From Streptomyces sp. NBC_01428 (lineage in GTDB: Bacteria > Actinomycetota > Actinomycetes > Streptomycetales > Streptomycetaceae), in contig NZ_CP109499.1 in the NCBI RefSeq assembly GCF_036231965.1, forward strand, positions 8,556,001 to 8,620,000: a DNA stretch of 64,000 bases. Reading direction: 5' to 3'. Position numbers and translations under genes: made by a program. Position 1 is the first letter of the stretch. Each line of letters begins with the position of its first letter. Of the stretch, positions 1 to 64,000 are shown piece by piece. The notes beneath the pieces are model-generated. The model did not search any database. It saw nothing but the letters and a program-made list of their open reading frames with translations, and had not been told where the DNA came from.

Positions 1-231
1 GTGCGCCCGTGGGAACTGGCGCGCGCAGAGGGGCGCGGAGACCACGCGGCGGGCAGGCGCCTGGACGACGTCCTCGCCGCGCTGGTGGCGGCGTGCCGTC
101 TTCTGGCCGACGAGCTCGCGCCCTTCGTCCCCGGCGCCGCCGCACGGATCGGCGAACAGGTCGGCCCCACCGGGAACGGGACGCTCCCGCCCGCGTCCCC
201 GCTCTTCACCCCGCTCCGCGACGGCGGCTAG
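1..231 (+). CDS. Methionyl-tRNA synthetase, C-terminal end (cut by window edge)
   Basis: Only the last 76 residues are inside the window; the reading frame is open from base 1, so the true start lies upstream. The segment has the PWEL motif followed by an amphipathic stretch (LDDVLAALVAACRLLADELAPFVP) broken up as LDDVLAALVAA and LADELAPFVP, and ends with a LPPASPLFTPL stretch. This is how the helical anticodon-binding domain of class I MetRS ends. MetRS charges tRNA-Met in the cytoplasm. Another class I synthetase paralogue is possible because the catalytic domain is not visible. It converges on the helicase gene. Confidence 0.72.
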   Translation: MRPWELARAEGRGDHAAGRRLDDVLAALVAACRLLADELAPFVPGAAARIGEQVGPTGNGTLPPASPLFTPLRDGG

Positions 232-316
232 TGCAGCGCGAACCGTGCGGCGCCGGAGGAGAACACCGCCTCCGGCGCGGGGATCGGGCCCGACGACGCG
301 CTGCGTCTTTCGTGGC

Positions 317-352
317 GGCAGCGGCAGCGGCAGCGGCAGTGGCAGTGGCAGC
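317..352. repeat. Hexanucleotide tandem repeat (GGCAGC/T)x6
   Basis: Six perfect-register copies of GGCAGC or GGCAGT lie in the 136-bp gap between the convergent MetRS and helicase genes, just beyond the helicase stop codon. The array is non-coding as annotated. It is a candidate variable-number repeat and may also fold in the helicase 3' untranslated region. Confidence 0.8.
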
Positions 353-367
353 GGCGCGGGACGCGGG

Positions 368-1783
368 TCAGCGGCTCTTGCGCACCCGGGCCGCCGCGCG
401 GGCCTCCGCCGCCTTCCGGGCGTCGGCTGCCTTGCGGGTCTCCTTCGCCGGGCGCCCCGGGCGGGTGCCCATGCCGCGGAACGCCGCGTTGCCGGTGCCC
501 TTCGGCGGGGTCGGCGGGCGCTTGGCGCCGGTGATCTCGGACAGCGCCGACTCTCCCGAACGGACCTGGGTGACGGTCGGCCGGATCCCGGCTTCGGACA
601 TCATCCGGTTCACGTCGCGTCGCTGGTTCTGCGTGACCAGGGTGACCACCCGTCCGGACTCGCCTGCCCGCGCGGTGCGCCCGCCCCGGTGCAGGTAGTC
701 CTTGGCGTCGGCCGGCGGGTCGACATTGACCACGAGGTCCAGGTCGTCGATGTGGATGCCCCGCGCCGCGACGTTCGTGGCGACGAGGACGGTGATCTCA
801 CCGTCCTTGAACTGGCCGAGCGTGTGGGTGCGCTGCGGCTGCGACTTCCCGCTGTGCAGGGCGGAGGCCCTGATGCCGCTCGCCCGAAGGTGACGGGTGA
901 ACTGGTCCACACCGGCCTTGGTGTCCAGGAACATCAGCACCCGGCCGTCCCGTGCGGCGATCTCGGTCGCCGTCGCGTACTTGTCGGAGGCGTGGATGTT
1001 CAGCACGTGGTGTTCCATCGTGGTGACCGAGGCGGCCATCCTGTCGACGGAGGCGAGAACGGGGTCGTGCAGGTGCTCGCGGACGAGCTGGTCGACGTTG
1101 CGGTCGAGGGTGGCCGAGAACAGCAGGCGCTGCCCGTCGGGGTGCACCTGCTCCAGGATCTTCGACACCTGTGGCAGGAACCCCAGGTCGCACATCTGGT
1201 CGGCCTCGTCCAGCACCGCGATCCGCACCTGGTTGAGGTAACAGTCCCGGCGTGACATCAGGTCCGCGAGGCGGCCCGGTGTCGCGACGAGCACCTCGAC
1301 GCCGGTGCGCAGCGCCGCTGTCTGCCGGTTGATGGAGAGCCCGCCGACCACGGTCGTCAGCCGCAGGTCCAGCGCCTGCGCGTACGGTGCGAGGGCGTCG
1401 TCCACCTGCTGGGCGAGTTCCCGCGTCGGAACCAGCACCAGTGCCAGCGGCTGCTTGGGCTCCGCCCGCCGTCCCGCCGTCCGGGCGAGCAGGGCGAGCC
1501 CGAACGCCAGCGTCTTGCCGGAACCGGTGCGGGCCCGGCCGAGTACGTCCCGCCCGGCGAGCGCGTTCGGCAGCGTCGCCGCCTGGACCGGGAAGGGCTC
1601 CGTCACCCCGAGGCCGGTCAACGTCGTCAGCAGCTCCGGCGGCAGTCCGAGCTCGTCGAAGGACGTGACCGGCGGCAGACCGGGGGAGACCGTCTCCGGC
1701 GTCGCGACCTCGCCCTGCGGTGCTGTCACCGGCCGGTGGTCGCCGGTGCGGTGCCGTCCAGAAGCCGGAGGCTTCGCGTTCAT
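368..1783 (-). CDS. DEAD-box ATP-dependent RNA helicase
   Basis: 471 residues with all helicase signatures in order: Q motif near residues 42-67 (FDELGLPPELL), motif I ARTGSGKT, Ia PTRELAQQ, TPGR, motif II DEAD, motif III SAT, and motif VI HRGGRTARAG. A basic tail rich in Arg, Lys and Ala ends RKSR and probably binds RNA. The family unwinds RNA duplexes in ribosome assembly and mRNA turnover in the cytoplasm. The ATG at 1783 is preceded by GGAAGG at good distance. The mRNA leader contains a 15-bp perfect hairpin (1818-1849), which is unusual. The family is certain; the specific orthologue (RhlE-like) is not. Confidence 0.95.
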   Translation of the reverse strand: MNAKPPASGRHRTGDHRPVTAPQGEVATPETVSPGLPPVTSFDELGLPPELLTTLTGLGVTEPFPVQAATLPNALAGRDVLGRARTGSGKTLAFGLALLARTAGRRAEPKQPLALVLVPTRELAQQVDDALAPYAQALDLRLTTVVGGLSINRQTAALRTGVEVLVATPGRLADLMSRRDCYLNQVRIAVLDEADQMCDLGFLPQVSKILEQVHPDGQRLLFSATLDRNVDQLVREHLHDPVLASVDRMAASVTTMEHHVLNIHASDKYATATEIAARDGRVLMFLDTKAGVDQFTRHLRASGIRASALHSGKSQPQRTHTLGQFKDGEITVLVATNVAARGIHIDDLDLVVNVDPPADAKDYLHRGGRTARAGESGRVVTLVTQNQRRDVNRMMSEAGIRPTVTQVRSGESALSEITGAKRPPTPPKGTGNAAFRGMGTRPGRPAKETRKAADARKAAEARAAARVRKSR

Positions 1784-1817
1784 GGGGAACCTTCCTCAGT
1801 CCGACGCCCGAAACACT

Positions 1818-1849
1818 CCGGGGCCCGTACCCCTGGGTACGGGCCCCGG
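1818..1849 (-). promoter_or_regulatory. Perfect 15-bp hairpin in the helicase 5' leader
   Basis: CCGGGGCCCGTACCC (1818-1832) pairs perfectly with 1835-1849 around a 2-nt centre. It lies 35 nt upstream of the helicase ATG on the same transcript strand. It may be a terminator for the opposite direction, but no gene on the plus strand ends here. A leader structure that the helicase itself resolves is a reasonable inference. Confidence 0.5.
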
Positions 1850-2261
1850 CGACGTCGAAGCGTGACCCCATTTTACCAGCGGCGGACCCGGCGCCTCCCG
1901 GGCCCGGCCCGGGCACGGTCCGGGCACGGGACCTCGGCCGTTCCGTCCGGGCCGTGCCCTCCGGCGGACCCCGGCCCGAGGACGCGAACGGTCGTCCGGA
2001 CGGCCACGCCTCGTGTCCGCCGAACGGCGGCCCAGCGGACGCCGAACGGCGCCGGACCGTGGTGCAATCCGGGCAAGGACGCCATACCCACCCGCCCTTT
2101 CTCGACGAGGCGGCCGGATGTGACCTTCTCCATTGCGGGCGGTGGGCCGAGGCGGCGAGTGTCTGCCGGAACGAGTCCCCGAAGAACTGTTATCCGGGGC
2201 TCTGGGGGCGGTCTCCCATGTGACGGCAGCATCGTTCGGAGTCGAGGACAGGGAAGTTTTC
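1850..2261. other. Intergenic region before the sigma-CAP gene
   Basis: No convincing gene in about 410 bp. The only promoter-like signal is an ECF-style GGAAC (2168-2172) spaced 16 nt from GTT (2189-2191), about 70 nt before the sigma-CAP start. It could be an autoregulated ECF promoter, but the match is weak. Confidence 0.3.
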
Positions 2262-3923
2262 ATGAGGAGACAGCACGGGGTGGACCCGGCGGCACTGGTC
2301 ACTGCCGCCCGAGCGGGCGACTCGGAGGCTCAGGACGCCCTGGTCGGCGCCTATCTCCCCCTGGTCTACAACGTCGTCGGACGCGCGCTGAACGGCTCGG
2401 TCGACGTGGACGACGTCGTGCAGAACACCATGCTCCGCGCCCTGGACGGCCTCGACGGGCTGCGCTCTCCGGAGAACTTCCGCTCCTGGCTCGTGGCGAT
2501 CGCGATGAACCAGGTGCGCGCCCACTGGCAGGACCGCCAGCTCGCCCCTGGCGGCGTCGAGGAGGCCGAACACCTCGCGGACCCGGGCGCCGACTTCGTG
2601 GACCTCACCATGTGGCAGCTCCAGCTGTCCGGCCAGCGCCAGGAGACCGCGCTCGCCACGCGCTGGCTGGAGCCCGACGACCGTGCGGTGCTCTCCCTGT
2701 GGTGGCTGGAGTGCGCCGGAGAACTGACCCGCGCCGAGGTCGCCGAGGCACTGGAGCTGTCCCCACAGCACGCGGCGGTCCAGGTGCAGCGCATGAAGGC
2801 GCAGCTGGAGACGGCTCGGGTGGTCGTACGGGCCCTCGACGCGCAGCCGCCCTGTTCGGAACTGAACGGGCTGCTCGGCTCCTGGAACGGCCGGCCCTCG
2901 GCGCTGTGGCGCAAGCGAATAGCCCGGCACGCGCGTGGCTGCGTCCGCTGCTCAGGACTGTGGAACGGGCTGATGCCCGCCGAGGGACTGCTGGCCGGCC
3001 TGGCCCTCATCGCGGCCTCCCCCGGACTGCTCGCGGCGCTGCGGCCCGGCCCGGACGGGATGGTCGCCGCCGCATCGGCGTCCCGGCTGCGGGACGCCGG
3101 AGGCGACCGCGGCTCGCACGCCGGCGGCGCCGGGCACCGTGCCCCTCGCGGCGGTGGATCGGCGTCGCGCCTGGAAGCGCGCCGGCGCCGTCGGGTGAGG
3201 CGCCGGGCGGTCGGCGGCGCCGTCGTCGCCGCCTGTGTGGCGGGCGGGGGCCTCTGGTACTTCGCGATCGACTCCGGGACCCCGAACGAGGGAGCCACCG
3301 CCGCGCGTACCGCGGGCGACCCCGTCATGGACCTCTCGGCGCCGGGCGCCGACGGCATCTCGGCCTCGCCCTCGGCGTCGACTTCCCCGTCCGCGTCGCC
3401 GTCACCCTCCGCGTCGAGGTCGGCCCGGCCGAAGCCGTCCAAGACCGACCGTCGCGCCGTGCCGAGCGTGCCCGCCTCCCCGTCAGCGGCACCGCCGACC
3501 CGCCGAGCCTCCGCCACTCCGAGGGCCCAGGCGGCCCCGTCGGGCACCGTGGCCCAGGTGGTCTCGCTGGTGAACGAGGAACGCGCCGCCGCCCGCTGTG
3601 GTCCGCTCACCGAGAACGCGGACCTGGAGGAAGCGGCGCTGGACCACTCCGAGGACATGGCGGCCCGTGACTTCTTCGACCACAGCAACCCCGACGGCGA
3701 GGACCCCGGCCAGCGCATCACCGCCGCGGGCTACCGCTGGTCCACGTACGGCGAGAACATCGCCCGGGGCCAGCAGACCCCGGAGTCGGTGATGGACTCC
3801 TGGATGAACAGCCCTGGCCATCGGGCGAACATCCTCAACTGCTCGTTCAAGAACATCGGCGTCGGCGTGCACAAGGGCGCGGGCGGCCCGTGGTGGACGC
3901 AGGACTTCGGCGCCAAGATGTGA
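2262..3923 (+). CDS. ECF sigma factor fused to zinc-finger, membrane segment and extracellular CAP/SCP domain
   Basis: 553 residues from the ATG at 2262. Residues ~8-90 are sigma region 2 (DVVQNTMLRAL, NFRSWLVAIAMNQVRAHW) and ~140-185 are sigma region 4 (helix-turn-helix RAEVAEALELSPQHAAVQVQRMK). A ZAS-type H-x3-C-x2-C motif follows (H223, C227, C230). Then come an Arg-rich stop-transfer stretch, one membrane helix (~316-337), a Ser/Ala/Pro linker, and a C-terminal CAP/SCP domain (~428-553) with HSNPDG, GENIARG and NSPGHRANIL. ZAS motifs normally sit in separate anti-sigma factors; here sigma, anti-sigma-like finger and an outside domain form one chain. This suggests a membrane-held sigma factor responding to an envelope signal, possibly by proteolysis (inference). 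The ligand is unknown. Confidence 0.88.
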   Translation: MRRQHGVDPAALVTAARAGDSEAQDALVGAYLPLVYNVVGRALNGSVDVDDVVQNTMLRALDGLDGLRSPENFRSWLVAIAMNQVRAHWQDRQLAPGGVEEAEHLADPGADFVDLTMWQLQLSGQRQETALATRWLEPDDRAVLSLWWLECAGELTRAEVAEALELSPQHAAVQVQRMKAQLETARVVVRALDAQPPCSELNGLLGSWNGRPSALWRKRIARHARGCVRCSGLWNGLMPAEGLLAGLALIAASPGLLAALRPGPDGMVAAASASRLRDAGGDRGSHAGGAGHRAPRGGGSASRLEARRRRRVRRRAVGGAVVAACVAGGGLWYFAIDSGTPNEGATAARTAGDPVMDLSAPGADGISASPSASTSPSASPSPSASRSARPKPSKTDRRAVPSVPASPSAAPPTRRASATPRAQAAPSGTVAQVVSLVNEERAAARCGPLTENADLEEAALDHSEDMAARDFFDHSNPDGEDPGQRITAAGYRWSTYGENIARGQQTPESVMDSWMNSPGHRANILNCSFKNIGVGVHKGAGGPWWTQDFGAKM

Positions 3924-4025
3924 CGCTCCCCGGACGCCCCGTACGGCGTGTCCCGGCCGGTGAGGACGGTGATCCCGGCCGGGGAGACCGCCCTCGCCCG
4001 CCGGGTGCGGCCGTGCGCGTTGCCG

Positions 4026-4622
4026 TCAGGGGATGCGCCACGCGGGTTCGAGACGGTCGAGGAGGGTGTGGAAAGCCGCGTCGGCCCGGGCCCAGTCGCC
4101 GTCGCCCAGCGGCGCGATGAGCAGGCCGAGACACGCGTCGACCAGGAGGTCGGCCTCCGCCCGTGCCCGTTCCTCGGCCATGCCGAGGTCCCGGAAGGCG
4201 GAGGCGAGCAGCGCGGTCCACTCGGCGAGCACGGCGCGCATCACGGGTCCGTACCGGTCGGAGTGGAGCACGCTGGCGGCCATGATCTCCACGTACAGGG
4301 GGAGCGCGGCGCGCAGATCGGGCCTGCCGAAGCGCTGCCAGATCTCCTCCATGAAGCGGCGGACCCTGCTCGGGTCCCCGGGGGAGCCCGCGTCCGCGAG
4401 CAGCTCCTGGGCCTGCCGGAGGGGCCGTCGCTCGTCGAGTGCGAGGGCCTCGGCGACCATGCGCTCCTTCGTCCCGAAGTAGTAGAGCAGCATGCGGTCA
4501 CTGGTGCCCAGGGCCCGGGCGAGGGGGCGCAGGGAGAGACCGGCCAGACCGTTGCGGACCAGGTGATCCCGGACCTGGTCCAGGAGGTCTCGCCGTTTTG
4601 CCTGGTCAGGAGGGCGCGGCAT
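4026..4622 (-). CDS. TetR-family transcriptional regulator
   Basis: 198 residues. The N-terminal helix-turn-helix is typical (LSLRPLARALGTSDRMLLYYFGTKERMV, residues ~29-57 read in pieces). The C-terminal ligand-binding half is helical and not diagnostic. The gene diverges from a small HATPase gene across a 220-bp AT-richer gap containing a perfect palindrome at 4702-4715, a plausible operator. Target and effector are unknown. Confidence 0.9.
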   Translation of the reverse strand: MPRPPDQAKRRDLLDQVRDHLVRNGLAGLSLRPLARALGTSDRMLLYYFGTKERMVAEALALDERRPLRQAQELLADAGSPGDPSRVRRFMEEIWQRFGRPDLRAALPLYVEIMAASVLHSDRYGPVMRAVLAEWTALLASAFRDLGMAEERARAEADLLVDACLGLLIAPLGDGDWARADAAFHTLLDRLEPAWRIP

Positions 4623-4701
4623 CGGGTTTCCCGGAGATCTGGAGAGAGGACCTGACAGTTTCCGTATGTCTGGTTAAATACTGTTGATACGAATATTTAC
4701 C

Positions 4702-4715
4702 GTAGCGGGCGCTAC
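4702..4715. promoter_or_regulatory. Candidate operator palindrome GTAGCGGGCGCTAC
   Basis: Perfect 6-bp inverted repeat (GTAGCG-GG-CGCTAC) in the AT-rich gap between the divergent TetR and HATPase genes. Its position and symmetry fit a TetR site; binding is inferred. Confidence 0.45.
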
Positions 4716-4842
4716 ATGTATATCCGTAGTCGTGGCGCAGGCCACGCACAGGCGTCCTCCGCTTCATCCCGGCTCCGCCGGCGGTGGATCTCCGCGGCCC
4801 GGGTGGCCGCGGCAGCCAGCAGTTCAGAAGGGACTGATTCTC

Positions 4843-5451
4843 ATGGCCCCCTGGGCCATCGGCCCCGCGACGGTCTCCCGTCGCGGACGCTTCGGCCGGT
4901 TCTCCCGTCTCCGATCCCAGGAGACGGTCGGCGAGAGCGGAGGGGTCCCCGCACAGGATCCGGACAGGCCCGCGAAGGCGCGGCCGAGCTCGTGGATCAC
5001 CCGGAACCAGGCTCTCTGGTCCCGCACCCTCGAACCCCTGCGCCCGCTCGACGCCCCGCGCGGCTGCGCCACCGCCTGGGACGCCTCCTGGCCCCTGCCG
5101 CGCGAACTGACGTCGGCCGGCCGGGCCCGCCGCCTGGTCACGGCGCAGCTGGACGACTGGAAGCTGGAAGAGCTCACCGACACCGCCGAACTCCTGGTCA
5201 GTGAACTCGTCACCAACGCACTGCGGCACACGCGCGGCCCGCTGCGGCTGAACCTGTGCGGACGTGGCCCGCACCTGCGGTGCGAGGTGGAGGACACCGA
5301 CCCCACCGGCCCCGTGCGCCGCGTCGTCGACGCCGACGCGGAAAGCGGCCGGGGCACGGAACTCCTCGACCTCCTCGCCGAATCCTGGGGCAGCACGCGC
5401 ACCGCCACCGGCAAGACCATGTGGTTCCAGATACCCATGCGGACGCCCTGA
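4843..5451 (+). CDS. HATPase_c (anti-sigma-kinase-like) ATP-binding protein
   Basis: About 202 residues. The C-terminal ~120 residues form a GHKL ATPase fold with the N-box ELVTNALRHT, a degenerate D-box (EVEDTDPTGP) and GRGTELLDLLAESWG. This matches the many RsbW/SpoIIAB-like small HATPases of Streptomyces, thought to act as anti-sigma kinases or partners in conservon and phosphatase circuits. The ATG at 4843 is chosen because AGAAGGGA sits about 10 nt upstream; a longer frame beginning at TTG 4684 would run through promoter-like AT-rich DNA. The N-terminal ~75 residues are low complexity and unassigned. Confidence 0.85.
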   Translation: MAPWAIGPATVSRRGRFGRFSRLRSQETVGESGGVPAQDPDRPAKARPSSWITRNQALWSRTLEPLRPLDAPRGCATAWDASWPLPRELTSAGRARRLVTAQLDDWKLEELTDTAELLVSELVTNALRHTRGPLRLNLCGRGPHLRCEVEDTDPTGPVRRVVDADAESGRGTELLDLLAESWGSTRTATGKTMWFQIPMRTP

Positions 5452-5606
5452 CATCTCGGGCCGTGGTCCGTCGTCCGCCGGAACGACGTTCCCGCCTCGC
5501 TCGACACGGCGGTGCCAGCACCCACTTCGGCGCCACCGCCTACTTCGCCCACCTGCTCACGTACGCGTACGCCCTTGAGCCGGGCTCGTTCCTCCGGCAG
5601 TCGCGC

Positions 5607-6422
5607 TCACCCGGCGGTGGCCACCCGAGTTGTCAGGAAGTCCAGCAGGGCGCTGTTGAAAAGGTCGGGCTGTTCCGCGCCGGGCAGGTGGCCGGCGCCG
5701 TCGACCACGGTCAGGACCGCGTGCGGGACGAGGGCGTGGAGGGCCTCGGCGTCGGCGACCGGTGTGAACACGTCGTCGGCTCCGACGACGATCAGGACTG
5801 GGGACCGGACGGCGGCGAGCGTGGCGCGGTAGTCGGGACGCTCGGCCCGGCCGCGCAGAGCCGCCGCGGCGCCCCGGGGATCCGTGGAACGCATCATGGC
5901 GAGCACGCGAGCGGCCACGTCGGGCATCGCGGTGACGTTGTACGCGGCGAGCATCTTGCCGATGACCTCGTCGGCGTAACCGCCCATCCCCTCGGCCAGG
6001 AGCCGGTCCGCCATCCGGTTGCGGACGGCCTTCCCCTCGTCCGTCTCGGCCGGCGCCGAGGTGTCCGACAGGACGAGGGCGCGCACCCGTCCGGCGTGAC
6101 TCCGTTGCATCTCCATGGCGATCTGGCCGCCCATCGACACCCCGCCGACCACGGCCCGGTCGATGCCGAGGTGGTCGAGCAGCCCGACGAGGTCGTCGGC
6201 GAAGGCGTCGAGGTGCACGGAACCCTCTTCGACCCCGCTGTCGCCGTAGCCGCGCAGGTCAGGGGTGACGACTCGGTGTCCGGCGGCCACGAGGGCGGTC
6301 ACCTGGGGTGCCCACAGGGTCCGGTTGAAGGGGTGCCCGTGGATCAGCAGCACGGGGAGCCCGTCGGCCCGGCCGGAGTCGTCGTAGTGGATCGTCGTGC
6401 CGCGCAGCGCCAGTGAGGTCAT
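5607..6422 (-). CDS. Alpha/beta-hydrolase
   Basis: 271 residues. It has the oxyanion HGHPF motif, DLRGYGDS, nucleophile elbow GVSMGG, an acid in GADDVF and the catalytic His in GAGHLPG, so the triad is complete. The family includes 3-oxoadipate enol-lactonases, esterases and haloperoxidase-like enzymes, and the substrate cannot be read from sequence. The start MTSLALRG at 6422 is preferred over an upstream in-frame start at 6530 because conserved sequence begins there. Confidence 0.88.
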   Translation of the reverse strand: MTSLALRGTTIHYDDSGRADGLPVLLIHGHPFNRTLWAPQVTALVAAGHRVVTPDLRGYGDSGVEEGSVHLDAFADDLVGLLDHLGIDRAVVGGVSMGGQIAMEMQRSHAGRVRALVLSDTSAPAETDEGKAVRNRMADRLLAEGMGGYADEVIGKMLAAYNVTAMPDVAARVLAMMRSTDPRGAAAALRGRAERPDYRATLAAVRSPVLIVVGADDVFTPVADAEALHALVPHAVLTVVDGAGHLPGAEQPDLFNSALLDFLTTRVATAG

Positions 6423-6564
6423 GGCGCGCACCCTAGCCCCAAGATCGTCGCGCCCCGGATCGTCCGTGGTCCCGGAGCCGCACGGTGGGCGGGTGGTCGG
6501 GGCGGAGGAGACGGAGCGAAGCCGGTTCACCGGGGTCTGGGGTGACCGGCCGTCGGGCTGCTTG

Positions 6565-7428
6565 CTACCGGCCGCCCGGTCGGCGGCCGTCGTGCGAGGC
6601 GAAGAGGTCCTCGCGGTCGGGGGCGACGGGGGAGCCGGGGCCGTTGCCGCCCGTGGACCCGGAGCGACCGCCGGCGGACTTGTTCCACTCGCCCTGGCCG
6701 AGGATCAGGACCGGGTCGAACATGACGATCGCCCCGGCGAGGATGAGGAAGATGACCGGGCCGATCAGCATCGGCAGCAGGAGCGAGGCGCCGGACTGGC
6801 CGTTCGCGACCTGCGTGGACGTGTCGTGCAGGTGGACACTCACCGCGGCCATGCCGGTGTAGTGCATGCCGGTGACCGCCAGTCCCATGACGAGGCTGGC
6901 TCCGAGGGAACGCAGGAACCCCTGGACGGAGACGGCGGCCCACAGTGCCGCCGTGGCCGCCACCAGGGCGATGACCAGGGACAGCGCCACGGTGACCGTG
7001 TCGTACCGGAGGTCGCCGTTGAGCTGCATGGCGAACATGCCGAGGTAGTGCATGGTCGCGACGCCGATACCGGTGATGCTGCCGCCCACCGCGAGGGAGG
7101 CCCGCGTGGCGCCGCGGCTGCCGACGATGAAGACGCCCGCCGAGACCACGACGATCGCCACGACCAGGCTGAGGACGGTGAGAGGTATGTCGTAGGTGAT
7201 GGATGTCTGCTGTACGGAGAAGCCGGTCATGGCGATGAAGTGCATCGTCCAGATCCCGCAGCCGAGCGAAGCCGCTCCGAGTGCGAGCCAGCCCGTCCGC
7301 CAGCCGGGCTCATGGTGGATCGTGCGGACCACGCAGCGCAGTCCGAGTGCCGATCCCACGCAGGCCATGACGAAGGCCGCCACCGGTGTGACGAGCCCGT
7401 AGCTGAAGCCGTCGATCGTGCCGTTCAT
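6565..7428 (-). CDS. MHYT-domain integral membrane sensor
   Basis: 287 residues with about seven membrane helices. Three copies of the MHYT signature are visible (WTMHFIAM, ATMHYLGM, TGMHYTGM), whose Met/His residues are proposed to bind copper and sense O2, CO or NO. Unlike the founding proteins there is no GGDEF/EAL or kinase output domain; the C-terminus is a short Gly/Ser-rich hydrophilic tail. Stand-alone MHYT proteins of this kind are common in Streptomyces. Signal and partner are unknown. Confidence 0.9.
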   Translation of the reverse strand: MNGTIDGFSYGLVTPVAAFVMACVGSALGLRCVVRTIHHEPGWRTGWLALGAASLGCGIWTMHFIAMTGFSVQQTSITYDIPLTVLSLVVAIVVVSAGVFIVGSRGATRASLAVGGSITGIGVATMHYLGMFAMQLNGDLRYDTVTVALSLVIALVAATAALWAAVSVQGFLRSLGASLVMGLAVTGMHYTGMAAVSVHLHDTSTQVANGQSGASLLLPMLIGPVIFLILAGAIVMFDPVLILGQGEWNKSAGGRSGSTGGNGPGSPVAPDREDLFASHDGRRPGGR

Positions 7429-7474
7429 CCGCTCCCTGATCCTTTTTGCCTATGAGGAAGGACATTGAGCCCTT

Positions 7475-7491
7475 TGTCAGCCACTGTCAGC
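7475..7491. promoter_or_regulatory. Direct repeat TGTCAGC, 10-bp period
   Basis: TGTCAGC at 7475-7481 is repeated exactly at 7485-7491, one helical turn apart. It lies 47 bp upstream of the MHYT start in the 316-bp gap between the divergent MHYT and msrA genes. This spacing suits a regulator that binds direct repeats; otherwise the gap shows nothing recognisable. Confidence 0.35.
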
Positions 7492-7744
7492 AAGGCCTTA
7501 CCGGCGGTAGTTATTGAAACTTGCACGATCGTTATCGCTCCGGCGTCGGGCGACGGTCCCGTCGGGTCGTCCGTGGGGTCCGGAGACGGCGCTCCGGGGC
7601 TCCGACCGGGAATTTCGTGCGGCTCCGAAGCCTTGTGCAGAGCGGTGGCCGTGTCGTCGCGGCGGTGGGGGAGAGCGACCGCCGGGGGTGCGTGCGACGA
7701 CAGCTGTGCGAGCCTGACGAGAAGACCGAAGAAGGGTGTGTGCG

Positions 7745-8257
7745 ATGAGCCGGAACGAGGAGAAGGCCCTGCTGGCGGGCGGCTGCTTCTGGGGCGTGGA
7801 GGAGCTGATCAGGACGTTCCCGGGTGTCCTGGACACGCGGGTGGGCTACAGCGGGGGCGACGTCCCGAACGCGACGTACCGGAACCACGGCACGCACGCC
7901 GAGGCGATCGAGATCACCTTCGACCCCACGAAGACCGACTACCGGACGATCCTGGAGTACTTCTTCCAGATCCACGACCCGTCCACGAAGAACCGCCAGG
8001 GCAACGACATCGGTCTCAGCTACCGGTCCGCGATCTACTACTTCGACGACGAGCAGAAGCGTGTCGCCGAGGACACCATCGCCGACGTCGACGCCTCCGG
8101 TCTGTGGCCCGGCAAGGTCGTGACCGAGGTCGTGCCGGCCGGTCCGTTCTGGGAGGCGGAGCCGGAGCACCAGGACTACCTCCAGCGCTACCCCGACGGG
8201 TACACCTGCCACTTCGTCCGCCCGAACTGGCGGCTGCCGAAGCGCGCGCAGGCCTGA
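7745..8257 (+). CDS. msrA: Peptide-methionine (S)-S-oxide reductase MsrA
   Basis: 170 residues. The catalytic GGCFWG motif is near the N-terminus (nucleophilic Cys), followed by TRVGYSGG and the [11 protein letters not shown] and [14 protein letters not shown] signatures of MsrA. It repairs S-epimers of methionine sulfoxide in oxidised proteins using thioredoxin. The ATG at 7745 has GAAGGG 8 nt upstream, better than the in-frame GTG 9 nt earlier. A strong terminator follows, so it is monocistronic. Confidence 0.96.
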
Positions 8258-8266
8258 GTCGGACCG

Positions 8267-8305
8267 AAGCCCCCGTACCGGCACGCGCTGCCGTTACGGG
8301 GGCTT
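8267..8305 (+). terminator. Terminator after msrA
   Basis: AAGCCCCCGTA (8267-8277) pairs perfectly with 8295-8305, with an extra inner CGGCA/TGCCG stem. It begins 10 nt after the stop and ends in TTTCC. Confidence 0.85.
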
Positions 8306-8351
8306 TCCGCTGTTCCGGCGGAGTCGGTTCCTGTCCGGGGCGGTCTTCTGC

Positions 8352-8783
8352 CTACCGGGTCGCCGGGGCGGAGGCGAGGGTCTGGACGAGCGCGTCCAGC
8401 CCCTGGGTGTAGATGCCGTGGAACAGCGTCACCGCGTCGGCGTCACTGATGCCGTCGGGGGTGAAGGAGCCGGACCACTCCACGCGGGCCCTGCCCGGCT
8501 CGGCACTCTCGTGCACGGTGAGCGTCGACCGGTAGCCGGTGACCGGGAACGGGGCCCGCAGGATCGAGTAGCTGTAGGTGCGGTGCTCGTCGTCGAAGGC
8601 CTGGAGGCGTTCGACGATCACCTCACCGTCCTCGTTCTCCAGGCGGCGTACCCGACCGCCCTCGCTCAGCTCGCTGACGGGGATGTAGGGAAGCCAGTCG
8701 GGCAGCGAGCCGAAGCCGCCGACGAGCTGCCAGACGCGGTCGGGTGCGACGTCGATGTCGACGGACGCGGTGGTCGTGGCCAC
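8352..8783 (-). CDS. SRPBCC (START-like) ligand-binding protein
   Basis: 143 residues of the Bet v1/polyketide-cyclase-like fold: ATTTASVDIDVAPDRVWQLVG at the N-terminus (read as TTASVDIDVAPDRVWQLVG), a central beta-rich part and a C-terminal helix ending in FHGIYTQGLDALVQTLA. Such proteins bind hydrophobic ligands. It lies 35 bp downstream of the aldo/keto reductase on the same strand, so the two may share a transcript and the divergent LysR regulator. Confidence 0.85.
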   Translation of the reverse strand: MATTTASVDIDVAPDRVWQLVGGFGSLPDWLPYIPVSELSEGGRVRRLENEDGEVIVERLQAFDDEHRTYSYSILRAPFPVTGYRSTLTVHESAEPGRARVEWSGSFTPDGISDADAVTLFHGIYTQGLDALVQTLASAPATR

Positions 8784-8818
8784 GGGAGTCTCCTTCGAAG
8801 CGTGGGGGGTGGCGAGGG

Positions 8819-9835
8819 TCAGGCGGCGGTTACGGGCACGGGAGCGTCCTGGGCCATCAGGCGCTGCGCGCGCAGCTCGGCCCAGAATCCGGCCGGGATG
8901 CTCTCACCGAGGGCCGCCACGTCCTCGGCGATGCGGCTCGGCCTGGTCGCGCCCGGGATCGCGGCGGCCGTCGCCGGGTGGGCGAGGGAGAACTGCAGTG
9001 CGGCGGCCTTGATGCCGACGCCGTGCCGCCGGGCCACCGCCTTGATGCGCTCCACCTTCTCGACGATGTGCGCGGGAGCCTGCTGGTACTCGAAGTGCGT
9101 GCCGCCGGCGAGGATGCCGGAGCTGTACGGGCCGCCGACCACGACGTCGACGCCCTGCTCGGCGGCGGACGGCAGGAGACGCTGGAGGGCTCGGTCGTGA
9201 TCGAGCAGCGTGTACCGGCCGGCCAGCAGGAACGCGTCGGGCTTCGGCTCGTCCAGGTCCAGGGTGAGCTCCAGCGGCTCCACCCGGTTCACGCCCAGGC
9301 CCCAGGCCTTGATGACCCCCTCCTCGCGCAGCTTCTGCAGCACGCGGAAGGCGCCGGTGCGGGCGCTCTCGTAGGCCGCGAGCCACTCGTCCCCGTAGAA
9401 GTCCTGGGCGACGTCGTGCACCCACACGATGTCGAGGCGGTCGGTCCGCAGGCGCTTCAGGCTGTCCTCGACGGACCGCAGGGTGGCGTCGGCGGAGTAG
9501 TCGTTCACCATCTTGTTCGGCCGGCCGTGTTCGAAGAGGCCGCCCTTCTCGCCGAGATCGCGCGCGGCCGGGTCCTCGGTCTCGTCGAGGATCACGCGGC
9601 CGACCTTCGTGCTGAGGACGAAGTCCTCGCGCGGGTGCCGCGCCAGTACCTCGCCGAGCCGCAGCTCGGAAAGGCCCGCCCCGTAGAAGGGCGCGGTGTC
9701 GAAGTAGCGGATGCCCTGGTCCCAGGCAGCTTCGACGGTGGCCGCGGCCTCCTCGTCGGGGATGGCGCGGAACATGTTGCCGAGCGGTGCGGTGCCGAAA
9801 CCGAGCGCTCCGGGCAGAAGCGACGTGATGCTCAT
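8819..9835 (-). CDS. Aldo/keto reductase
   Basis: 338 residues, NADPH-dependent TIM-barrel oxidoreductase. The catalytic tetrad is visible: Asp and Tyr in FDTAPFYGAGLSE, Lys in STKVGR, His in IVWVHDV. It resembles the aldose/pyridoxal 4-dehydrogenase branch. It diverges from a LysR gene with a textbook T-N11-A box between them (9931-9951), implying that this enzyme is the regulator's target. Confidence 0.93.
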   Translation of the reverse strand: MSITSLLPGALGFGTAPLGNMFRAIPDEEAAATVEAAWDQGIRYFDTAPFYGAGLSELRLGEVLARHPREDFVLSTKVGRVILDETEDPAARDLGEKGGLFEHGRPNKMVNDYSADATLRSVEDSLKRLRTDRLDIVWVHDVAQDFYGDEWLAAYESARTGAFRVLQKLREEGVIKAWGLGVNRVEPLELTLDLDEPKPDAFLLAGRYTLLDHDRALQRLLPSAAEQGVDVVVGGPYSSGILAGGTHFEYQQAPAHIVEKVERIKAVARRHGVGIKAAALQFSLAHPATAAAIPGATRPSRIAEDVAALGESIPAGFWAELRAQRLMAQDAPVPVTAA

Positions 9836-9930
9836 GAAGGAATCCTCGTGATGGTGGTTCGGACGGATAAGGGGCCGGATGGCCGATCCGTCGGCCTTGC
9901 GTGTTCGAGGTTAGGATCCCTACATGAGAC

Positions 9931-9951
9931 TGTCCAAGACTTGCTCGGACA
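9931..9951. promoter_or_regulatory. LysR-type box TGTCC-N11-GGACA
   Basis: A perfect 5-bp inverted repeat with an 11-bp spacer begins with T and ends with A, the classic T-N11-A LysR recognition form. It lies 25 bp before the LysR start and 96 bp before the aldo/keto reductase start. Confidence 0.75.
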
Positions 9952-9975
9952 CACTTGAGTCCTCCGAGGTCCTAC

Positions 9976-10893
9976 ATGCTTGACCTGCGACAACTGCGCT
10001 ACTTCGTCGCCGTGGCCGAGGACGAACACGTCGGCCGTGCCGCCGAGCGCCTGCACATCTCCCAGTCGCCGCTCAGCCGGCAGATCGCCCAGCTGGAGAA
10101 GAACCTGGGACTCACCCTGTTCGAACGCAGCCAGCAGCGCATCCGGCTCACCTCCGACGGCAGGGTTTTCCTGACCGAGGCGCGTGCCCTGCTGCGGCAC
10201 GCGGACCGACTGGAGAACCTGGGCCGGCGCCTCGGCCGGGGCGAGGAGGGCGGCCTGTGCATCGGTTACGTCGCCGACGCGATGCACACCGGCGTCCTGC
10301 CCTCCGCCCTGCGGGCCCTGCGCGAGGACCGCCCCGGCATCCATGTCGCTCTCTACGACCAGGAGTCGGCCGCGCAGTTCGAGGGCCTGCGCCAGCGCAG
10401 CCTGGACATCGCCCTCGTCCGCACCCCGCCCGGCGACGACGATCAGGACCTGGACGCGGCGCCCCTGCTCCGGGACCCACTGCTCCTGGTGCTGCCCGCG
10501 GGACACCCTCTCGCGGAGCAGGACGACCTGACCCCCGAGGCGCTCGACGGGCAGCCGTGGATCGCGGTCGGCGACGCCCAGGACCCGGCGTGGCGCGACA
10601 CGTTCGTCGCGTCCTGCGTCGCCTCCGGCTTCACCCCGGACATCCGACTCGACGCGGCCGACCCCCTCACCGCACTCGGCCTGGTCGCCTCCGGCCTCGG
10701 CCTCGCGCTCATCCAGCGGAGCATGGTCCGCGGCACCTCCGACGGTGTCGCCGTCCGCGAACTGCCCTGGTACGAAGGGTCCATCCAGCTGTGGGCCGCC
10801 TGGCACCGCGTCGATCTGCGGCCGGTCGTCGCGGAGTTCCGCGCGACGGTCCTCGCGGAACGCGGCGCCGCACGAGCCGGGACGACGGCCTGA
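9976..10893 (+). CDS. LysR-family regulator (of the divergent aldo/keto reductase)
   Basis: 305 residues. The N-terminal winged helix begins MLDLRQLRYFVAVAEDEHVG and contains AAERLHISQSPLSRQIAQLE; the C-terminal part is a periplasmic-binding-protein-like effector domain. The start at ATG 9976 has GAGG 6 nt upstream. The arrangement (divergent target, central T-N11-A box) is standard for LysR autoregulation with effector-dependent activation. The effector is unknown. Confidence 0.94.
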   Translation: MLDLRQLRYFVAVAEDEHVGRAAERLHISQSPLSRQIAQLEKNLGLTLFERSQQRIRLTSDGRVFLTEARALLRHADRLENLGRRLGRGEEGGLCIGYVADAMHTGVLPSALRALREDRPGIHVALYDQESAAQFEGLRQRSLDIALVRTPPGDDDQDLDAAPLLRDPLLLVLPAGHPLAEQDDLTPEALDGQPWIAVGDAQDPAWRDTFVASCVASGFTPDIRLDAADPLTALGLVASGLGLALIQRSMVRGTSDGVAVRELPWYEGSIQLWAAWHRVDLRPVVAEFRATVLAERGAARAGTTA

Positions 10894-10915
10894 TACCGAC
10901 GCCTTCTACGCCGAA

Positions 10916-11758
10916 CTACGGTCGGCCCGCGCCGGAGCCGCGCGGTGGGCCGGCCGCACGCGCCTCGGCATCCGGATCGGGCTCCACGGTCAGGCCGAGC
11001 AGCCGCATCTCGCGCGCGGACTTGCCGGCGATCTTGCGGCCGAGCAGCGGACGTCCGTCGTCGTGCCGGTACACACCCGCCGGCTCGGCGGCCAGCGGTT
11101 CCTCCCAGCCGCGGTAGAGCGCGGTGAGCCGGACGGTGAAACCGACCAGGAACGCCAGGGGCGCGCTCGCGGCGCGGGGCAGTCCCGCCTGGTCCAGGAC
11201 GATCCAGACCGCACCGGTGAGCGCGGCGATGGCGACGAACCACTCCCCGCGCACGAACTGCTTCGGCGGCACACCGCACGACACGTCGATGAGGAACCGC
11301 CCCGCGGTCGGGCCGACCACGGCGAGGGCCAGCGATCCCAGAACCGGCAGACCCACCTCCACGCCCGTCTGCGCGCCGACGATGGCGTACCAGGGCAGGG
11401 CGAACGAGGTGACGAACTGGAAGAGCCCCTCCCGGAACAACTGTCCCTTGTCGTAGGCCAGAAGATGACCGATGACCCCGGCGATCAGGCAGAGCGTGAT
11501 GTACGACGAGTTCGTGAGTGCGGCCGGCACGCGGCCCACCAGGACGTCCCGGCTCACTCCGCCACCGATCCCGCCGAGCAGCGCCATGAGCAGGATGCCG
11601 ATCACGGTGAAGTTCTTGTAGTGGTCGGGCCGACGGGCGAGCAGGGCTCCGTTGAGCGCGTTCGTGGTCGCCGCCACGAGGTTGATCAGGGTGCCGCCGC
11701 CGGTGAACTCGAACGACCCGAAGCCGACGGTTCCCAGGGCCAGTTGTGTCGCGCTCAC
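10916..11758 (-). CDS. TRIC-type cation channel (UPF0126/YadS-like) membrane protein
   Basis: 280 residues from a GTG start, about seven hydrophobic helices. Two repeats of the family signature are seen, GGIGGGVSRDVLVGRVP and GPTAGRFLIDVSCGVPPKQF, giving the inverted-repeat topology of prokaryotic TRIC channels. These are homotrimeric monovalent cation channels. The C-terminal ~60 residues are cytosolic and hydrophilic. Physiological role here is unknown. Confidence 0.88.
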   Translation of the reverse strand: MSATQLALGTVGFGSFEFTGGGTLINLVAATTNALNGALLARRPDHYKNFTVIGILLMALLGGIGGGVSRDVLVGRVPAALTNSSYITLCLIAGVIGHLLAYDKGQLFREGLFQFVTSFALPWYAIVGAQTGVEVGLPVLGSLALAVVGPTAGRFLIDVSCGVPPKQFVRGEWFVAIAALTGAVWIVLDQAGLPRAASAPLAFLVGFTVRLTALYRGWEEPLAAEPAGVYRHDDGRPLLGRKIAGKSAREMRLLGLTVEPDPDAEARAAGPPRGSGAGRP

Positions 11759-11802
11759 AGGATTCCCCCGGTCGGCTGGGACGAGGCGCTGCGGTCTCCG
11801 GA

Positions 11803-11839
11803 CCCGACCGCCGCGCCCGCAGCGGGCGCGGCGGTCGGG
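11803..11839 (-). terminator. Terminator after the alkylsulfatase gene
   Basis: CCCGACCGCCGCGCCCGC (11803-11820) pairs perfectly with 11822-11839, 20 nt beyond the alkylsulfatase stop. It has no U-tract, as is usual in high-GC actinomycetes. Confidence 0.75.
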
Positions 11840-11858
11840 CGGCGTGCGGCCGGCACGC

Positions 11859-13688
11859 TCAGGGGGTGACGATGGGGAAGTCGGGGTCCGGAGTGTCGAG
11901 CAGACCGACGAGCGTGGTGAGGACCTGGGGGTCGCCCTCGACCTGTACGCCGTCCAACCCCTTGCCCGCGAGGAGCGCGAGCAGTTGCGGCTTCGTCAGC
12001 GTCAGCGTGAGATCGGCCGACGGCGCCGAACCCGCCCCACCGGTCGCGGTCTCGGCACTGCGGTACGTGAGCGCCCCGTTGGACAACTGGATCTGCCAGG
12101 TCCGTCCCTCGTCGGTGAGGTGCCACGTCATGGTGAGTCTCTCGTCCCAGGCACGCGGACCGTCGACGCGGATGGCGAGGGAGTCGATGAGCATGTCGAC
12201 CGTCAGCGCCATGGCCATCTCGGGGTTCGTCGTCTCCAGCGCGGTGTGCGCGACGCTGCCCCGCAGTTCCTGCGCGCCCATCAGGTAGAAGTTCCGCCAC
12301 GGACCGTTCTCGCAGCCGTGACCGAGCCGCTCGTACACACCCGCGAGGGTCTCCTTGGCGTCCGGGTCGTCCGGTGCGGCGAAGACCGCGTGTCCGAGGA
12401 GGGTCGCCGCGAAACGCAGGTCGCCCGCCGAGGCGTACTCCCGGCCCTTGGCGACGAGCGCGGGGACACCGCCGTAGTCGGCGGCGAAGCGCTGGGCCAG
12501 CTCGGTCGGCGGGTGCTCCCACAGATGCGCGGGGTTCCCGTCGAACCAGCCCATGTAGCGCTGGTAGATGGCCTTGGAGTTGTGGCTGACCGAACCGTAG
12601 TAGCCGCGGTTGGCCCACCGGTTCGCGACGGCCGGCGGCAGCTCGATCCGCTCGGCGATCTCGGTCCCGGTCAGCCCCTGGTTGGTCATGCGCAGGGTCT
12701 GGTCGTGCAGATAGGCCCACATGTCCCGCTGCCCGGCGAGGTGTTCGACGATCCGGTCACGGCCCCAGGTCGGCCAGTGGTGCGATGCGAACGCCACGTC
12801 CGCCCGGTCGGCGAACAGGGCGATCGCCTCGTTGAGGTAGTGCGCCCAGATCCGGGTGTCCCGCACGACCGCGCCGCGCAGGGTCAGGATGTTGTGCATG
12901 TTGTGCGTGGCGTTCTCCGCCATGCACAGGGCCCGCCGGTCCGGGAAGTAGAAGTTCATCTCCGAGGGCGCCTCGGTGTCCGGCGTCATCTGGAAGACGA
13001 TCCGCACACTGTCGACGGTCTCCTCCTGACCGGTGTGCGTGATGTCGAGCGTCGGCGGTACGAGGGTGATGGTGCCCTTGGACGTCGTCATGCCGAGCCC
13101 CGCGCTGATCTGCCCGGCGGGCCCCTTGTCCAGTTCGGCGCCGTACATGTAGACGGCCCGGCGGGTCATCGCGCCGCCCGCGTACACGTTCTCCGCGACG
13201 GCGTGCTCCAGGAAACCCGCCGGGGCGATCACCGGCACCGGCGCGTGGCCGTGCGGCAGGACGCCGCGCGAGCCGCCGAAGTGGTCACCGTGCGAGTGCG
13301 TGTAGATGAGCCCCGTGACCGGGCGCTCTCCCCGGTGCGCGCGGTAGAGCGCCAGCGCGGCGGCCGCGTTCTCGGCCGAGATCAGCGGATCGATGACGAT
13401 GACACCCGTGTCGCCCTCGACCAGCGTCATGTTCGACAGGTCCAGGTTCCGGACCTGGTAGATGCCTTCGGTCACCTCGAAGAGGCCCTGCTTGTTGCAC
13501 AGCTGGCTCTGCCGCCACAGGCTCGGGTGCGCGGTGTCCGGACATTCCGCGTCCAGGAACGCGTACGCGTCGCCGTCCCAGACCACCCGGCCGTCCTCGG
13601 CACGGATGACCGCCGGTTCCAGAGCGGCGACGAAACCCCGCTCGGCGTCGTCGAAGTCGGACCTGTCGGCATAGTCGAGAGTGCTCAT
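11859..13688 (-). CDS. Alkyl sulfatase (SdsA1/linear primary-alkylsulfatase family)
   Basis: 609 residues. A metallo-beta-lactamase domain carries the zinc motif THSHGDHFGG near residues 127-136, followed by an alkylsulfatase dimerisation domain (LPPAVANRWANRGYYGS, YQRYMGWFDGNPAHLWEHPP cut as YMGWFDGNPAHLWEHPP) and a C-terminal SCP2-like domain (~490-609). The family hydrolyses long-chain alkyl sulfates such as SDS, releasing sulfate. No signal peptide is seen, unlike Pseudomonas SdsA1, so it is probably cytoplasmic. The start is set at MSTLDYADRS. It diverges from the methyltransferase-like gene. Confidence 0.92.
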   Translation of the reverse strand: MSTLDYADRSDFDDAERGFVAALEPAVIRAEDGRVVWDGDAYAFLDAECPDTAHPSLWRQSQLCNKQGLFEVTEGIYQVRNLDLSNMTLVEGDTGVIVIDPLISAENAAAALALYRAHRGERPVTGLIYTHSHGDHFGGSRGVLPHGHAPVPVIAPAGFLEHAVAENVYAGGAMTRRAVYMYGAELDKGPAGQISAGLGMTTSKGTITLVPPTLDITHTGQEETVDSVRIVFQMTPDTEAPSEMNFYFPDRRALCMAENATHNMHNILTLRGAVVRDTRIWAHYLNEAIALFADRADVAFASHHWPTWGRDRIVEHLAGQRDMWAYLHDQTLRMTNQGLTGTEIAERIELPPAVANRWANRGYYGSVSHNSKAIYQRYMGWFDGNPAHLWEHPPTELAQRFAADYGGVPALVAKGREYASAGDLRFAATLLGHAVFAAPDDPDAKETLAGVYERLGHGCENGPWRNFYLMGAQELRGSVAHTALETTNPEMAMALTVDMLIDSLAIRVDGPRAWDERLTMTWHLTDEGRTWQIQLSNGALTYRSAETATGGAGSAPSADLTLTLTKPQLLALLAGKGLDGVQVEGDPQVLTTLVGLLDTPDPDFPIVTP

Positions 13689-13921
13689 ACGACATGAATA
13701 ACTCGGATGCGCATCAACCCAAACAAACTGCGACACCGGTCCGGGCCGGGGCGTTCCGCGCGGCCGGCAAGGTACGTACGGGCGTGCGACCGCTCCACCC
13801 GAGGAGCACCCCTCGGGGGTCCCCGTGAGCATCCGGCCCTGACCTGCCGGTACGGTGCCTTCCTGCGGCGTACCTCAACCCGCTCGCGGCAGTGGACCTT
13901 CGACGGGGAGCAGGACACCGG

Positions 13922-14719
13922 ATGAGCGCACGTTTCCAGGAACTCGACTGGCAGCCCACCCCGATGGGCGAGATCAGCCTCCGCCGCCGACGCGATCCCT
14001 CGTCGGGGGAGGACGTGTACGAGGTGAAGCTCGGCGACGAGTACCTGATGTCCAGTCTCTTCACCGAGGGCGAGGTCGAACTGACCCGGCTCGGCCTGGC
14101 GGAACTGGCCGAGGGCCCGCTCGACGTCGTCGTCGGCGGCCTCGGCCTCGGATACACCGCCCGGACGGCGCTGGACGACCCCCGAGTGCGTTCCCTGGTC
14201 GTCGTCGACGCCCTGCCGCAAGTGATCGACTGGCACCGGCGCGGACTCGTACCGCTCGGCACGGGACTGTCGACGGACCCGCGCTGCCGCCTGGTGCGCG
14301 GCGACTTCTTCGCCATGGTCACCGGCGGTTCCGGGACCGGCGCCCCAGCGTCGCCGGAGGACACCGGTGTCGCGGAGGACACGGACAGCGGGGCCGACGG
14401 CGCCCCTCATGGGCTGGACCCGGAGAACCCCGGCCGCCGGTTCCACGCGATCCTCCTCGACGTGGACCACTCGCCGCGTCATGTGCTGCACCCCAGCCAC
14501 GCCGCGCTCTACGGTGTGCCCGGTCTGACGGCCCTGGCCGACCTGCTGCATCCCGGGGGCGTGTTCGCGCTGTGGTCGAACGATCCGCCGGACGAGCAGT
14601 TCGGCACGGTCCTCGCCCAGGTCTTCACGGACACGGCCGCCCACGTGGTCGACTTCGACAATCCGCTCCAGGGCGGGACCGCGGCGAACACCGTGTACGT
14701 CGCCCGCCGCCGCGACTGA
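13922..14719 (+). CDS. Spermidine-synthase-like SAM-dependent methyltransferase fold protein
   Basis: 265 residues. The Rossmann SAM motif appears as VVVGGLGLGYTAR and the next acidic strand as LVVVDALPQVIDW; ILLDVDHSPRHVL is a polyamine-synthase-like active-site strand. A Gly/Asp-rich insertion (GTGAPASPEDTG) interrupts the fold. The family is often annotated as spermidine synthase, but residues for putrescine binding cannot be confirmed, so substrate is left open. ATG 13922 has only a weak ribosome site. Confidence 0.8.
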   Translation: MSARFQELDWQPTPMGEISLRRRRDPSSGEDVYEVKLGDEYLMSSLFTEGEVELTRLGLAELAEGPLDVVVGGLGLGYTARTALDDPRVRSLVVVDALPQVIDWHRRGLVPLGTGLSTDPRCRLVRGDFFAMVTGGSGTGAPASPEDTGVAEDTDSGADGAPHGLDPENPGRRFHAILLDVDHSPRHVLHPSHAALYGVPGLTALADLLHPGGVFALWSNDPPDEQFGTVLAQVFTDTAAHVVDFDNPLQGGTAANTVYVARRRD

Positions 14720-14801
14720 CCGCCGATCCGGCGGGCGAACCCGGCTCCGACGCGCCCGCCCGACGCCCGCGGGTCGCGCCGGGACCTCGCGGGCACCCGC
14801 C

Positions 14802-15167
14802 CTACCGGGCCGGTGGGGCGAACTCGGGCTGGTCCAGCAGGCGCAGCCAGCTTCCGTCCGGCTGACGGCGGACGACCTGGGCCCGCGCGCCGGCCCCGTC
14901 CCTCGGCGGCGTCGAGGTCAGTGCGATGTCGCCGCCGACGAGCGTCGGCAGCGGCTGCTCCGGCTCGAAGCGCGGGCCACCGGCCAGCACCTTCTCCCAC
15001 AGTGCGCGGATCGCCTCACGCCCCACCGTGAACTCGCCCGGCGGGTAGGCCATCACGGCGCCCTCCTCGTACAGGGCGGCGACTCCGGCCGCGTCACCGG
15101 CGTTGGACCGTTCGACGAACAGCCGTGTGAGGTCCTCGGGCCGCAGGGCCTTCGCATGCTCCGGCAT
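14802..15167 (-). CDS. SnoaL/NTF2-like domain protein
   Basis: 121 residues with the NTF2-like cone-fold pattern: DLTRLFVERSNAGDAAGVAALYEEGAV then GREAIRALWEKVL then a beta-rich end. The segment from DLTRLF to ALYEEGAV spans residues ~12-38. Proteins of this size bind or isomerise small molecules, or are polyketide-cyclase-like. It diverges from a LysR gene 102 bp away and may be its target. Confidence 0.85.
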   Translation of the reverse strand: MPEHAKALRPEDLTRLFVERSNAGDAAGVAALYEEGAVMAYPPGEFTVGREAIRALWEKVLAGGPRFEPEQPLPTLVGGDIALTSTPPRDGAGARAQVVRRQPDGSWLRLLDQPEFAPPAR

Positions 15168-15268
15168 GGGATTCTCCGCTTCTCGTGGCGTCCGGTGTCT
15201 CTCCAGCGTGGGTTCTCGGCGATCAGAAGTCCAACAGATGGATGTGCTCGGAGCTAGAATTTCCAGTC

Positions 15269-16159
15269 ATGGACCTGAGGCAGCTGGAGTACTTCGTCGC
15301 GGTCGCCGAGGAGCGGAACTTCACGCGGGCGGCCGAGCGCGTCCACATCAGCCAGTCCGGTGTCAGCGCCCAGATCCGCCGGCTGGAGCGTGAGCTCGGT
15401 GCCGAGCTCTTCGACCGCACGGGACGCACCGCCACCCTCACCGTCGCGGGAAAGGCCGCACTCGGACCTGCCCGCGCTGCCCTCGCGGCGGCCGAGGCGG
15501 TCGGCCAAGCGGTGGGGCAGGTGACCGGGCTCATCCGGGGCCGGCTGACCGTCGGCATGGTCACCGGCTGCACGATCGCCCCGCTGTTCGACGCCCTCGC
15601 CGCGTTCCACGAGGCCCACCCCGGCGTCGACATCTCCCTCCTGGAGGACACCTCCGACCGGCTGCTCGAACAGGTACGAGCCGGCGTCGTCGATCTGGCC
15701 CTGGTCGGCACCGCGACCGCCGCCCCCGACGGACTCGACACGCTGACCATCATCAGCGAGCGGCTCGTCGCAGCCGTCCCGCACGGACATCCGCTCGCGG
15801 AACGGCGCCGGGTGACGCTGCGCGACCTGACCGACCACCCCATCGTGTGCATGCCGGCCGGCACGGGCCTGCGGACGGTCCTCGACCGCGCCTGCGCCGC
15901 ACAGGGCCTCCAGCCGGCGATCGCGCTCCAGGCCAGCGCCGCGGACGCCATCGTCGACCTCGCCGCCCGCGGGCTCGGCGTCGCCGTCCTCAGCGCCTCG
16001 ATGGCCGCCGACCACCGCGACCGGCTCACCGCCCGGACCATCGACGACGTCGAGGCACCCGCCTTGCTCGCCCTGGTCTGGAGGGGTTCGGACAACGCGT
16101 CGGTACGGGAGTTCCTCGTGCACGGCAGACGAGCGTTCGGGAAGCCCGGCACCGCGTAG
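15269..16159 (+). CDS. LysR-family regulator
   Basis: 296 residues beginning MDLRQLEYFVAVAEERNFTR with helix-turn-helix AAERVHISQSGVSAQIRRLE and a typical LysR effector domain. ATG 15269 fits the family start exactly. It diverges from the NTF2-like gene. I found no clean T-N11-A palindrome in the 101-bp gap. Effector unknown. Confidence 0.93.
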   Translation: MDLRQLEYFVAVAEERNFTRAAERVHISQSGVSAQIRRLERELGAELFDRTGRTATLTVAGKAALGPARAALAAAEAVGQAVGQVTGLIRGRLTVGMVTGCTIAPLFDALAAFHEAHPGVDISLLEDTSDRLLEQVRAGVVDLALVGTATAAPDGLDTLTIISERLVAAVPHGHPLAERRRVTLRDLTDHPIVCMPAGTGLRTVLDRACAAQGLQPAIALQASAADAIVDLAARGLGVAVLSASMAADHRDRLTARTIDDVEAPALLALVWRGSDNASVREFLVHGRRAFGKPGTA

Positions 16160-16194
16160 GTGTTCCGCGGCGGGATCCCGCCGCAGCGCCACGT

Positions 16195-16758
16195 TCAGGT
16201 GCGGAGCGCCGCGTCGAGAGCCCGGACGAGTGCGCCGACCGGCCCGCCTCCGGGCGGCGCGACCGGCAGGCGGCCCAGCACGGTCCTGACCGCGGCCGGG
16301 GCGTGATCGCGAGCCCGTGCGAGGGCCCCCGCGCCGACGGCCGTGCCATCGGTGCCCGCTGCCGACGCGAGTTCTTCCGCCCTCGCCGCGTGAGCCGCGG
16401 CGCCCAGGACGTGCTTCACCTGATGAGCGCTCGCCCTGGGGTGCAGATAGGCGGCGGCAGCGGCATGGCTCGCCGCACGAGCCGCGTCGGCCGCCGCGGG
16501 GGAGAGGGACGGCTCGCGGGCCGCCTTGAACGCCGCCCAGGCGCTCTGCCGCAGAGCGCCGGTGCGCGGTCCGCCCGCGGCGAAGACGCGGGCCGCGTCG
16601 ACGGCGTCACGCGGGCGGGTGTCGGAGGGAAGGTCCCGTTCGAAGAGGGTCAGCACCGGGGACGCACAGTCGGCGGCGTACCCCGTGATCGCGCGGAGTT
16701 CGTCCTCGGTCAGCTCGATGGTCTCCGGGGCGTTCGGCTTGTTCGGCACGCACGCCAT
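16195..16758 (-). CDS. Putative immunity-type (Imm5-like) protein
   Basis: 187 residues from ATG 16758, almost all helix and Ala-rich. Conserved-looking parts are ELTEDELRAITGYAADCA, FAAGGPRTGALRQSAWAAF and AHQVKHVLGAAAHAARAEEL. These match, from memory, a family annotated as putative immunity protein in actinomycetes. No toxin, secretion gene or polymorphic-toxin scaffold is adjacent, so a stand-alone role is equally possible. The neighbour downstream is the convergent LysR gene. Confidence 0.55.
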   Translation of the reverse strand: MACVPNKPNAPETIELTEDELRAITGYAADCASPVLTLFERDLPSDTRPRDAVDAARVFAAGGPRTGALRQSAWAAFKAAREPSLSPAAADAARAASHAAAAAYLHPRASAHQVKHVLGAAAHAARAEELASAAGTDGTAVGAGALARARDHAPAAVRTVLGRLPVAPPGGGPVGALVRALDAALRT

Positions 16759-16852
16759 CCTCCCCCAGGCCGGCCTTCGGCACGGAACCGCGCCGATCCG
16801 GTCCTTGAACTCGCCTACCCCGTACGGGTGTTGGGCGCCCGGGGTGGGCTGT

Positions 16853-17497
16853 TCAGACGTGCGGTCGCGCCCCGTCGCCGTCCGCCTCCTGGTGGGCGTA
16901 GCGCTGCTCCTGCCAGGGGTCACCGATGGTGTGGTAGCCGCGGTCCTCCCAGAAACCTCGGCGGTCCTCGGTGAGGTACTCCACGGCGCGGAGCCACTTG
17001 GTGCTCTTGTAGCCGTACAGGTGCGGCACGACGAGACGCAGCGGGAACCCGTGCTCGGCGGTGAGGGGTTCGTCGTCGTGGTGTGTGGCCAACAGGGTCT
17101 GGGGTGCCGTGAAGTCGGACAGCCGGACGTTGGACGTATAGCCGTACTCGGCCCACGTCATGATGTGCGTGACCTCAGGTGCGGGCGGCACCAGCTCCAG
17201 GAGGGCCGCGGCGGGGATTCCGTACCACTCGTGGTCGGTGGAGGTCGGCCCGGAGGCGCAGTGGAGATCGGCGATCACCGTCGTGTGCGGCAGGGTGGTC
17301 AGTTCCTCGAAGGTCCAACTGCGGTCGACGCCGCCCCTGGTGGCGCCGAAGACCCGGAGGTTCCAGCGCTCGGGGCGGAAGCGGGGGACAGGCCCGTAGT
17401 GCGAGACCGGCCAGCCGTTCACATGGTGCTGGCCGGGAGGGACACGCCGGGTCCGGTCGGCCGCGGCCTCGACGGTGCTGTGCCGGTCTCTGGCCAC
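16853..17497 (-). CDS. Sulfite-oxidase-like molybdopterin oxidoreductase
   Basis: 214 residues, the catalytic domain of the sulfite oxidase/YedY family without haem or dimerisation domains. The molybdenum-ligating Cys is in ADLHCASGPTS; RLVVPHLYGYKSTKWLRAVE is the conserved end of the cofactor pocket. No Tat signal is visible, so it is probably cytoplasmic or exported with a partner. A molybdate-binding di-Mop protein gene lies 235 bp upstream on the same strand, consistent with molybdenum use. Substrate unknown. Confidence 0.88.
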   Translation of the reverse strand: MARDRHSTVEAAADRTRRVPPGQHHVNGWPVSHYGPVPRFRPERWNLRVFGATRGGVDRSWTFEELTTLPHTTVIADLHCASGPTSTDHEWYGIPAAALLELVPPAPEVTHIMTWAEYGYTSNVRLSDFTAPQTLLATHHDDEPLTAEHGFPLRLVVPHLYGYKSTKWLRAVEYLTEDRRGFWEDRGYHTIGDPWQEQRYAHQEADGDGARPHV

Positions 17498-17732
17498 GCG
17501 GGTGTCCTTTCGTCGCCGGTGTACGGTGACGACCGCCTTCCCCGTGCGGCGCGGATGCTCACCTGCTGTGAGGCGCAGGCCCGCACCGGCGTTTCGACGG
17601 AGTCCGCTCCTGGCGGACCTCCGCCCCGCTCCGGCGCCGGACCGCTCGACGCTCCCACCGGGAGGCGGCGCACCGGACCGTGGCCGGTCATCGTCTCAGG
17701 GACGCCACCGGCACCGGCTGCCCCGGCCCGCG

Positions 17733-18152
17733 TCAGGCGGTCGCGAGGGACACCTCGGTCGACTTGATGAGGGCGACCACCGACGAACCGGGCGCCAGCG
17801 ACAGGTCGGTGACCGCGTCCTTGGTGATCGCCGCCGTCAGTTCGCCCCCGTCGACCGTGACCTTGACCGTGGCCATCGCCCCGCCCGTGGCGACATCACT
17901 GACCGTGCCGGGCAGTTGATTGCGGATGGACAGGCCCTCGACAGGACCCGTGGCGATCGCCACCTCGGTCGACTTCATCATGGCGCGCACCGGCGACCCC
18001 TCGGCGAGTCCCAGGTCCTTGACGGCCTCCAGCGTGATCGCCGCCGTGAGGTCCTGGCCTCCGTCCAGGCGCACCTTGACGGTCGCCATGACCTCGCCGG
18101 TGGTGACAGCGGTGACGGTGCCGGGAATCTGGTTGCGGATGCTCAGGCTCAT
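17733..18152 (-). CDS. Di-Mop (TOBE) molybdate-binding protein
   Basis: 139 residues made of two tandem Mop domains, each starting SIRNQ(I/L)PGTV and ending VRAMMKSTEVAIAT or VVALIKSTEVSLAT. Mop proteins store or buffer molybdate or tungstate in the cytosol; the double form is known (ModG type). The gene lies upstream of the sulfite-oxidase-like gene on the same strand, suggesting supply of molybdenum for cofactor assembly. Confidence 0.92.
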   Translation of the reverse strand: MSLSIRNQIPGTVTAVTTGEVMATVKVRLDGGQDLTAAITLEAVKDLGLAEGSPVRAMMKSTEVAIATGPVEGLSIRNQLPGTVSDVATGGAMATVKVTVDGGELTAAITKDAVTDLSLAPGSSVVALIKSTEVSLATA

Positions 18153-18367
18153 GACGAAACGCCTCACAGGTGGAGTCGGGGTGGGGGACAAAAAACTCAT
18201 GGCCGGACTTTGTGCCGGACCCGCGTCCCCAAGCTAGCCCCTCCGGCGGGGGCCGTCGGGACCTGCGTCGCATCCGCCACCTGTGTGTTGCCATGGCCTC
18301 GCACATGAGACGACCCCGCCCGCCTGCCGAGACGGCCGGAGGTGCGGAGCCACGCGGGCCCCACGAA

Positions 18368-18407
18368 GAGGCGGCCGGTCGCTCTCGTGAGACCGACCGG
18401 CCGCCTC
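18368..18407 (-). terminator. Terminator after the MerR-PP2C gene
   Basis: GAGGCGGCCGGTCG (18368-18381) pairs perfectly with 18394-18407; the loop can extend the stem further. It lies 20 nt past the stop codon of the minus-strand gene. Confidence 0.75.
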
Positions 18408-18426
18408 GTCCCTCCCCGGTCCGCCT

Positions 18427-19500
18427 CTACGACTGGCCCTCCACGACGTCGGCGACCACGCAACTGACGTTGTCGGGGCCGCCGAACCCGTTGGCGAGAC
18501 CGACGAGTTCGCGGACCGCCTCGTCGGGATCGGTCACCTCGGTGAGGACCCGGCGCACCTCACCGATCTCCACCACGGTGGACAGCCCGTCGGAACAGAG
18601 CAGATAGCGGTCACCCGGCCGGGCGTCGTGCAGGCGCACGTCGGGCGTGCCGTGGGTCCCGTGACCCAGGGCCCGGAGCAGCAGGGCCCGCTGCGGGTGC
18701 GAGACCGCTTCCTCCGGGGTGATGCGCCCGTCGTCCACCATCGACTGGACCACCGTGTGGTCGTGCGTGATCTGGAACAGCTCGCCGTCGCGCAGGAGAT
18801 GGGCGCGGGAGTCGCCGATGTGGACGAGGGCCAGCTGCGAGCCCGTCCAGAGCATCGCGGTGAGCGTGGTGCCGGACTCCGCGGGGGACGAACCGGTGGC
18901 GCCGGCGACGGCCGACGTGGCCTCCGCGACGGCCTCTTCGAGGACGTTGAGGAGGTCTCCCGCGGCGAAACCCGCGGTTTCGAGGGGCTTGAGGGCCTCG
19001 ACGGCGGCGGCGCCGGCCGTGGCGCCCGCACGGCCGAAGCCGTCGGCGACCGCGAGCAGCCGGGAGCCGGCGTACGCGGTGTCCTGGTTGCTCTCCCGGA
19101 TGAGGCCGGTGTCGGACAGGGCGGCGTAACGGATGCCCAGGGACGGGGTGTCGGCGGACATGGCAGGGTCCTTCCGTGACAGGTGGTCGACGAGGAAGGA
19201 GGCGAGATCGCGCCGGGCCGCGGTGTCGGCCTCGACTTCGGCCCAGTACCGCCGGAGCTCCGGCACCGCCTCTGAGGGCTCCAGCGCGCACACGTGCCGG
19301 ATGCGGGCCAGGGGCATTCCCAGCCGCCGGAGCCACGCGACCAGCCGTGCCAGGTCCAACTGGTCCGGCGCGTAGAGCCGGTAGCCGGTCACCGGGTCGA
19401 CGTGCGCCGGCCGGAGCAGTCCCAGTTCGTCGTAGAGCCGCAGTGCCTTCGGCGAGAGCCGGGACGCCTTCGCGAACGCCCCGATGGTCAGCAACCCCAT
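18427..19500 (-). CDS. MerR regulator fused to PP2C serine/threonine phosphatase
   Basis: 357 residues. Residues 1-~110 are a MerR DNA-binding domain (LLTIGAFAKASRLSPKALRLY, read as IGAFAKASRLSPKALRLY, then DPVTGYRLYAPDQLD). Residues ~120-355 are a PPM/PP2C phosphatase with SNQDTAY, VADGFGRAG, SGTTLTAML, HIGDSRAHLLRDGE, LLCSDGLS and GGPDNVSCVVAD. Metal-binding aspartates are intact, so activity is likely; the usual DGMGG is changed to DGFGR. The fusion couples transcription control with protein dephosphorylation. A MerR-type promoter with 19-bp spacer lies in front (19544-19574), suggesting autoregulation. Cytoplasmic; substrate unknown. Confidence 0.92.
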   Translation of the reverse strand: MGLLTIGAFAKASRLSPKALRLYDELGLLRPAHVDPVTGYRLYAPDQLDLARLVAWLRRLGMPLARIRHVCALEPSEAVPELRRYWAEVEADTAARRDLASFLVDHLSRKDPAMSADTPSLGIRYAALSDTGLIRESNQDTAYAGSRLLAVADGFGRAGATAGAAAVEALKPLETAGFAAGDLLNVLEEAVAEATSAVAGATGSSPAESGTTLTAMLWTGSQLALVHIGDSRAHLLRDGELFQITHDHTVVQSMVDDGRITPEEAVSHPQRALLLRALGHGTHGTPDVRLHDARPGDRYLLCSDGLSTVVEIGEVRRVLTEVTDPDEAVRELVGLANGFGGPDNVSCVVADVVEGQS

Positions 19501-19543
19501 GCTCGTTTCCTCCTCGAACCGGGCACCTCGCCCGGCCTCACCG

Positions 19544-19574
19544 ATGCTGTGGCCTCACCCAAGGTGAAGGTCAA
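19544..19574 (-). promoter_or_regulatory. MerR-type promoter of the MerR-PP2C gene
   Basis: On the minus strand TTGACC (19574-19569) and CAGCAT (19549-19544) are separated by exactly 19 bp, the long spacer typical of MerR-controlled promoters. The spacer holds an imperfect dyad TTCACC-TTG-GGTGAG. The transcript would start about 37 nt before the ATG. Confidence 0.6.
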
Positions 19575-19652
19575 CCACGAGGTCCGCGGCGGGGACAGAC
19601 GCCCCGCGGACGTGGCCGGAAGGACCGGGTCGCGGCCCTTCGACATCATCGG

Positions 19653-20366
19653 TCACGGCTGGTGCAGCCAGATCCGTAGCGGGCCGATCGGTTCGAAGCC
19701 GTGGCGCACGGCCGCCGTCAGGTCCTCCCCGTGCTCGTAGCCGACCACGGGGAGCGCGGGGAACAGGCGGTGGGTCGCGGTGAGCGCGAAGGACCAGGCC
19801 GCGTCGGGGCCGCCCTCGTGGGCGAAGACGTTCGAGACGCCGACCACGTCGTCACCACGGCTCGCCACCGCTCCGGCCACCACCCGGCCGTCGGCGGAGC
19901 GCCCGACGAGGACCGCGGTGGCGGGGTCGTCGAGCAGTTCCGGCCGGAAGAGGCCCTCGTTGCCGTCCCCGTCGTCCCAGGCGAGCGCCCAGGCCCGCAG
20001 GGTGGCGGAGTCGGCCGCGACATCCGGCGCGAGACCCGACACGACGGCCGGTGCGCCCGCCGCACGATGGATCCACCGGGCCTCGAACAGGACCTGGAAC
20101 CCGAACCGGCCGAGATCGAGGTCGGCGAAACTGTCCTTGACGGACGCGCCGGACGTACGGGTGTCGATCCGCGCCACCAGTCCCGCGGGGTCGGCACCGG
20201 GCTCCAGCGTCACCGCGTCGGGGTAGAACAACGGTGTGCGTTCGGGAGCCGTCCAGACACCGGGCGCGAACGCGCTCGTCAGGCCGTGGGACCGGCTCAT
20301 GGCCGCGCACCATTCGGCGTTGTTGCGGGCAGCGGCGCGGACCAGGAACTGCTCGGACGTCGTCAC
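19653..20366 (-). CDS. GNAT-like acetyltransferase (probable)
   Basis: 237 residues. The N-terminal half is not recognised. The C-terminal half reads like a GNAT fold: VLVGRSADGRVVAGAVASR, GVSNVFA, then VVGYEHGEDLTAAVRHGFEPIG at the acetyl-CoA end (read as YEHGEDLTAAVRHGFEPIG). The classical acetyl-CoA loop is not clear, so activity is uncertain. The gene diverges from an SDR gene across 198 bp with no recognisable site. Confidence 0.6.
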   Translation of the reverse strand: MTTSEQFLVRAAARNNAEWCAAMSRSHGLTSAFAPGVWTAPERTPLFYPDAVTLEPGADPAGLVARIDTRTSGASVKDSFADLDLGRFGFQVLFEARWIHRAAGAPAVVSGLAPDVAADSATLRAWALAWDDGDGNEGLFRPELLDDPATAVLVGRSADGRVVAGAVASRGDDVVGVSNVFAHEGGPDAAWSFALTATHRLFPALPVVGYEHGEDLTAAVRHGFEPIGPLRIWLHQP

Positions 20367-20564
20367 AAGTGCCGATCATGGTCGTCGCCGGGCTGCCCGT
20401 CGAGGGGATTTCGCCGTTCTCCCGGACGCTGCTCCCGAACGACGGCGCAGGCCGCACGCAGGAGTGCCGAAGTTGCCTTCGAGCCCACTCGAAGGTGTTG
20501 GCTGGTGCGAGAAACACCGTGACGCGATGATCGTACGGGGACGTCTTTCCTTGAGGAGCACACC

Positions 20565-21389
20565 ATGACGCAGAAGATCTGGTTCATCACCGGTGCCTCA
20601 CGCGGTTTCGGCAGGGAGTGGGCCATCGCCGCGCTGGAACGCGGAGACTCGGTGGCCGCGACGGCGCGCGACCTGTCCACGCTGGGCGATCTTCGCGAGA
20701 AGTACGGAGAACGGCTACTGCCCCTGCGACTCGACGTCACGGACCGTGACGCCGACTTCGCCGCGGTCCAGCAGGCGCACGAGCGGTTCGGGCGCCTGGA
20801 CGTGGTGGTCAACAACGCCGGCTACGGCCACTTCGGACTGATCGAGGAGCTCACCGAGGCGGAGGCCCGCGCGCAGCTGGAGACCAACCTGTTCGGCGCC
20901 CTGTGGGTCTCCCAGGCCGCCCTGCCGATCCTGCGCGAGCAGGGCAGCGGACACATCCTTCAGGTCTCCTCCATCGGAGGCATCAGTGCCTTCCCGCTGG
21001 TCGGCATCTACCACGCGTCGAAGTGGGCGCTCGAAGGCATGAGCCAGGCGCTGGCACAGGAAGTGGCGCCGTTCGGGATCAAGGTCACGCTGATCGAGCC
21101 CGGCGGGTTCGCCACGGACTGGGCGGGCTCCTCGTCGAGCACGTCCGAGCCGCTGCCCGCGTACGCCGACTTCCACAAGGAGGTGCAGGAGCAGCGGCGC
21201 AAGAGGGTCGGCACGCCGGGCGATCCGACCGCGTCCGCCTCGGCCGTCCTGGAGATCGTGGACGCCGACGAGCCGCCGCTGCGCTGCTTCTTCGGCTCGG
21301 CACCGCTGGGCATCGCCAAGGCCGACTACGAGCAGCGTCTCGCCGGGTGGGAGAAGTGGCAGCCGGTGGCGGAGCTGGCGCAGGGCTGA
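20565..21389 (+). CDS. Short-chain dehydrogenase/reductase (SDR)
   Basis: 274 residues, classical SDR: cofactor motif TGASRGFG, NNAG, catalytic Ser in SSIGG and Tyr-x3-Lys in YHASK, then PGGFATDWAG. The Arg in TARDLS suggests NADP preference. A good GAGGA ribosome site precedes ATG 20565. Substrate unknown. It ends at a strong bidirectional terminator shared with the PRC-barrel gene. Confidence 0.93.
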   Translation: MTQKIWFITGASRGFGREWAIAALERGDSVAATARDLSTLGDLREKYGERLLPLRLDVTDRDADFAAVQQAHERFGRLDVVVNNAGYGHFGLIEELTEAEARAQLETNLFGALWVSQAALPILREQGSGHILQVSSIGGISAFPLVGIYHASKWALEGMSQALAQEVAPFGIKVTLIEPGGFATDWAGSSSSTSEPLPAYADFHKEVQEQRRKRVGTPGDPTASASAVLEIVDADEPPLRCFFGSAPLGIAKADYEQRLAGWEKWQPVAELAQG

Positions 21390-21459
21390 GCGTGCGGGGA
21401 ACGCCGCCGCGCAGGCCGTACCGGCGTTCCCTCCCCACGGACGTGGGCCCGCACAGGAA

Positions 21460-21498
21460 GAAGGGGGCCGACCGGAGTGACTCCGGTCGGCCCCCTTC
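21460..21498. terminator. Bidirectional terminator between SDR and PRC-barrel genes
   Basis: A 19-bp perfect hairpin: 21460-21478 (starting GAAGGGGGCC) pairs with 21480-21498. It lies between two convergent stop codons (21389 and 21517) and can serve both. Confidence 0.88.
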
Positions 21499-21516
21499 CG
21501 GGACGGCGCTGTGCGG

Positions 21517-21867
21517 TCAGGCGCGGTGGGTCTGGTAGTACTCGCCGACCTGCTCGTGATAGCCGGAGTCGCCGACGTGCTTGTCCTTGTCGAACTCCGG
21601 AGAGTTCTTGATCTGGTCCTTGGTGAGCGCGACGAAGATCTTCCGCTCGGCCTGGTCGACCGTCTGGACGGTGCCGGCCGGAAGCAGCACGTGCTTGCCG
21701 AAGATCCACACGCCGGTGTCGACGACGAGGTACGAAGAGTTGACGTCGTCCGAGTGCTTGTCGACCTTCCCGATGCTGCCGTCGGTCGCCTCGACCTTGA
21801 ATCCGATCAGGTCGGTGCCCGCGGTGTAACCGGTGGTCGGCTGGTAGCCCCAGATGTTGTCACTCAT
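21517..21867 (-). CDS. PRC-barrel domain protein
   Basis: 116 residues with a PRC beta-barrel: GFKVEATDGSIGKVDKHSDD, YLVVDTGVWIFGKHVLLPAG, then VDQAERKIFVALTKDQIKNS. These small barrels are widespread in Streptomyces, often linked with stress and CsbD-like genes. It diverges from csbD. ATG 21867 follows a GAGGGAG ribosome site. Confidence 0.9.
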   Translation of the reverse strand: MSDNIWGYQPTTGYTAGTDLIGFKVEATDGSIGKVDKHSDDVNSSYLVVDTGVWIFGKHVLLPAGTVQTVDQAERKIFVALTKDQIKNSPEFDKDKHVGDSGYHEQVGEYYQTHRA

Positions 21868-22171
21868 AAAACGGCTCCCTCATCAGAATTCCTCGACACT
21901 CCGCAAGAAGAAACAACGGAGTCGTACAAGCGTCAACGCAAGTCGATGACGTTTCCTCGGAGCGTCGAGTGCCCGGGGTCCCGGACTCCACACACGCGCT
22001 TCGAGAATTTCGACATCTCCTCCTGAACGTCGACCGAAGGACCGCACCCGTCGACCGTTCCAGCAGGTCAGGTGACATGTCGAATCGATCTCCACTCCCC
22101 GATCTTCTTTATCCACCTCCTATGGAACGCGATGTGACGAAGATTGCATTCGCCATCTTCGCCGGTTCCGT

Positions 22172-22195
22172 GTTTGAGGACCCGCTGCCGGGTGA
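22172..22195 (+). promoter_or_regulatory. Candidate general-stress (SigB/SigH-type) promoter of csbD
   Basis: GTTT (22172-22175), 14 bp, then GGGTGA (22190-22195), close to the Streptomyces SigB consensus GNNT-N14-16-GGGTAC/T. It is 40 bp before the CsbD start. The rest of the 368-bp gap (21868-22235) is AT-richer than its surroundings and shows no gene. Confidence 0.45.
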
Positions 22196-22235
22196 CCCAG
22201 CAGAGGAATCAATTCGCGAGAAGGACAGGGTGTGA

Positions 22236-22424
22236 GTGGTTGTGGCTGCGGACGAGAAGGCTCAGGCCAAGGGCGAGCAGGCCAAGGGCAAGGCCAAGAA
22301 GGTCGTCGGCGGTGCGGTGGGCAACGAGTCCCTGAAGGCGGAGGGGCGCGCCGAGGAGTCCAAGGGCGACCTGCGCTCGGCCAAGGAGAAGGCCAAGGAC
22401 GCCGTCAAGCCCAAGTCCAAGTAG
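22236..22424 (+). CDS. CsbD-family stress protein
   Basis: 62 residues, hydrophilic and Lys/Ala/Glu-rich, with the CsbD pattern KGEQAKGKAKKVVGGAVGNE then LKAEGRAEESKGDLRSAKEK. CsbD is a SigB-dependent general-stress protein of unknown biochemistry. GTG 22236 with AAGGA upstream is preferred; GTG 22242 is possible. A SigB-like promoter and its own terminator make it a single-gene unit. Confidence 0.9.
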   Translation: MVVAADEKAQAKGEQAKGKAKKVVGGAVGNESLKAEGRAEESKGDLRSAKEKAKDAVKPKSK

Positions 22425-22452
22425 GGCCGACGCGAGCAGTTCCGCTCGACGG

Positions 22453-22489
22453 ATCCCGGTAGCCGCATCCTCATGGGCTGCCGGGATCT
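22453..22489 (+). terminator. Terminator after csbD
   Basis: GATCCCGG-T-AGCC (22453-22465) pairs with GGCT-G-CCGGGATC (22477-22489) with one wobble, 28 nt after the CsbD stop. Confidence 0.75.
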
Positions 22490-22518
22490 TCGCTGCCGCG
22501 GCCCGCTACGGTTCGCCC

Positions 22519-23544
22519 GTGAGCGACGACGTGAGCGACGACGTGGACATGAACGGGGCGCGGTGGGAGTCGGCGCATCGGGCCGCGTACGGCTGCGGTG
22601 CCTGGGAACGTGCGCGACTTCAGGCGGACGTGCTGGTCGCCTGGCACACCGAGCGCACTGCCGGCTTCGGCGCGCCGGTGCCCGATCGGCCGCTGGTGCG
22701 AACGGCCCCACGAGTGAAGTGGCCGTGGGGGAGCGGCAGCGACGAGAACACGACGGGCCTGGTGCTGTGGAGGCTCGCCCACGAGACCGGCGTGCTGGTC
22801 GACCAGGTCCTGCTGACCGACGCCGTACGGTACTGCGAGGAACCGGGAGTCGTGCCGTCGGCCGCGGGCCCCTTGCCCGACCAGGCGCGTCGCGGCGGGA
22901 TCGCCGTCGGCAGTCCCGAATCGGTGGCGGCGATCGGCCGGATCCTGCGGGCCCACGTCGCGGACGGATCGGCGCAGTCCCCTCCCCGCACGGCCGGGCG
23001 GATGTCGGTCGGTGGACGCGTCCGGGAACTGCGGGCGATGCCGGACTGGGACGGCGGTGACTGGCCGGCGGCGCTGGCCCTGGCGCGGCGGGCCATGCGG
23101 CGGGCGGACGACCTGCGCGATCAGGGCACGTGGCAGCCGACAGCGCGGGAACGGGCGATCGCGGGGCGAATCCGCCTGGACCGTGAACCGGCGGCCGAGA
23201 CAGCCCTGTCGAGGCCCCCGGCGCCCGACTGGCCCGCCCGGGCACGTCGCTTGCTCCACCTCGCCCTCGCGCTGTCCACCGCCGCGGACTCGCTGCCGGG
23301 CGAGGACGGGTCCACCCCGAGCCCGCTGGCGACGGCGCTGTCGGCCACGGCCGCCGCGTTCGCCCTGCTGCGGGCCGGCACCGAGGAGATCGAGCACCTG
23401 TGGGCGGCTGAGCCGCGGGTGCCCGCGGATCCGGGCACCTGGGAGCTCTGTCACGTACCGGCGGCGCTGCGCACCCAGATCGAGGAGACGGAACATCTCG
23501 TACGGGCGGCCGAGGCCTTCCTGTGGGTGCTCGCGTGCGGCTGA
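22519..23544 (+). CDS. Uncharacterised helical protein
   Basis: 341 residues from GTG 22519; not recognised. It has a Trp-rich N-terminal part (WESAHRAAYGCGAWERARL), a middle with conserved-looking WRLAHETGVLVDQVLLTDAVR broken as RLAHETGVLVDQV, and a long Ala/Leu-rich helical C-terminus ending VRAAEAFLWVLACG. No signal peptide or membrane helix. Codon use matches neighbours (GC-rich third positions), supporting a real gene. Weakness: no clear ribosome site. Confidence 0.65.
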   Translation: MSDDVSDDVDMNGARWESAHRAAYGCGAWERARLQADVLVAWHTERTAGFGAPVPDRPLVRTAPRVKWPWGSGSDENTTGLVLWRLAHETGVLVDQVLLTDAVRYCEEPGVVPSAAGPLPDQARRGGIAVGSPESVAAIGRILRAHVADGSAQSPPRTAGRMSVGGRVRELRAMPDWDGGDWPAALALARRAMRRADDLRDQGTWQPTARERAIAGRIRLDREPAAETALSRPPAPDWPARARRLLHLALALSTAADSLPGEDGSTPSPLATALSATAAAFALLRAGTEEIEHLWAAEPRVPADPGTWELCHVPAALRTQIEETEHLVRAAEAFLWVLACG

Positions 23545-23632
23545 CCGCCGCGCATGCGGGAGGGCCGGCACGAGGCGCTCCGCGCCACAGTGGACCGGGG
23601 CTCGCGCGCACGCCCCGACCGGTGCGCGGATC

Positions 23633-24349
23633 TCAGTAGAAGTCGTCCCGTCGTTCGGCGGGATGGGTGGCGTCACGCCGCTGCTGCTGGAGCCGGGCGG
23701 CCGTGGTCGCCGAGACCTCCCGCAGGTGTGCCTGACTCTGCAGCGTCATCATCGACCCGAGCGCGTGCCGTCCGGTCAGCGGATTGTCCACGCAGGCCCG
23801 GTAGAGCGCGGTGGCGCGTTCGGAGTCCTGGTACAGGGTGCGGTAGATCTCGGCGGCTCGGTACTGGCCGTAGGGGTGACCGCGTGCGGCGGCGGCGAGG
23901 AACTGCTCCAGGGCGTGCTCGGCCGGTGTCCCGGTCACCGGCAACAGGCGTTCGAGATACAGGTCGCCGAGGGCGAGCATGGCCTCGGGCTCACCCGACC
24001 GCGCCGCGGCCCGAAACCAGCGGCCCGCCTCGTCGTACGACTGCCCGATGCCGGCCTCGGGACAACCGCGCTGGTGGAGGCAGGCGAGGTAGTAGGCGGC
24101 GCGGGGCGAACCGCTGCTCCGCCGCAGGTGTGGCACGGCGCTCGCGAAGCGCCCCTGCACGTAGTCGATGTGCCCCAGGAGTTCGACCGCGGCCTCGTGG
24201 CCGACGTCGGCCGCCGCTCCCAGGAAGTGCGTCGCGGCGTTCCGGTACCGGTCGTCGTGCCAGCAGCGGAGGCCGATCCGATAGTACTCCTCCGCGGTGG
24301 TCGGCTCGCGTCCGTCCACGGTGAAGTTGTTCCCCTGCCACAGCACCAT
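23633..24349 (-). CDS. Sel1/TPR-like repeat protein
   Basis: 238 residues from ATG 24349. Repeats of about 36 residues with Sel1/TPR spacing are seen: AATHFLGAAADVGHEAAVEL, AAYYLACLHQRG, AGRWFRAAARSGEPEAMLAL, ALEQFLAAAARGHPYGQYRA. These solenoids mediate protein contacts. No catalytic domain. An upstream in-frame start at 24415 would add an Arg/Gly-rich stretch unlike the fold. Confidence 0.8.
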   Translation of the reverse strand: MVLWQGNNFTVDGREPTTAEEYYRIGLRCWHDDRYRNAATHFLGAAADVGHEAAVELLGHIDYVQGRFASAVPHLRRSSGSPRAAYYLACLHQRGCPEAGIGQSYDEAGRWFRAAARSGEPEAMLALGDLYLERLLPVTGTPAEHALEQFLAAAARGHPYGQYRAAEIYRTLYQDSERATALYRACVDNPLTGRHALGSMMTLQSQAHLREVSATTAARLQQQRRDATHPAERRDDFY

Positions 24350-24541
24350 GCCGCCGCCCCCTCGTCTCACGGTGTACCGCGGCGGTCGCCCGGCGAGCCA
24401 TGAGCACGCGGTCATTGTGCCGCAGCCTCGTCCGGTGGAGGGCGCGCGGACCAGGAGAGACTTTCTTGTGCGACGCGGGGGAACGGGTGGACGGGCTCGG
24501 GTGGCGCGGGGTGGGCGGCTGGCTTACAGTATGATTGATCT

Positions 24542-24690
24542 TGAGCGGGCCGGCGGAAGTCGCCCCGGCTCACGATGCGTTGGTGGTCCAAGGAAAGACG
24601 TCCCGCTTCCTGCGGGGAGATGCAGGTGCAAGGCCTGCCCGGCGCTCTGTGAAGACCCCGTTCCGCCTGTGCGGGACGGGGTCTCTTTTT
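24542..24690 (+). ncRNA. Candidate free-standing small RNA
   Basis: A TATGAT -10 element (24530-24535) would start a transcript near 24542. It runs ~149 nt through three hairpins (GAGC...GGCTC at 24543-24571; CCCGC-TTCCT-GCGGG; GCAGG-TGCAAGG-CCTGC) and ends in an intrinsic terminator with a real U-tract, rare in this DNA. No open frame of note and no plus-strand gene follows for almost 1 kb, so it is not a leader. It does not match tRNA, SRP, tmRNA, 6C or riboswitch patterns I know. Confidence 0.55.
24653..24690 (+). terminator. Intrinsic terminator with U-tract (ends the small RNA)
   Basis: AGACCCCGTTCCGC (24653-24666), loop CTGT, then GCGGGACGGGGTCT (24671-24684) and CTTTTT. One G-U wobble in a 14-bp stem. 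Confidence 0.88.
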
Positions 24691-24724
24691 GTTCCGGGGA
24701 GTGCGACCGGAACGGGCGTCCGCG

Positions 24725-25327
24725 TCAGACCCGTGTCTCCTGCGGAACCTTCGCGTGGCGCAGGCACGAGGCCACGACCACGAACGGCCACAGGGACTGA
24801 ACACCTGTCACGAAGCGCTCGGCGATGCCGAGGTCCCCGTGGCGCTGGGTCTCGACGAGGAACCATGCCGCTCCGGCCACCATGACCGCCGTGGCCGTGA
24901 TCGACGGGACGCGTCTGAGGGCCCAGGGCGCGGATTCCCTGCCGTCCGCGGACAGGACGGGCCACAGCGCCAGGAGCGCGAACCCGATGGCGGCCGCCGT
25001 GCCGTGGCGCAGCGAACCCCCGCTGATCGGGGCGGGGAGCAGGGCCAGCACCAGCGCCGTGACTCCGCCGCCGGCCAACGCCAGCCGGCCGGGTACGGCC
25101 ACCGACCGCAGTCCCCAGGCGGTCAGGAGATGGCAGATGCCCAGCGCGAGCAGCGCGCCGGTCATCACCCAGAAGCCCGACTCGCCGTAAGCCGCGAGGA
25201 CGCTGATCGTCTGCGTGACCGGGTCGTAGGCGGGCCCCACCAGATGGGCCCCGAGGACCCAGCCCGCGGTGAACAGAACGGGGGCACACCCCGACGAGAG
25301 AAGAACCCATCTCGGTACATTCGACAC
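24725..25327 (-). CDS. DUF998 membrane protein
   Basis: About 200 residues with six membrane helices and the DUF998 opening GWVLGAHLVGPAYDPVTQTI, read as HLVGPAYDPVTQTISVLAAYG. Function of the family is unknown. The start is uncertain: GTG 25327 fits the usual family length, while the frame is open to 25489 through Pro/Arg-rich sequence unlike the family. An AT-rich TATATC stretch just upstream of 25327 supports the shorter form. Confidence 0.8.
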   Translation of the reverse strand: MSNVPRWVLLSSGCAPVLFTAGWVLGAHLVGPAYDPVTQTISVLAAYGESGFWVMTGALLALGICHLLTAWGLRSVAVPGRLALAGGGVTALVLALLPAPISGGSLRHGTAAAIGFALLALWPVLSADGRESAPWALRRVPSITATAVMVAGAAWFLVETQRHGDLGIAERFVTGVQSLWPFVVVASCLRHAKVPQETRV

Positions 25328-25550
25328 CGATCCAAGATATAAGGCGCAAACCACCCAAAGCGCTTTGGCGGGTTTCGGTGTCGCGGCTGCCTGCCGAGGG
25401 GTGGCCGGTGCGTCGTGGTCGACGGCTCCGCCCACGGAGGGCGTGTGCTGTGGGCGCGCGCGGCGGGGAGGGCGGGCTCCGTCGCCCACCGACCTGTCCG
25501 GACAAGTGGGCGCACGTCTTCACCTCCCGCTGGAGAATTCGACGTGTACT

Positions 25551-25575
25551 GGTCACCTGTTCTTGGTCAATCGAC
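25551..25575 (+). promoter_or_regulatory. Possible PHO-box-like repeats before the alkaline phosphatase
   Basis: GGTCACCTGTT (25551-25561) and TGGTCAATCG (25564-25573) resemble PhoP direct-repeat units, but the spacing is off from the usual 11 bp. Position, ~70 bp before the phosphatase start, is apt. The rest of the 25328-25634 gap shows no gene. Confidence 0.3.
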
Positions 25576-25634
25576 CCCCATGGAAACCTATGTTCGCGGT
25601 CAAGCAATGGGCAAAAACAGTAACGGAGGACGTT

Positions 25635-26927
25635 GTGTCCCTGGATGCTCGTAGGGCTCGTCGGTTCGCCGCTCCCTCGGCCGCCGCAGTCGCGGCCGCG
25701 GTGGTGACGATGGTGGTCAACCCGACGCTGGGCGCGTCGGCCTCGGCTCCGCAGGCCACGGCCAAGGCCAAGACCCCGACCGCGAAGAACGTCATCTTCA
25801 TCAACGGTGACGGCATGGGCGCCGCCACGCGCCAGGCCGCTCGCCTGCACCTCGCCGGTCTGGGGGGTCAGCTCGCCATGGACAAGCTGCCCGTCTCGGG
25901 ACAGCTGACCACCGAGCCGGATGACCCGAAGGCCGTCGTCACCGACTCGGCCGCCGCGGCGACGGCGTGGGCCACGGGCGAGAAGACCTACAACGGCGCG
26001 ATCAGTGTCGACGTGGACGGCAACCCGCTCGCCACGCTCGGCCAGCAGGCGAAGGCGGCCGGGAAGGCCACCGGCCTGGTCACCACCGCGCAGGTCACCG
26101 ACGCGTCACCGGCGGCGTTCTTCTCGAACACCGCCAACCGTTCGGCGCAGGACGAGATCGCCCGTCAGTACATCGAGGTGTCCAAGCCCGACGTCATCCT
26201 CGGCGGCGGCGAGGACTGGTGGCTGCCCGCGGGCAGCGCCGGCGCCTTCAAGGACCAGCCCGTGGAGGATCCGTCCGAGGCCAGCAAGGGCACCAAGGGC
26301 GACCTGATCAAGAAGGCCAAGAAGGCCGGCTACTCGTACGTCAACAGCGCGGACCAGCTCAGCCGGGCCAAGAACGGCAAGCTCCTCGGTCTCTTCGCCA
26401 ACGAGGAGATGTTCCAGCAGCGCTCCGAGGGCCAGGGCGACGTGTACAGCCCGGTGGTCGGTCTCTCGACCATGACCAGCAAGGCCCTGGGAACGCTGGA
26501 CAAGAACAAGAAGGGCTTCTTCCTCATGGTCGAGGAGGAGGGTGTGGACGAGTTCGCCCACGCCAACAACGGCGCCCGTGTCCTGCAGTCCATGCAGGAA
26601 CTCGAGAAGACCGTCGCCGTGGCCCGCGCCTACGTCGCCACGCACCCCGACACCCTGCTGGTCATCACCGGTGACCACGAGACCGGCGGCCTGGCCGTCG
26701 AGGAGTCGGACGCGGCCGACGAGTCCGGCACCGGAGTCTCCGCCGAGGACGGCCCCTTCGGCATCCGCGGCAGCGAGAAGAAGTTCTACATCGACTGGAC
26801 CACGTCCGGTCACACCGGAGTCGACGTACCGGTGACGGCGGTGGGCCCCCTGTCGGACCGCTTCACCGGCAAGCACCCCAACACCCACGTGTACGACGTG
26901 CTGCGCCAGTCCCTGACGCGCCGCTGA
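25635..26927 (+). CDS. Secreted alkaline phosphatase (PhoA family)
   Basis: 430 residues from GTG 25635, which has GGAGG 5 nt upstream. An Arg-rich N-terminus and hydrophobic segment ending at ASAS form a signal peptide. The catalytic domain has NVIFINGDGMG (metal-binding Asp), active-site Ser in VVTDSAAAATAWATG, and ITGDHETGGL. It hydrolyses phosphate monoesters outside the cell to supply phosphate; such genes are usually PhoP-controlled. A 17-bp terminator follows. Residues past ~200 include a Lys-rich insertion. Confidence 0.95.
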   Translation: MSLDARRARRFAAPSAAAVAAAVVTMVVNPTLGASASAPQATAKAKTPTAKNVIFINGDGMGAATRQAARLHLAGLGGQLAMDKLPVSGQLTTEPDDPKAVVTDSAAAATAWATGEKTYNGAISVDVDGNPLATLGQQAKAAGKATGLVTTAQVTDASPAAFFSNTANRSAQDEIARQYIEVSKPDVILGGGEDWWLPAGSAGAFKDQPVEDPSEASKGTKGDLIKKAKKAGYSYVNSADQLSRAKNGKLLGLFANEEMFQQRSEGQGDVYSPVVGLSTMTSKALGTLDKNKKGFFLMVEEEGVDEFAHANNGARVLQSMQELEKTVAVARAYVATHPDTLLVITGDHETGGLAVEESDAADESGTGVSAEDGPFGIRGSEKKFYIDWTTSGHTGVDVPVTAVGPLSDRFTGKHPNTHVYDVLRQSLTRR

Positions 26928-26941
26928 GCGACACCGTGACA

Positions 26942-26979
26942 CCCGGAGCCCCGCGGCCGGACGGCCGCGGGGCTCCGGG
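26942..26979 (+). terminator. Terminator after the alkaline phosphatase
   Basis: CCCGGAGCCCCGCGGCC (26942-26958) pairs perfectly with 26963-26979 around GGAC. It also lies beyond the stop of the convergent EF-hand gene and can serve both. Confidence 0.85.
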
Positions 26980-27008
26980 TGCGACCGGGCCGGCAATGGG
27001 TGCCGAGG

Positions 27009-27548
27009 TCAGGCCGGGATGCGGCCGCAGAGCCAGTTGCCCGGTTCCTTCGGGTCGTCGCTGATCCAGAACTGGCGCCAGAGCGACGCGAACTCCTCGC
27101 GGCTGAGGTGGCCGTCGCCGTTCAGGTCGAGGAGCTCGAAGACGCCTGTCATGTCGACGGGCAGCCCGTTCCAGGTCTCGACGAGGCGACGGTGCTCCTC
27201 CGGTGAGATCCGGCCGTCCCCGTTGGTGTCGACGGCGTCGAAGACCGTGTCGGCGGTCGCGGTGACGGCGTCGGCCATCGCGGGCAACTGGTCGACGAGG
27301 GACAGCAGTTCCCTCATGTCGACCCTGCCGTCCCCGTTGGCGTCACCGGCTTGCAGCAGGGCCGCCCACCAGCCCATCAGCAGTGTCTCCACCCGCGTAC
27401 GCAACTGGGTCCCGGGCTCCACTCCCGGGAGGCGGCTCCAACGGCCGACGAGCGCCGCGAAGTCGTCCTCGCGCAGATAGCCGTCGCCGTCCGCGTCGAA
27501 CGCGGCGAACATCCCTCTGAGCTTTCGCTCCTGAAACGCACTGGCCAT
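27009..27548 (-). CDS. Four-EF-hand calcium-binding protein (calerythrin-like)
   Basis: 179 residues with four EF-hand loops: DADGDGYLREDD, DANGDGRVDMRE, DTNGDGRISPEE and DLNGDGHLSREE, all with complete calcium ligands. Layout and length match calerythrin and sarcoplasmic calcium-binding proteins known from Saccharopolyspora and Streptomyces. It likely buffers or senses cytosolic calcium. ATG 27548 starts the conserved region. Confidence 0.93.
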   Translation of the reverse strand: MASAFQERKLRGMFAAFDADGDGYLREDDFAALVGRWSRLPGVEPGTQLRTRVETLLMGWWAALLQAGDANGDGRVDMRELLSLVDQLPAMADAVTATADTVFDAVDTNGDGRISPEEHRRLVETWNGLPVDMTGVFELLDLNGDGHLSREEFASLWRQFWISDDPKEPGNWLCGRIPA

Positions 27549-27779
27549 GAGCGGCCTCCTCCGACGCCGAACCGAACCACGAACCGCCCGCCGCGACCGT
27601 CCCACGGGCGCAGACGGCGCCCCTGTCTGACGGCGCCTCAGACGTGTCCTCACGATAGGTCGCGGTTCGGGCGCGTCTCCACGAGCACATCTGCGCGAAC
27701 GATCACCCGTCGGCCCGCCACTGCTCGTGCCCGCTGAGCCGGCCCGCACAGTTCTGTACGCCCTGCCTGCCGTGTCGGC

Positions 27780-28238
27780 TCAGGGATTGACCCAGGCGTC
27801 CGGTGCGGTGGTCAACGCCGAGACGCTGGCGGGCAGTTGGGCCGACGCGACGTCGGCGAGGGATACGCCCTCCAGGATCTCACGCACGTTGGAACGCAGG
27901 GCGATCCACAGGGGCAGCAGCGACTCGGCGGGGCCGGTGTAGGTCAGCTCCGGCGGGCGGACCCCGCGTACGGAGACCAGGGGGCCGTCCACCGTACGGA
28001 TGACGTCGGCGATGGTGATGGACTCCGCCGCCTTGGCCAGACGGTAGCCGCCGTTGCCGCCGCGCCGGCTCAGTACGAGGCCGCCTCGGCGCATGTCGTT
28101 CAGGATGCCTTCGAGGAACTTGTGCGGGATGTCCTGGGCGTCCGCGATGGCCTCGGCCTTGATCGGGCCGCCGTCCCGGGACGCGGTGAGCTGGAGCGCG
28201 GCACGGATCGCGTAGTCCGCCCTGGCTGAAATCCGCAT
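27780..28238 (-). CDS. Rrf2-family regulator without cluster cysteines
   Basis: 152 residues with Rrf2 winged helix ISARADYAIRAALQL, IADAQDIPHKFLEGILNDM and RRGGLVLSRRGGNGGYRLA. No cysteine occurs in the protein, so it cannot bind an Fe-S cluster as NsrR, IscR or RsrR do; this is like CymR-type cysteine regulators. It lies 97 bp downstream of the SfnB/DszC-like gene on the same strand, probably the same transcript, fitting a role in sulfur control (inference). Confidence 0.88.
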   Translation of the reverse strand: MRISARADYAIRAALQLTASRDGGPIKAEAIADAQDIPHKFLEGILNDMRRGGLVLSRRGGNGGYRLAKAAESITIADVIRTVDGPLVSVRGVRPPELTYTGPAESLLPLWIALRSNVREILEGVSLADVASAQLPASVSALTTAPDAWVNP

Positions 28239-28335
28239 GGGTGCATTATCCCGTATGGCCTCGGGGGTTGTCCCCGCGGTCCTGGTCGTCGCCGTGCGCG
28301 TCCCGCCGGTCGGGCGGTGCCACGGAGTTTCTCGG

Positions 28336-29592
28336 TCAGAAGGGCAGGGCGAACGGCGGGTGGGCGCCGTTCAGGAAGTAGTCGCCGACGTCGCGGACCC
28401 GGTGGGCGACCGGTTCGTGCAGCGTGTGGGTCCGGACGTTGCGCCAGAAGCGGTCGAAGCCGAGGCGTGCGGAGGCCGCGCGGGGGCCGACGATGTCGAG
28501 GGCGCGGGCGGTGGACTCCTGCGCCGCCCTGGAGGCGGCGGCCTCGGCCATGGCCACCAGGGCGGAGACCTCCGCGCACTCGTCGTAGGTGAGGTCCTCC
28601 CCGCGCGCCAGACCGACGTGCACGGCGTCCAGCGCCTGGGCGGCCAGCGCGGACGCGGAGCGTACGAGGACGGTGAGTTCCCCGAAGGCCGTCAGCACGT
28701 GAGGGTCCTGCGGCGAGCCGACCGGCCAGGCGGGGTGCCAGACGGAGTGGCCCGCTCTGCTGTACTCGCGCGCCTCGGCGAGCACACCCTCGGCCATGCC
28801 GAGCAGGAGCTGGACGGAGACCAGGCGTCCGACCGGGGAGGAAAGGGCCGTCAGGGGCGACAGGACGTCCTCGTCCGCGGACAGTGAGCCGAGTACGTCG
28901 CGGGCGGGGACGGGAACGTTGTCGAACTCCACACTGCCTCCGGCGGCGAGCCGCTGGCCGAAGGTGTCGGCGTCGGCGTCGATCCGCACACCGTGATGGG
29001 CGGGGTCGACGGCGACGGCGAGGGGTTCGCCCGTGTCGGCCCGCTCCGCCCGGACGGCCAGCCGGTCGGCCACGAGGACACCGGTGGCGTACCTCTGCCG
29101 GCCGTTGAGAACGTAGTGGCCACCCTTCCGCGCCAGGGTCGGCGACGGTTCCTGCCGGGCGAACCCGCCCGCCCAACACGCCTGCTCGCCGGCCGACTTG
29201 TGCTGGGCCGCAGTTCTGCGGTGCGGCTGGGGCTGCGGGGTGACGGCGGCGGACTGGGCGAAGTGCCGGGCGCTCCAGGACAGGAAGTAGTGACAGCCGA
29301 GCAGTTGACCGATCGCGCCGTCGGCTGCGGCGATCTCCCGGACCACGGCATAGGCCGTGGACCAGTCCCCGGCCCCGCCCCCGGACTCCGCCGGCACGAG
29401 CAGCGCCAGCAGCCCCGACTCCCGCAGGCGGGACACCTCGTCGAACGGGATCTTCCCGGCCTGCTCCCTCGCCACCGCGTCCGTGGCCAGGTCGTCGGCC
29501 GTCTCGCGGGCGACGTGCAGCCAGTGGGCGCGACCGGGCCCGGTTCCGTCGGACTCCGGCTCGGCTCCGGACGGCGCGGTGGCGGGGCCCAT
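28336..29592 (-). CDS. SfnB/DszC-like acyl-CoA-dehydrogenase-fold flavoenzyme
   Basis: 418 residues of the acyl-CoA dehydrogenase superfamily. The C-terminus THTLHEPVAHRVRDVGDYFL is characteristic of the SfnB/DszC branch, FMN-using monooxygenases or sulfur-acquisition oxidoreductases, not beta-oxidation enzymes. The usual catalytic Glu position is not conserved visibly. A Gly/Gln/His-rich insertion (QPQPHRRTAAQHKSAGEQ) is odd. AGGAG precedes the ATG. The ~300-nt leader carries a Cys-codon peptide and alternative hairpins, linking expression to cysteine supply. Confidence 0.88.
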   Translation of the reverse strand: MGPATAPSGAEPESDGTGPGRAHWLHVARETADDLATDAVAREQAGKIPFDEVSRLRESGLLALLVPAESGGGAGDWSTAYAVVREIAAADGAIGQLLGCHYFLSWSARHFAQSAAVTPQPQPHRRTAAQHKSAGEQACWAGGFARQEPSPTLARKGGHYVLNGRQRYATGVLVADRLAVRAERADTGEPLAVAVDPAHHGVRIDADADTFGQRLAAGGSVEFDNVPVPARDVLGSLSADEDVLSPLTALSSPVGRLVSVQLLLGMAEGVLAEAREYSRAGHSVWHPAWPVGSPQDPHVLTAFGELTVLVRSASALAAQALDAVHVGLARGEDLTYDECAEVSALVAMAEAAASRAAQESTARALDIVGPRAASARLGFDRFWRNVRTHTLHEPVAHRVRDVGDYFLNGAHPPFALPF

Positions 29593-29715
29593 GGCGATGG
29601 TCTCCTCAAGTTCGGCGACACGATGTGGTGGTGGGGCTCATGCGGATCGGGTGATGCGTGCACGCGGCCCACGCCGCTCCCCTGCGGTGGCGATCCTTGG
29701 CCCGGCCGACAGGAC

Positions 29716-29763
29716 CGTCCCGGTGGGGACGCCGAACGGGGGGAGAGGGACGGCAGACGTCCC
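29716..29763 (-). promoter_or_regulatory. Four-segment alternative-hairpin region (possible attenuator)
   Basis: On the transcript strand GGGACG, CGTCCC, CGTCCC, GGGACG follow in order (29763-29758, 29752-29747, 29731-29726, 29721-29716). Segments 1:2 and 3:4 can pair, or 1:3 and 2:4 instead. This is the logic of an attenuator between the leader peptide and the flavoenzyme gene; no experimental support. Confidence 0.4.
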
Positions 29764-29890
29764 GCTCGGGGACCCGGTGAGGAATCGCTGTGCGAAGGCG
29801 CCGCATCAGGGGTGCGCGCGAGAGCCGGGGCCGCGTCGTGGTCCGTTCGAACCGGGGTCGCGGCCGAGCGTGTGCGTCGGAAGCGGTGCC

Positions 29891-29974
29891 CTAGGCGCGA
29901 CAGCAGCCGGCGCCGGCGACGCGGCCAAAGTCGATATGCCGACGACGTACGAGTCGTAGCTGCATAGAGGGCAT
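29891..29974 (-). CDS. Cys-rich sulfur leader peptide
   Basis: 27 codons. The C-terminal part reads RRRHIDFGRVAGAGCCRA, the pattern of leader peptides found before sulfur-assimilation genes in Streptomyces (RRHID...RV..A.CR). Two consecutive Cys codons precede the end. The ATG at 29974 sits 7 nt after a CAGGAT -10 element, so the mRNA is probably leaderless; an in-frame ATG at 29965 is the alternative. Ribosome stalling at the Cys codons would report low cysteine and control the flavoenzyme gene. Confidence 0.8.
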   Translation of the reverse strand: MPSMQLRLVRRRHIDFGRVAGAGCCRA

Positions 29975-30002
29975 GTACATCATCCTGCGCAGTCGACGGG
30001 CG

Positions 30003-30040
30003 GGCCGTCAATATATTCCTAGTAAATCGATAGGAAATAT
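30003..30040 (-). promoter_or_regulatory. Operator dyad and -35 of the sulfur leader promoter
   Basis: An AT-rich dyad, ATATTCCTA (30013-30021) with TAGGAAATAT (30031-30040), stands out in GC-rich DNA. TTGACG on the minus strand abuts it (about 30011-30006) and CAGGAT follows 18 nt later. A repressor or activator here would control the sulfur leader; the cysteine-less Rrf2 protein is one candidate. Confidence 0.6.
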
Positions 30041-30197
30041 GGAGAACGCAGCGCCGGTGCGATGCTCCGGACCCGGCGACAGGCTGCGGCGTGCCCTGGG
30101 CCGGCGACGAGCAGGGTGGTTCACGCGGCGGCGGGCGCGCCGCGCGCGGCGGGAAATCCGCGTGCTGACGTGCCCTCGGGGCCGTTACGGTCGGCCC

Positions 30198-30266
30198 ATG
30201 AACGTCACCGGCCGCACCATCACCGCAACCGCGCGAGCGACCAGCTCGCCGGTTGCCGCCGTCTGA
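30198..30266 (+). CDS. Possible Ala/Thr-rich leader peptide
   Basis: 22 codons (five Ala, five Thr) begin at an ATG 7 nt after TACGGT, so could be leaderless. It ends 133 nt before the AlaRS-like gene; a CCACCG/CGGTGG hairpin lies between. Attractive as an amino-acid-sensing leader, but short frames occur by chance here. Confidence 0.3.
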   Translation: MNVTGRTITATARATSSPVAAV

Positions 30267-30399
30267 CCTTCCCCCTTCCACCGGCGACCGGAAACGGCCC
30301 GTCGGTGGTTCCGTGGCGTTCAGGCTCTCCTGCCCCGGTGTCGTCCCGGCGGACCCGTTGTCCGGTGCCTCCCCGCATCGCTGCCAAGGAGACCCCGTC

Positions 30400-31566
30400 A
30401 TGCAAACGGAGCAGATCGTCCGCACGTTCGTCGAGTACTTCGAGGAGCGCGGTCATCGCCGCGTCACCGGCTCGACCCTGCTGCCGCCGAGCGGCGGCCC
30501 GGTGCTGTTCACCACCTCGGGCATGCACCCCCTCACCCCGTATCTGCTGGGCCGGCCTCATCCGCTCGGCAGACGACTGGTCAACGTGCAGCGCTGTCTG
30601 CGGACCACAGACCTGGAAGAGGTCGGCGACGACACCCACCTGACGGTCTTCGAGATGCTCGGCTCCTGGTCGCTCGGCGACTACGAGGGGCCGCAGAGCC
30701 TCGACTGGGGACACCGGCTGCTCACCGAGGGGCTGGGGATCGATCCGAGCCTGCTGTACGCCACTGTCTTCGCCGGTGACGAGCAGACCGGGCCGGACAC
30801 GGACTCCCTCGGGCTGTGGCAGGAACGCGGAGTCCCCGTGGAACTCACCGTCGAGGACAACTGGTGGTCCAACGGACCGGTCGGGCCGTGCGGCCCCGAC
30901 TCGGAGATCTTCCTGTGGAGCGGGGACACGCCTCCCCGCTCGACGCCCACTTGTGACGATCGCTGGGTCGAGGTGTGGAACCACGTGATGATGCGCCATC
31001 GCCGGCTCGAGGACGGATCCCTCGTGCCGCTTCCCCACCGCAGCGTCGACACCGGACTCGGCCTGGAACGGCTCGCCTGCCTGCTCCAGGGGAAGTCGTC
31101 CGTCTTCGACTGCGACGTCTTCGAACCCTGGCGCCGCCTCGTACCGTCCCTGTGGCCGCTGGACGAACCCTCGCTCCGCCTGGTCGTCGACCATTTGCGC
31201 TCGTCCGTCGTGGTCGTCGGCGACGGCGTGCGCCCGTCCGCCACGGGCCAGGGCTACGTACTGCGCCGCCTCGTGCGCCGGGTGCTCACCACCCTGTGGC
31301 GGGACGAACCGTCCCGCACACTCGGCGACCTGCCGGACGAACTGCTGCTCCACACCCTCGATCACTTCCGTCAGGACGTGGATCCCGGCGAGGTCCGGCA
31401 GGTCCTGCTGGACGAGGAGCGCCGGTTCGGCCGTCTCATGGAGCGCGGCCGGCAACTCCTGGCCCGCCTCCGCTTCCAAGGCCCGCTGGGGGACGAGGAC
31501 TTCCACTACCTGCACGACACGCACGGCCTGCCGCGCGACCTGGTCCTCAACCTGCGGGAGGAGTGA
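30400..31566 (+). CDS. Truncated alanyl-tRNA synthetase paralogue (catalytic domain only)
   Basis: 388 residues against about 890 in full AlaRS. It retains the class II core: LFTTSGMHPLTPYLLGRPHP, TTDLEEVGDDTHLTVFEMLG, WNHVMM, motif 3 DTGLGLERLA and GYVLRRLVRRVL from the tRNA-recognition domain. The editing and C-Ala domains are absent, and the gene ends cleanly. AAGGAGA lies 7 nt before ATG 30400. Such stand-alone copies may aminoacylate tRNA without proofreading, serve in biosynthesis with Ala-tRNA, or give resistance to an AlaRS inhibitor; none can be chosen from sequence. Confidence 0.85.
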   Translation: MQTEQIVRTFVEYFEERGHRRVTGSTLLPPSGGPVLFTTSGMHPLTPYLLGRPHPLGRRLVNVQRCLRTTDLEEVGDDTHLTVFEMLGSWSLGDYEGPQSLDWGHRLLTEGLGIDPSLLYATVFAGDEQTGPDTDSLGLWQERGVPVELTVEDNWWSNGPVGPCGPDSEIFLWSGDTPPRSTPTCDDRWVEVWNHVMMRHRRLEDGSLVPLPHRSVDTGLGLERLACLLQGKSSVFDCDVFEPWRRLVPSLWPLDEPSLRLVVDHLRSSVVVVGDGVRPSATGQGYVLRRLVRRVLTTLWRDEPSRTLGDLPDELLLHTLDHFRQDVDPGEVRQVLLDEERRFGRLMERGRQLLARLRFQGPLGDEDFHYLHDTHGLPRDLVLNLREE

Positions 31567-31631
31567 GTGAGCGATCGGCACGGACCCCGCCGAGGAGGGC
31601 CGTTCACCGCGATCGGCAGCCTTGGCCTCGC

Positions 31632-32072
31632 CTAGCGCGGTGCGGAGGTGATCTGCGCGCGCACCCACTCCGGGTCCGGGTTGACGTGAGGGCGGCCCGC
31701 GACGAGGACCGTAGGAACGGTCTCGTTGCCGTCGTTGGCCGCCCGCACCACCTCCGCGCCCGCGGGATCGCGCCAGATGTCCACCCAGTGGACCTGACGG
31801 GAGTCACGGCCCAGCCGCATGCGCAACCGCAGACAGTACGAGCATCCCGCCCGCCAGAAGACGACCGGCCGGCCGTCGACCGCGCTCCGGCGCTGCGCTT
31901 CGAGGGCACCGACCGACCGGGGGAAGGCCAGAGGCGAGTGCACGGCCCCGAGCAGCACGAACACCAGCAGGAGGACGACCCCGAGGCCAGGACTCCCGCG
32001 CAGGGCCGACCCGGTCGCCGCCAGCGAGCCGACGAGCACCAACAGCAGAGGCAGGAACCAGGCGCGCATCAT
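31632..32072 (-). CDS. Membrane-anchored glutaredoxin/mycoredoxin-like protein
   Basis: 146 residues. Two membrane helices at the N-terminus (WFLPLLLVLVGSLAATG and GVVLLLVFVLLGAVHSP) are followed by a glutaredoxin domain with CSYC active site in VVFWRAGCSYCLRLRM and the TVPTV cis-Pro loop. Mycoredoxins reduce mycothiol mixed disulfides; the membrane anchor places the redox domain at the inner face. It converges with the AlaRS-like gene. Confidence 0.88.
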   Translation of the reverse strand: MMRAWFLPLLLVLVGSLAATGSALRGSPGLGVVLLLVFVLLGAVHSPLAFPRSVGALEAQRRSAVDGRPVVFWRAGCSYCLRLRMRLGRDSRQVHWVDIWRDPAGAEVVRAANDGNETVPTVLVAGRPHVNPDPEWVRAQITSAPR

Positions 32073-32146
32073 GAGGCCGAAGGCTACCGGTGCGCGGCCC
32101 GCCGCCGGGAGTGGCGTGGGCCGGCCGGACACGTTCGTCCCGTCCT

Positions 32147-33166
32147 TCAGGACATGGTCACGACCATGCGGAACCGGGCGTCACCGGACAGCATCCGCTG
32201 ATAGGCGTCACCCACTCCGTCCAGCGGCACGGTCTCGATCATCGGCCGGATCCCGAAGAGCGCGCTGAAACCCATCGCGTCCTCGACGTCCTGCGACGTG
32301 CCGGACGGATGACCGCGAACGATCCTGCCCGGGATGAGGAGTTGGGTGGGAGTGACGTCCAGGGACGACATGTCCGCGCCCACCACGATGAGTTCACCAC
32401 GGGGCAGCAGTCCGTCGATGACGGCCGAGGTCGCCTGGGAACTCGCGGCGGTGGACAGCACGGCCTTGGCACCGCCGAGCGCCTGCAACGCCTCGGAGGG
32501 CGAACCGGCGGTGCTGTCGATGTAGTGGTGCGCTCCGAGCTGTTCGGCCAGTTCCGCCTTGGCGCCGCCGCGCGCGACGACCACGGTCTCGAAGCCCATG
32601 GCGACCGCGTACTGGACGCCCAGATGCCCGAGACCGCCGAGTCCGAGCACGGCGACCAGGTCACCGGGGCGGGCCGAGCTGCGCCGCAGGCTGTTGTAGA
32701 CGGTCACGCCCGCGCAGCCGAGAGGCGCCGCCTCCGTGAAGGACAGTCCGTCCGGGATCCGCGCCAGCGCGTCCTGGGGCACGATCACGGACTCGGCGAA
32801 CCCGCCGTCGTAACTCCAGCCGGGGACCTTGAGGTTCTCGCAGACGATGAAGTCGCCCTGACGGCACGGCCTGCAGTGGAGGCAGCTTCCGCCGAACCAG
32901 CCCACGCCGACGCGCTCGCCCGTCGTCCAGCCCTCGTAGACGCCTTCGCCGACCTCCTCGATCCGCCCGGCGATCTCATGGCCGGCGACGAGCGGGAAGG
33001 TCACGCCGGGCAGCCCGGCGCTGATGAAGAAGGCGTCGCTGTGGCAGATCCCGCAGGCCTCGACGCGTACGCGTACGTGCCCGGGGCCCGGCTTGGGCAC
33101 CTCCCGTTCGGCGATCTCGAACGGACCGTTCGCGGTCCGGACCTCCGCGACTCGATAGGTGCTCAT
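32147..33166 (-). CDS. Zinc-dependent alcohol dehydrogenase
   Basis: 339 residues of the medium-chain dehydrogenase family. Catalytic zinc ligands lie in ACGICHSD and GHEIAG; the structural zinc cluster is CLHCRPCRQGDFIVC; the NAD(P) fold is VLGLGGLGHLG. Closest by eye to NADP-dependent AdhC/YjgB-type enzymes reducing aldehydes. The start is at MSTYRVAEV. No partner gene is evident. Confidence 0.94.
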   Translation of the reverse strand: MSTYRVAEVRTANGPFEIAEREVPKPGPGHVRVRVEACGICHSDAFFISAGLPGVTFPLVAGHEIAGRIEEVGEGVYEGWTTGERVGVGWFGGSCLHCRPCRQGDFIVCENLKVPGWSYDGGFAESVIVPQDALARIPDGLSFTEAAPLGCAGVTVYNSLRRSSARPGDLVAVLGLGGLGHLGVQYAVAMGFETVVVARGGAKAELAEQLGAHHYIDSTAGSPSEALQALGGAKAVLSTAASSQATSAVIDGLLPRGELIVVGADMSSLDVTPTQLLIPGRIVRGHPSGTSQDVEDAMGFSALFGIRPMIETVPLDGVGDAYQRMLSGDARFRMVVTMS

Positions 33167-33343
33167 GGCATCTCCCTCGTGCATGCGTGAAACGCCCCGC
33201 TCTCCAGCGAACCAGCTCCGGGGGGATCACGCATGCCGAGACGGCCGCCGCCGCCTGATCGCGGGGGTGAGGGGCCCGGCCCGCCCTTCGTGGGGGCGCT
33301 GCCCGTGCGGCGGTCCGGTTCCGCACAGGGCAGGGTGTGCCGC

Positions 33344-34138
33344 TCAGAGAGCCGTCAGGTCGCGGCTCTGCGGCCGGGTGAGGTGGGCGGTCAGGAGGTG
33401 GGCGTCGAGGAGGGAGACGTCGGCGGTGCGGGACGCCTGCGAGAAACCGGTGAGCATGCGCTTCGTCAGGACGAGACTCTCGGGGGACCGTCGGACGAGC
33501 GGCCTGGTCCAGGCCGCGACGGTCCGGTCCAGCTCGTCGACCGGGGCGACCTTGTGGAGCAGCCCGAGCCGGTGGGCGGTGGACGCGTCGAACACCTCGC
33601 AGGTGAGCATGAGTTCGCGGATCCGCGCGACACCGGCCTCGGACACGAGGCGCCCCATGGCCCCTCCCCAGGCCGGGGGCAGGCCGAGGCCGACCTCCGG
33701 CATGCGGAACCGGCAGGTGTCGGCGCCGACGCGCAGATCGCAGTACGCGGCGAGGGCGAGACCCGCTCCGACGACCTTGCCGTGCAGCCGGGCGACGGTG
33801 ACGGCGTGGGTGTTCTCCAGCGCCCGGCACAGCCGTTGGGCCTTGTCGGCGATCCTGCGCATGGTGGCGCCGGTCGGGTCCGCGTCGAGCGCGGCCAGGT
33901 ATTCCGTGCGGTCGGCTCCCAGACAGAAGTCCTCGCCCAGGGAGGAGAGGACCACGACGCGGACGTCCGGCCGGTCGTGCAACTCGTCGAGCAGGGCCGT
34001 CAGGTCGTCGAGGACGCCGACGCCCAGCGTGTCGTCCTGGTGCGAGGGGTTGAGGCGCACGTGCAGGACGGGTCCGTCCTGCACGGTGCCGATGGAGCCG
34101 GGGGAGTGCTCCGGAAGAGCGGGAAGTATGTCGTTCAT
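33344..34138 (-). CDS. Enoyl-CoA hydratase/isomerase (crotonase) family protein
   Basis: 264 residues with crotonase oxyanion-hole segments GEDFCLGADR and GKVVGAGLALAAYCDLRVG, followed by FRMPEVGLGLPPAWGG with the catalytic-position Glu. It acts on an acyl-CoA in the cytosol. The ATG overlaps the stop of the P450 gene (ATGA), so the two proteins are made together and probably act on one pathway, perhaps tailoring a fatty acyl or polyketide substrate. Confidence 0.9.
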   Translation of the reverse strand: MNDILPALPEHSPGSIGTVQDGPVLHVRLNPSHQDDTLGVGVLDDLTALLDELHDRPDVRVVVLSSLGEDFCLGADRTEYLAALDADPTGATMRRIADKAQRLCRALENTHAVTVARLHGKVVGAGLALAAYCDLRVGADTCRFRMPEVGLGLPPAWGGAMGRLVSEAGVARIRELMLTCEVFDASTAHRLGLLHKVAPVDELDRTVAAWTRPLVRRSPESLVLTKRMLTGFSQASRTADVSLLDAHLLTAHLTRPQSRDLTAL

Positions 34139-35382
34139 GCGAGGGCGACGTCCAGGTTCAGCAGACGACGGAAGGCGACACGGGGTGCCCTCTGCGGGCG
34201 CCGCACGAGGGTGAGGCGTGGCAGGCGTCCGACGAGTTGGCGGAGAAGGGTCTGGGCCTCCAGACGGGCCAGCGGGGCGCCGAGGCAGTAGTGGATGCCT
34301 CCGCTGAAGGCGAGGTGGGCCGGTTTGCGCAGGGGGTCGAAGCGGTCGGGGTCGGGGTGCTTGGCCGGGTCCCGGTGGGCCGCTCCCACCATCAGATGGA
34401 CCATGTCGTTCGCGTGGATCTCGACACCGTCCAGGACGCAGTCCTGTGCCGCGACCCTGCTGATCACGTGCGTGGGTGAGTCGTAGCGCAGGGCCTCCTC
34501 CACGAACGCGGGCACGATGTCGGGGTCCGCGGCGACCATGTCCCACCGCTCGGGATGTTCGAGGAGCAGGAGCGTCATGGTGGACAGCAGCGTGGAGGTG
34601 GTCTCCAGCGCGGCCAGCAGCATGAACAGGACCAGCAGATAGACGGCTTCGTCCGCCTTCTCCTGGTCCGGTTCTATGCCGTCCCAGGTGGTGATCCACC
34701 GGGACACGGGATCCTCGCCCGGATGGCGGCGCCGGTGGCGCACCACTTCCGTGAGATAGGAGCGCAGTTCGGCCATGGCGGCGTCGGACTGCGCCAACTG
34801 GCTGGCGGAGGGCAGCAGTTCCTGGGTGAAGACCTGGTCGTGGGTCAGTTCGCGCAGGCGTGGCCAGTCCGCGGGCGGCAGCCGAAGCCAGTCGCCGATG
34901 GCGGCGATCGGCAGTTCCTCGCTGACCAGGGCGGCGAAGTCCGCCTCGCCGTGGCGCAGTCGCTCTTCGAGGGTGTCGATGAGCGAGTCGGTCACCCGGC
35001 TCACCGTGCGACCGATCTGCTCGATGGTTCCCCGGTCGAAACTGCCTGCCGCTCGCCGCACCCTGGTGTGTTCCGGCGGGTTGAGCGCCGGCAGGGTGCG
35101 GCCTATCTCGCGTGAGGAGGAGGCGCTCCAGCGGGTGCGCGGTCCCTGGCTCTCGCGCCAGTTCCTGTCCGGCTCCAGCCAGTCGGAGCTGCGCAGGATC
35201 CGGTCGCAGGCGGCGAAACCGGTGACGAGGAAGCCTCCCCAGGGTGCGGGGCTCACCCCGCCCCTCGACCGGAGTTCCGTGTAGATCGGAAAGGGATCGG
35301 CTTGGCCCTCTGCTGTCCGCAGGCGGGAGAAGAGAGCGACGGCTGTCCGGCGGTCGGTGGACGGTGTCGTGGCAATCCCCAC
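34135..35382 (-). CDS. Cytochrome P450 (partner of the crotonase)
   Basis: 415 residues. Haem-binding FSGGIHYCLGAPLAR, ExxR in EEALR, and I-helix LLAALETTSTLL are visible, so the enzyme looks complete. The GTG at 35382 is chosen because AAAGGAG lies 8 nt upstream; a longer frame to 35451 has no such site. It forms a two-gene ATGA-coupled unit with the crotonase. It lies 93 bp downstream of the conservon P450 on the same strand but is a different subfamily. Redox partners are not in the window. Confidence 0.94.
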   Translation of the reverse strand: MGIATTPSTDRRTAVALFSRLRTAEGQADPFPIYTELRSRGGVSPAPWGGFLVTGFAACDRILRSSDWLEPDRNWRESQGPRTRWSASSSREIGRTLPALNPPEHTRVRRAAGSFDRGTIEQIGRTVSRVTDSLIDTLEERLRHGEADFAALVSEELPIAAIGDWLRLPPADWPRLRELTHDQVFTQELLPSASQLAQSDAAMAELRSYLTEVVRHRRRHPGEDPVSRWITTWDGIEPDQEKADEAVYLLVLFMLLAALETTSTLLSTMTLLLLEHPERWDMVAADPDIVPAFVEEALRYDSPTHVISRVAAQDCVLDGVEIHANDMVHLMVGAAHRDPAKHPDPDRFDPLRKPAHLAFSGGIHYCLGAPLARLEAQTLLRQLVGRLPRLTLVRRPQRAPRVAFRRLLNLDVALA

Positions 35383-35475
35383 GGTGGCGGCTCCTTTCTG
35401 AGCAAACGCCGCCATGCATACCCGCGGGGTGATTGAAGCATCCAATAACACTCTGGTCTCTTAGGGTTACCTACG

Positions 35476-36858
35476 TCACTCGCCTCGCGTCCACGCCAGG
35501 AAGCGGCTGAAGAGTCCTCCCTTGTGCTGCGGCGCCGCGTGCGCGGCAGGACGGCCCGCGGGGGCGCCGGAGGCCTGCTGGGCCGACGCGGACGTCTGCG
35601 TCGCCTGGGCGGGCAGGGAGTGGCCCTGCTGGGCCGCGGCGGAGGGGACCTGGCGCGGGGTGAAGCGGATCGGGACGGTCACCAGGGAGCGGCTCCAGGG
35701 CGCGGGCACCCAGGAGAGGTCCTTGAAGGGGACACGCAGCTCGACGTCGGGGAGCCGGTTGAGCAGCGACTCCACGGCCGTGACCGCGATCATGAACGCC
35801 GGGTCCTTGGCGGGACAGGCGTGGGGTCCCGCGCCGAAGGCGAGGTGCGCCTTGCCGCTGAGCTGCTCGCGGTGCTCGGTCAGCTTCGGGTCGGTGTTGG
35901 CGGCCGCGAAGGAGATGAGCACGGGGTCGTTGGCGCGGAGCGTCCTGCCGCCCAGCTCGACGTCCTGCGTCGGGTAGTGGGCCGCGTAGTTGGCGATCGG
36001 CGCGTAGTTCCACAGCGTCTGGACGACGGCGTCCTCGATGGGGAGGCCGGCCTGCCACTCCTCGCCGAGGTACAGCGCGCTGCTGGTCCCGATGGCGGCC
36101 GCGAGCGGCGCGGTGCCACCGGAGAGCAGGGTGACGAGCTGGTGCAGGACCTCCTCGTCGGTCAGACCCGCGGGATGCTTCATCAGACGGGTCGTCAGGT
36201 CCTCGCCGGGCTGCCGGTGCTTGAGGGCGATCAGCTCGGCGAGCGCTCCGCCCAGCACCTCGTCCGCGCCGGGAGTGCCCTCGAAGATGCCGCTGATCCC
36301 GACGATGACACGGTCGCCGATCTCGGGCGGACAGCCGAACAGGTCGCTGAAGACCAGCAGCGGGAGCGGCTGGGCGTAGTCCGCCATCAGCTCGGCCTGG
36401 CCGCGGAGTTCGGTGCTGAACCGGCTGATGAGGTAGTCGGCGGACTGCTGCACCTGCCGGATGAGCTGGAGTTCGTTGACGGTGGCCAGGCTGTCGGTGA
36501 CGGCCTGCCGGAGACGGGCGTGCGCGGCGCCGTCGCTGAACAGGGCGTTGGGCCGGTAGCCCATCATCGGCAGCGCCGGGCTGTCCGCCGGGACCCGCCC
36601 CTCGTTGAGCGCGTTCCAGCGACGCGAGTCGCGGACGAACCAGGCCGGGTTCTGCAGGATGTACAGGCTCGCGTCGTAACTGGTGACCAGCTCGACCTCG
36701 ACACCCGGAGCGATGTCGACGGGCGCGCTGGGACCGGCCGCGCGCAGCTCCGCGTAGTGGGCCTCGGGATCGGAGCCGAACTCCGGGCCGAACAGCTGGA
36801 CGTTCCCGTGTGCGGGGCAACCAGGCGGTATGCCCGGCGCGTTGAAGGGCTGCTGCAT
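35476..36858 (-). CDS. cvnE: Conservon cytochrome P450 (CvnE type)
   Basis: 460 residues, last gene of the conservon. ExxR appears as EHREQL-like sequence and the haem loop as FGAGPHACPAKDPA, where the Gly after Cys-x is replaced, as is usual for CvnE proteins. The C-terminal ~55 residues (Gln/Ala/Ser-rich, ending GLFSRFLAWTRGE) are an added tail. The gene follows cvnD by 10 bp. In S. coelicolor cvn9 (rar) the P450 is the fifth gene of the same order. Its substrate is not known. Confidence 0.88.
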   Translation of the reverse strand: MQQPFNAPGIPPGCPAHGNVQLFGPEFGSDPEAHYAELRAAGPSAPVDIAPGVEVELVTSYDASLYILQNPAWFVRDSRRWNALNEGRVPADSPALPMMGYRPNALFSDGAAHARLRQAVTDSLATVNELQLIRQVQQSADYLISRFSTELRGQAELMADYAQPLPLLVFSDLFGCPPEIGDRVIVGISGIFEGTPGADEVLGGALAELIALKHRQPGEDLTTRLMKHPAGLTDEEVLHQLVTLLSGGTAPLAAAIGTSSALYLGEEWQAGLPIEDAVVQTLWNYAPIANYAAHYPTQDVELGGRTLRANDPVLISFAAANTDPKLTEHREQLSGKAHLAFGAGPHACPAKDPAFMIAVTAVESLLNRLPDVELRVPFKDLSWVPAPWSRSLVTVPIRFTPRQVPSAAAQQGHSLPAQATQTSASAQQASGAPAGRPAAHAAPQHKGGLFSRFLAWTRGE

Positions 36859-36868
36859 TGCGTGTCTC

Positions 36869-37429
36869 CTAGCCGAGGACTGTCATGAGGTGGGTGACGA
36901 GGGCGATGAGCGCCTGCGCGGAGGACTGCTCGTCACGGACGTCGCAGTGCACGATGGGAGTCGCCTCGGAGAGGTTGAGGGCCTCGCGTACTTCGTCGAG
37001 CGGGTAGTCCGGTGTGTTGTCGAAGCGGTTGACACCGACGGCGTACGTCAGCCCGAACCGCTCGACCAGGTCCAGGATGGCGAAACTCTCGTGGAGCCGC
37101 GTGGGGTCGACCAGAACCAGGGCACCCAGCGCACCCCGGGACAGCTCCTCCCACATCTCCTTGAAGCGTTCCTGTCCGGGGGTCCCGAAGAGGTAGAGGA
37201 CGAGCTCCTCGCTGAGGGTGAGCCGGCCGAAGTCCATGGCGACCGTGGTGGTCGTCTTGTCCGGGGTCCCCGACAGGTCGTCGAAGCCCTCGCTCGCCTC
37301 GGTGATCTCCTCCTCGGTCTGCAGCGGCTCGATCTCGGAGATGCTGCCGATGCAGGTGGTCTTGCCCACCCCGAAGTGCCCGACGATGAGTATCTTCACG
37401 GAGTTGGAGACGGCTGGATCCAGATACAC
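36869..37429 (-). CDS. cvnD: Conservon Ras-like GTPase CvnD
   Basis: 186 residues from a GTG start. G1 GHFGVGKTT, G3 LFGTPGQERF and G4 NRFD (in place of NKxD) are present. The family resembles MglA-type bacterial GTPases and, with CvnA-C, forms a membrane-associated complex likened to eukaryotic G-protein systems. It lies 3 bp after cvnC and 10 bp before cvnE. Confidence 0.94.
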   Translation of the reverse strand: MYLDPAVSNSVKILIVGHFGVGKTTCIGSISEIEPLQTEEEITEASEGFDDLSGTPDKTTTTVAMDFGRLTLSEELVLYLFGTPGQERFKEMWEELSRGALGALVLVDPTRLHESFAILDLVERFGLTYAVGVNRFDNTPDYPLDEVREALNLSEATPIVHCDVRDEQSSAQALIALVTHLMTVLG

Positions 37430-37432
37430 GAG

Positions 37433-37816
37433 TCACGCTCCGAATCGGGTTCGCAGGCCGTCGAGCACGGCGCTGAGCAGTTCGCGGTCGACACGCTCGG
37501 CGCGGGGCACGGGCTTCCTCACGAGGATGAGGCCGTTCTCCTCCAACTGCGCCAGCAGGATGCGCACGATGCCGATCGGCAGGTGCGTGTGGCCCGACAC
37601 CTCGGCCACGGACAGGAACCCGTCCGCGACGAGGTCCAGCACCTTGCGTGCCTCGGGGGACAGCACGGGTGCCGCGCCGGTCGCGTCCTCGTGGGCGGTG
37701 ACCAGGGTGGTGTGCTCGTACTCGTGGTCCGCGGGAAGCTCACGTCCGCCCGTGATCACGAACAGGGGGACTAAGGGCGCCGTCAGTTCCAGTTCGTCGT
37801 CCGGTCCGTCATGCAT
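37433..37816 (-). CDS. cvnC: Conservon DUF742 protein CvnC
   Basis: 127 residues with the DUF742 winged-helix-like core: LVPLFVITGGRELP, ARKVLDLVADGFLSVAEVSG, then HLPIGIVRILLAQLEENGLI (20 residues). Its start overlaps the cvnB stop by 8 nt, indicating coupled translation. Presumed to bridge the kinase-like CvnA, roadblock CvnB and GTPase CvnD. Confidence 0.92.
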   Translation of the reverse strand: MHDGPDDELELTAPLVPLFVITGGRELPADHEYEHTTLVTAHEDATGAAPVLSPEARKVLDLVADGFLSVAEVSGHTHLPIGIVRILLAQLEENGLILVRKPVPRAERVDRELLSAVLDGLRTRFGA

Positions 37817-38651
37817 CGTCGGCCCTCTCTCCCTGGGGTGCCCGGTTCGCGAGCAGTGTGGGAACGGCGTCCTCGAGACGTGCGGTGAACTCTTCGATGT
37901 CGCAGTCGTGATCGGCCGACGCGGCGAGGAACGCGCCGTCACCGGCCGCGATCAGGAAGATCCAGCCGTGCTGGAACTCGATGACCGTCTGACGCCACTC
38001 GGCGTCCTCCAGGCCACCCGCGAACTGCGAGGTGACACGGCTGTAGGCGTGAATGCCCGTCATGGCCGCGGAGATCGTGTCCGCGAGGTCCTTGCTCATC
38101 CCGGAGGTCGCGCCCCGCGGGAGCCCGTCCGATCCGAGGAGTACGGCGTGCCGGGCGCCCGGCACGTCGGCGATGGCCTGGTCCAGCCCGGCGAGCACGA
38201 ACCCCGACGCGCCGGCCTCCTCCCGCAGCCTCGCGGCCTCGTCGCGCCGGGCGTCACCGGCGGTCACCCGGGGCGGCGAGGTGAGGTTGTCGCCCAGCCG
38301 GGCGACGAGCCGGTGCATACGGAACGAGATCTGCTGCAGGTCGACGTCGGGTTCCGCGGCCGCGGCCAGGTAGGCGCCCTGTCCCGCGCCGATCAGGAAG
38401 ATCCACCCGTGGGAGAACTCGATGACCGTCTGGTTCCAGCGCCGCTCGTCGGCCGGTCCGGCGAAGTGTGCGGTGGCCCGGCTCAGCGACTGCATGCCGG
38501 CCATGGCGGCGGAGATGGTCCTGACGTCCTTGGGCGTCAGGCCGTCCGTGGACCCGCGGGGGATGCCGTCCGCGGACAGCACCACGGCGTGCCGTGCCCG
38601 GGGAACGTTGTCCACGATGTCCCGGACCATCCACGACATGTCTGTGGTCAT
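37809..38651 (-). CDS. cvnB: Conservon roadblock protein CvnB with two tandem roadblock domains
   Basis: 280 residues, twice the usual ~140. Two Roadblock/LC7 domains follow each other: the first (~5-125) has ARHAVVLSADGIPRGSTDG and VIEFSHGWIFLIGAGQGAYL; the second (~140-265) has ARHAVLLGSDGLPRGATSG and VIEFQHGWIFLIAAGDGAFL. The copies are clearly homologous but diverged. Roadblock proteins pair as dimers and act on MglA-like GTPases, so a covalent pseudo-dimer is likely. The ATG overlaps the cvnA stop (ATGA). Confidence 0.93.
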   Translation of the reverse strand: MTTDMSWMVRDIVDNVPRARHAVVLSADGIPRGSTDGLTPKDVRTISAAMAGMQSLSRATAHFAGPADERRWNQTVIEFSHGWIFLIGAGQGAYLAAAAEPDVDLQQISFRMHRLVARLGDNLTSPPRVTAGDARRDEAARLREEAGASGFVLAGLDQAIADVPGARHAVLLGSDGLPRGATSGMSKDLADTISAAMTGIHAYSRVTSQFAGGLEDAEWRQTVIEFQHGWIFLIAAGDGAFLAASADHDCDIEEFTARLEDAVPTLLANRAPQGERADDA

Positions 38652-39832
38652 GCGTCTTCGGACCCTTCGGGCGAGGGAACTGCGAGGTCGCGGCCGGAGA
38701 GCGTGCCACGCTGGAGGGCGCCGAGACCGCCGGAGCCGCGGGCGGTCCTGCGGGGCGTCCGCGCCGCCGGGGTGTCCGTCTCGTCGGTGAGGCTCGCGAC
38801 GGGCTCCTGACGGTCGGCCCGCTTCGGCAGACCGTGCAGCGTGCGTGTCGCGGGCTGCTGCTCCTCGCGGCTCTCGACCCGGCGGATCCTCGTGACGGGA
38901 GCCTCCTTCGGCGTCGGCGGGGTCTCCTCCACGGTCCACAACTCCTCGGGCAGCAGGACGACGGCCCGGACGCCGCCGTACCGGGAGATCCCGGTGACGT
39001 CCACCTTGAAGCCGTACTGACGGGCGATCAGGCCGACCACCGGGAAGCCGAACTTCGGCTGGGTGCCCAGCTCCGACAGGCGCGGGACGGATTCGCCGGA
39101 CAGCAGCGTCGTCGCCCTCTGCCGGTCTTCGTCGCTCATGCTCACGCCGGCGTCGTCGATGACGATGCACAGGTTGCTCTGGACCCGCTGGAACGTCACC
39201 TCGATCGGTGCGTCGTGCTGCGAGAAGCTGGCAGCGTTGTCAAGCAGCTCGGCCACCGCGAGGGCGACGGGCGCCACCGCGGACGCCTTCAGCGCGATGC
39301 CGCTCTGCTGCATGATCTGGACGCGGTGGAAGTTACGGATCTGTCCCTGCGCGCTGCGCACGACGTCGTACACGCTGGCGGGCTGGTTGCGGCGGCCGAG
39401 CGGCGCGCCGCACATGACCGCGATGCCCTGGGCCTTGCGGGCCATCTGCGCGTTGGCGTGGTTGACGTCCAGCAGGTCGGAGAGGACCGCGTGTCCGCCG
39501 TACTTGCGCTGGATGCCGTCGAGGAGCGTCGTCTGCTCGGCGGCGAGGCTCTGCAGGAAGCGGGCCGCACCCTTGAGGACGGCCTTGGTGCTCTCCTCGG
39601 CCGACCGCTCGGCCTCCTGGATGACGGCGGCCTGTTCGTCGCTGAACTTCTGCAACTCCGCGCGCGAGTGGCCGAGTTTGCCCTCGGATTCGCTCAACTG
39701 CGCGGTGAGCGCCGCCTCGACCTGCTTCCTCCTGGCCCCCAGGGCCTTGTTGCGGATGACGAGGACCACGGCTGCGCCGACGGCGACCACCGCTGCCGCA
39801 GCCAGACACCATATGAGCGTGTCTTTATTCAT
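38648..39832 (-). CDS. cvnA: Conservon histidine-kinase-like sensor CvnA
   Basis: 394 residues from ATG 39832. One membrane helix (LIWCLAAAAVVAVGAAVVLV) is followed by a coiled-coil stretch (~35-100) and a GHKL ATPase domain with N-box ELLDNAASFS and DDAGVSMSD. No phospho-acceptor His box is obvious. There is no extracytoplasmic sensor, so this is a short CvnA like the rarA type. The C-terminal ~90 residues are Pro/Arg/Thr-rich. First gene of the conservon, transcribed from the 39833-40310 region. Confidence 0.9.
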   Translation of the reverse strand: MNKDTLIWCLAAAAVVAVGAAVVLVIRNKALGARRKQVEAALTAQLSESEGKLGHSRAELQKFSDEQAAVIQEAERSAEESTKAVLKGAARFLQSLAAEQTTLLDGIQRKYGGHAVLSDLLDVNHANAQMARKAQGIAVMCGAPLGRRNQPASVYDVVRSAQGQIRNFHRVQIMQQSGIALKASAVAPVALAVAELLDNAASFSQHDAPIEVTFQRVQSNLCIVIDDAGVSMSDEDRQRATTLLSGESVPRLSELGTQPKFGFPVVGLIARQYGFKVDVTGISRYGGVRAVVLLPEELWTVEETPPTPKEAPVTRIRRVESREEQQPATRTLHGLPKRADRQEPVASLTDETDTPAARTPRRTARGSGGLGALQRGTLSGRDLAVPSPEGSEDA

Positions 39833-40310
39833 GGAAACCTTTCCTGGTGCGTGGCATGCAGGCATCACCAGATACACCCCGAAAGGACCCGCGACACATC
39901 CGCTAACTGCATGACCGCTGTTACACGAAGAGCAGGCCGACCTCGGACCACCACGCGAGCCGAGTTGATCAAGGTCGAAGACGCGGGAATGCTATCACTG
40001 CGACATGGCCTCCGGATCGCGACCCCTTTGACCGAATTCGACGCCAACGCGGCTGCTGGGTAGGCTTGTTGATACCTCCTCAGCCATCGCTCCGACCGGT
40101 TCCGGTTCACCTTGCCGCCGGATGCCGGATCATGCGCGGATCTCTTCACGCGCGGCGCGGAACCTTCACCGGGCGGACTCGGGACGGCCGTCGGCGGCGC
40201 AGCCGACTCGGCGCCGCGGCACCGCGCCGTCCCGAGGCTCGGCGAGGCCGTGACGACGGGTCGACAGGCGCCGGCGACCGGCCTGTTGAGGTGGTCCACC
40301 CCCCCCCGGA
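39833..40310. other. Intergenic region before the conservon
   Basis: No gene I can support. The first ~220 bp next to cvnA are AT-richer, as expected of its promoter, but no clear -35/-10 pair was found. A run of nine C residues lies at 40299-40307. Confidence 0.5.
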
Positions 40311-40379
40311 TGCGGTCCGCACTCCGTGCCTCCAGTGCGGCCCGCATTCCGTGCCTCCGGTGCGGTCCACCGCGTACCT
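40311..40379. repeat. 25-bp tandem repeat (two full copies and a decayed third)
   Basis: Units begin at 40311, 40336 and 40361. The first two are identical at 22 of 25 positions (TGCGGYCCGCAYTCCGTGCC plus CTCCRG, overlapping by one base); the third keeps the start and the CCTCCG end. They lie just past the hydrolase stop. Confidence 0.7.
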
Positions 40380-40401
40380 CCGCCGCCGCGGACGCCGTCG
40401 T

Positions 40402-41265
40402 TCAGCGGCCGGCTCGTTCGCGGGCCCAGCGGAGCGAGGCGGTGAACACCTCCTCGACCTGGCTCTCGGGAAGGCCGTACCAGACGTGGTCGGCACCCGG
40501 CACCAGCCGCAGCTCGACCGGCGTCCCCACCTCCGCGAGCCGGGCGGCCAGTCGCGTCGCGTGCTCGGCGCCGACCATGGAGTCGCTCTCCCCGTGCGCG
40601 AGGAAGAAGGGGGGTGCTCCCGGGCGGACCTGCCGGAGCGGGCTTGCCAGGGCGGCGCGGTCCGGAACCTCGGAGGGGGCGGCGCCGAGCAGCAGCGCCT
40701 CCGGGCTGTCCGGGTTGTCCGCGTCCGGGCTGAGGTCGGTCGGCGCGTACCAGACGACGGCACCGACGATGCCGCGCACGTCGTCCGCCAGGGCGAGCAG
40801 CGCGGCGAGGTGGCCACCGGCGGACTCGCCCCACACCACCGTCCTCGCGGTGTCGAGGGCGAGCTCGCCGGAGCGTGCCGACAGCCAGTGGAAAGCGCCG
40901 CGCAGGTCGTCGAGTTGGGCCGGGAAGACGGCCTCGCCGCTGAGCCGGTAGTCGACCGAGGCGACCGCGCACCCCGAGGCGGCGATGCGGGCGAACGGGC
41001 TCGGCTCCCAGGAACGCAAGCGGTGGCCCATGTCCCCGCGATGCCCCCTGCGCCAGGCGCCGCCATGGACGAGGAGAACCAGCGGATGCGGCCCAGGACC
41101 CGCAGGGAGCCACAGGTCGAGTTCGAGGGGGCGGGCTCCGGGCACCTCGGCGTAGGGGACGCCGCGGTACAGCCGTACCCCGTCGCCGACCGGCGCCGAT
41201 GGCGGGAGCGGCGCGAGGTCGGGGTGCGGCGCCGCGATCACCGAGCGGAGGTCCGGCGCGGGCAT
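40402..41265 (-). CDS. Alpha/beta-hydrolase of the carboxylesterase/lipase type
   Basis: 287 residues with HGGAWRRGHRG (oxyanion hole), nucleophile GESAGGHLAAL, and catalytic His in GADHVWYGLPES. Resembles hormone-sensitive-lipase-like esterases and kynurenine-formamidase-type enzymes. Its ATG overlaps the cupin stop by one base (TGATG), so it is coupled to the quercetinase-like gene and probably acts on the same compound or its ester product. Confidence 0.88.
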   Translation of the reverse strand: MPAPDLRSVIAAPHPDLAPLPPSAPVGDGVRLYRGVPYAEVPGARPLELDLWLPAGPGPHPLVLLVHGGAWRRGHRGDMGHRLRSWEPSPFARIAASGCAVASVDYRLSGEAVFPAQLDDLRGAFHWLSARSGELALDTARTVVWGESAGGHLAALLALADDVRGIVGAVVWYAPTDLSPDADNPDSPEALLLGAAPSEVPDRAALASPLRQVRPGAPPFFLAHGESDSMVGAEHATRLAARLAEVGTPVELRLVPGADHVWYGLPESQVEEVFTASLRWARERAGR

Positions 41266-41819
41266 CAGACCTGCCACTGGTGCTGGGGCAGGAACCGGAC
41301 GTCGTACTGCTGGGGCACGGTGCCGAACTTCTGCGGCTCGGGGACGTAGGGGTCCTGGGGGAGCCCGAGCGACTCCGTGGGCGTGCCCAGGTTCTCGAAG
41401 AAGCGCTCGAAGGTGCCCGAGGGCCCCGAGGCGACGCCGACGATGCGGCTGCCGTTGCGCTCGATGCGATAGGCGTGGGGGCAGTTCTTGGGGACGAAAC
41501 CGAAGTCCCCACTGGTGAGCAGCTTGGTGTGCTGCGTCCCGTTCGGCTCCTCGACGTAGAGCCGGACCGCCCCGTCCGTCACGAAGAACACCTCGTACGT
41601 GTCGGCGTGCATGTGGGCCGGGATGACGTCGCCCTTGGGGCCCTCGCACGTGAAGAAGTTGAAGGTGTTCTCCGTCTGCTCGCCGCCGGCGTACACGGTG
41701 AACAGGTCGGTGAAGAGGTGGGCCCGGTCGCCCATGCCCTTCTCGATGAAGTACGGCTTTCCCGGTTCCGGCGGGATGTGCGAGGCCGGGCGGTATCGGG
41801 TGGCGTACTCGAAGGTCAT
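41265..41819 (-). CDS. Quercetin 2,3-dioxygenase-like cupin
   Basis: 184 residues. Metal ligands of the cupin fold are visible: HMHADTYEVFFVTDG (two His and the Glu) and the later His in NCPHAYRIE. YFIEKGMGDRAHLFTDLFTV is typical of bacterial quercetinase N-termini. It may cleave the flavonol ring or a related enol. GAGGAG lies 5 nt before the ATG. Divergent from a MarR gene across an operator region; first gene of a two-gene unit. Confidence 0.85.
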   Translation of the reverse strand: MTFEYATRYRPASHIPPEPGKPYFIEKGMGDRAHLFTDLFTVYAGGEQTENTFNFFTCEGPKGDVIPAHMHADTYEVFFVTDGAVRLYVEEPNGTQHTKLLTSGDFGFVPKNCPHAYRIERNGSRIVGVASGPSGTFERFFENLGTPTESLGLPQDPYVPEPQKFGTVPQQYDVRFLPQHQWQV

Positions 41820-41844
41820 GCGATCTCCTCGGAACCGGCAGCCG

Positions 41845-41884
41845 ATGTCAGGGTGCCTGACATGAATGTAAGGTACCCTGACAT
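41845..41884. promoter_or_regulatory. MarR operator with three ATGTCAGG half-sites
   Basis: ATGTCAGG (41845-41852) forms a perfect dyad with CCTGACAT (41856-41863), and a perfect 10-bp dyad with ACCCTGACAT (41875-41884). TAAGGT (41869-41874), a possible -10 for the MarR gene, lies inside. It sits between the divergent MarR and cupin genes. Confidence 0.75.
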
Positions 41885-41939
41885 GTCGGTCCGGGAGGCG
41901 CAAGACCCGTGCCGTGGCCCGCGGGGAGACGAGGAACGC

Positions 41940-42380
41940 ATGGGTGCCGGAGGCCGGAACCTGCCGCAGTTGCTGGGCGCCGCACGTCGGTGGTTCGACG
42001 AGGGACTGCTCGCGGCACTGGAGGCGGAGGACGTGGATCCCGTCACCGCGACCCAGCTGAACGTCTTCGCGGTCCTCGACGAGCAGGGCACGACGGTGGC
42101 CGAGCTGGCCCGGCGCATGGGTGTCACACGGCAGACGGCGCACCAGGCGGTCCACAGCCTCATCGCGGTCGGCCTGCTCGAACAGAACCCGGACCCCGAG
42201 TCCGCACGCCGGCGGCTGATCCTGCGGACGGCCAAGGGCCGGACCGCGCACGAACGGGCGGAAGCCATGGTCGGACAACTGGAGCGCACACTCGCCGCCC
42301 GCATCGGCGAGGACGCCGTCGCAGCGCTGAAGGCGACCCTCGAACAGCCCTGGGGGGCGCCCGAAGGGCCGCACTCCTAA
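41940..42380 (+). CDS. MarR-family repressor of the cupin/hydrolase pair
   Basis: 146 residues with a MarR winged helix: VAELARRMGVTRQTAHQAVH and LLEQNPDPESARRRLILRT. ATG 41940 with GAGGAA upstream is chosen; an in-frame ATG at 41883 would lie inside the operator palindrome. Likely ligand is the phenolic substrate of the divergent dioxygenase. The last 4 bases overlap the convergent TetR gene. Confidence 0.9.
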   Translation: MGAGGRNLPQLLGAARRWFDEGLLAALEAEDVDPVTATQLNVFAVLDEQGTTVAELARRMGVTRQTAHQAVHSLIAVGLLEQNPDPESARRRLILRTAKGRTAHERAEAMVGQLERTLAARIGEDAVAALKATLEQPWGAPEGPHS

Positions 42381-43171
42381 CCCGGAAGCGCGGTTTCCCC
42401 CGTGCCGTCTCCGCTCGTCGACAGGGTGGCCGGGATCCGGTCGCGGATGTTCTGGACCAGGTTCCGCATGGCCATCCGGAAGATCTCGGCCTGGTGGTCG
42501 CCGAGGAACGCGGTGTGCCCGAAGACCTCCAGGACGACCTGGCCGTGCAGGTGGCCCCACGCGCTCAGGACAAGGGCGGTCGCGGGAGGCGGCAGTTCGT
42601 CCCGGCCGGTCGGCGGCAACCCGTCCAGGTAGGCCAGGGCCGAGGGGGAGAGGCCGCCGGTGTCGGCGGCGGCGAGCTGCGCCGCGGAGAAGCCGGCGAA
42701 CAACTCCCGCTCGAAGATGGCGCTCATCCGGCGCGCCGCCCTCGTGGTCGTTCCCTCGGCGGGTGCCGCGTAGTACCGCAGCGGTGTCCCGTAAAGGAGT
42801 TGGAACCGCTCGGGGTGGTCGATGGCCCAACGGCGGTACCCCTCGGCCGCGATGACCACGCCCTCCCGGGCCGTGTCGCCCGCGGTGGCGTCGACCGCGC
42901 TCTGCACGGCCTCGGCCAGCGCGTCGTACGCCCTGACGATGAGCTCGGTGACGAGATCGTCCCGGCTCGGGAAGTAGTGGTAGAGCGCCTGCACGGTCAT
43001 GCCCAGACTCCGGGCCACCGCACGCAGGGACAGGGCGGCGGGCCCGTGTTCCGCGATCTGGCGCTCGGCCGCCTCCAGGATCTCCCGGGTGGCCGCCGCC
43101 CGGCGCCGCTCACGGAGGGAGGGCGGGGCTGTCGCGAGTTCGCCGACCGTCATGTCACGACCGTACGACAT
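42377..43171 (-). CDS. TetR-family regulator (of the MMPL transporter)
   Basis: 264 residues. N-terminal helix-turn-helix: LSLRAVARSLGMTVQALYHY; the C-terminal domain is of the TetR_C type with YRRWAIDHPERFQLLYGTP. Divergent from an MMPL transporter with a perfect palindrome between (43205-43220). ATG 43171 or 43153 are both possible. Effector probably a toxic lipid or drug exported by the transporter. Confidence 0.92.
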   Translation of the reverse strand: MSYGRDMTVGELATAPPSLRERRRAAATREILEAAERQIAEHGPAALSLRAVARSLGMTVQALYHYFPSRDDLVTELIVRAYDALAEAVQSAVDATAGDTAREGVVIAAEGYRRWAIDHPERFQLLYGTPLRYYAAPAEGTTTRAARRMSAIFERELFAGFSAAQLAAADTGGLSPSALAYLDGLPPTGRDELPPPATALVLSAWGHLHGQVVLEVFGHTAFLGDHQAEIFRMAMRNLVQNIRDRIPATLSTSGDGTGETALPG

Positions 43172-43204
43172 CAACTCGCTCTCCGTGGCGTGAGGTTGTG
43201 AACC

Positions 43205-43220
43205 GTCAGAAAAATCTGAC
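43205..43220. promoter_or_regulatory. TetR operator GTCAGA-AAAA-TCTGAC
   Basis: Perfect 6-bp inverted repeat with a 4-bp A spacer, 34 bp upstream of the TetR start and 170 bp before the MMPL start. Confidence 0.7.
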
Positions 43221-43389
43221 ACTGCCAAAGACTCCGCCGTCTCCCTAACGTCGTCAGGGCGACGGCATCCGCGTCGTCGCGTCCGCCCTGCCGGATCCAT
43301 GTGCCGCCGCGGGGTGCCGAGCCGAGCCCTCCCGCCTCGATGCCGCCTGCCCGAAGTCTTCTGACGCCGGGTCACGAAGGAGACCGTCC

Positions 43390-45627
43390 GTGTTTGAACG
43401 CATAGCCGAACTGGTGATCCGCCGCTCCCGGATCGTCCTCGTCGTCGCCGTCGCGGCGTTGGTCCTCATGGGGGTCGCCGGCGCCGGCGCGTTCGGGAAG
43501 CTGATGGGCGGTGGATACGACGACCCCGCCTCCTCGTCCAGTCGCGCCGGGCAGGTCATCGACGAGAAGTTCGGCGGGGAGACCAACCTCGTCCTGCTCG
43601 TCGGGGCATCCTCGGGAGGCGTCGACGCCCCGGCCGCACAGCGGAGCGGCCGGGCCCTGGTGGCCGACCTGAAGAAGGAACCCGATCTGGGGAACGTGAT
43701 CTCGTACTGGGACACGGACAGTCCCGGTCTCCGCTCCGCGGACGGCCGCGAGGCGATGGTTCTCGCCCATGTGGCGGGAGACGGCACCGAGCGGGACGAG
43801 AACGCCAAGCGGGTCATCGACACCTACGCCGGACCGTACAAGGGCGCTCTGACCGTCCGGGCCGGCGGAGGCGCGGCCGTGACCAGCGAGATGGGCGAAC
43901 AGTCCGGCCAGGACCTGGTGCTGGCCGAGTCCATCGCGGTGCCGCTCACCCTCCTGCTGCTCATCGTCGTGTTCGGCAGCGTGGTCGCGGCCCTGCTGCC
44001 CCTGGTGATCGGACTCACCGCGATCGTCGGAACCTTCGCCTGGCTGTTCCTCCTCGGCAGTGTCACCGACGTCTCCGTGTTCGCGATCAACCTGACCACC
44101 GCCCTCGGTCTCGGCCTCGGCATCGACTACGCGCTGCTCATGGTCAGCCGCTTCCGCGAACAGCTCGCGACGGGCGCGAGCGTGGACGACGCCGTCCGGC
44201 GGACGGTGAGCACCGCCGGCCGGACCATCGCGTTCTCCGCCGCGACCGTGGCCGCCGCACTCGGCGCCCTCCTGGTGTTCCCGCAGTACTTCCTCCGCTC
44301 CTTCGGCTACGCCGGGGTCGGCGTCGTCGCCATCGCGGCGCTCAGCACCCTGTTCGTGATGCCCGCGCTGCTCGTCGTCCTCGGGCACCGCGTCAACAGC
44401 GCGCGGATGCCCTGGGCGAGGACCCGGCCCACGGGCAGCAGGCCGCCTCTGTGGGGCCGGATCGCCCGCACCGTCATGCGGCGGCCGGCGCTGACCGCCC
44501 TGCCCGTCCTCGCGGTCCTGCTGCTGGCCGCGAGCCCGCTGCTGGGAATCTCCTTCGGCACGCCGGACGAGCGCGTGCTGCCCGAGAGCGCCGAGAGCCG
44601 CCGGGTCGCCTCGGTGCTGACGGAGAAGTTCGGCGGCAACGACGACGCGGCCCTCCACGTCGTCATCGACGAGCCCCTCGGCAAGCGCCCGTTGGAGACC
44701 TACGCGGTCGCGCTCTCCGGTCTCGAGGGCGTCGCCCGCGTCGAAGCGGGCACGGGCGTCTACGGCGACGGCCGGTCCACGGCGACCGGCCCCGGCAACC
44801 CCGCGCTCGGCCGCCCGGACGCGCAGCGGATCAACGTGGTGACCACCCTGCCGCCGAAGTCGCCGCGGGCGCAGCGGCTGGTCGGTGAGGTGCGCTCGCT
44901 CACGCCGCCGGAGGGGACCCACCCCCTGGTGGGCGGGACCGACGCCGTGCTGGTCGACTCCAAGGCGTCCATCGCCGACCGGCTGCCGCTCGCCGTGGCC
45001 CTGGTCGCCCTCACCACCTTCGTCCTGCTCTTCCTGTTCACCGGCAGCGTCGTGCAGCCCCTGCGCGCCCTGGTCCTCAACCTGCTCAGCCTGGGAGCGA
45101 CGCTCGGGGTGATGACCTGGATCTTCCAGGACGGCCATCTGTCGTCCCCGCTCGGCTTCACGGCACAGCCGATGGAGGTGTCGATGACGGTGCTGATGTT
45201 CTGCATCGCCTTCGGCCTCTCCATGGACTACGAGGTGTTCGTCACCAGCCGGATCAAGGAACTCCACGACGCGGGCCACGACACCGAGTCCGCCGTCGCC
45301 GACGGGCTCGGCCACACCGGACGGATCGTCAGCGCGGCGGCCTGTCTCCTCGCGGTGAGCTTCTTCGCGTTCGGTACGGCCCGGCTCAGCTTCATGCAGA
45401 TGTTCGGCCTGGGCAGTGGACTGGCCATCCTCATCGACGCTGTCGCCGTGCGCGGCATCCTCGTACCCGCCGCGATGCGCCTGCTCGGCCGCTCGGCCTG
45501 GTACGCGCCGCCGTTCCTGCGCACCCTGCACGGGCGGTACGGCCTCAGCGAAGCCGCTCCCGCACCGGTGGCCGCACCGGTGCGACCGGTCACGCCGCCG
45601 TACGTGAAGGACTCGACCGAGGTCTGA
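43390..45627 (+). CDS. MMPL-family RND transporter
   Basis: 745 residues from GTG 43390 with AAGGAGA upstream. Two halves each hold one membrane helix, an extracytoplasmic domain and five helices; signatures GLGLGIDYALLMVSRFREQL (first half) and FGLSMDYEVFVTSRIKELHD (second) are the MMPL proton-relay motifs. It exports hydrophobic compounds or lipids by proton antiport. Controlled by the adjacent TetR (inference from operator). Confidence 0.95.
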   Translation: MFERIAELVIRRSRIVLVVAVAALVLMGVAGAGAFGKLMGGGYDDPASSSSRAGQVIDEKFGGETNLVLLVGASSGGVDAPAAQRSGRALVADLKKEPDLGNVISYWDTDSPGLRSADGREAMVLAHVAGDGTERDENAKRVIDTYAGPYKGALTVRAGGGAAVTSEMGEQSGQDLVLAESIAVPLTLLLLIVVFGSVVAALLPLVIGLTAIVGTFAWLFLLGSVTDVSVFAINLTTALGLGLGIDYALLMVSRFREQLATGASVDDAVRRTVSTAGRTIAFSAATVAAALGALLVFPQYFLRSFGYAGVGVVAIAALSTLFVMPALLVVLGHRVNSARMPWARTRPTGSRPPLWGRIARTVMRRPALTALPVLAVLLLAASPLLGISFGTPDERVLPESAESRRVASVLTEKFGGNDDAALHVVIDEPLGKRPLETYAVALSGLEGVARVEAGTGVYGDGRSTATGPGNPALGRPDAQRINVVTTLPPKSPRAQRLVGEVRSLTPPEGTHPLVGGTDAVLVDSKASIADRLPLAVALVALTTFVLLFLFTGSVVQPLRALVLNLLSLGATLGVMTWIFQDGHLSSPLGFTAQPMEVSMTVLMFCIAFGLSMDYEVFVTSRIKELHDAGHDTESAVADGLGHTGRIVSAAACLLAVSFFAFGTARLSFMQMFGLGSGLAILIDAVAVRGILVPAAMRLLGRSAWYAPPFLRTLHGRYGLSEAAPAPVAAPVRPVTPPYVKDSTEV

Positions 45628-45663
45628 GGCCGCGGCCCGCCTCCCGGGACCAACACGCTTTCC

Positions 45664-45693
45664 GTGCCCGCCTCTTCGAACGGAGGCGGGCAC
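45664..45693. terminator. Bidirectional terminator after MMPL and isochorismatase-like genes
   Basis: GTGCCCGCCTC (45664-45674) pairs perfectly with 45683-45693, between two convergent stops. Confidence 0.8.
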
Positions 45694-45732
45694 CGGCGCG
45701 TGCGACGGCCACCCCGGCGAGAGCGCCGCCTG

Positions 45733-46290
45733 TCAGGCCGAGGCCTTGAGCGTGTCGGCCCATGCGCTCGTCGTCATGACCTCGCAGCGGCGGCCGATGA
45801 CCTTGGTGAGCAGGGTCGTGTGCAGGTCTGCGTCGCGGTCGGCGCAGGCGTCGGACAGGACCGTGACGCGGTAGTCCAGGTCCGCCGCCTCCAGGGCGGT
45901 GGACAGCACGATGCCGCTGGTGGCGATGCCGGCCAGGACGAGGTGGTCGATTCCCCGCACCGCGAGGATCTGACGGAGGTTGTTGCCCGAGAAGGCGCTG
46001 ACGCGGTTCTTGTGCACGAGGATCTCGTCGCCGCGGGGAGCGACGTCCGGGTGGATGGCGGCACCCGGGTCGTCGGCGGTGAAGAGGTGGAGCGGCAGCG
46101 CGCCGAAGATCTTGTTGTCGGCGTGGACGTCGACGTGACCCGGGCGGAGTCGCAGGGCGACATGGATGACGGGGACCTCGGCGGCGCGCGCCGTCTCGAG
46201 TGCCCGGACCGCGTCCGGCAGATAGCCGTCGGGGACGTGCGCGATGTGGTTGAGCTGGAGGTCCATGGAGAGAAGGGCGGTGCGGGACAC
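45733..46290 (-). CDS. Isochorismatase-like hydrolase lacking the usual Cys
   Basis: 185 residues from GTG 46290 with AAAGG upstream. Catalytic Asp lies in LLSMDLQ and Lys in VHKNR, but the nucleophile segment reads GIATSGIVLSTA, with no Cys where amidase members have TDVCV. It may therefore act as an isochorismatase-type hydrolase, which does not need Cys, rather than as a nicotinamidase. It lies 140 bp downstream of the MFS gene on the same strand. Confidence 0.88.
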   Translation of the reverse strand: MSRTALLSMDLQLNHIAHVPDGYLPDAVRALETARAAEVPVIHVALRLRPGHVDVHADNKIFGALPLHLFTADDPGAAIHPDVAPRGDEILVHKNRVSAFSGNNLRQILAVRGIDHLVLAGIATSGIVLSTALEAADLDYRVTVLSDACADRDADLHTTLLTKVIGRRCEVMTTSAWADTLKASA

Positions 46291-46430
46291 GGTTCTGCCT
46301 TTCGCGACGGATACGTGGTTCGGGACGCGCGGGTACGCGGTTCGGGATGCGTCGGCTCGCGGGCACGGGACGCGGGTGATCTCCACGGGGGGGCGGGAGT
46401 GAACTCCCGCGCGGGGTGTGCCGTGCGCCC

Positions 46431-47861
46431 CTATGAGGACGCCGGGGAGGACGAAGAACCGTCCCGGTCGACCGAGACCCGGCGCAGGCTCCGGTCGAAG
46501 ACGGTGATGAGCAGATACAGCACGCCCGCGCCGAGCATGATCCAGGCGAGGTGGTGCATTCCCTCGGTACTGGCACGCTCCCCGAAGGACGCTGCGGTGG
46601 CCGAGGACGCGATCATCGACCCCATGTAGGCGAAGGTGCGCAGCAGTCCGGCGGAGGAGCCGGTGCGCTCGGGGTCGGCCTGGAAGTAGACGGAGTTCTG
46701 CAGGGCCAGACTGTTGGACCCCTGCGGCACGCCGAAGACGACCGCGAGCAGGACCAGCGCCCAGATCGGGCTCGCCGCGGTGAGGGTCAGCATCAACGCG
46801 CAGGCGGCGATCTGGCCGACGCCCCCGAGCAGGAGCTTGCCGAGGACCCCGCCGCGCCGGCCGACGGTCACGGAGACACCTATCCCCACGAGGAACATCG
46901 GGATCTGCACCAGTCCCGCGTGGAACGGCGAGAGTCCGTAACTCTCCTCCGTCCACTGGGTGAATCCGTAGAGGAAGGCGTACGACACGATGTAGGCCAC
47001 CAGGGCCCGCCCGTACGTGGCCAGCAGCGGGGCGTTGCCGCCGAGGACGCGGAGGTCGATGAACGGTGTCTTCGCGCGCAGCTCCCGCAGTGTGAAGCCG
47101 ACGGCGGCGGCGACGGTGATCACCGGCAGGTACCAGTCGCCGGCCCGCAGGTTCATCAGGAACAGCAGCAGCGAGAAGAGCATGGCCGCGAACAGGCCCA
47201 TCCCCGGCAGGTCGACCTGCGAGGCCAGGCCGCCCCGCCCGGCCGTCCGTGTGTGCGGCTGCTTGGGGAGCCGCAGCCGGCCGAGCACGACGGCGACCAC
47301 GGCGAGGGGGATGTTGAGCGCGAACGTGGAGCGCCAGCCGCCCAGTCCGATCAGCAGGCCGCCCAGCAGCGGCCCGACCACGGCGATTGTCTGGTTGGTG
47401 ACCGCCAGTGTGGTCAGGACGCCCGCGGGACTGTCCTGTCCGGTTCGCTCGGCCTCGCTGCGCACCAGGGCCATGGCGGCGGGGTATCCGGCACAGGTGC
47501 CGAAACCGAGCAGGACCCGTGCGGCGATGAGGACGCCGAGGTTCGGGGCGAGGGTGCCGACGACGCCGGCGATGCCGACGAGGCTGGTGCTGAGGAGGAA
47601 GAGGCGACGGGGGCCGAAGAGGTCGATGAGGCGGCCGACGATCGGCTGACCGAGGGCGGTGGCCAGATAGAGGGCCGAGACCAGCCAGGCGGTCTGCGAG
47701 GCCGGGGCCCCGAACGCCACGCCGATGGGGACGAGCGCCACGGCGATGATGGTGGAGTTGATCGGGTTCAGGACCGACCCCAGCATCATCGGGGGGAGGA
47801 GCCGGCGGTCGAAGCCTGCCTTCCTGGTGTCGCCGGGTGCGGCGGCGGTCTGCTCAGTCAC
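46431..47861 (-). CDS. MFS transporter, DHA2-like
   Basis: 476 residues with about 14 membrane helices. Motif A is GRLIDLFGPRRLFLL and motif C-like sequence is GPLLGGLLIGLGGWRSTFAL (20). It is a drug or metabolite proton antiporter. The GTG start overlaps the MarR stop by 8 nt, so regulator and pump are co-translated. The C-terminus is Ser-rich. Confidence 0.92.
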   Translation of the reverse strand: MTEQTAAAPGDTRKAGFDRRLLPPMMLGSVLNPINSTIIAVALVPIGVAFGAPASQTAWLVSALYLATALGQPIVGRLIDLFGPRRLFLLSTSLVGIAGVVGTLAPNLGVLIAARVLLGFGTCAGYPAAMALVRSEAERTGQDSPAGVLTTLAVTNQTIAVVGPLLGGLLIGLGGWRSTFALNIPLAVVAVVLGRLRLPKQPHTRTAGRGGLASQVDLPGMGLFAAMLFSLLLFLMNLRAGDWYLPVITVAAAVGFTLRELRAKTPFIDLRVLGGNAPLLATYGRALVAYIVSYAFLYGFTQWTEESYGLSPFHAGLVQIPMFLVGIGVSVTVGRRGGVLGKLLLGGVGQIAACALMLTLTAASPIWALVLLAVVFGVPQGSNSLALQNSVYFQADPERTGSSAGLLRTFAYMGSMIASSATAASFGERASTEGMHHLAWIMLGAGVLYLLITVFDRSLRRVSVDRDGSSSSPASS

Positions 47862-48300
47862 TGACGAGACGCTCCAGTACGGCCATCGCCGCTATCACGG
47901 TCTGGCGCTCCTTCTCGGTGCACTTCATCTGCAGTTCGGCGGCGAGCCACTCGCCGCGCGCCTGTCTGCCCGCCTCGGCTCGTCGGCGCCCCTCGTCGGT
48001 GAGCGCGATCAGCAGACGCCGGCCGTCACCGGGGTCGCGGCGTCGTTCCACCAGGCCCCGGACCGCCAGGGCGCCGACCGTGGACGCCATCGACTGGTGG
48101 CGCATCCCCTCGGAGACCGCGAGGTCACTGGTCGTGAGCCCTTGGTCGTCCGTCAGGCGGGCCAGCACCGACGCCTGGGTGAGGCTGAGGTCCTCGGTGC
48201 TCCCGGCGGCGCGGATGCGGCGGCGCAGGCGCCCGATGACTCCTCGGACCGACTGCGAGGCGCGGACGGCTGAAGGCGACAGCCCACGATCGTCACTCAT
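47854..48300 (-). CDS. MarR-family regulator, coupled to the MFS pump
   Basis: 148 residues with MarR helix-turn-helix TTSDLAVSEGMRHQSMASTV and wing VERRRDPGDGRRLLIALT. It heads a two-gene operon with the MFS pump. Upstream, CAGTTT occurs twice 13 bp apart near 48337-48355, a possible site. Divergent from the GntR gene. Confidence 0.92.
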   Translation of the reverse strand: MSDDRGLSPSAVRASQSVRGVIGRLRRRIRAAGSTEDLSLTQASVLARLTDDQGLTTSDLAVSEGMRHQSMASTVGALAVRGLVERRRDPGDGRRLLIALTDEGRRRAEAGRQARGEWLAAELQMKCTEKERQTVIAAMAVLERLVSD

Positions 48301-48389
48301 GGCTCCCAGCCTAGGATCGACAGCCCAGGTTGTCCAGTTTACCTGCGCAGTTTGGCTGGATGATCGGCAGGCCGCGGGATCGGAGATCG

Positions 48390-48399
48390 CGGTATACCG
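48390..48399. promoter_or_regulatory. GntR operator copy 1 (CGGTATACCG)
   Basis: Perfect palindrome with core GGTATACC, 227 bp before the GntR start. The same core occurs twice upstream of the ABC operon. Matches the FadR-subfamily form T-N-G-T...A-C-N-A in its core. Confidence 0.6.
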
Positions 48400-48485
48400 A
48401 ATTCCTCGACGGGGTTCCTGCCCGACGGTAGATAGCGGGTGATCGAGGGCAAAGCAGCCAGCATTCCGGTGATCCGCAACCCTAC

Positions 48486-48495
48486 TGGTATGCCA
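48486..48495. promoter_or_regulatory. GntR operator copy 2 (TGGTATGCCA)
   Basis: One mismatch from the perfect TGGTATACCA found at 56613. It lies 131 bp upstream of the GntR start. The rest of the 325-bp gap shows no gene. Confidence 0.5.
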
Positions 48496-48625
48496 AATGC
48501 TAGGGTCCCCGTGACGCACGGCCGAGGAGCGCCGCGTGTCCGCTCGCCCCGGGCCTCCGGGAGCGACCGACCGCGGGTGGCGGCCCTGTTCCCGTCCCCT
48601 TGTCCCGCGTTGGAGGAGTGCCACG

Positions 48626-49294
48626 GTGACCACCCATCCGGACAACGGTGTCTCGCACGTCGACCGCGCCGAGCGGACCCTGCGCGCCGCCATCCTCGAC
48701 GGCACCCACCCGCCGGGCTCCCGGCTGCGTGAGCGCGACCTCTCCGAAGCGCTCGGCTTCTCCCGCGTGCCCGTGCGCGAGGCGCTGTCCCGCCTGGCGG
48801 CGGACGGACTCGTCGAACTCTCGCCCGGCAAGGGCGCGTCGGTGCGCCGGCTGACCCTCCGTGACGTGGACGAGCTGTTCGATCTGCGGCTGAGCCTCGA
48901 GGTGTTCGCCACCCGGCGCGCGGCGCAGGTCAGCGCGGCGGGCGCCAGTACCGCCCGGCTGAGCGAACTGATGACGGTCGCGGAGGACGCCACCCGCCGG
49001 GCCGACGTGCACGAGATCCCCGGCGCGAACACCGCCCTGCACGCGGAGATCGTGGCGCTCACCGGGAACCGGTTGCTGCAGACGACTCTCCAGCCCTCCC
49101 TGGGACTCGTGCAGTGGGTGTTCACCCTCACCGGCGACCGTGACCAGAGCGTCCAGTGCTCCGAACACCAGGACATCTGTGCGGCGATCACCGAAGGCAA
49201 GCCGGATCTCGCCGCCGCCCTCGCCTACACGCACATCGAGATGGGCCGGGCGCCCTCCCTCGCCACGCTCGCCGACGTCCTGCCGGCCGACTGA
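48626..49294 (+). CDS. GntR-family (FadR subfamily) regulator
   Basis: 222 residues from GTG 48626 with GGAGGAG upstream. The winged helix reads RLRERDLSEALGFSRVPVRE and LVELSPGKGASVRRL. The all-helical FCD effector domain follows with Asp/His metal positions (LFDLRLSLEV, LHAEIVALTGN, EHQDICAAI). It precedes the amidohydrolase by 70 bp and probably shares its transcript. Matching palindromes before this gene and before the ABC operon suggest it controls both. Confidence 0.93.
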   Translation: MTTHPDNGVSHVDRAERTLRAAILDGTHPPGSRLRERDLSEALGFSRVPVREALSRLAADGLVELSPGKGASVRRLTLRDVDELFDLRLSLEVFATRRAAQVSAAGASTARLSELMTVAEDATRRADVHEIPGANTALHAEIVALTGNRLLQTTLQPSLGLVQWVFTLTGDRDQSVQCSEHQDICAAITEGKPDLAAALAYTHIEMGRAPSLATLADVLPAD

Positions 49295-49364
49295 GGCACC
49301 TGCGTCGGCCGGCCCCCCGACCACCGTCACTCACGGCACCAACCGCAAGGAGTACGACCCACCC

Positions 49365-50573
49365 ATGCTGATCAGGAACGTCCGCCCCTGGGGCGGGGAG
49401 GCCAGTGACATAGAGATCCGCGACGCCCGGATCTCCGCGATCCTGCCGCACGACCCGGCCCGCACGGACGACGGCACGAGCGTCGACGGCCGCGGCCGCC
49501 TGGCCATGCCCTCCTTCTCCGACGTCCACTGCCACCTGGACTCCAACCGGATCGGCCTGCCGTTCCGCCCGCACACCGGCAAGCCCGGCGTGTGGGGCCT
49601 GACCATGAACGACCGCGACCACTGGCGGGAGGACCCGCCGGTCGCCGAGCGCGCGACCGCCCTGCTGGGCCGCATGATCGAGCGCGGCACCACACGGGTG
49701 CGCAGCTACGCGCAGATCGACGCCGACAGCGGACTGGAGCGCTTCGAGGGCGTCCTCGCCGCGAAGGAGGCGCACAAGGACCGCGCCGACGTCGAGATCA
49801 TGGCGTTCCCGCAGGCGGGCCTCCTCCTGGAGAAGGGGGTGCCGGACCTGATGGACCAGGCGCTCTCCTCGGGGGCCGCGGTCGTCGGCGGCATCGACCC
49901 GTGCACCCTGGACCGCGACCCGGTCCGCCACCTCGACATCGTCTTCGGGCTCGCCGAACGGCATCAGGCCCCCGTCGACATCCACCTCCACGAGCCGGGC
50001 CACCTGGGCGTGTTCAGCACCGACCTGATTCTGGAGCGCACCCGTGCCCTCGGCATGCAGGGCAAGGTGACGCTCTCCCACGCGTACGAGCTCGGCACCG
50101 TGGACGAGGCGACGACCCGGCGCCTCATCGAGGAGTTCGCCGAGCTGGACGTCTCGATGGCCACGATCGCCCCCGCGCAGCAGCAGAACGCCCTGCCGCT
50201 GGCCGACCTGACCCGGGCCGGCGTCCGGGTCGGTCTCGGCGAGGACGGCCAGCGCGACTACTGGTCGCCGTACGGCAACGGCGACATGCTCGACCGCACG
50301 TGGCAGCTGGCGTTCACCAACCGCTACCGGCCGGACGAGCTGATCGAGCACTGCTGGGCGGTCGCGAGCCGGGGCGGCGCCGCGATCCTGGACCCGTCGC
50401 TGGAGCGGCTGACGTCCACGGCCGACCGGCCCGGTGTCGGGGTCGGGGACGCGGCCGACCTCGTCCTCGTCGACGGTGACAGCGTGGCCGCCGCCGTCAT
50501 GGACCGGGGCACCGACCGCACGGTCGTGCAGGCGGGACGGGTCGTCGCGGACCAGCTGCGTCTCGTCGGCTGA
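49365..50573 (+). CDS. Cytosine-deaminase-like amidohydrolase
   Basis: 402 residues, metal-dependent TIM-barrel amidohydrolase. Metal ligands lie in DVHCHLDS (HxH), VDIHLHEPG, LSHAYELG, and Asp in GLGEDGQRDYWSPYG. This arrangement matches cytosine deaminase and N-isopropylammelide-type deaminases. It may process an imported N-heterocycle or cyclic amide; the neighbouring regulator and ABC importer support a catabolic unit. The ATG has AAGGAG 12 nt upstream, slightly long. Confidence 0.9.
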   Translation: MLIRNVRPWGGEASDIEIRDARISAILPHDPARTDDGTSVDGRGRLAMPSFSDVHCHLDSNRIGLPFRPHTGKPGVWGLTMNDRDHWREDPPVAERATALLGRMIERGTTRVRSYAQIDADSGLERFEGVLAAKEAHKDRADVEIMAFPQAGLLLEKGVPDLMDQALSSGAAVVGGIDPCTLDRDPVRHLDIVFGLAERHQAPVDIHLHEPGHLGVFSTDLILERTRALGMQGKVTLSHAYELGTVDEATTRRLIEEFAELDVSMATIAPAQQQNALPLADLTRAGVRVGLGEDGQRDYWSPYGNGDMLDRTWQLAFTNRYRPDELIEHCWAVASRGGAAILDPSLERLTSTADRPGVGVGDAADLVLVDGDSVAAAVMDRGTDRTVVQAGRVVADQLRLVG

Positions 50574-50587
50574 GCCGCCCACCCGCT

Positions 50588-50626
50588 CGTTCGGGCCGGA
50601 CCGCACCGCGCGGTCCGGCCCGAACG
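50588..50626 (+). terminator. Terminator after the amidohydrolase
   Basis: CGTTCGGGCCGGACCG (50588-50603) pairs perfectly with 50611-50626; loop of 7 nt; 14 nt after the stop. Confidence 0.85.
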
Positions 50627-50733
50627 CGTGTCCCCTCGGCGAAGAGGCCTCCGCGAGCGGGCCCTTGAGCGCGGACGCGTGGAGCATCGTCACCAACGAC
50701 CGGCCTGGGCGCGATCCGAAGGACGGAACGACG

Positions 50734-50772
50734 AAGCTCCGTGCCGGGAAACCTCTTCCCGGCACGGAGCTT
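50734..50772 (-). terminator. Terminator after the ABC operon
   Basis: AAGCTCCGTGCCGGGAA (50734-50750) pairs perfectly with 50756-50772 around a 5-nt loop, 35 nt past the last ABC gene stop. Confidence 0.85.
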
Positions 50773-50807
50773 GACGAACTGTCAGGGACAGCCGCCCGCA
50801 GGATGCT

Positions 50808-51851
50808 TCAGACGCCTGCCGTCACCGGGACGTGTGTCGCGTCCGGCGCGGTGCCGTCCTCAGCCACGAGATGGCAGGCGACCTGGCGGGGGACGCCGCC
50901 GTCCTCCGCAGGCGGCAGGGTGCGCAGTTCCGGTGCCTCGGTACGGCAGCGGTCCGTCGCGAGCGGACAGCGGGTGTGGAAGTGACAGCCGGGCGGCGGG
51001 TCGAGCGGACTCGGCAGATCGCCGCCCAGCAGGATCCGGGTCCGCCCACGCTGCTCCTCCGGGTCCGGAACCGGTGCCGCGGACAACAGGGCCTGCGTGT
51101 AGGGGTGCTTGGGGTCGGCGAACAGCTCGGCGGCGGGCGCCTGTTCGACGATCCGTCCGAGGTACATCACGGCGATCCGGTCCGCCAGATACTCCACGGC
51201 CGCCAGGTCGTGCGTGATGAACAGGCAGCCGAAACCGCGCTCGCGCTGGAGGTCCGCGAGCAGGTTGAGGACGGACGCCTGTACCGACACGTCGAGCGCG
51301 GACGTCGGTTCGTCCGCGACGAGCAGCATCGGTTCCACCGCCAGCGCCCGCGCGATGGACACCCGCTGCCGCTGGCCGCCCGAGAGCTGATGGGGTTTCC
51401 GGTCCGCCAGTTCGGGGCGCAGCCCCACCCGGCGCAGCAGCTCGTCGACCCGGCGCGTGGCCTCCGCCCGCCCCGCGAGACCGTGCAACCGGATCGGCTC
51501 CGTGATGATCTGGCGGATGGTCATACGGGGATTGAGTGACGAGGACGGATCCTGGAAGACCAGGTGCACATTGCGGCGCAGGGGCCGCATCGCACGGGCG
51601 GACAGCGTCGTCACGTCGGTTCCGTCGATGACGACCTGACCGTCGGTCGGCTCGTCGAGGCGCACCACGCAGCGGCCCACCGTCGACTTACCGCTGCCGG
51701 ACTCGCCGACCAAGCCGACGACTTCACCGGGTCCGATCGTCAGGGACACCCCGTCGACGGCGCGGACCGTGCCGGTCGGCGAGGCGAAGTGGCGCCGCAG
51801 GTCGCGGACGTCCAGCACCGGGGTGACGTGCACGTCGTCGGGTCCGGTCAT
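50808..51851 (-). CDS. Oligopeptide-type ABC transporter ATPase (OppF-like)
   Basis: 347 residues. Walker [11 protein letters not shown]-loop [15 protein letters not shown], signature LSGGQRQR, Walker [14 protein letters not shown]-loop ITHD; C-terminal oligo_HPY domain with the CxxxC-type iron-sulfur-like Cys region [15 protein letters not shown]. Drives import with OppD. ATGA overlap with the OppD gene. Confidence 0.95.
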
Positions 51852-52909
51852 CGGGCGGCCTCCTCGGAGTCGGGGGACGGTACGGCCGGGGCCGGGTGGT
51901 GGCAGGCGATCCGGTGGGTGCCGGCGACGGTGCGCAGTGCGGGGCGCCCCGTGCGGCAGTCGTCCTCGGCGAAGGCGCAGCGCGGTGCGAACCCGCAGGC
52001 GTCCGGCTGCTCGCGCAGGTCCGGCACCAGACCGGGGATCTCGTTGAGCCGGGCCCGCCCCTCGGCGGTACGGCTGCCGGGCCGGAGGACGGCACCGAGC
52101 AGTCCGCGGGTGTAGGGGTGCCGGGGTGCCGCGAACAGCTCGTCCACCGTGGCCTGTTCGACAGGCCGCCCGGCGTACATGACCAGGACGCGGTCGGCGG
52201 TCTCCGCCACCACGCCGAGATCGTGGGTGATGAGGACGATGGCGGTGCCGAGCCGGTCCCGCAGCGACTTGAGCACGTCGAGGATGCCCGCCTGCACGGT
52301 GACGTCCAGTGCGGTCGTCGGCTCGTCGGCGATGAGGACGGCCGGGTCGCAGGCGACCGCGATGGCGATCATCACGCGCTGGCGCATCCCGCCCGAGAGC
52401 TGGTGCGGGTACTCGTCCACCCGCCGGTCGGGCGCGGGGATGCCGACCAGGTCGAGGAGTTCGACGGCGCGGGCCCGGGCCTCCTTGCGGCCGAGTCCCT
52501 GATGGCGGACCAGTACCTCGGAGATCTGGCGTCCCACGGTCAGTACCGGGTTCAGCGAGGTCATCGGCTCCTGGAAGATCATGGAGAGCCGTCGTCCGCG
52601 CAGGGAGCGGAGGGTGCGTTCACCGGCACCGACCAGCTCCTTGCCGTCCAGGGTGATGGAGCCGCCGACCCGCGCGGTCGGCGGGAGCAGGCCCATGACC
52701 GCCATGGACGTGACGGACTTGCCACAGCCGGATTCGCCGACCACGGCGAGCACTTCACCGGCGGCCAGGTCGTAGGAGACCCCGTCCACGGCGTGCACGG
52801 TGGACTCCGGGCCGTGGAAGGAGACGGTCAGGTCGCGGACACTGAGGACCGGTGGGCCGCCATAGCGGGCGACTGCCGCCGGTGCGGCGGATGGTGCGGT
52901 GGGAGTCAC
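51848..52909 (-). CDS. Oligopeptide-type ABC transporter ATPase (OppD-like)
   Basis: 353 residues. Walker [11 protein letters not shown]-loop [13 protein letters not shown], signature LSGGMRQR, Walker [17 protein letters not shown]-terminal oligo_HPY with [14 protein letters not shown]. Second ATPase of the pair. Overlaps both neighbours by 4 bases. Confidence 0.95.
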
Positions 52910-53835
52910 CGGGAACCTCCACGGGGGTCGAGGATGTCGCGGACGCCGTCGCCGAGCAGGTTGAACGCCAGGGTCGCCAGCACGATGACGAGCCCGGGGA
53001 AGACGGCCATCCAGGGGGCGGTGGCGATGAACGGCTGAGCACTGGAGAGCATCACGCCGAGGGACGGCGAGGGCGGCTGTACGCCCAGGCCGAGGAAGCT
53101 GAGGACCGCCTCGCCGATGATCGCGGTCGGGACGCCGACCGTGGCCTGGACGATGAGCGCCGAGGTCGCGTTGGGCAGCACGTGCCGGAAGAGGACCGTG
53201 CGGTCACCGCCTCCGTTGGCGACGGCCGCGGCGACGTAGTCCAGATGCTTGAGCCGCAAGGTCTCGGCCCGGGTGATCCGGACGATCGCCGGTATCTGCG
53301 AGATGCCGATGGCGATCGTGGCGTTCTCCAGGGACGGGCCGAGCACCGCGGCGAGACCGACCGCGAGCACCAGGAACGGGAAGGCCAGCATGGTGTCGGT
53401 GAGCCGCGACACCACGGAGTCGGCGAACCGCCCGTAGTACCCGGCGAGCAGTCCCAGCGGCACGGCGACCGCGAAGGCCAGCGCCACGGAGACCACGCCG
53501 ACCTGCATCGACGCGGTGACACCGACCAGGACCCGGGACAACTGGTCGCGTCCGAGGTCGTCGGTGCCCAGCCAGTGCGCCCAGCTGGGCGGCGCCAGCG
53601 CCAGGTCGAAGTCCGGCCGCGACGGGTCGTACGGGGCGATCAGCGACGAGAAGACGGCGACCAGGACGAAGACGGCCGCGAGGACCGCCCCGACGAGGGC
53701 CAGCTTGTTGCGCCGGAGCCTGCGCCAGCCGGCGCCGATCCGCTCGGCGGTCCGGCCGGCCAAGCCCCCCGCACGGGCGTCGTCCGGTGCCGGGCCCGAA
53801 GGCCGCGGCAGGGCGGGAGAGTTGACGGTGGTCAT
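52906..53835 (-). CDS. ABC transporter permease (DppC-like)
   Basis: 309 residues, six membrane helices after an N-terminal cytosolic part; the OppC_N region is LALVGAVLAAVFVLVAVFSS and the EAA-type loop contains LRLKHLDYVAAAVANGGGDR. Forms the channel with the DppB-like protein. Overlaps its neighbours by 4 bases. Confidence 0.94.
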   Translation of the reverse strand: MTTVNSPALPRPSGPAPDDARAGGLAGRTAERIGAGWRRLRRNKLALVGAVLAAVFVLVAVFSSLIAPYDPSRPDFDLALAPPSWAHWLGTDDLGRDQLSRVLVGVTASMQVGVVSVALAFAVAVPLGLLAGYYGRFADSVVSRLTDTMLAFPFLVLAVGLAAVLGPSLENATIAIGISQIPAIVRITRAETLRLKHLDYVAAAVANGGGDRTVLFRHVLPNATSALIVQATVGVPTAIIGEAVLSFLGLGVQPPSPSLGVMLSSAQPFIATAPWMAVFPGLVIVLATLAFNLLGDGVRDILDPRGGSR

Positions 53836-54806
53836 CGGGAGCCTCCCAGCCGGATGCGCGGGTCGATCACCGAGTACAGGAGGTCGACCAGCAGGTTGAT
53901 CAGGATGTACGCGCCGGAGGTGAAGAGCACGACGCCCTGCACCATCGCGTAGTCACGGGTGAAGACGGCGTCGATCGTGAGCTTGCCGAAGCCGGGCAGG
54001 ACGAAGACCTGCTCGGTCACGACCGCGCCCGAGATGAGCTGGCCGAGCTGGAGGCCGAGCACCGTGATGACCGTGACCAGCGAGTTCCGGAGCGCGTGCG
54101 TGCCGATGACGGACCGCTGCGACAGGCCCTTCGCACGGGCCGTGCGGACGTAGTCCGAGGACATCGCGTCGAGCATCGCCGCGCGGGTCTGCCGCATGAC
54201 GACGGCGGCCAGGCCCGAGCCGAGGACGATCGCGGGAAGCACCAGGCGGCTCAGGTTCTCGACCGGGTCCTCACCGAACGGGACGAAGCCCGAGGCCGCG
54301 AACACCGGCACGGCGATCGCGAACGTGAGGACCAGCAGCATGCCGAGCCAGAACGTCGGCACCGACATGCCCAGCAGAGCCACAGCGTTCGCCAGCCACT
54401 CCTCCGGCCTGCCGCGCCGGACCGCGGCGACCACACCGGCACCGATCCCGAGCACGACCGCCAGGAGCAGCGCCAGGGCGGCGAGTTCGAGCGTGATGGG
54501 CAGGGCGTCCAGGATCGAGTCGAGGACCGGCAGACCGCTGCGGGCGGAGGTACCGAAGTCCCCGGTGACGGCGTGCCGTACGTAGTCCCAGTACTGGACC
54601 GCGATGTTGTGGTCGAGCCCGTACTCCTCGCGGATGGCGGAGAGGACCTCCGGGGAGGTCTGCTCGCCGGCCAGGGCCTGCGCGGTGTCGCCGGGCATAG
54701 CACGGACACCGGCGAACACCGTGATGCTGACGAGCACCATGGTGAGCAGCGCCTGGCCGATGCGCCTGCCCGGGTAGGACGTCAGAAGTCTGACGACGGG
54801 GTTCAT
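53832..54806 (-). CDS. ABC transporter permease (DppB-like)
   Basis: 324 residues, six membrane helices; EAA-type loop MSSDYVRTARAKGLSQRSVI (20) and the family C-terminus DLLYSVIDPRIRLGG. Overlaps the binding-protein gene by ATGA. Confidence 0.95.
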   Translation of the reverse strand: MNPVVRLLTSYPGRRIGQALLTMVLVSITVFAGVRAMPGDTAQALAGEQTSPEVLSAIREEYGLDHNIAVQYWDYVRHAVTGDFGTSARSGLPVLDSILDALPITLELAALALLLAVVLGIGAGVVAAVRRGRPEEWLANAVALLGMSVPTFWLGMLLVLTFAIAVPVFAASGFVPFGEDPVENLSRLVLPAIVLGSGLAAVVMRQTRAAMLDAMSSDYVRTARAKGLSQRSVIGTHALRNSLVTVITVLGLQLGQLISGAVVTEQVFVLPGFGKLTIDAVFTRDYAMVQGVVLFTSGAYILINLLVDLLYSVIDPRIRLGGSR

Positions 54807-56416
54807 CCCTGGCCTCCCTTCACGTAACCGGCCTCCTTGACCCTGATGAGCCCGTCGCCGGAGAGCGCTATGCCGCTGATGTCCTTGGACGCGACGGCGT
54901 AGTTGATGTTCCGGTAGAGGTAGATCACCGCGTGTTGGCGGTTGATGGCGGCGGTGAGCTTCCGGTAGATGTCGCGCCGCTTCGCCGGGTCGGCGGTGCT
55001 GCGCCCGGCCTCGATGAGCCGGTCGACCTCCGGGTCGGAGAGCTTGCCCTGGTTGTTGCTGCCGGTGGTGCCGACGAGGCTGTCGATGTTGCCGGCCGGG
55101 TCGGGCTGCCCGCCCCAGCCGCCGGTCCGCGCCTGGAAGTCGCCGGCCAGCGTGCGGGTGAGCCCGGTGGCGAACTCGGTGGGCCGCAGCCGCACGTCGA
55201 AACCGGCGTCCTTGGCCATCGCCTGGATGACCTGGCCGAGCCGGTTGTCCTCCGGCGTCGTGTTGATCATCAGCTCCAGCGGGACGGGCGTCCTGACCCC
55301 GGCCGCTTTCAACAGGCGCTTGGCCTTGCCGACATCGCGCCCGGGGCAGGTCACCGGAGTGCTGAGTGGCGTCCCCGGCGGCACCGGCCCGCACGCGGGC
55401 TCGTACATGTCCTGGAAGACGATCTTGTTGATGAGGGCGCGGTCCAGCGAGAGGTCGAACGCCTCACGGACCCGCACGTCGCGCGCGAAGGGCGTGTTCA
55501 CCCGGCCGGGCTTCCGGTCGATGCCCTGCGCGTTGCCGACGTTGAGCGTGACGGCCATGTAGCCGAGCGAGGGCGTGTTGAGCAGTTGCAGGGTCTTGTC
55601 GCCCATACCGCTGCGCACCTCGACCGGCCCCATCTGGTCGCCGATCTGCACATCGCCGGAACGCAGGTTGGCCAGACGGATGTTGCCGTCGGTGATGGTC
55701 TTGTAGACCACGCCGTCGAGATGGACCTTGTCCGCGTCGTAGTACAGCGGGTCCTTCGTCAGCTCGATCCGGTCCCCGATGACCCGCTTGACGTACTTGA
55801 ACGGGCCGACGCACGACGGATGCGCGGCGAAGTCGCTGCCGTACTTCGCGATCGCCTTCGGCGACATGATGAGCCCCGCCGTGTTGGCCAGCCGTCCGAG
55901 CAGCGGGGTGTCCGGGTGCTTGAGCGTGAGACGCACGGTGTACGGGCCGACGGTGTCGACCTTCTGCACCGAGTCGATCTCCGACGCCCGGCCGGATCCA
56001 CGCAGGTGCAGATGACGCTCCAGGGAGGTCTTCACGGCCTCCGCGTCGAGCTTCGCCCCGTCGCTGAACCGCGCGTCACGGCGCACGTCGAACGTGAACG
56101 TACGGCCGCCGTCGCTGATCTTCGGCAGCGAAGCGGCGAGTTGGGGGACGAACCGGTTGTGCCGGTCGACGTCGTAGAGCTGCTCGCACATGGACGTGAA
56201 CACCGTCCGCGCCACCAGCGTGCCGGTGAGGCTGGGGTCGAGCTTGTCCGGATCGGACTTGAGCCCGATCACCGCGATGCCGCCGTCACGGACCGGCCGC
56301 GCGTCGACGAGTCGGGGCGCGGCGGCGGTGTTCTCACCGGGCGGCGACAGTGAGCCGCAACCGGTGGCGAACGTCAGCAATGCGGCCGCCGCGAGCGCGA
56401 TGGGTAGGCGACGCAC
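54803..56416 (-). CDS. ABC transporter solute-binding lipoprotein (SBP_bac_5 family)
   Basis: 537 residues, usual length. The lipobox FATGC gives a lipidated Cys20. Cluster C features include LDPSLTGTLVARTVFTSMCE and FTFDVRRDARFSDGAKLDAE (20). It delivers peptides, opines or other ligands to the DppBC/OppDF complex. First gene of the operon; two GntR-type palindromes lie in its 458-bp upstream gap (56417-56874), so it is probably induced by a substrate that also goes to the amidohydrolase. Confidence 0.94.
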   Translation of the reverse strand: MRRLPIALAAAALLTFATGCGSLSPPGENTAAAPRLVDARPVRDGGIAVIGLKSDPDKLDPSLTGTLVARTVFTSMCEQLYDVDRHNRFVPQLAASLPKISDGGRTFTFDVRRDARFSDGAKLDAEAVKTSLERHLHLRGSGRASEIDSVQKVDTVGPYTVRLTLKHPDTPLLGRLANTAGLIMSPKAIAKYGSDFAAHPSCVGPFKYVKRVIGDRIELTKDPLYYDADKVHLDGVVYKTITDGNIRLANLRSGDVQIGDQMGPVEVRSGMGDKTLQLLNTPSLGYMAVTLNVGNAQGIDRKPGRVNTPFARDVRVREAFDLSLDRALINKIVFQDMYEPACGPVPPGTPLSTPVTCPGRDVGKAKRLLKAAGVRTPVPLELMINTTPEDNRLGQVIQAMAKDAGFDVRLRPTEFATGLTRTLAGDFQARTGGWGGQPDPAGNIDSLVGTTGSNNQGKLSDPEVDRLIEAGRSTADPAKRRDIYRKLTAAINRQHAVIYLYRNINYAVASKDISGIALSGDGLIRVKEAGYVKGGQG

Positions 56417-56481
56417 GGGACCACACCTCCTTCACGAATGGCGGGATGCGCGCCCGGTCGGGCGGCGCTGTTGGGGCGACA

Positions 56482-56491
56482 CGGTATACCG
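56482..56491. promoter_or_regulatory. GntR operator copy 3 (CGGTATACCG)
   Basis: Identical to the copy at 48390-48399; 66 bp upstream of the solute-binding-protein start, within promoter range. Confidence 0.65.
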
Positions 56492-56612
56492 GAGCGTCGT
56501 TTCACCGATTGGACGACCACGACGTTGTGGGCAAGTGTGGCGTGAATGTCCCGTGCGAATAGGGATATTGCACCCAGGCCTGTTCACGGTGATCGTTATC
56601 TTTTCGAGTCCT

Positions 56613-56622
56613 TGGTATACCA
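56613..56622. promoter_or_regulatory. GntR operator copy 4 (TGGTATACCA)
   Basis: Perfect 10-bp palindrome that fits the FadR-type consensus T-N-G-T...A-C-N-A. It lies 197 bp upstream of the ABC operon and 253 bp before the phytochrome. Confidence 0.6.
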
Positions 56623-56874
56623 GGTGAATTTTGGGTCCCTGCCGCGGCGGAGTTCGGCCGGCCGGAATCAACTGGCCCCGGGAGCAGGTCGGTTGATCGT
56701 CCGTGTCGGCCGTGATCTCCGCCGCGCACCGCCGTCCGGGACCACCTGCCGCACCGGAACCGGAATCCCCGCCCGTGAGCCCGGGTCCGCACCGGGGCGG
56801 TGTCGCACGTGCCGTCCGCGGGCCGGTGGGGGAGGATGCGCGGGAACGATCAGCTCAAGTGGAGGTGCGGTCCC

Positions 56875-59265
56875 GTGGGGGATGACTGGCTGTCGCGGCG
56901 CGCACGGGCGGCGGAGCAGGCGGTACCGGGCGGATTCGACCTGTCGGAGTGCGTCCGCGAGCCGATCCATCTCCTGGGCGGTGTCCAGTCGTACGGCACC
57001 CTCCTCGCCGTCGACGCGGCGACCGGCCTGGTCGACACCGCGGCGGCGAACACGGGCCCGCTGCTCGGGGTGCCGGCCGAGGACCTCGTCGGCGGTCCTG
57101 TCACCCGGGTCGTGGAGCCCGACGACTGGAACGAGGCACTGGAGGCGACGAGCGGTGCCGACGCCCCCTCCGCGGCCCTGCCGGTGACGGCCGGCACGGG
57201 CTCGTCGCGCGGCACCTTCGACCTGTCCGTCCACCGCAGCGGCGAGCTGCTGGTGCTGGAGTTCGAGCCCCGCGACGAGCGGCAGGCGTTCCTCTTCTCC
57301 GGCTTCTACCAGGGCGTCCGCCGGGCGCTGGCCCGGCTGCGGTCGGCAACGACGGTCACGGACGGCTGTCGCACCGCCGTGAAGGAGATCCGGTCGCTGA
57401 CGGGCTTCGACCGCGTGGTGGCCTACCGTTTCGACGGCCCGGACGGGCCCGGTGAGGTCGTGGCCGAGGAGGTCACGGACGCCTGGGAGCCGTGGCTCGG
57501 ACTCTGGTTCCCGGCCACCGACATCCCCCCGCAGGCCCGTCGCCTCTACCAGGACAACTGGATCCGGGTCATCACCGACGTGGACGACCCGACCGTCCGC
57601 CTCCACCCCCAGGTCCGGCAGAGCACAGGACTGCCCCTGGACCTCTCGGGCGCCGCGCTGCGCACGGTCTCCGAGTTCCATCTGGAGTACCTGCGCAACA
57701 TCCGGGTGCGCTCGTCCATGTCCGTGTCGGTCATGCGGGAAGGCAGGCTGTGGGGCCTCATCGCCTGCCACGGCGCCGACCCCAAGGTCCTGGCACCGGA
57801 GGTCCGCTCCGCCTGCGAACTGTTCGGCGCCGCCTTCTCCCTGCAACTGGCCGCGATCGAGGAGCGCGAGCGGGCCGACGGTTTCGCCCGCTCCGGGGCC
57901 CGCGCGGGCGCCGTCGCCGAACTTCTGGACGCCGATGTCGAAGCGTCACTGCTGCGCCACGAGGAGGCCTTCCGCGGACTGACGAACGCCGACGGGGTGG
58001 CTCTCGCCCGCTCCGGCCGGCTGGTCACCGCCGGACTGCCGCTGCCCGACCGGCTCGCTTCCGAACTGGGCCGTCGTGCCGCCCTGATGACGCCCGGCAC
58101 GGTGTGGGCCACGGACCGGCTGCCGGAACTCCTCGCCGACACGGATACAGACACAGGCACAGACACAGACACAGGCACCGGCACCGACTCCGAGGCCGAG
58201 GCCGAGGCCGAGCGCGGGCCGATCGCCGAGCCGGACGGGGTCGCGGGCCTGCTGATGGTCGCCCTCGGCAGGTCGGGCGAGTTCCTCGCGTGGACCCGCG
58301 CGGAGCGGCCGATGCCCCGTGAATGGGCGGCCGACCCCGCGGCGCCGGTCCGTGTCGGTCCCCGCGGGGAGCGCCTCACGCCCCGGGGCTCGGGCGCGGT
58401 GTTCCGCTCCGTCATGCGCGGCCGTAGCCTGCCGTGGACCGCCCAGGACCAGTCGGCGGCACTGGAGATGTGGCGCCTGCTCACCGGCCTCGTCCTGCGC
58501 CACGCGAACGAACTGGGCCGTCTCAACGACGAACTCCGCATGATCAACGTGGACCTGGACTCCTTCGCCCACGCGGCGGCCCACGACCTCAAGGAACCGC
58601 TGCGCGGCATCTCGAACGCCGCCACCTTCACCCTGGAGGACGCGGCGGACGACCTCGACGCGACCAGTGTCCGGCGGCTGGAGACCATGCAGCGACTGGC
58701 CGGCCGCATGGACGAACTCCTGAACTCCCTGCTGCACTATGCCCGGTTGGGCCGTGGCGGCGTGCAACGCACCGACGTTCCGCTGGACGACGTGGTCGAC
58801 GCCGCCCTGGAGGTGGCAGGACCGCGCCTCGCGGACGAACACGTCACGGTCGTACGCCCCGCCACCCTCGGCCGGGTCCGGGCCGATCCCGACCGGCTCT
58901 ACGAGATCCTCGTCAACCTGCTGGTGAACGCGGCCAAGTACGCCGCCGACCGCCCCGACCGCACCGTCGAGATCGCCGTGGCGACCGTACCCACGCAGGA
59001 CGGCGCGGGACGCGAACAGGCCGTCCTGGTACGGGACAACGGAATCGGCATCCCGCCCGGCCGGCAGAGCGAGGTCTTCGACCTGTTCCGACGGCTGCAC
59101 GGACCGGCCGAGTACGGCGGCGGAACCGGCGTGGGGCTCGCCGTCGTGAAACGGATCGTCGAACGCCACGGCGGACGCCTGTGGCTGGAGAGCGAACCGG
59201 GGCGGGGAACGGCGTTCTACTTCACGCTCGGCGACCCGGGCCCGGCGGCGTCCGGCTCCGCCTGA
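56875..59265 (+). CDS. Bacteriophytochrome histidine kinase
   Basis: 796 residues from GTG 56875 (GGAGG 9 nt upstream). PAS-GAF-PHY-HisKA-HATPase order. Cys26 in ECVREPIHLLGG aligns with the biliverdin Cys of bacteriophytochromes. The GAF domain has YRFD, PATDIPPQAR (Asp216) and SEFHLEYLRNI (conserved His). The PHY tongue LTPRGSG departs from PRxSF. A DT/GT-repeat linker (422-~447) sits inside PHY. Kinase core: HDLKEPLR (His570), NLLVNAAKYA, DNGIGIP, GGTGVGLAVV. Red/far-red sensing is expected. No haem oxygenase gene is in the window. Confidence 0.92.
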   Translation: MGDDWLSRRARAAEQAVPGGFDLSECVREPIHLLGGVQSYGTLLAVDAATGLVDTAAANTGPLLGVPAEDLVGGPVTRVVEPDDWNEALEATSGADAPSAALPVTAGTGSSRGTFDLSVHRSGELLVLEFEPRDERQAFLFSGFYQGVRRALARLRSATTVTDGCRTAVKEIRSLTGFDRVVAYRFDGPDGPGEVVAEEVTDAWEPWLGLWFPATDIPPQARRLYQDNWIRVITDVDDPTVRLHPQVRQSTGLPLDLSGAALRTVSEFHLEYLRNIRVRSSMSVSVMREGRLWGLIACHGADPKVLAPEVRSACELFGAAFSLQLAAIEERERADGFARSGARAGAVAELLDADVEASLLRHEEAFRGLTNADGVALARSGRLVTAGLPLPDRLASELGRRAALMTPGTVWATDRLPELLADTDTDTGTDTDTGTGTDSEAEAEAERGPIAEPDGVAGLLMVALGRSGEFLAWTRAERPMPREWAADPAAPVRVGPRGERLTPRGSGAVFRSVMRGRSLPWTAQDQSAALEMWRLLTGLVLRHANELGRLNDELRMINVDLDSFAHAAAHDLKEPLRGISNAATFTLEDAADDLDATSVRRLETMQRLAGRMDELLNSLLHYARLGRGGVQRTDVPLDDVVDAALEVAGPRLADEHVTVVRPATLGRVRADPDRLYEILVNLLVNAAKYAADRPDRTVEIAVATVPTQDGAGREQAVLVRDNGIGIPPGRQSEVFDLFRRLHGPAEYGGGTGVGLAVVKRIVERHGGRLWLESEPGRGTAFYFTLGDPGPAASGSA

Positions 59266-59699
59266 GCCTTCGTCTGCTGCCAGTAGTCGATCGCCCCCTT
59301 GAGGACGGTGCGGAAGAGCGCGAAGTTCACCGGCTTGTAGATGTAGCTGTCGGCGCCCGCCGCGTAGCAGGCGTCGACCTCGGCGGGCGCCGTCGACGAC
59401 GTGAACACGATCAGGGTGACCTCCGCGAGCTGCGGATGACTGCGGATCGTGCTGAGCACGGAATGCCCGCTCGGACCCGGCATGTTGAGGTCCAGCAGTA
59501 CGAGGCCGGGCAGTTCGGCCGCGTCCAGGAGTCGTTCGGCGACTCCCTCGCCACGGTCGGTGAACTCCAGCCGCAGATCCGGATGCGTGCGGTTCAGCGC
59601 CCGCTCGATGGCCTCGGCGTCCTCGGCGGAGTCCTCCACCACGAGGATCCACTGGTTGTCGACCCGTCGGCCGTCCTCGTCCGCGTGCCCCATGGTCAT
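59217..59699 (-). CDS. Rcp1-type response regulator
   Basis: 160 residues, single receiver domain. Acidic pair in VVEDSAEDAE, phospho-acceptor Asp70 in LLDLNMPG, T100 in VFTSST and Lys122 in YKPVNF. Single-domain receivers with this YKPVNF ending are phytochrome partners (Rcp family). It is translationally coupled to the PP2C gene (ATGA) and its 3' end overlaps the convergent phytochrome by 49 bases. Confidence 0.92.
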   Translation of the reverse strand: MTMGHADEDGRRVDNQWILVVEDSAEDAEAIERALNRTHPDLRLEFTDRGEGVAERLLDAAELPGLVLLDLNMPGPSGHSVLSTIRSHPQLAEVTLIVFTSSTAPAEVDACYAAGADSYIYKPVNFALFRTVLKGAIDYWQQTKAQAEPDAAGPGSPSVK

Positions 59700-61498
59700 T
59701 CCTTCACCTCGGCGATCAGTACGGCCGTGTCGTCGTCCCCGGTGGCGCGGAACTCCGAGGCCAGGGAGATCAACCGGTCGGACGCGGACGGTCCCCCGCC
59801 GCTGCTGCGCACCGCCGCGGCGAGCTGTTCCTCGAAGAAGGTGCCGTCCGCGCCGCGCGCTTCGAGGAGCCCGTCCGTGAACAGCACCAGGGACTCGCCC
59901 CGGCTCAGCCCCAGACGCAGGGGCTCGTACGTGGACCGGGCGAGCACACCGAGCAGGACGCCCCCCGCCGTGAGCTCCTCGACCACCTCGCCGTCGGCGC
60001 TGCGCACCAGCGGTCTCGGGTGTCCGGCATTGGCCAGTTCGACGTCCCAGCCGTCCGGCGCGGGGGTCAGCACCGCCACGAGCGCGGTGACGAACCGGGA
60101 GCTCCGCTCCGCGATGAGCGCACGGTTCAGCCGCGTCAGCGCCTGACCCGGCGGAGTCCCGTCCTCCAGGAGCGTGCGGAGGGTGTGCCGCGCCAGACCG
60201 GTCAGCGCCGCGGCCTCGGCCCCACGACCGCACACGTCCCCGATGATCAGGGCGAGCCGGCCGTCTCCGGTGACGACGGCGTCGTAGAAGTCGCCGCCGA
60301 CCTCCAGGGACTCGTCGGCCACCTCGTACGCGCTGCTCAGGATCAGCCCCGGCACCTCGGGCAGGGCCCGGGGCAGCAGATGCCGCTGGAGGATCTCCAC
60401 GTGGCGGCGCCGTTGCTCGTAGAGCGTGCTCGTGTCGATCGCCAGCGCCGCCCGGCCGGCGAGGTCGCCGAGCATGCGCAGGTTCTCGACGTCGTCGGAT
60501 CCGTGGTGCAGGAAGGTCAGGGTGCCGAGGGCGCGCCCCCTGGCACGCAGCGGACTGATGCTCAGGACGCGGACAGCGGCGCCGTGCCCCTCGGAGCCGG
60601 GGCCGAACGGGCCGCCGGACAGATCCGCGCCGCGCAGCAGCGCGCCCTCGACCTGCTCCGAAGCGGCGCGCAGCGCCTTGCCGAGCCATGCGTCGTTCAG
60701 TGACACGTCCGCCAGCCACTCCTGGGCGGGTGCCGCCACATGGGCCCACGCCACCGGCGCGAGCCTGCCGTCCGCTCCGAAGAGATGGACGACGCAGCCC
60801 TCCGCCATCGCCGGGACGGCGAGACGCGCGACCCGGCGCAGCGTCTCCTCGACGTCCAGGCTGGAGTCCATCTGGAGCGACGCCTCGGCCAGGAAGGCGT
60901 CCTCGACCTGCCGGCGTTCATGAGCCCGGTGGACCAGCAGGCGATGGTTGCTCACCATCAGAATCTCCGCGACCTGTTCCAGGCGTGCCCGCAGAAGCGG
61001 GAGGTTCTCCGGAGGCGCGTCCAGGCCCACCCACAGCGCCGCCCGGTCGGCACCGAGCGGGAAGACGCACTCCAGGACCGTGACGGCGTCGCCGAACACG
61101 TTCCGGGAGTCGCCGGACCCGAGCACGGCGTCCAGTGTCGGAGCGCCGTGCTCGACGATCACGGGGCCCTCGACGGCGGCGGCACCGCGCCGCCGGAGCG
61201 TTTCGGAGACGGCCCAGCGCTCACCGGCCGCCGGTCGACGGGTGTCGGGCGCGGCCATGCCCGTCGTGAGCGTCCGGGTGTAGATCAGTCCCTCGGCGTT
61301 CCACCGCGCACCGGCCGCGACGACGGCGCCGGGCTGGGTCAGCAGGGCCCGGTACACCAGGTGGGCGAGATCGGTGACGTCCTGGACGCCGTTCGCCGCC
61401 ATCCAGAGGCTGTGCAGCTCCCTGGGCCAGCCGTCGACGTCCGGGGAGCCGGTCGTCCCGGGTATGCCCTGCTCCGTCTGCTCGGGTTCTTCCGGCAT
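59696..61498 (-). CDS. GAF-SpoIIE (PP2C-type) phosphatase
   Basis: 600 residues. A GAF-like N-terminal region (~30-180), a second GAF (~195-360, VEDAFLAEASLQMDSSLDVE) and a C-terminal SpoIIE phosphatase (~375-600) with SAYEVADESLEVGGDFYDAV, IGDVCGRGAEAAALT and FTDGLLEARG. Metal-binding Asp residues are present. RsbU-like enzymes dephosphorylate anti-anti-sigma factors and so release sigma factors. Operon with the Rcp1-type regulator suggests a light-to-sigma pathway (inference). Confidence 0.92.
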   Translation of the reverse strand: MPEEPEQTEQGIPGTTGSPDVDGWPRELHSLWMAANGVQDVTDLAHLVYRALLTQPGAVVAAGARWNAEGLIYTRTLTTGMAAPDTRRPAAGERWAVSETLRRRGAAAVEGPVIVEHGAPTLDAVLGSGDSRNVFGDAVTVLECVFPLGADRAALWVGLDAPPENLPLLRARLEQVAEILMVSNHRLLVHRAHERRQVEDAFLAEASLQMDSSLDVEETLRRVARLAVPAMAEGCVVHLFGADGRLAPVAWAHVAAPAQEWLADVSLNDAWLGKALRAASEQVEGALLRGADLSGGPFGPGSEGHGAAVRVLSISPLRARGRALGTLTFLHHGSDDVENLRMLGDLAGRAALAIDTSTLYEQRRRHVEILQRHLLPRALPEVPGLILSSAYEVADESLEVGGDFYDAVVTGDGRLALIIGDVCGRGAEAAALTGLARHTLRTLLEDGTPPGQALTRLNRALIAERSSRFVTALVAVLTPAPDGWDVELANAGHPRPLVRSADGEVVEELTAGGVLLGVLARSTYEPLRLGLSRGESLVLFTDGLLEARGADGTFFEEQLAAAVRSSGGGPSASDRLISLASEFRATGDDDTAVLIAEVKE

Positions 61499-61881
61499 GA
61501 CCCGCTTCTTCCTCCGAGCCGCGTCGGGGGGCCTGGACACCCGCCCCGAACCCCATCAGTTGTCATGAGGAAACTACCTGAACCGGGAACCATGCGGCTT
61601 CCGACCTGTCGGGACCGCGACGCCCGGTTCCTGGTCCTCACTCCATCCTGAGGTGCGGCCGGGCTCCGTGCGAGCGGCACGGCTTCGAGACCGTGACGGC
61701 GGCCGTGCGAGCGGACACCCGCAGAAGCCCCTCAGCCCTCTGCCGCTGGGCTGTCTGTGGGGGAGTGCGCGCCACGCGGTCCGTGCGCTCCGGGAAGGTG
61801 CGACCCGGCTGTTAGCTTCATGATCGTCAGTGGCCGCCCGGTCCACGGGTGAGCCCGTGTCGGGCGAACGTGGAGGCTGCG
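61499..61881. other. Intergenic region before the ferritin-like protein
   Basis: 383 bp between divergent genes. It contains the 12-bp direct repeat listed separately and no recognisable gene. No confident promoter. Confidence 0.5.
61666..61714. repeat. Direct repeat CCGTGCGAGCGG, 37 bp apart
   Basis: Exact 12-bp copies at 61666-61677 and 61703-61714 in the gap between the divergent PP2C and ferritin-like genes. Could be regulator half-sites or chance in GC-rich DNA. Confidence 0.4.
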
Positions 61882-63021
61882 GTGACGGAGACGAAGAGAT
61901 CCCCCGAGGAACCGGCGGCCACCGCGCTCAGGCGTCGGAGTTTCCTCGCGTCCGCCGCTCTGGCGGCGACCGCGCCGGTGGCGGCGTCCACCGTCGCCCA
62001 CGCCTCCGAGCGGTCGGCCCCGGGACGACTCCCCACCCCCGACCGCGGGCCGGCGGAGCGCCTGCTCGCCGTACCGCTGAAGAACCGTCGCGACGGCTGG
62101 CTCCAGGAGGCCCTGCAGATCGCCGTCGCGGTCGAGTTCTCGACCATCCCGCCCTATCTGTGCGCCTGGTGGTCCATCAACGACCGCAAGAGCGAGGTCG
62201 CCCAGCTGATCCGGCGCGTGGTGCTCGACGAGATGTTCCACCTCGGAGTCGTCTGCAACCTGCTCGTCGCGGTGGGCGGCCGACCGGACATCCACGCGGC
62301 GGCGCCCCTCTACCCCGGCCCGCTGCCGGGCGGAGTGCACCCCGGGCTCGACGTCTACCTCTCGGGACTGACCAAGCCGTTCGTGCACGACGTCATGATG
62401 GCCATCGAGGCTCCCGCCGCGCCGCTCACGGAGAGCGGCGACGACTCGCTCAGCATCGGCACCTTCTACGGGGAGCTGCTGAAGACGTTCCGGTCGGCGA
62501 CGCCCGAGCTGTCCACGGCCCGGCAGTTGCAGCAGCGGGTCGGCGAGGACGACCTCAACCCTGTGAGGACGCTCGATGACGTCGAACACGCCATCGACAT
62601 CATCCGTGAACAGGGCGAAGGCACCTCCAGCTCACCCGCGGACGCCCCTGGCGACGATCATGTGGCCCACTACTACGCGTTCGCCGAGATCTACCACGGC
62701 CGGCAGCTGCGCGAGGAGGACGACGGCTGGCGGTACAGCGGACCGGTCGTGCCCTTCCCCGACGCCCGGCCCATGGCCAGGGTGCCGGCCGGCGGCTGGG
62801 ACAGTCCGCCCGACGATGCCGGGCGACTCATCGGCGCCTTCGACAGCGCGTACGCCGGTGTGCTGGATTCGCTCGACGCCGCGTGGGCCGACGGTGGCGC
62901 GAGCAGTCTGACCGCGGCGGTGCGGGCCATGGGCAGGCTGGAGTCTCCCGCCGTGGAGCTGATGGAGATGCGGATCCCCGGCTCCCAGGAGACGTACGGC
63001 CCGCAGTTCCGCCCGGTCTGA
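61882..63021 (+). CDS. Tat-exported VioB-type ferritin-like protein
   Basis: 379 residues from GTG 61882 (TGGAGG 5 nt upstream). Twin-arginine signal RRRSFLASAALAATAPVAAS. The body matches the ferritin-like domain of iminophenyl-pyruvate dimer synthases (VioB/RebD type): LQEALQIAVAVEFSTIPPYL and VLDEMFHLGVVCNLLVAVGG with conserved Glu and His. VioB itself is cytoplasmic and much larger, so this exported short form probably has another role, perhaps an oxidase or metal store outside the cell. No pigment gene cluster is near. Confidence 0.88.
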   Translation: MTETKRSPEEPAATALRRRSFLASAALAATAPVAASTVAHASERSAPGRLPTPDRGPAERLLAVPLKNRRDGWLQEALQIAVAVEFSTIPPYLCAWWSINDRKSEVAQLIRRVVLDEMFHLGVVCNLLVAVGGRPDIHAAAPLYPGPLPGGVHPGLDVYLSGLTKPFVHDVMMAIEAPAAPLTESGDDSLSIGTFYGELLKTFRSATPELSTARQLQQRVGEDDLNPVRTLDDVEHAIDIIREQGEGTSSSPADAPGDDHVAHYYAFAEIYHGRQLREEDDGWRYSGPVVPFPDARPMARVPAGGWDSPPDDAGRLIGAFDSAYAGVLDSLDAAWADGGASSLTAAVRAMGRLESPAVELMEMRIPGSQETYGPQFRPV

Positions 63022-63079
63022 CCGTTCGCCCCCCGACTCCCGCGCGGACTGCGGGGGAACGGCCAGGAGGCGGTGGTGG

Positions 63080-63427
63080 TCACTCCACCGGATTCTCGAT
63101 CAGCGTGATCCGGTTGCCGTCGGGGTCGTGGAGCGCGGCGAATCGTACGGTCTGTGCTCCGGGCTGGACCGTCCCGGCCGTGAGACCGCGTGCCGCGAGG
63201 TCGGCGAGAGCCTGGTCGAGGTCGTCCACGTTCAGGTTGAGCAGCGTCGAACCGGCGTGTTCGGGGTCCTGGAACACCTGGATCCAGCCGGTGGAGGTGA
63301 GGTGCCAGTCCGCGAGCCCGGGCATGGGCCGCAGGTCGGCGGGCCGTCCCAGCAGCCGTTCGTACCAGGCCACCGCCCGCTCGATGTCACTCACCGGGGC
63401 GACCGCGAGAACGCGTGTGATGGTCAT
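63080..63427 (-). CDS. VOC (glyoxalase/bleomycin-resistance) fold protein
   Basis: 115 residues, two beta-alpha-beta-beta-beta repeats: VAPVSDIERAVAWYERLLGR and LNVDDLDQALADLAARGLTA, then DPDGNRITLIEN. VOC proteins bind metals and small ligands; canonical His/Glu ligands are only partly present. Function unknown. It lies 59 bp downstream of the methyltransferase on the same strand. Confidence 0.9.
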   Translation of the reverse strand: MTITRVLAVAPVSDIERAVAWYERLLGRPADLRPMPGLADWHLTSTGWIQVFQDPEHAGSTLLNLNVDDLDQALADLAARGLTAGTVQPGAQTVRFAALHDPDGNRITLIENPVE

Positions 63428-63486
63428 GGGGCAGATCTCTTCTCGCTGGGGGTGCAGTGTGTTCGGGACGCCCGGGTACCCAGGCC

Positions 63487-64000
63487 TCACGGCTTCTGTC
63501 CCCACGCCATCGCCATACCCGGTCCGAACTCGGCCAGGTCGGGGGATGCCAGGTAGGCGAGGGCCTCGTCGACGACGGCGGAGTCGACGAGGCCTGTCTC
63601 CACCAGGGCGGGCCGCATCCTGTTCCATGTCTCGGACCAGAAGCGGGCCAGGGGGCGGTCGGCGACCAGCGGCGGGCAGACGAGCTCTCCGGCGACCCGC
63701 CGGAGGCCCTCCTCGCGCAGGAAGTGCGGATAGGCGGGGACGGTGGACGTGTCGGTGCCGATGGTCGTCCTCAGCGCCTGCCACATGGCGTCCATGGTCC
63801 GGCGGTAGGCCGACCCCGGGTCCAGGACGTTCGGCATCTCCACGGCGTCGCCGAGCACGAGCCACCCGCCCGGGTTCAGCCACTCCGCGAGCCGAGCGAT
63901 GAGCCGGCGGCGTTCGGGGAGGTGCATGAGCACGAACCGGGCGTGAATCAGGTCGAAGCCGCCCAGGTCCAGAGCCTCGTCCCGGAGATCCGCGGTGACC
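63487..64000 (-). CDS. SAM-dependent methyltransferase, N-terminus beyond the window
   Basis: The frame is open to the right edge, so only the C-terminal ~171 residues are seen. FDLIHARFVLMHLPERRRLI and GGWLVLGDAVEM are late motifs of class I methyltransferases. The SAM-binding glycine motif is off the edge. Substrate unknown; the VOC gene follows. Confidence 0.85.
   Translation of the reverse strand, partial: VTADLRDEALDLGGFDLIHARFVLMHLPERRRLIARLAEWLNPGGWLVLGDAVEMPNVLDPGSAYRRTMDAMWQALRTTIGTDTSTVPAYPHFLREEGLRRVAGELVCPPLVADRPLARFWSETWNRMRPALVETGLVDSAVVDEALAYLASPDLAEFGPGMAMAWGQKP

Follow-up and report, generated by a model that had tools for sequence, protein, structure and literature searches.

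How is the SfnB/DszC-like flavoenzyme gene of Streptomyces sp. NBC_01428 controlled, and does the short frame ahead of it, which ends in two cysteine codons, take part? A sequence-only reading of this DNA had described a compact cysteine switch made of an operator dyad, a leader peptide, an alternative-hairpin attenuator, the enzyme and a cysteine-less Rrf2 regulator. Here we follow up that description in the window (the whole stretch of DNA analysed, 64,000 nucleotides long) and in homologous loci. The reading we favour, and hold to be fairly probable, is a two-layer sulfur switch in which an Rrf2 operator is combined with a Cys leader. It keeps much of the switch as claimed (the leader, an operator-like dyad, the sulfur context and an Rrf2 gene tied to the dyad), whereas the attenuator is not supported.

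Layout of the locus

Region 30040-29593 was inspected directly as minus-strand sequence, and all the sequence elements claimed at the locus are indeed there: the dyad, TTGACG, the leader frame, the four segments and the cysteine-free Rrf2 gene. Reading along the minus strand, the dyad ATATTTCCTATCGATTTACTAGGAATAT is followed by TTGACG, an 18-nt spacer, CAGGAT, 7 bases and the ATG of the leader MPSMQLRLVRRRHIDFGRVAGAGCCRA. A gap of 298 nt separates the leader from the enzyme gene, and the Rrf2 gene lies further downstream of the latter. The features, all on the minus strand, are:

30013..30040, minus: putative operator dyad, with its core CCTA-N9-TAGG at 30018-30034
30006..30011, minus: -35 element TTGACG; the spacer to the -10 element is 18 nt in 67/71 homologous promoters
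29982..29987, minus: -10 element CAGGAT; CAGGAT in 60/71 homologous promoters
29891..29974, minus: 27-codon leader peptide, predicted leaderless, ATG at 29974 and TAG at 29891; NF042934, 23.5 bits
29905-29903 (TGC) and 29902-29900 (TGT), minus: leader Cys codons; the frame ends Cys-Cys-Arg-Ala-stop
29697..29890, minus: post-leader stretch common to the window and sister strain L015 only (blastn; 90.7% identity)
29763-29758 (GGGACG), 29752-29747 (CGTCCC), 29731-29726 (CGTCCC) and 29721-29716 (GGGACG), minus: the four segments
29593..29696, minus: apparent 3'-end remnant of a winged-helix regulator gene (blastn to the intact gene of relatives, best E 6e-10)
29607-29602, minus: Shine-Dalgarno GAGGAG, inside the winged-helix remnant
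28336..29592, minus: SfnB/DszC-like flavoenzyme, 418 aa; TIGR04022, 229.4 bits; NF043015, 228.7 bits
27780..28238, minus: cysteine-free Rrf2 regulator, 152 aa; PF02082; NCBIfam CymR 83.7 bits, IscR 75.7 bits

The dyad and its promoter are widely conserved

The homologue sample comprised 80 loci with enzymes 63-96% identical and 12 further loci, a few of which come from the same strains. The sequence-only reading had staked its case on such loci keeping the dyad and the frame, and this check came out in its favour; the dyad precedes the enzyme gene in nearly every one of the 78 homologous loci having upstream sequence, and the leader is kept in about 63%. Kept as they are across dozens of species, the dyad, promoter and leader exceed chance. 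The dyad is AT-rich and abuts the TTGACG/CAGGAT promoter, and from the dyad to the ATG the window and L015 are identical (66/66). The leader ATG stands 7 nt past the -10 element in 59 of 71 homologous promoters, a fixed spacing that is consistent with leaderless transcription from this ATG. Dyad and promoter are retained in homologous enzyme loci lacking the leaderless peptide too, and in L009, L070 and L071 the enzyme ORF itself starts at the leaderless ATG.

Within its own 9.08 Mb genome, the dyad is a single site even with up to 2 mismatches allowed. An operator matrix picked up no further site, either in the window or near the 14 other leader-like loci scanned in this genome, and hence no wider regulon among the scanned places. 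In some relatives, a weaker variant of the dyad occurs just beyond the Rrf2 gene (L124 position 2025, L125 position 2048 and L130 position 2091, each on the minus strand). Between -900 and -450 from the enzyme start, the window and L015 are only 55% alike, becoming near identical from the dyad on; the neighbourhood just upstream of the dyad therefore differs between the two strains.

The leader resembles the leaders of sulfur genes

An intact homologous leader was found in 49 of the 78 loci, 48 by a first scan (L089 and L092 among them being aberrant) and that of L079 by eye. The consensus end is QQRLVRRRHVDFGHVVSAACCRA followed by a stop codon, with the first Cys invariant (47/47) and the second present in 46/47 leaders. 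At the fourfold-degenerate sites of the last 18 leader codons, identity is 93%, whereas these species share only 69% at such sites of their enzyme genes, and even the best 18-codon enzyme window (89%) stays below the leader. This high identity points to a constraint on the RNA besides the peptide.

The leader had been claimed as a type that Streptomyces places before sulfur genes, and the comparison with known families agrees. The model NF042934 ('putative leader peptide', class cis_reg_atten), to which the Cys-rich leaders Ms5788A and Ms4527A belong, has an Arg-rich stretch, H-(I/V)-D, a Cys near the end, an apparently leaderless start and a place before sulfur genes in common with the window leader. 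The latter reaches 23.5 bits as a protein and 23.1 in a genome search, narrowly missing the cut-off of 27, which counts against a two-layer switch, and it differs in having two adjacent Cys and in lying under an Rrf2-type operator. It has the R-R-x-H-(I/V)-D motif and terminal Cys, conserved homologues and sulfur-gene neighbours. About 13 further leaders of the NF042934 type were found in the same genome, ten above the cut-off and several just below. Several of them stand ahead of sulfur genes (names assigned by eye from translations), which include MoaD-like and CysK/CysM-like genes, nitrite/sulfite reductase-like and thiosulfate sulfurtransferase-like genes, a sulfonate-type ABC transporter (permease), an O-acetylhomoserine sulfhydrylase-like gene and flavin monooxygenases.

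Several other short frames were seen in the homologous loci. L003, L007 and L009 have a second leader-like frame upstream of the dyad in the opposite direction, reading RLVTRDHIDFGRVWSAACCA and then a stop codon in L007 (by eye). In L026, L039, L043, L045, L050 and L060, another short conserved frame of the MAHTSFPPVRLNTPFCKRT type stands at the place of the leader, and is perhaps a decayed or altered leader. Leader-family matches also adjoin Rrf2 genes in G007, G012, G017 and G026.

UGU as the final Cys codon of the leaders

In the strain's genome, TGT is the final Cys codon of every one of the 14 leaders that have one there, the window's included (a by-eye count), and the remaining Cys codons are TGC with one exception. 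TGT also ends the Cys codons of 27 leader loci from other genomes, many of them mutually orthologous and hence not independent, while their other Cys codons are TGC (14/14); a 28th leader locus, read in a wrong frame or strand, was left out of this count. As a rough background, TGT makes up about 21% of Cys codons (23/109, in window ORFs picked by composition), and its share is higher in the enzyme homologues (94/249, many at orthologous positions). This rule of UGU at the last leader Cys is new here, and gives a leader-peptide family that is widespread a codon rule open to testing, with UGU at the presumed sensing position. Reading UGU through tRNA-Cys wobble would, we infer, heighten sensitivity to shortage; a reason in RNA pairing is also possible. 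A bolder proposal, which we put forward tentatively and lean a little against, is that UGU is a dedicated sensing codon of Streptomyces sulfur leaders and that, in this clade, the leader RNA is also constrained, with the Rrf2 operator above it giving a double gate for cysteine and sulfur status.

The enzyme, the Rrf2 regulator and the dyad

The enzyme had been suggested to serve sulfur acquisition, and the gene context in relatives supports such a role. Beside the enzyme genes of relatives lie genes for a taurine/sulfonate-type ABC ATPase and permease, a TauD-like dioxygenase, flavin monooxygenases (SsuD-like, and NtaA/DmoA above cut-off) and a cystine-type binding protein. The window enzyme resembles the DszC/SfnB/MsuC flavin monooxygenases in matching the DszC and SfnB models over nearly their full length, and its best solved relatives are DszC (4doy, 4jek and 3x0x) followed by methanesulfinate monooxygenase (6u76). 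It nevertheless falls far below both equivalog cut-offs, which are 430.9 bits for SfnB (TIGR04022; 229.4 bits reached) and 850 for DszC (NF043015; 228.7 bits reached).

The Rrf2 protein matches its family firmly (PF02082). It contains no cysteine, and hence none of the three Fe-S cysteines; the same is true of 39/40 linked orthologues. In this it is like CymR, the cysteine repressor of Bacillus and Staphylococcus, which is also an Rrf2 protein without Fe-S cysteines and linked to sulfur uptake genes, and the solved CymR structures 2y75 and 3t8r are among its best structure matches. CymR of S. aureus senses oxidation via a cysteine (PMC9338935), whereas the window protein has zero. Its 83.7 bits to the NCBIfam CymR model remain far below the cut-off of 195, which counts against a two-layer switch, and its 75.7 bits to IscR remain far below 207.55.

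An Rrf2 gene is found within 7 kb of the enzyme gene in 42 loci. Across 37 Streptomyces genomes, an Rrf2 of the same group is present in 21, and the dyad (up to 2 mismatches) occurs in 13 of these 21 vs none of the 16 without it. Since a reversed control pattern also yields a few matches, the two-mismatch sites are weaker evidence; at no more than one mismatch, the figures are 10/21 vs 0/16. As the dyad tracks Rrf2 over these genomes, it is probably the Rrf2 operator, and the cysteine-less Rrf2 gene that had been noted at the locus can be tied to it. The association is not independent proof, because the presence of the dyad and that of Rrf2 both go with phylogeny and with the enzyme gene. It does offer a concrete candidate operator sequence for the cysteine-free Rrf2, and the locus as a whole links this uncharacterised regulator and an uncharacterised flavoenzyme family to Streptomyces sulfur supply.

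The stretch between leader and enzyme

About 37 homologous loci have an intact gene for a 189-aa winged-helix protein between the leader and the enzyme gene; the protein carries a PhoB/MtrA-type DNA-binding domain at its C-terminus. In the window, the ~100 nt nearest to the enzyme start match the 3' end of this gene, and the ~190 nt directly behind the leader gave, besides marginal short matches, blastn matches to L015 only. To judge from these alignments, the winged-helix gene was deleted in the window lineage and its 3' remnant kept, and the leader would therefore now directly face the enzyme through a lineage-specific RNA. In the enzyme-free genomes G012 and G022, too, operator and leader stand ahead of the winged-helix gene, and so the unit of operator, leader and winged-helix gene is probably older.

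In the relatives, the stop codon of the leader is immediately followed by a GGCAC..GUGCC hairpin, with pairing above that of shuffled arms (44/5000 shuffles reach it, in a test where relatedness was uncontrolled and the 3' arm was picked by motif). This hairpin is absent from the window, which counts against a two-layer switch. RNAalifold on 29 relatives gave 20 pairs, none of them changed on both sides, and in the consensus fold the leader base-pairs with the ribosome site ahead of the following gene, without compensatory changes. Rfam gave no match in the window. When a stalled ribosome was modelled with ViennaRNA in 47 loci, exposure of the ribosome site was not clearly different between the free, stalled and at-stop states (means of 0.20, 0.20 and 0.21 in winged-helix loci, and 0.36, 0.37 and 0.39 in enzyme loci). 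Modelled stalling freed the Shine-Dalgarno neither in the window nor in relatives, and this too counts against the two-layer switch.

A proposed two-layer switch and its alternatives

Conservation in the sequences compared extends to the promoter, the dyad, the leader, its Cys codons and the sulfur-gene context; Rrf2 binding and cysteine sensing we infer. In the upper layer, a CymR-like, cysteine-free Rrf2 repressor would sit on the dyad by the -35 box and keep the promoter off when sulfur is plentiful. In the lower layer, going by the known leader family, the transcript would start at the ATG of the leaderless leader with its late Cys-Cys codons. Scarce Cys-tRNA would then stall the ribosome at these codons and raise the downstream gene, by analogy with mycobacterial Cys-rich leaders. 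The polycysteine leaderless short ORFs before mycobacterial sulfur genes are reported to work by ribosome-paced translational attenuation (Canestrari et al., 2020, as cited in PMC9094748, PMC9031893 and PMC13236596). The window has in common with the ORFs so described a predicted leaderless short ORF with Cys codons before a sulfur gene, while here the case is made from sequence and the modelling gave no freed Shine-Dalgarno. As far as the literature found shows, the leader mechanism has been tested in mycobacteria and not in Streptomyces.

Must the leader still work in the window lineage? It may be a relic, with the operator layer alone controlling the enzyme as in leader-free relatives. This would fit the reduction of the winged-helix gene to a remnant, the missing hairpin and the departure of the window frame from the consensus at several otherwise conserved residues; many relatives work without a leader, and L027 has a visibly broken one. 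Yet between the window and L015 the leader is identical at 82/84 positions and the RNA just after it at 175/193, so that the leader looks kept, though the strains are very close, and we regard a relic as unlikely. Far less credible is a classical transcription attenuator formed by the GGGACG/CGTCCC segments, the part of the sequence-only reading that we rejected as a likely mechanism. All 24 segment bases are intact in L015, and a set of four within 60 nt is uncommon (10/2000 dinucleotide shuffles), which for a set noticed after the fact is only weakly above chance. The segments occur in these two strains only, where relatives have the winged-helix gene, and the block is not specially kept, because its identity (43/48, or 89.6%) does not exceed the 90.7% around it. 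It begins ~130 nt past the stop codon of the leader, a long way from where a ribosome would stall, and has no U-run behind it. Folding of the RNA, which had been proposed as a check, was no better than for shuffles over the whole RNA (z = -0.25). With segments in two strains and no excess folding, the conserved exclusive hairpins and terminator of a classical terminator/antiterminator were not found.

The dyad could also be bound by another regulator, such as the winged-helix protein or a more distant Rrf2 paralogue. Some dyad loci have no Rrf2 within 7 kb, and G009 and G013, which carry the dyad, have no closer Rrf2 than one of 68% identity at another place in the genome. However, dyads remain where the winged-helix gene is lost, the enzyme-free G012 keeps dyad and Rrf2 no more than about 2 kb apart, and none of the 16 Streptomyces genomes lacking the Rrf2 group has the dyad; another binder thus seems rather improbable to us.

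The divergent neighbour

Divergent to the Cys leader, at 30198-30266 on the plus strand, is a frame that reads MNVTGRTITATARATSSPVAAV up to its stop codon. This is nearly the attenuator peptide AlaL of S. lividans, MNVIGRNIFATARATSSPVAAA (PMC8079986). After this frame, at 30253-31566 on the plus strand, comes an alanyl-tRNA-synthetase-like gene that covers the N-terminal part of the model only.
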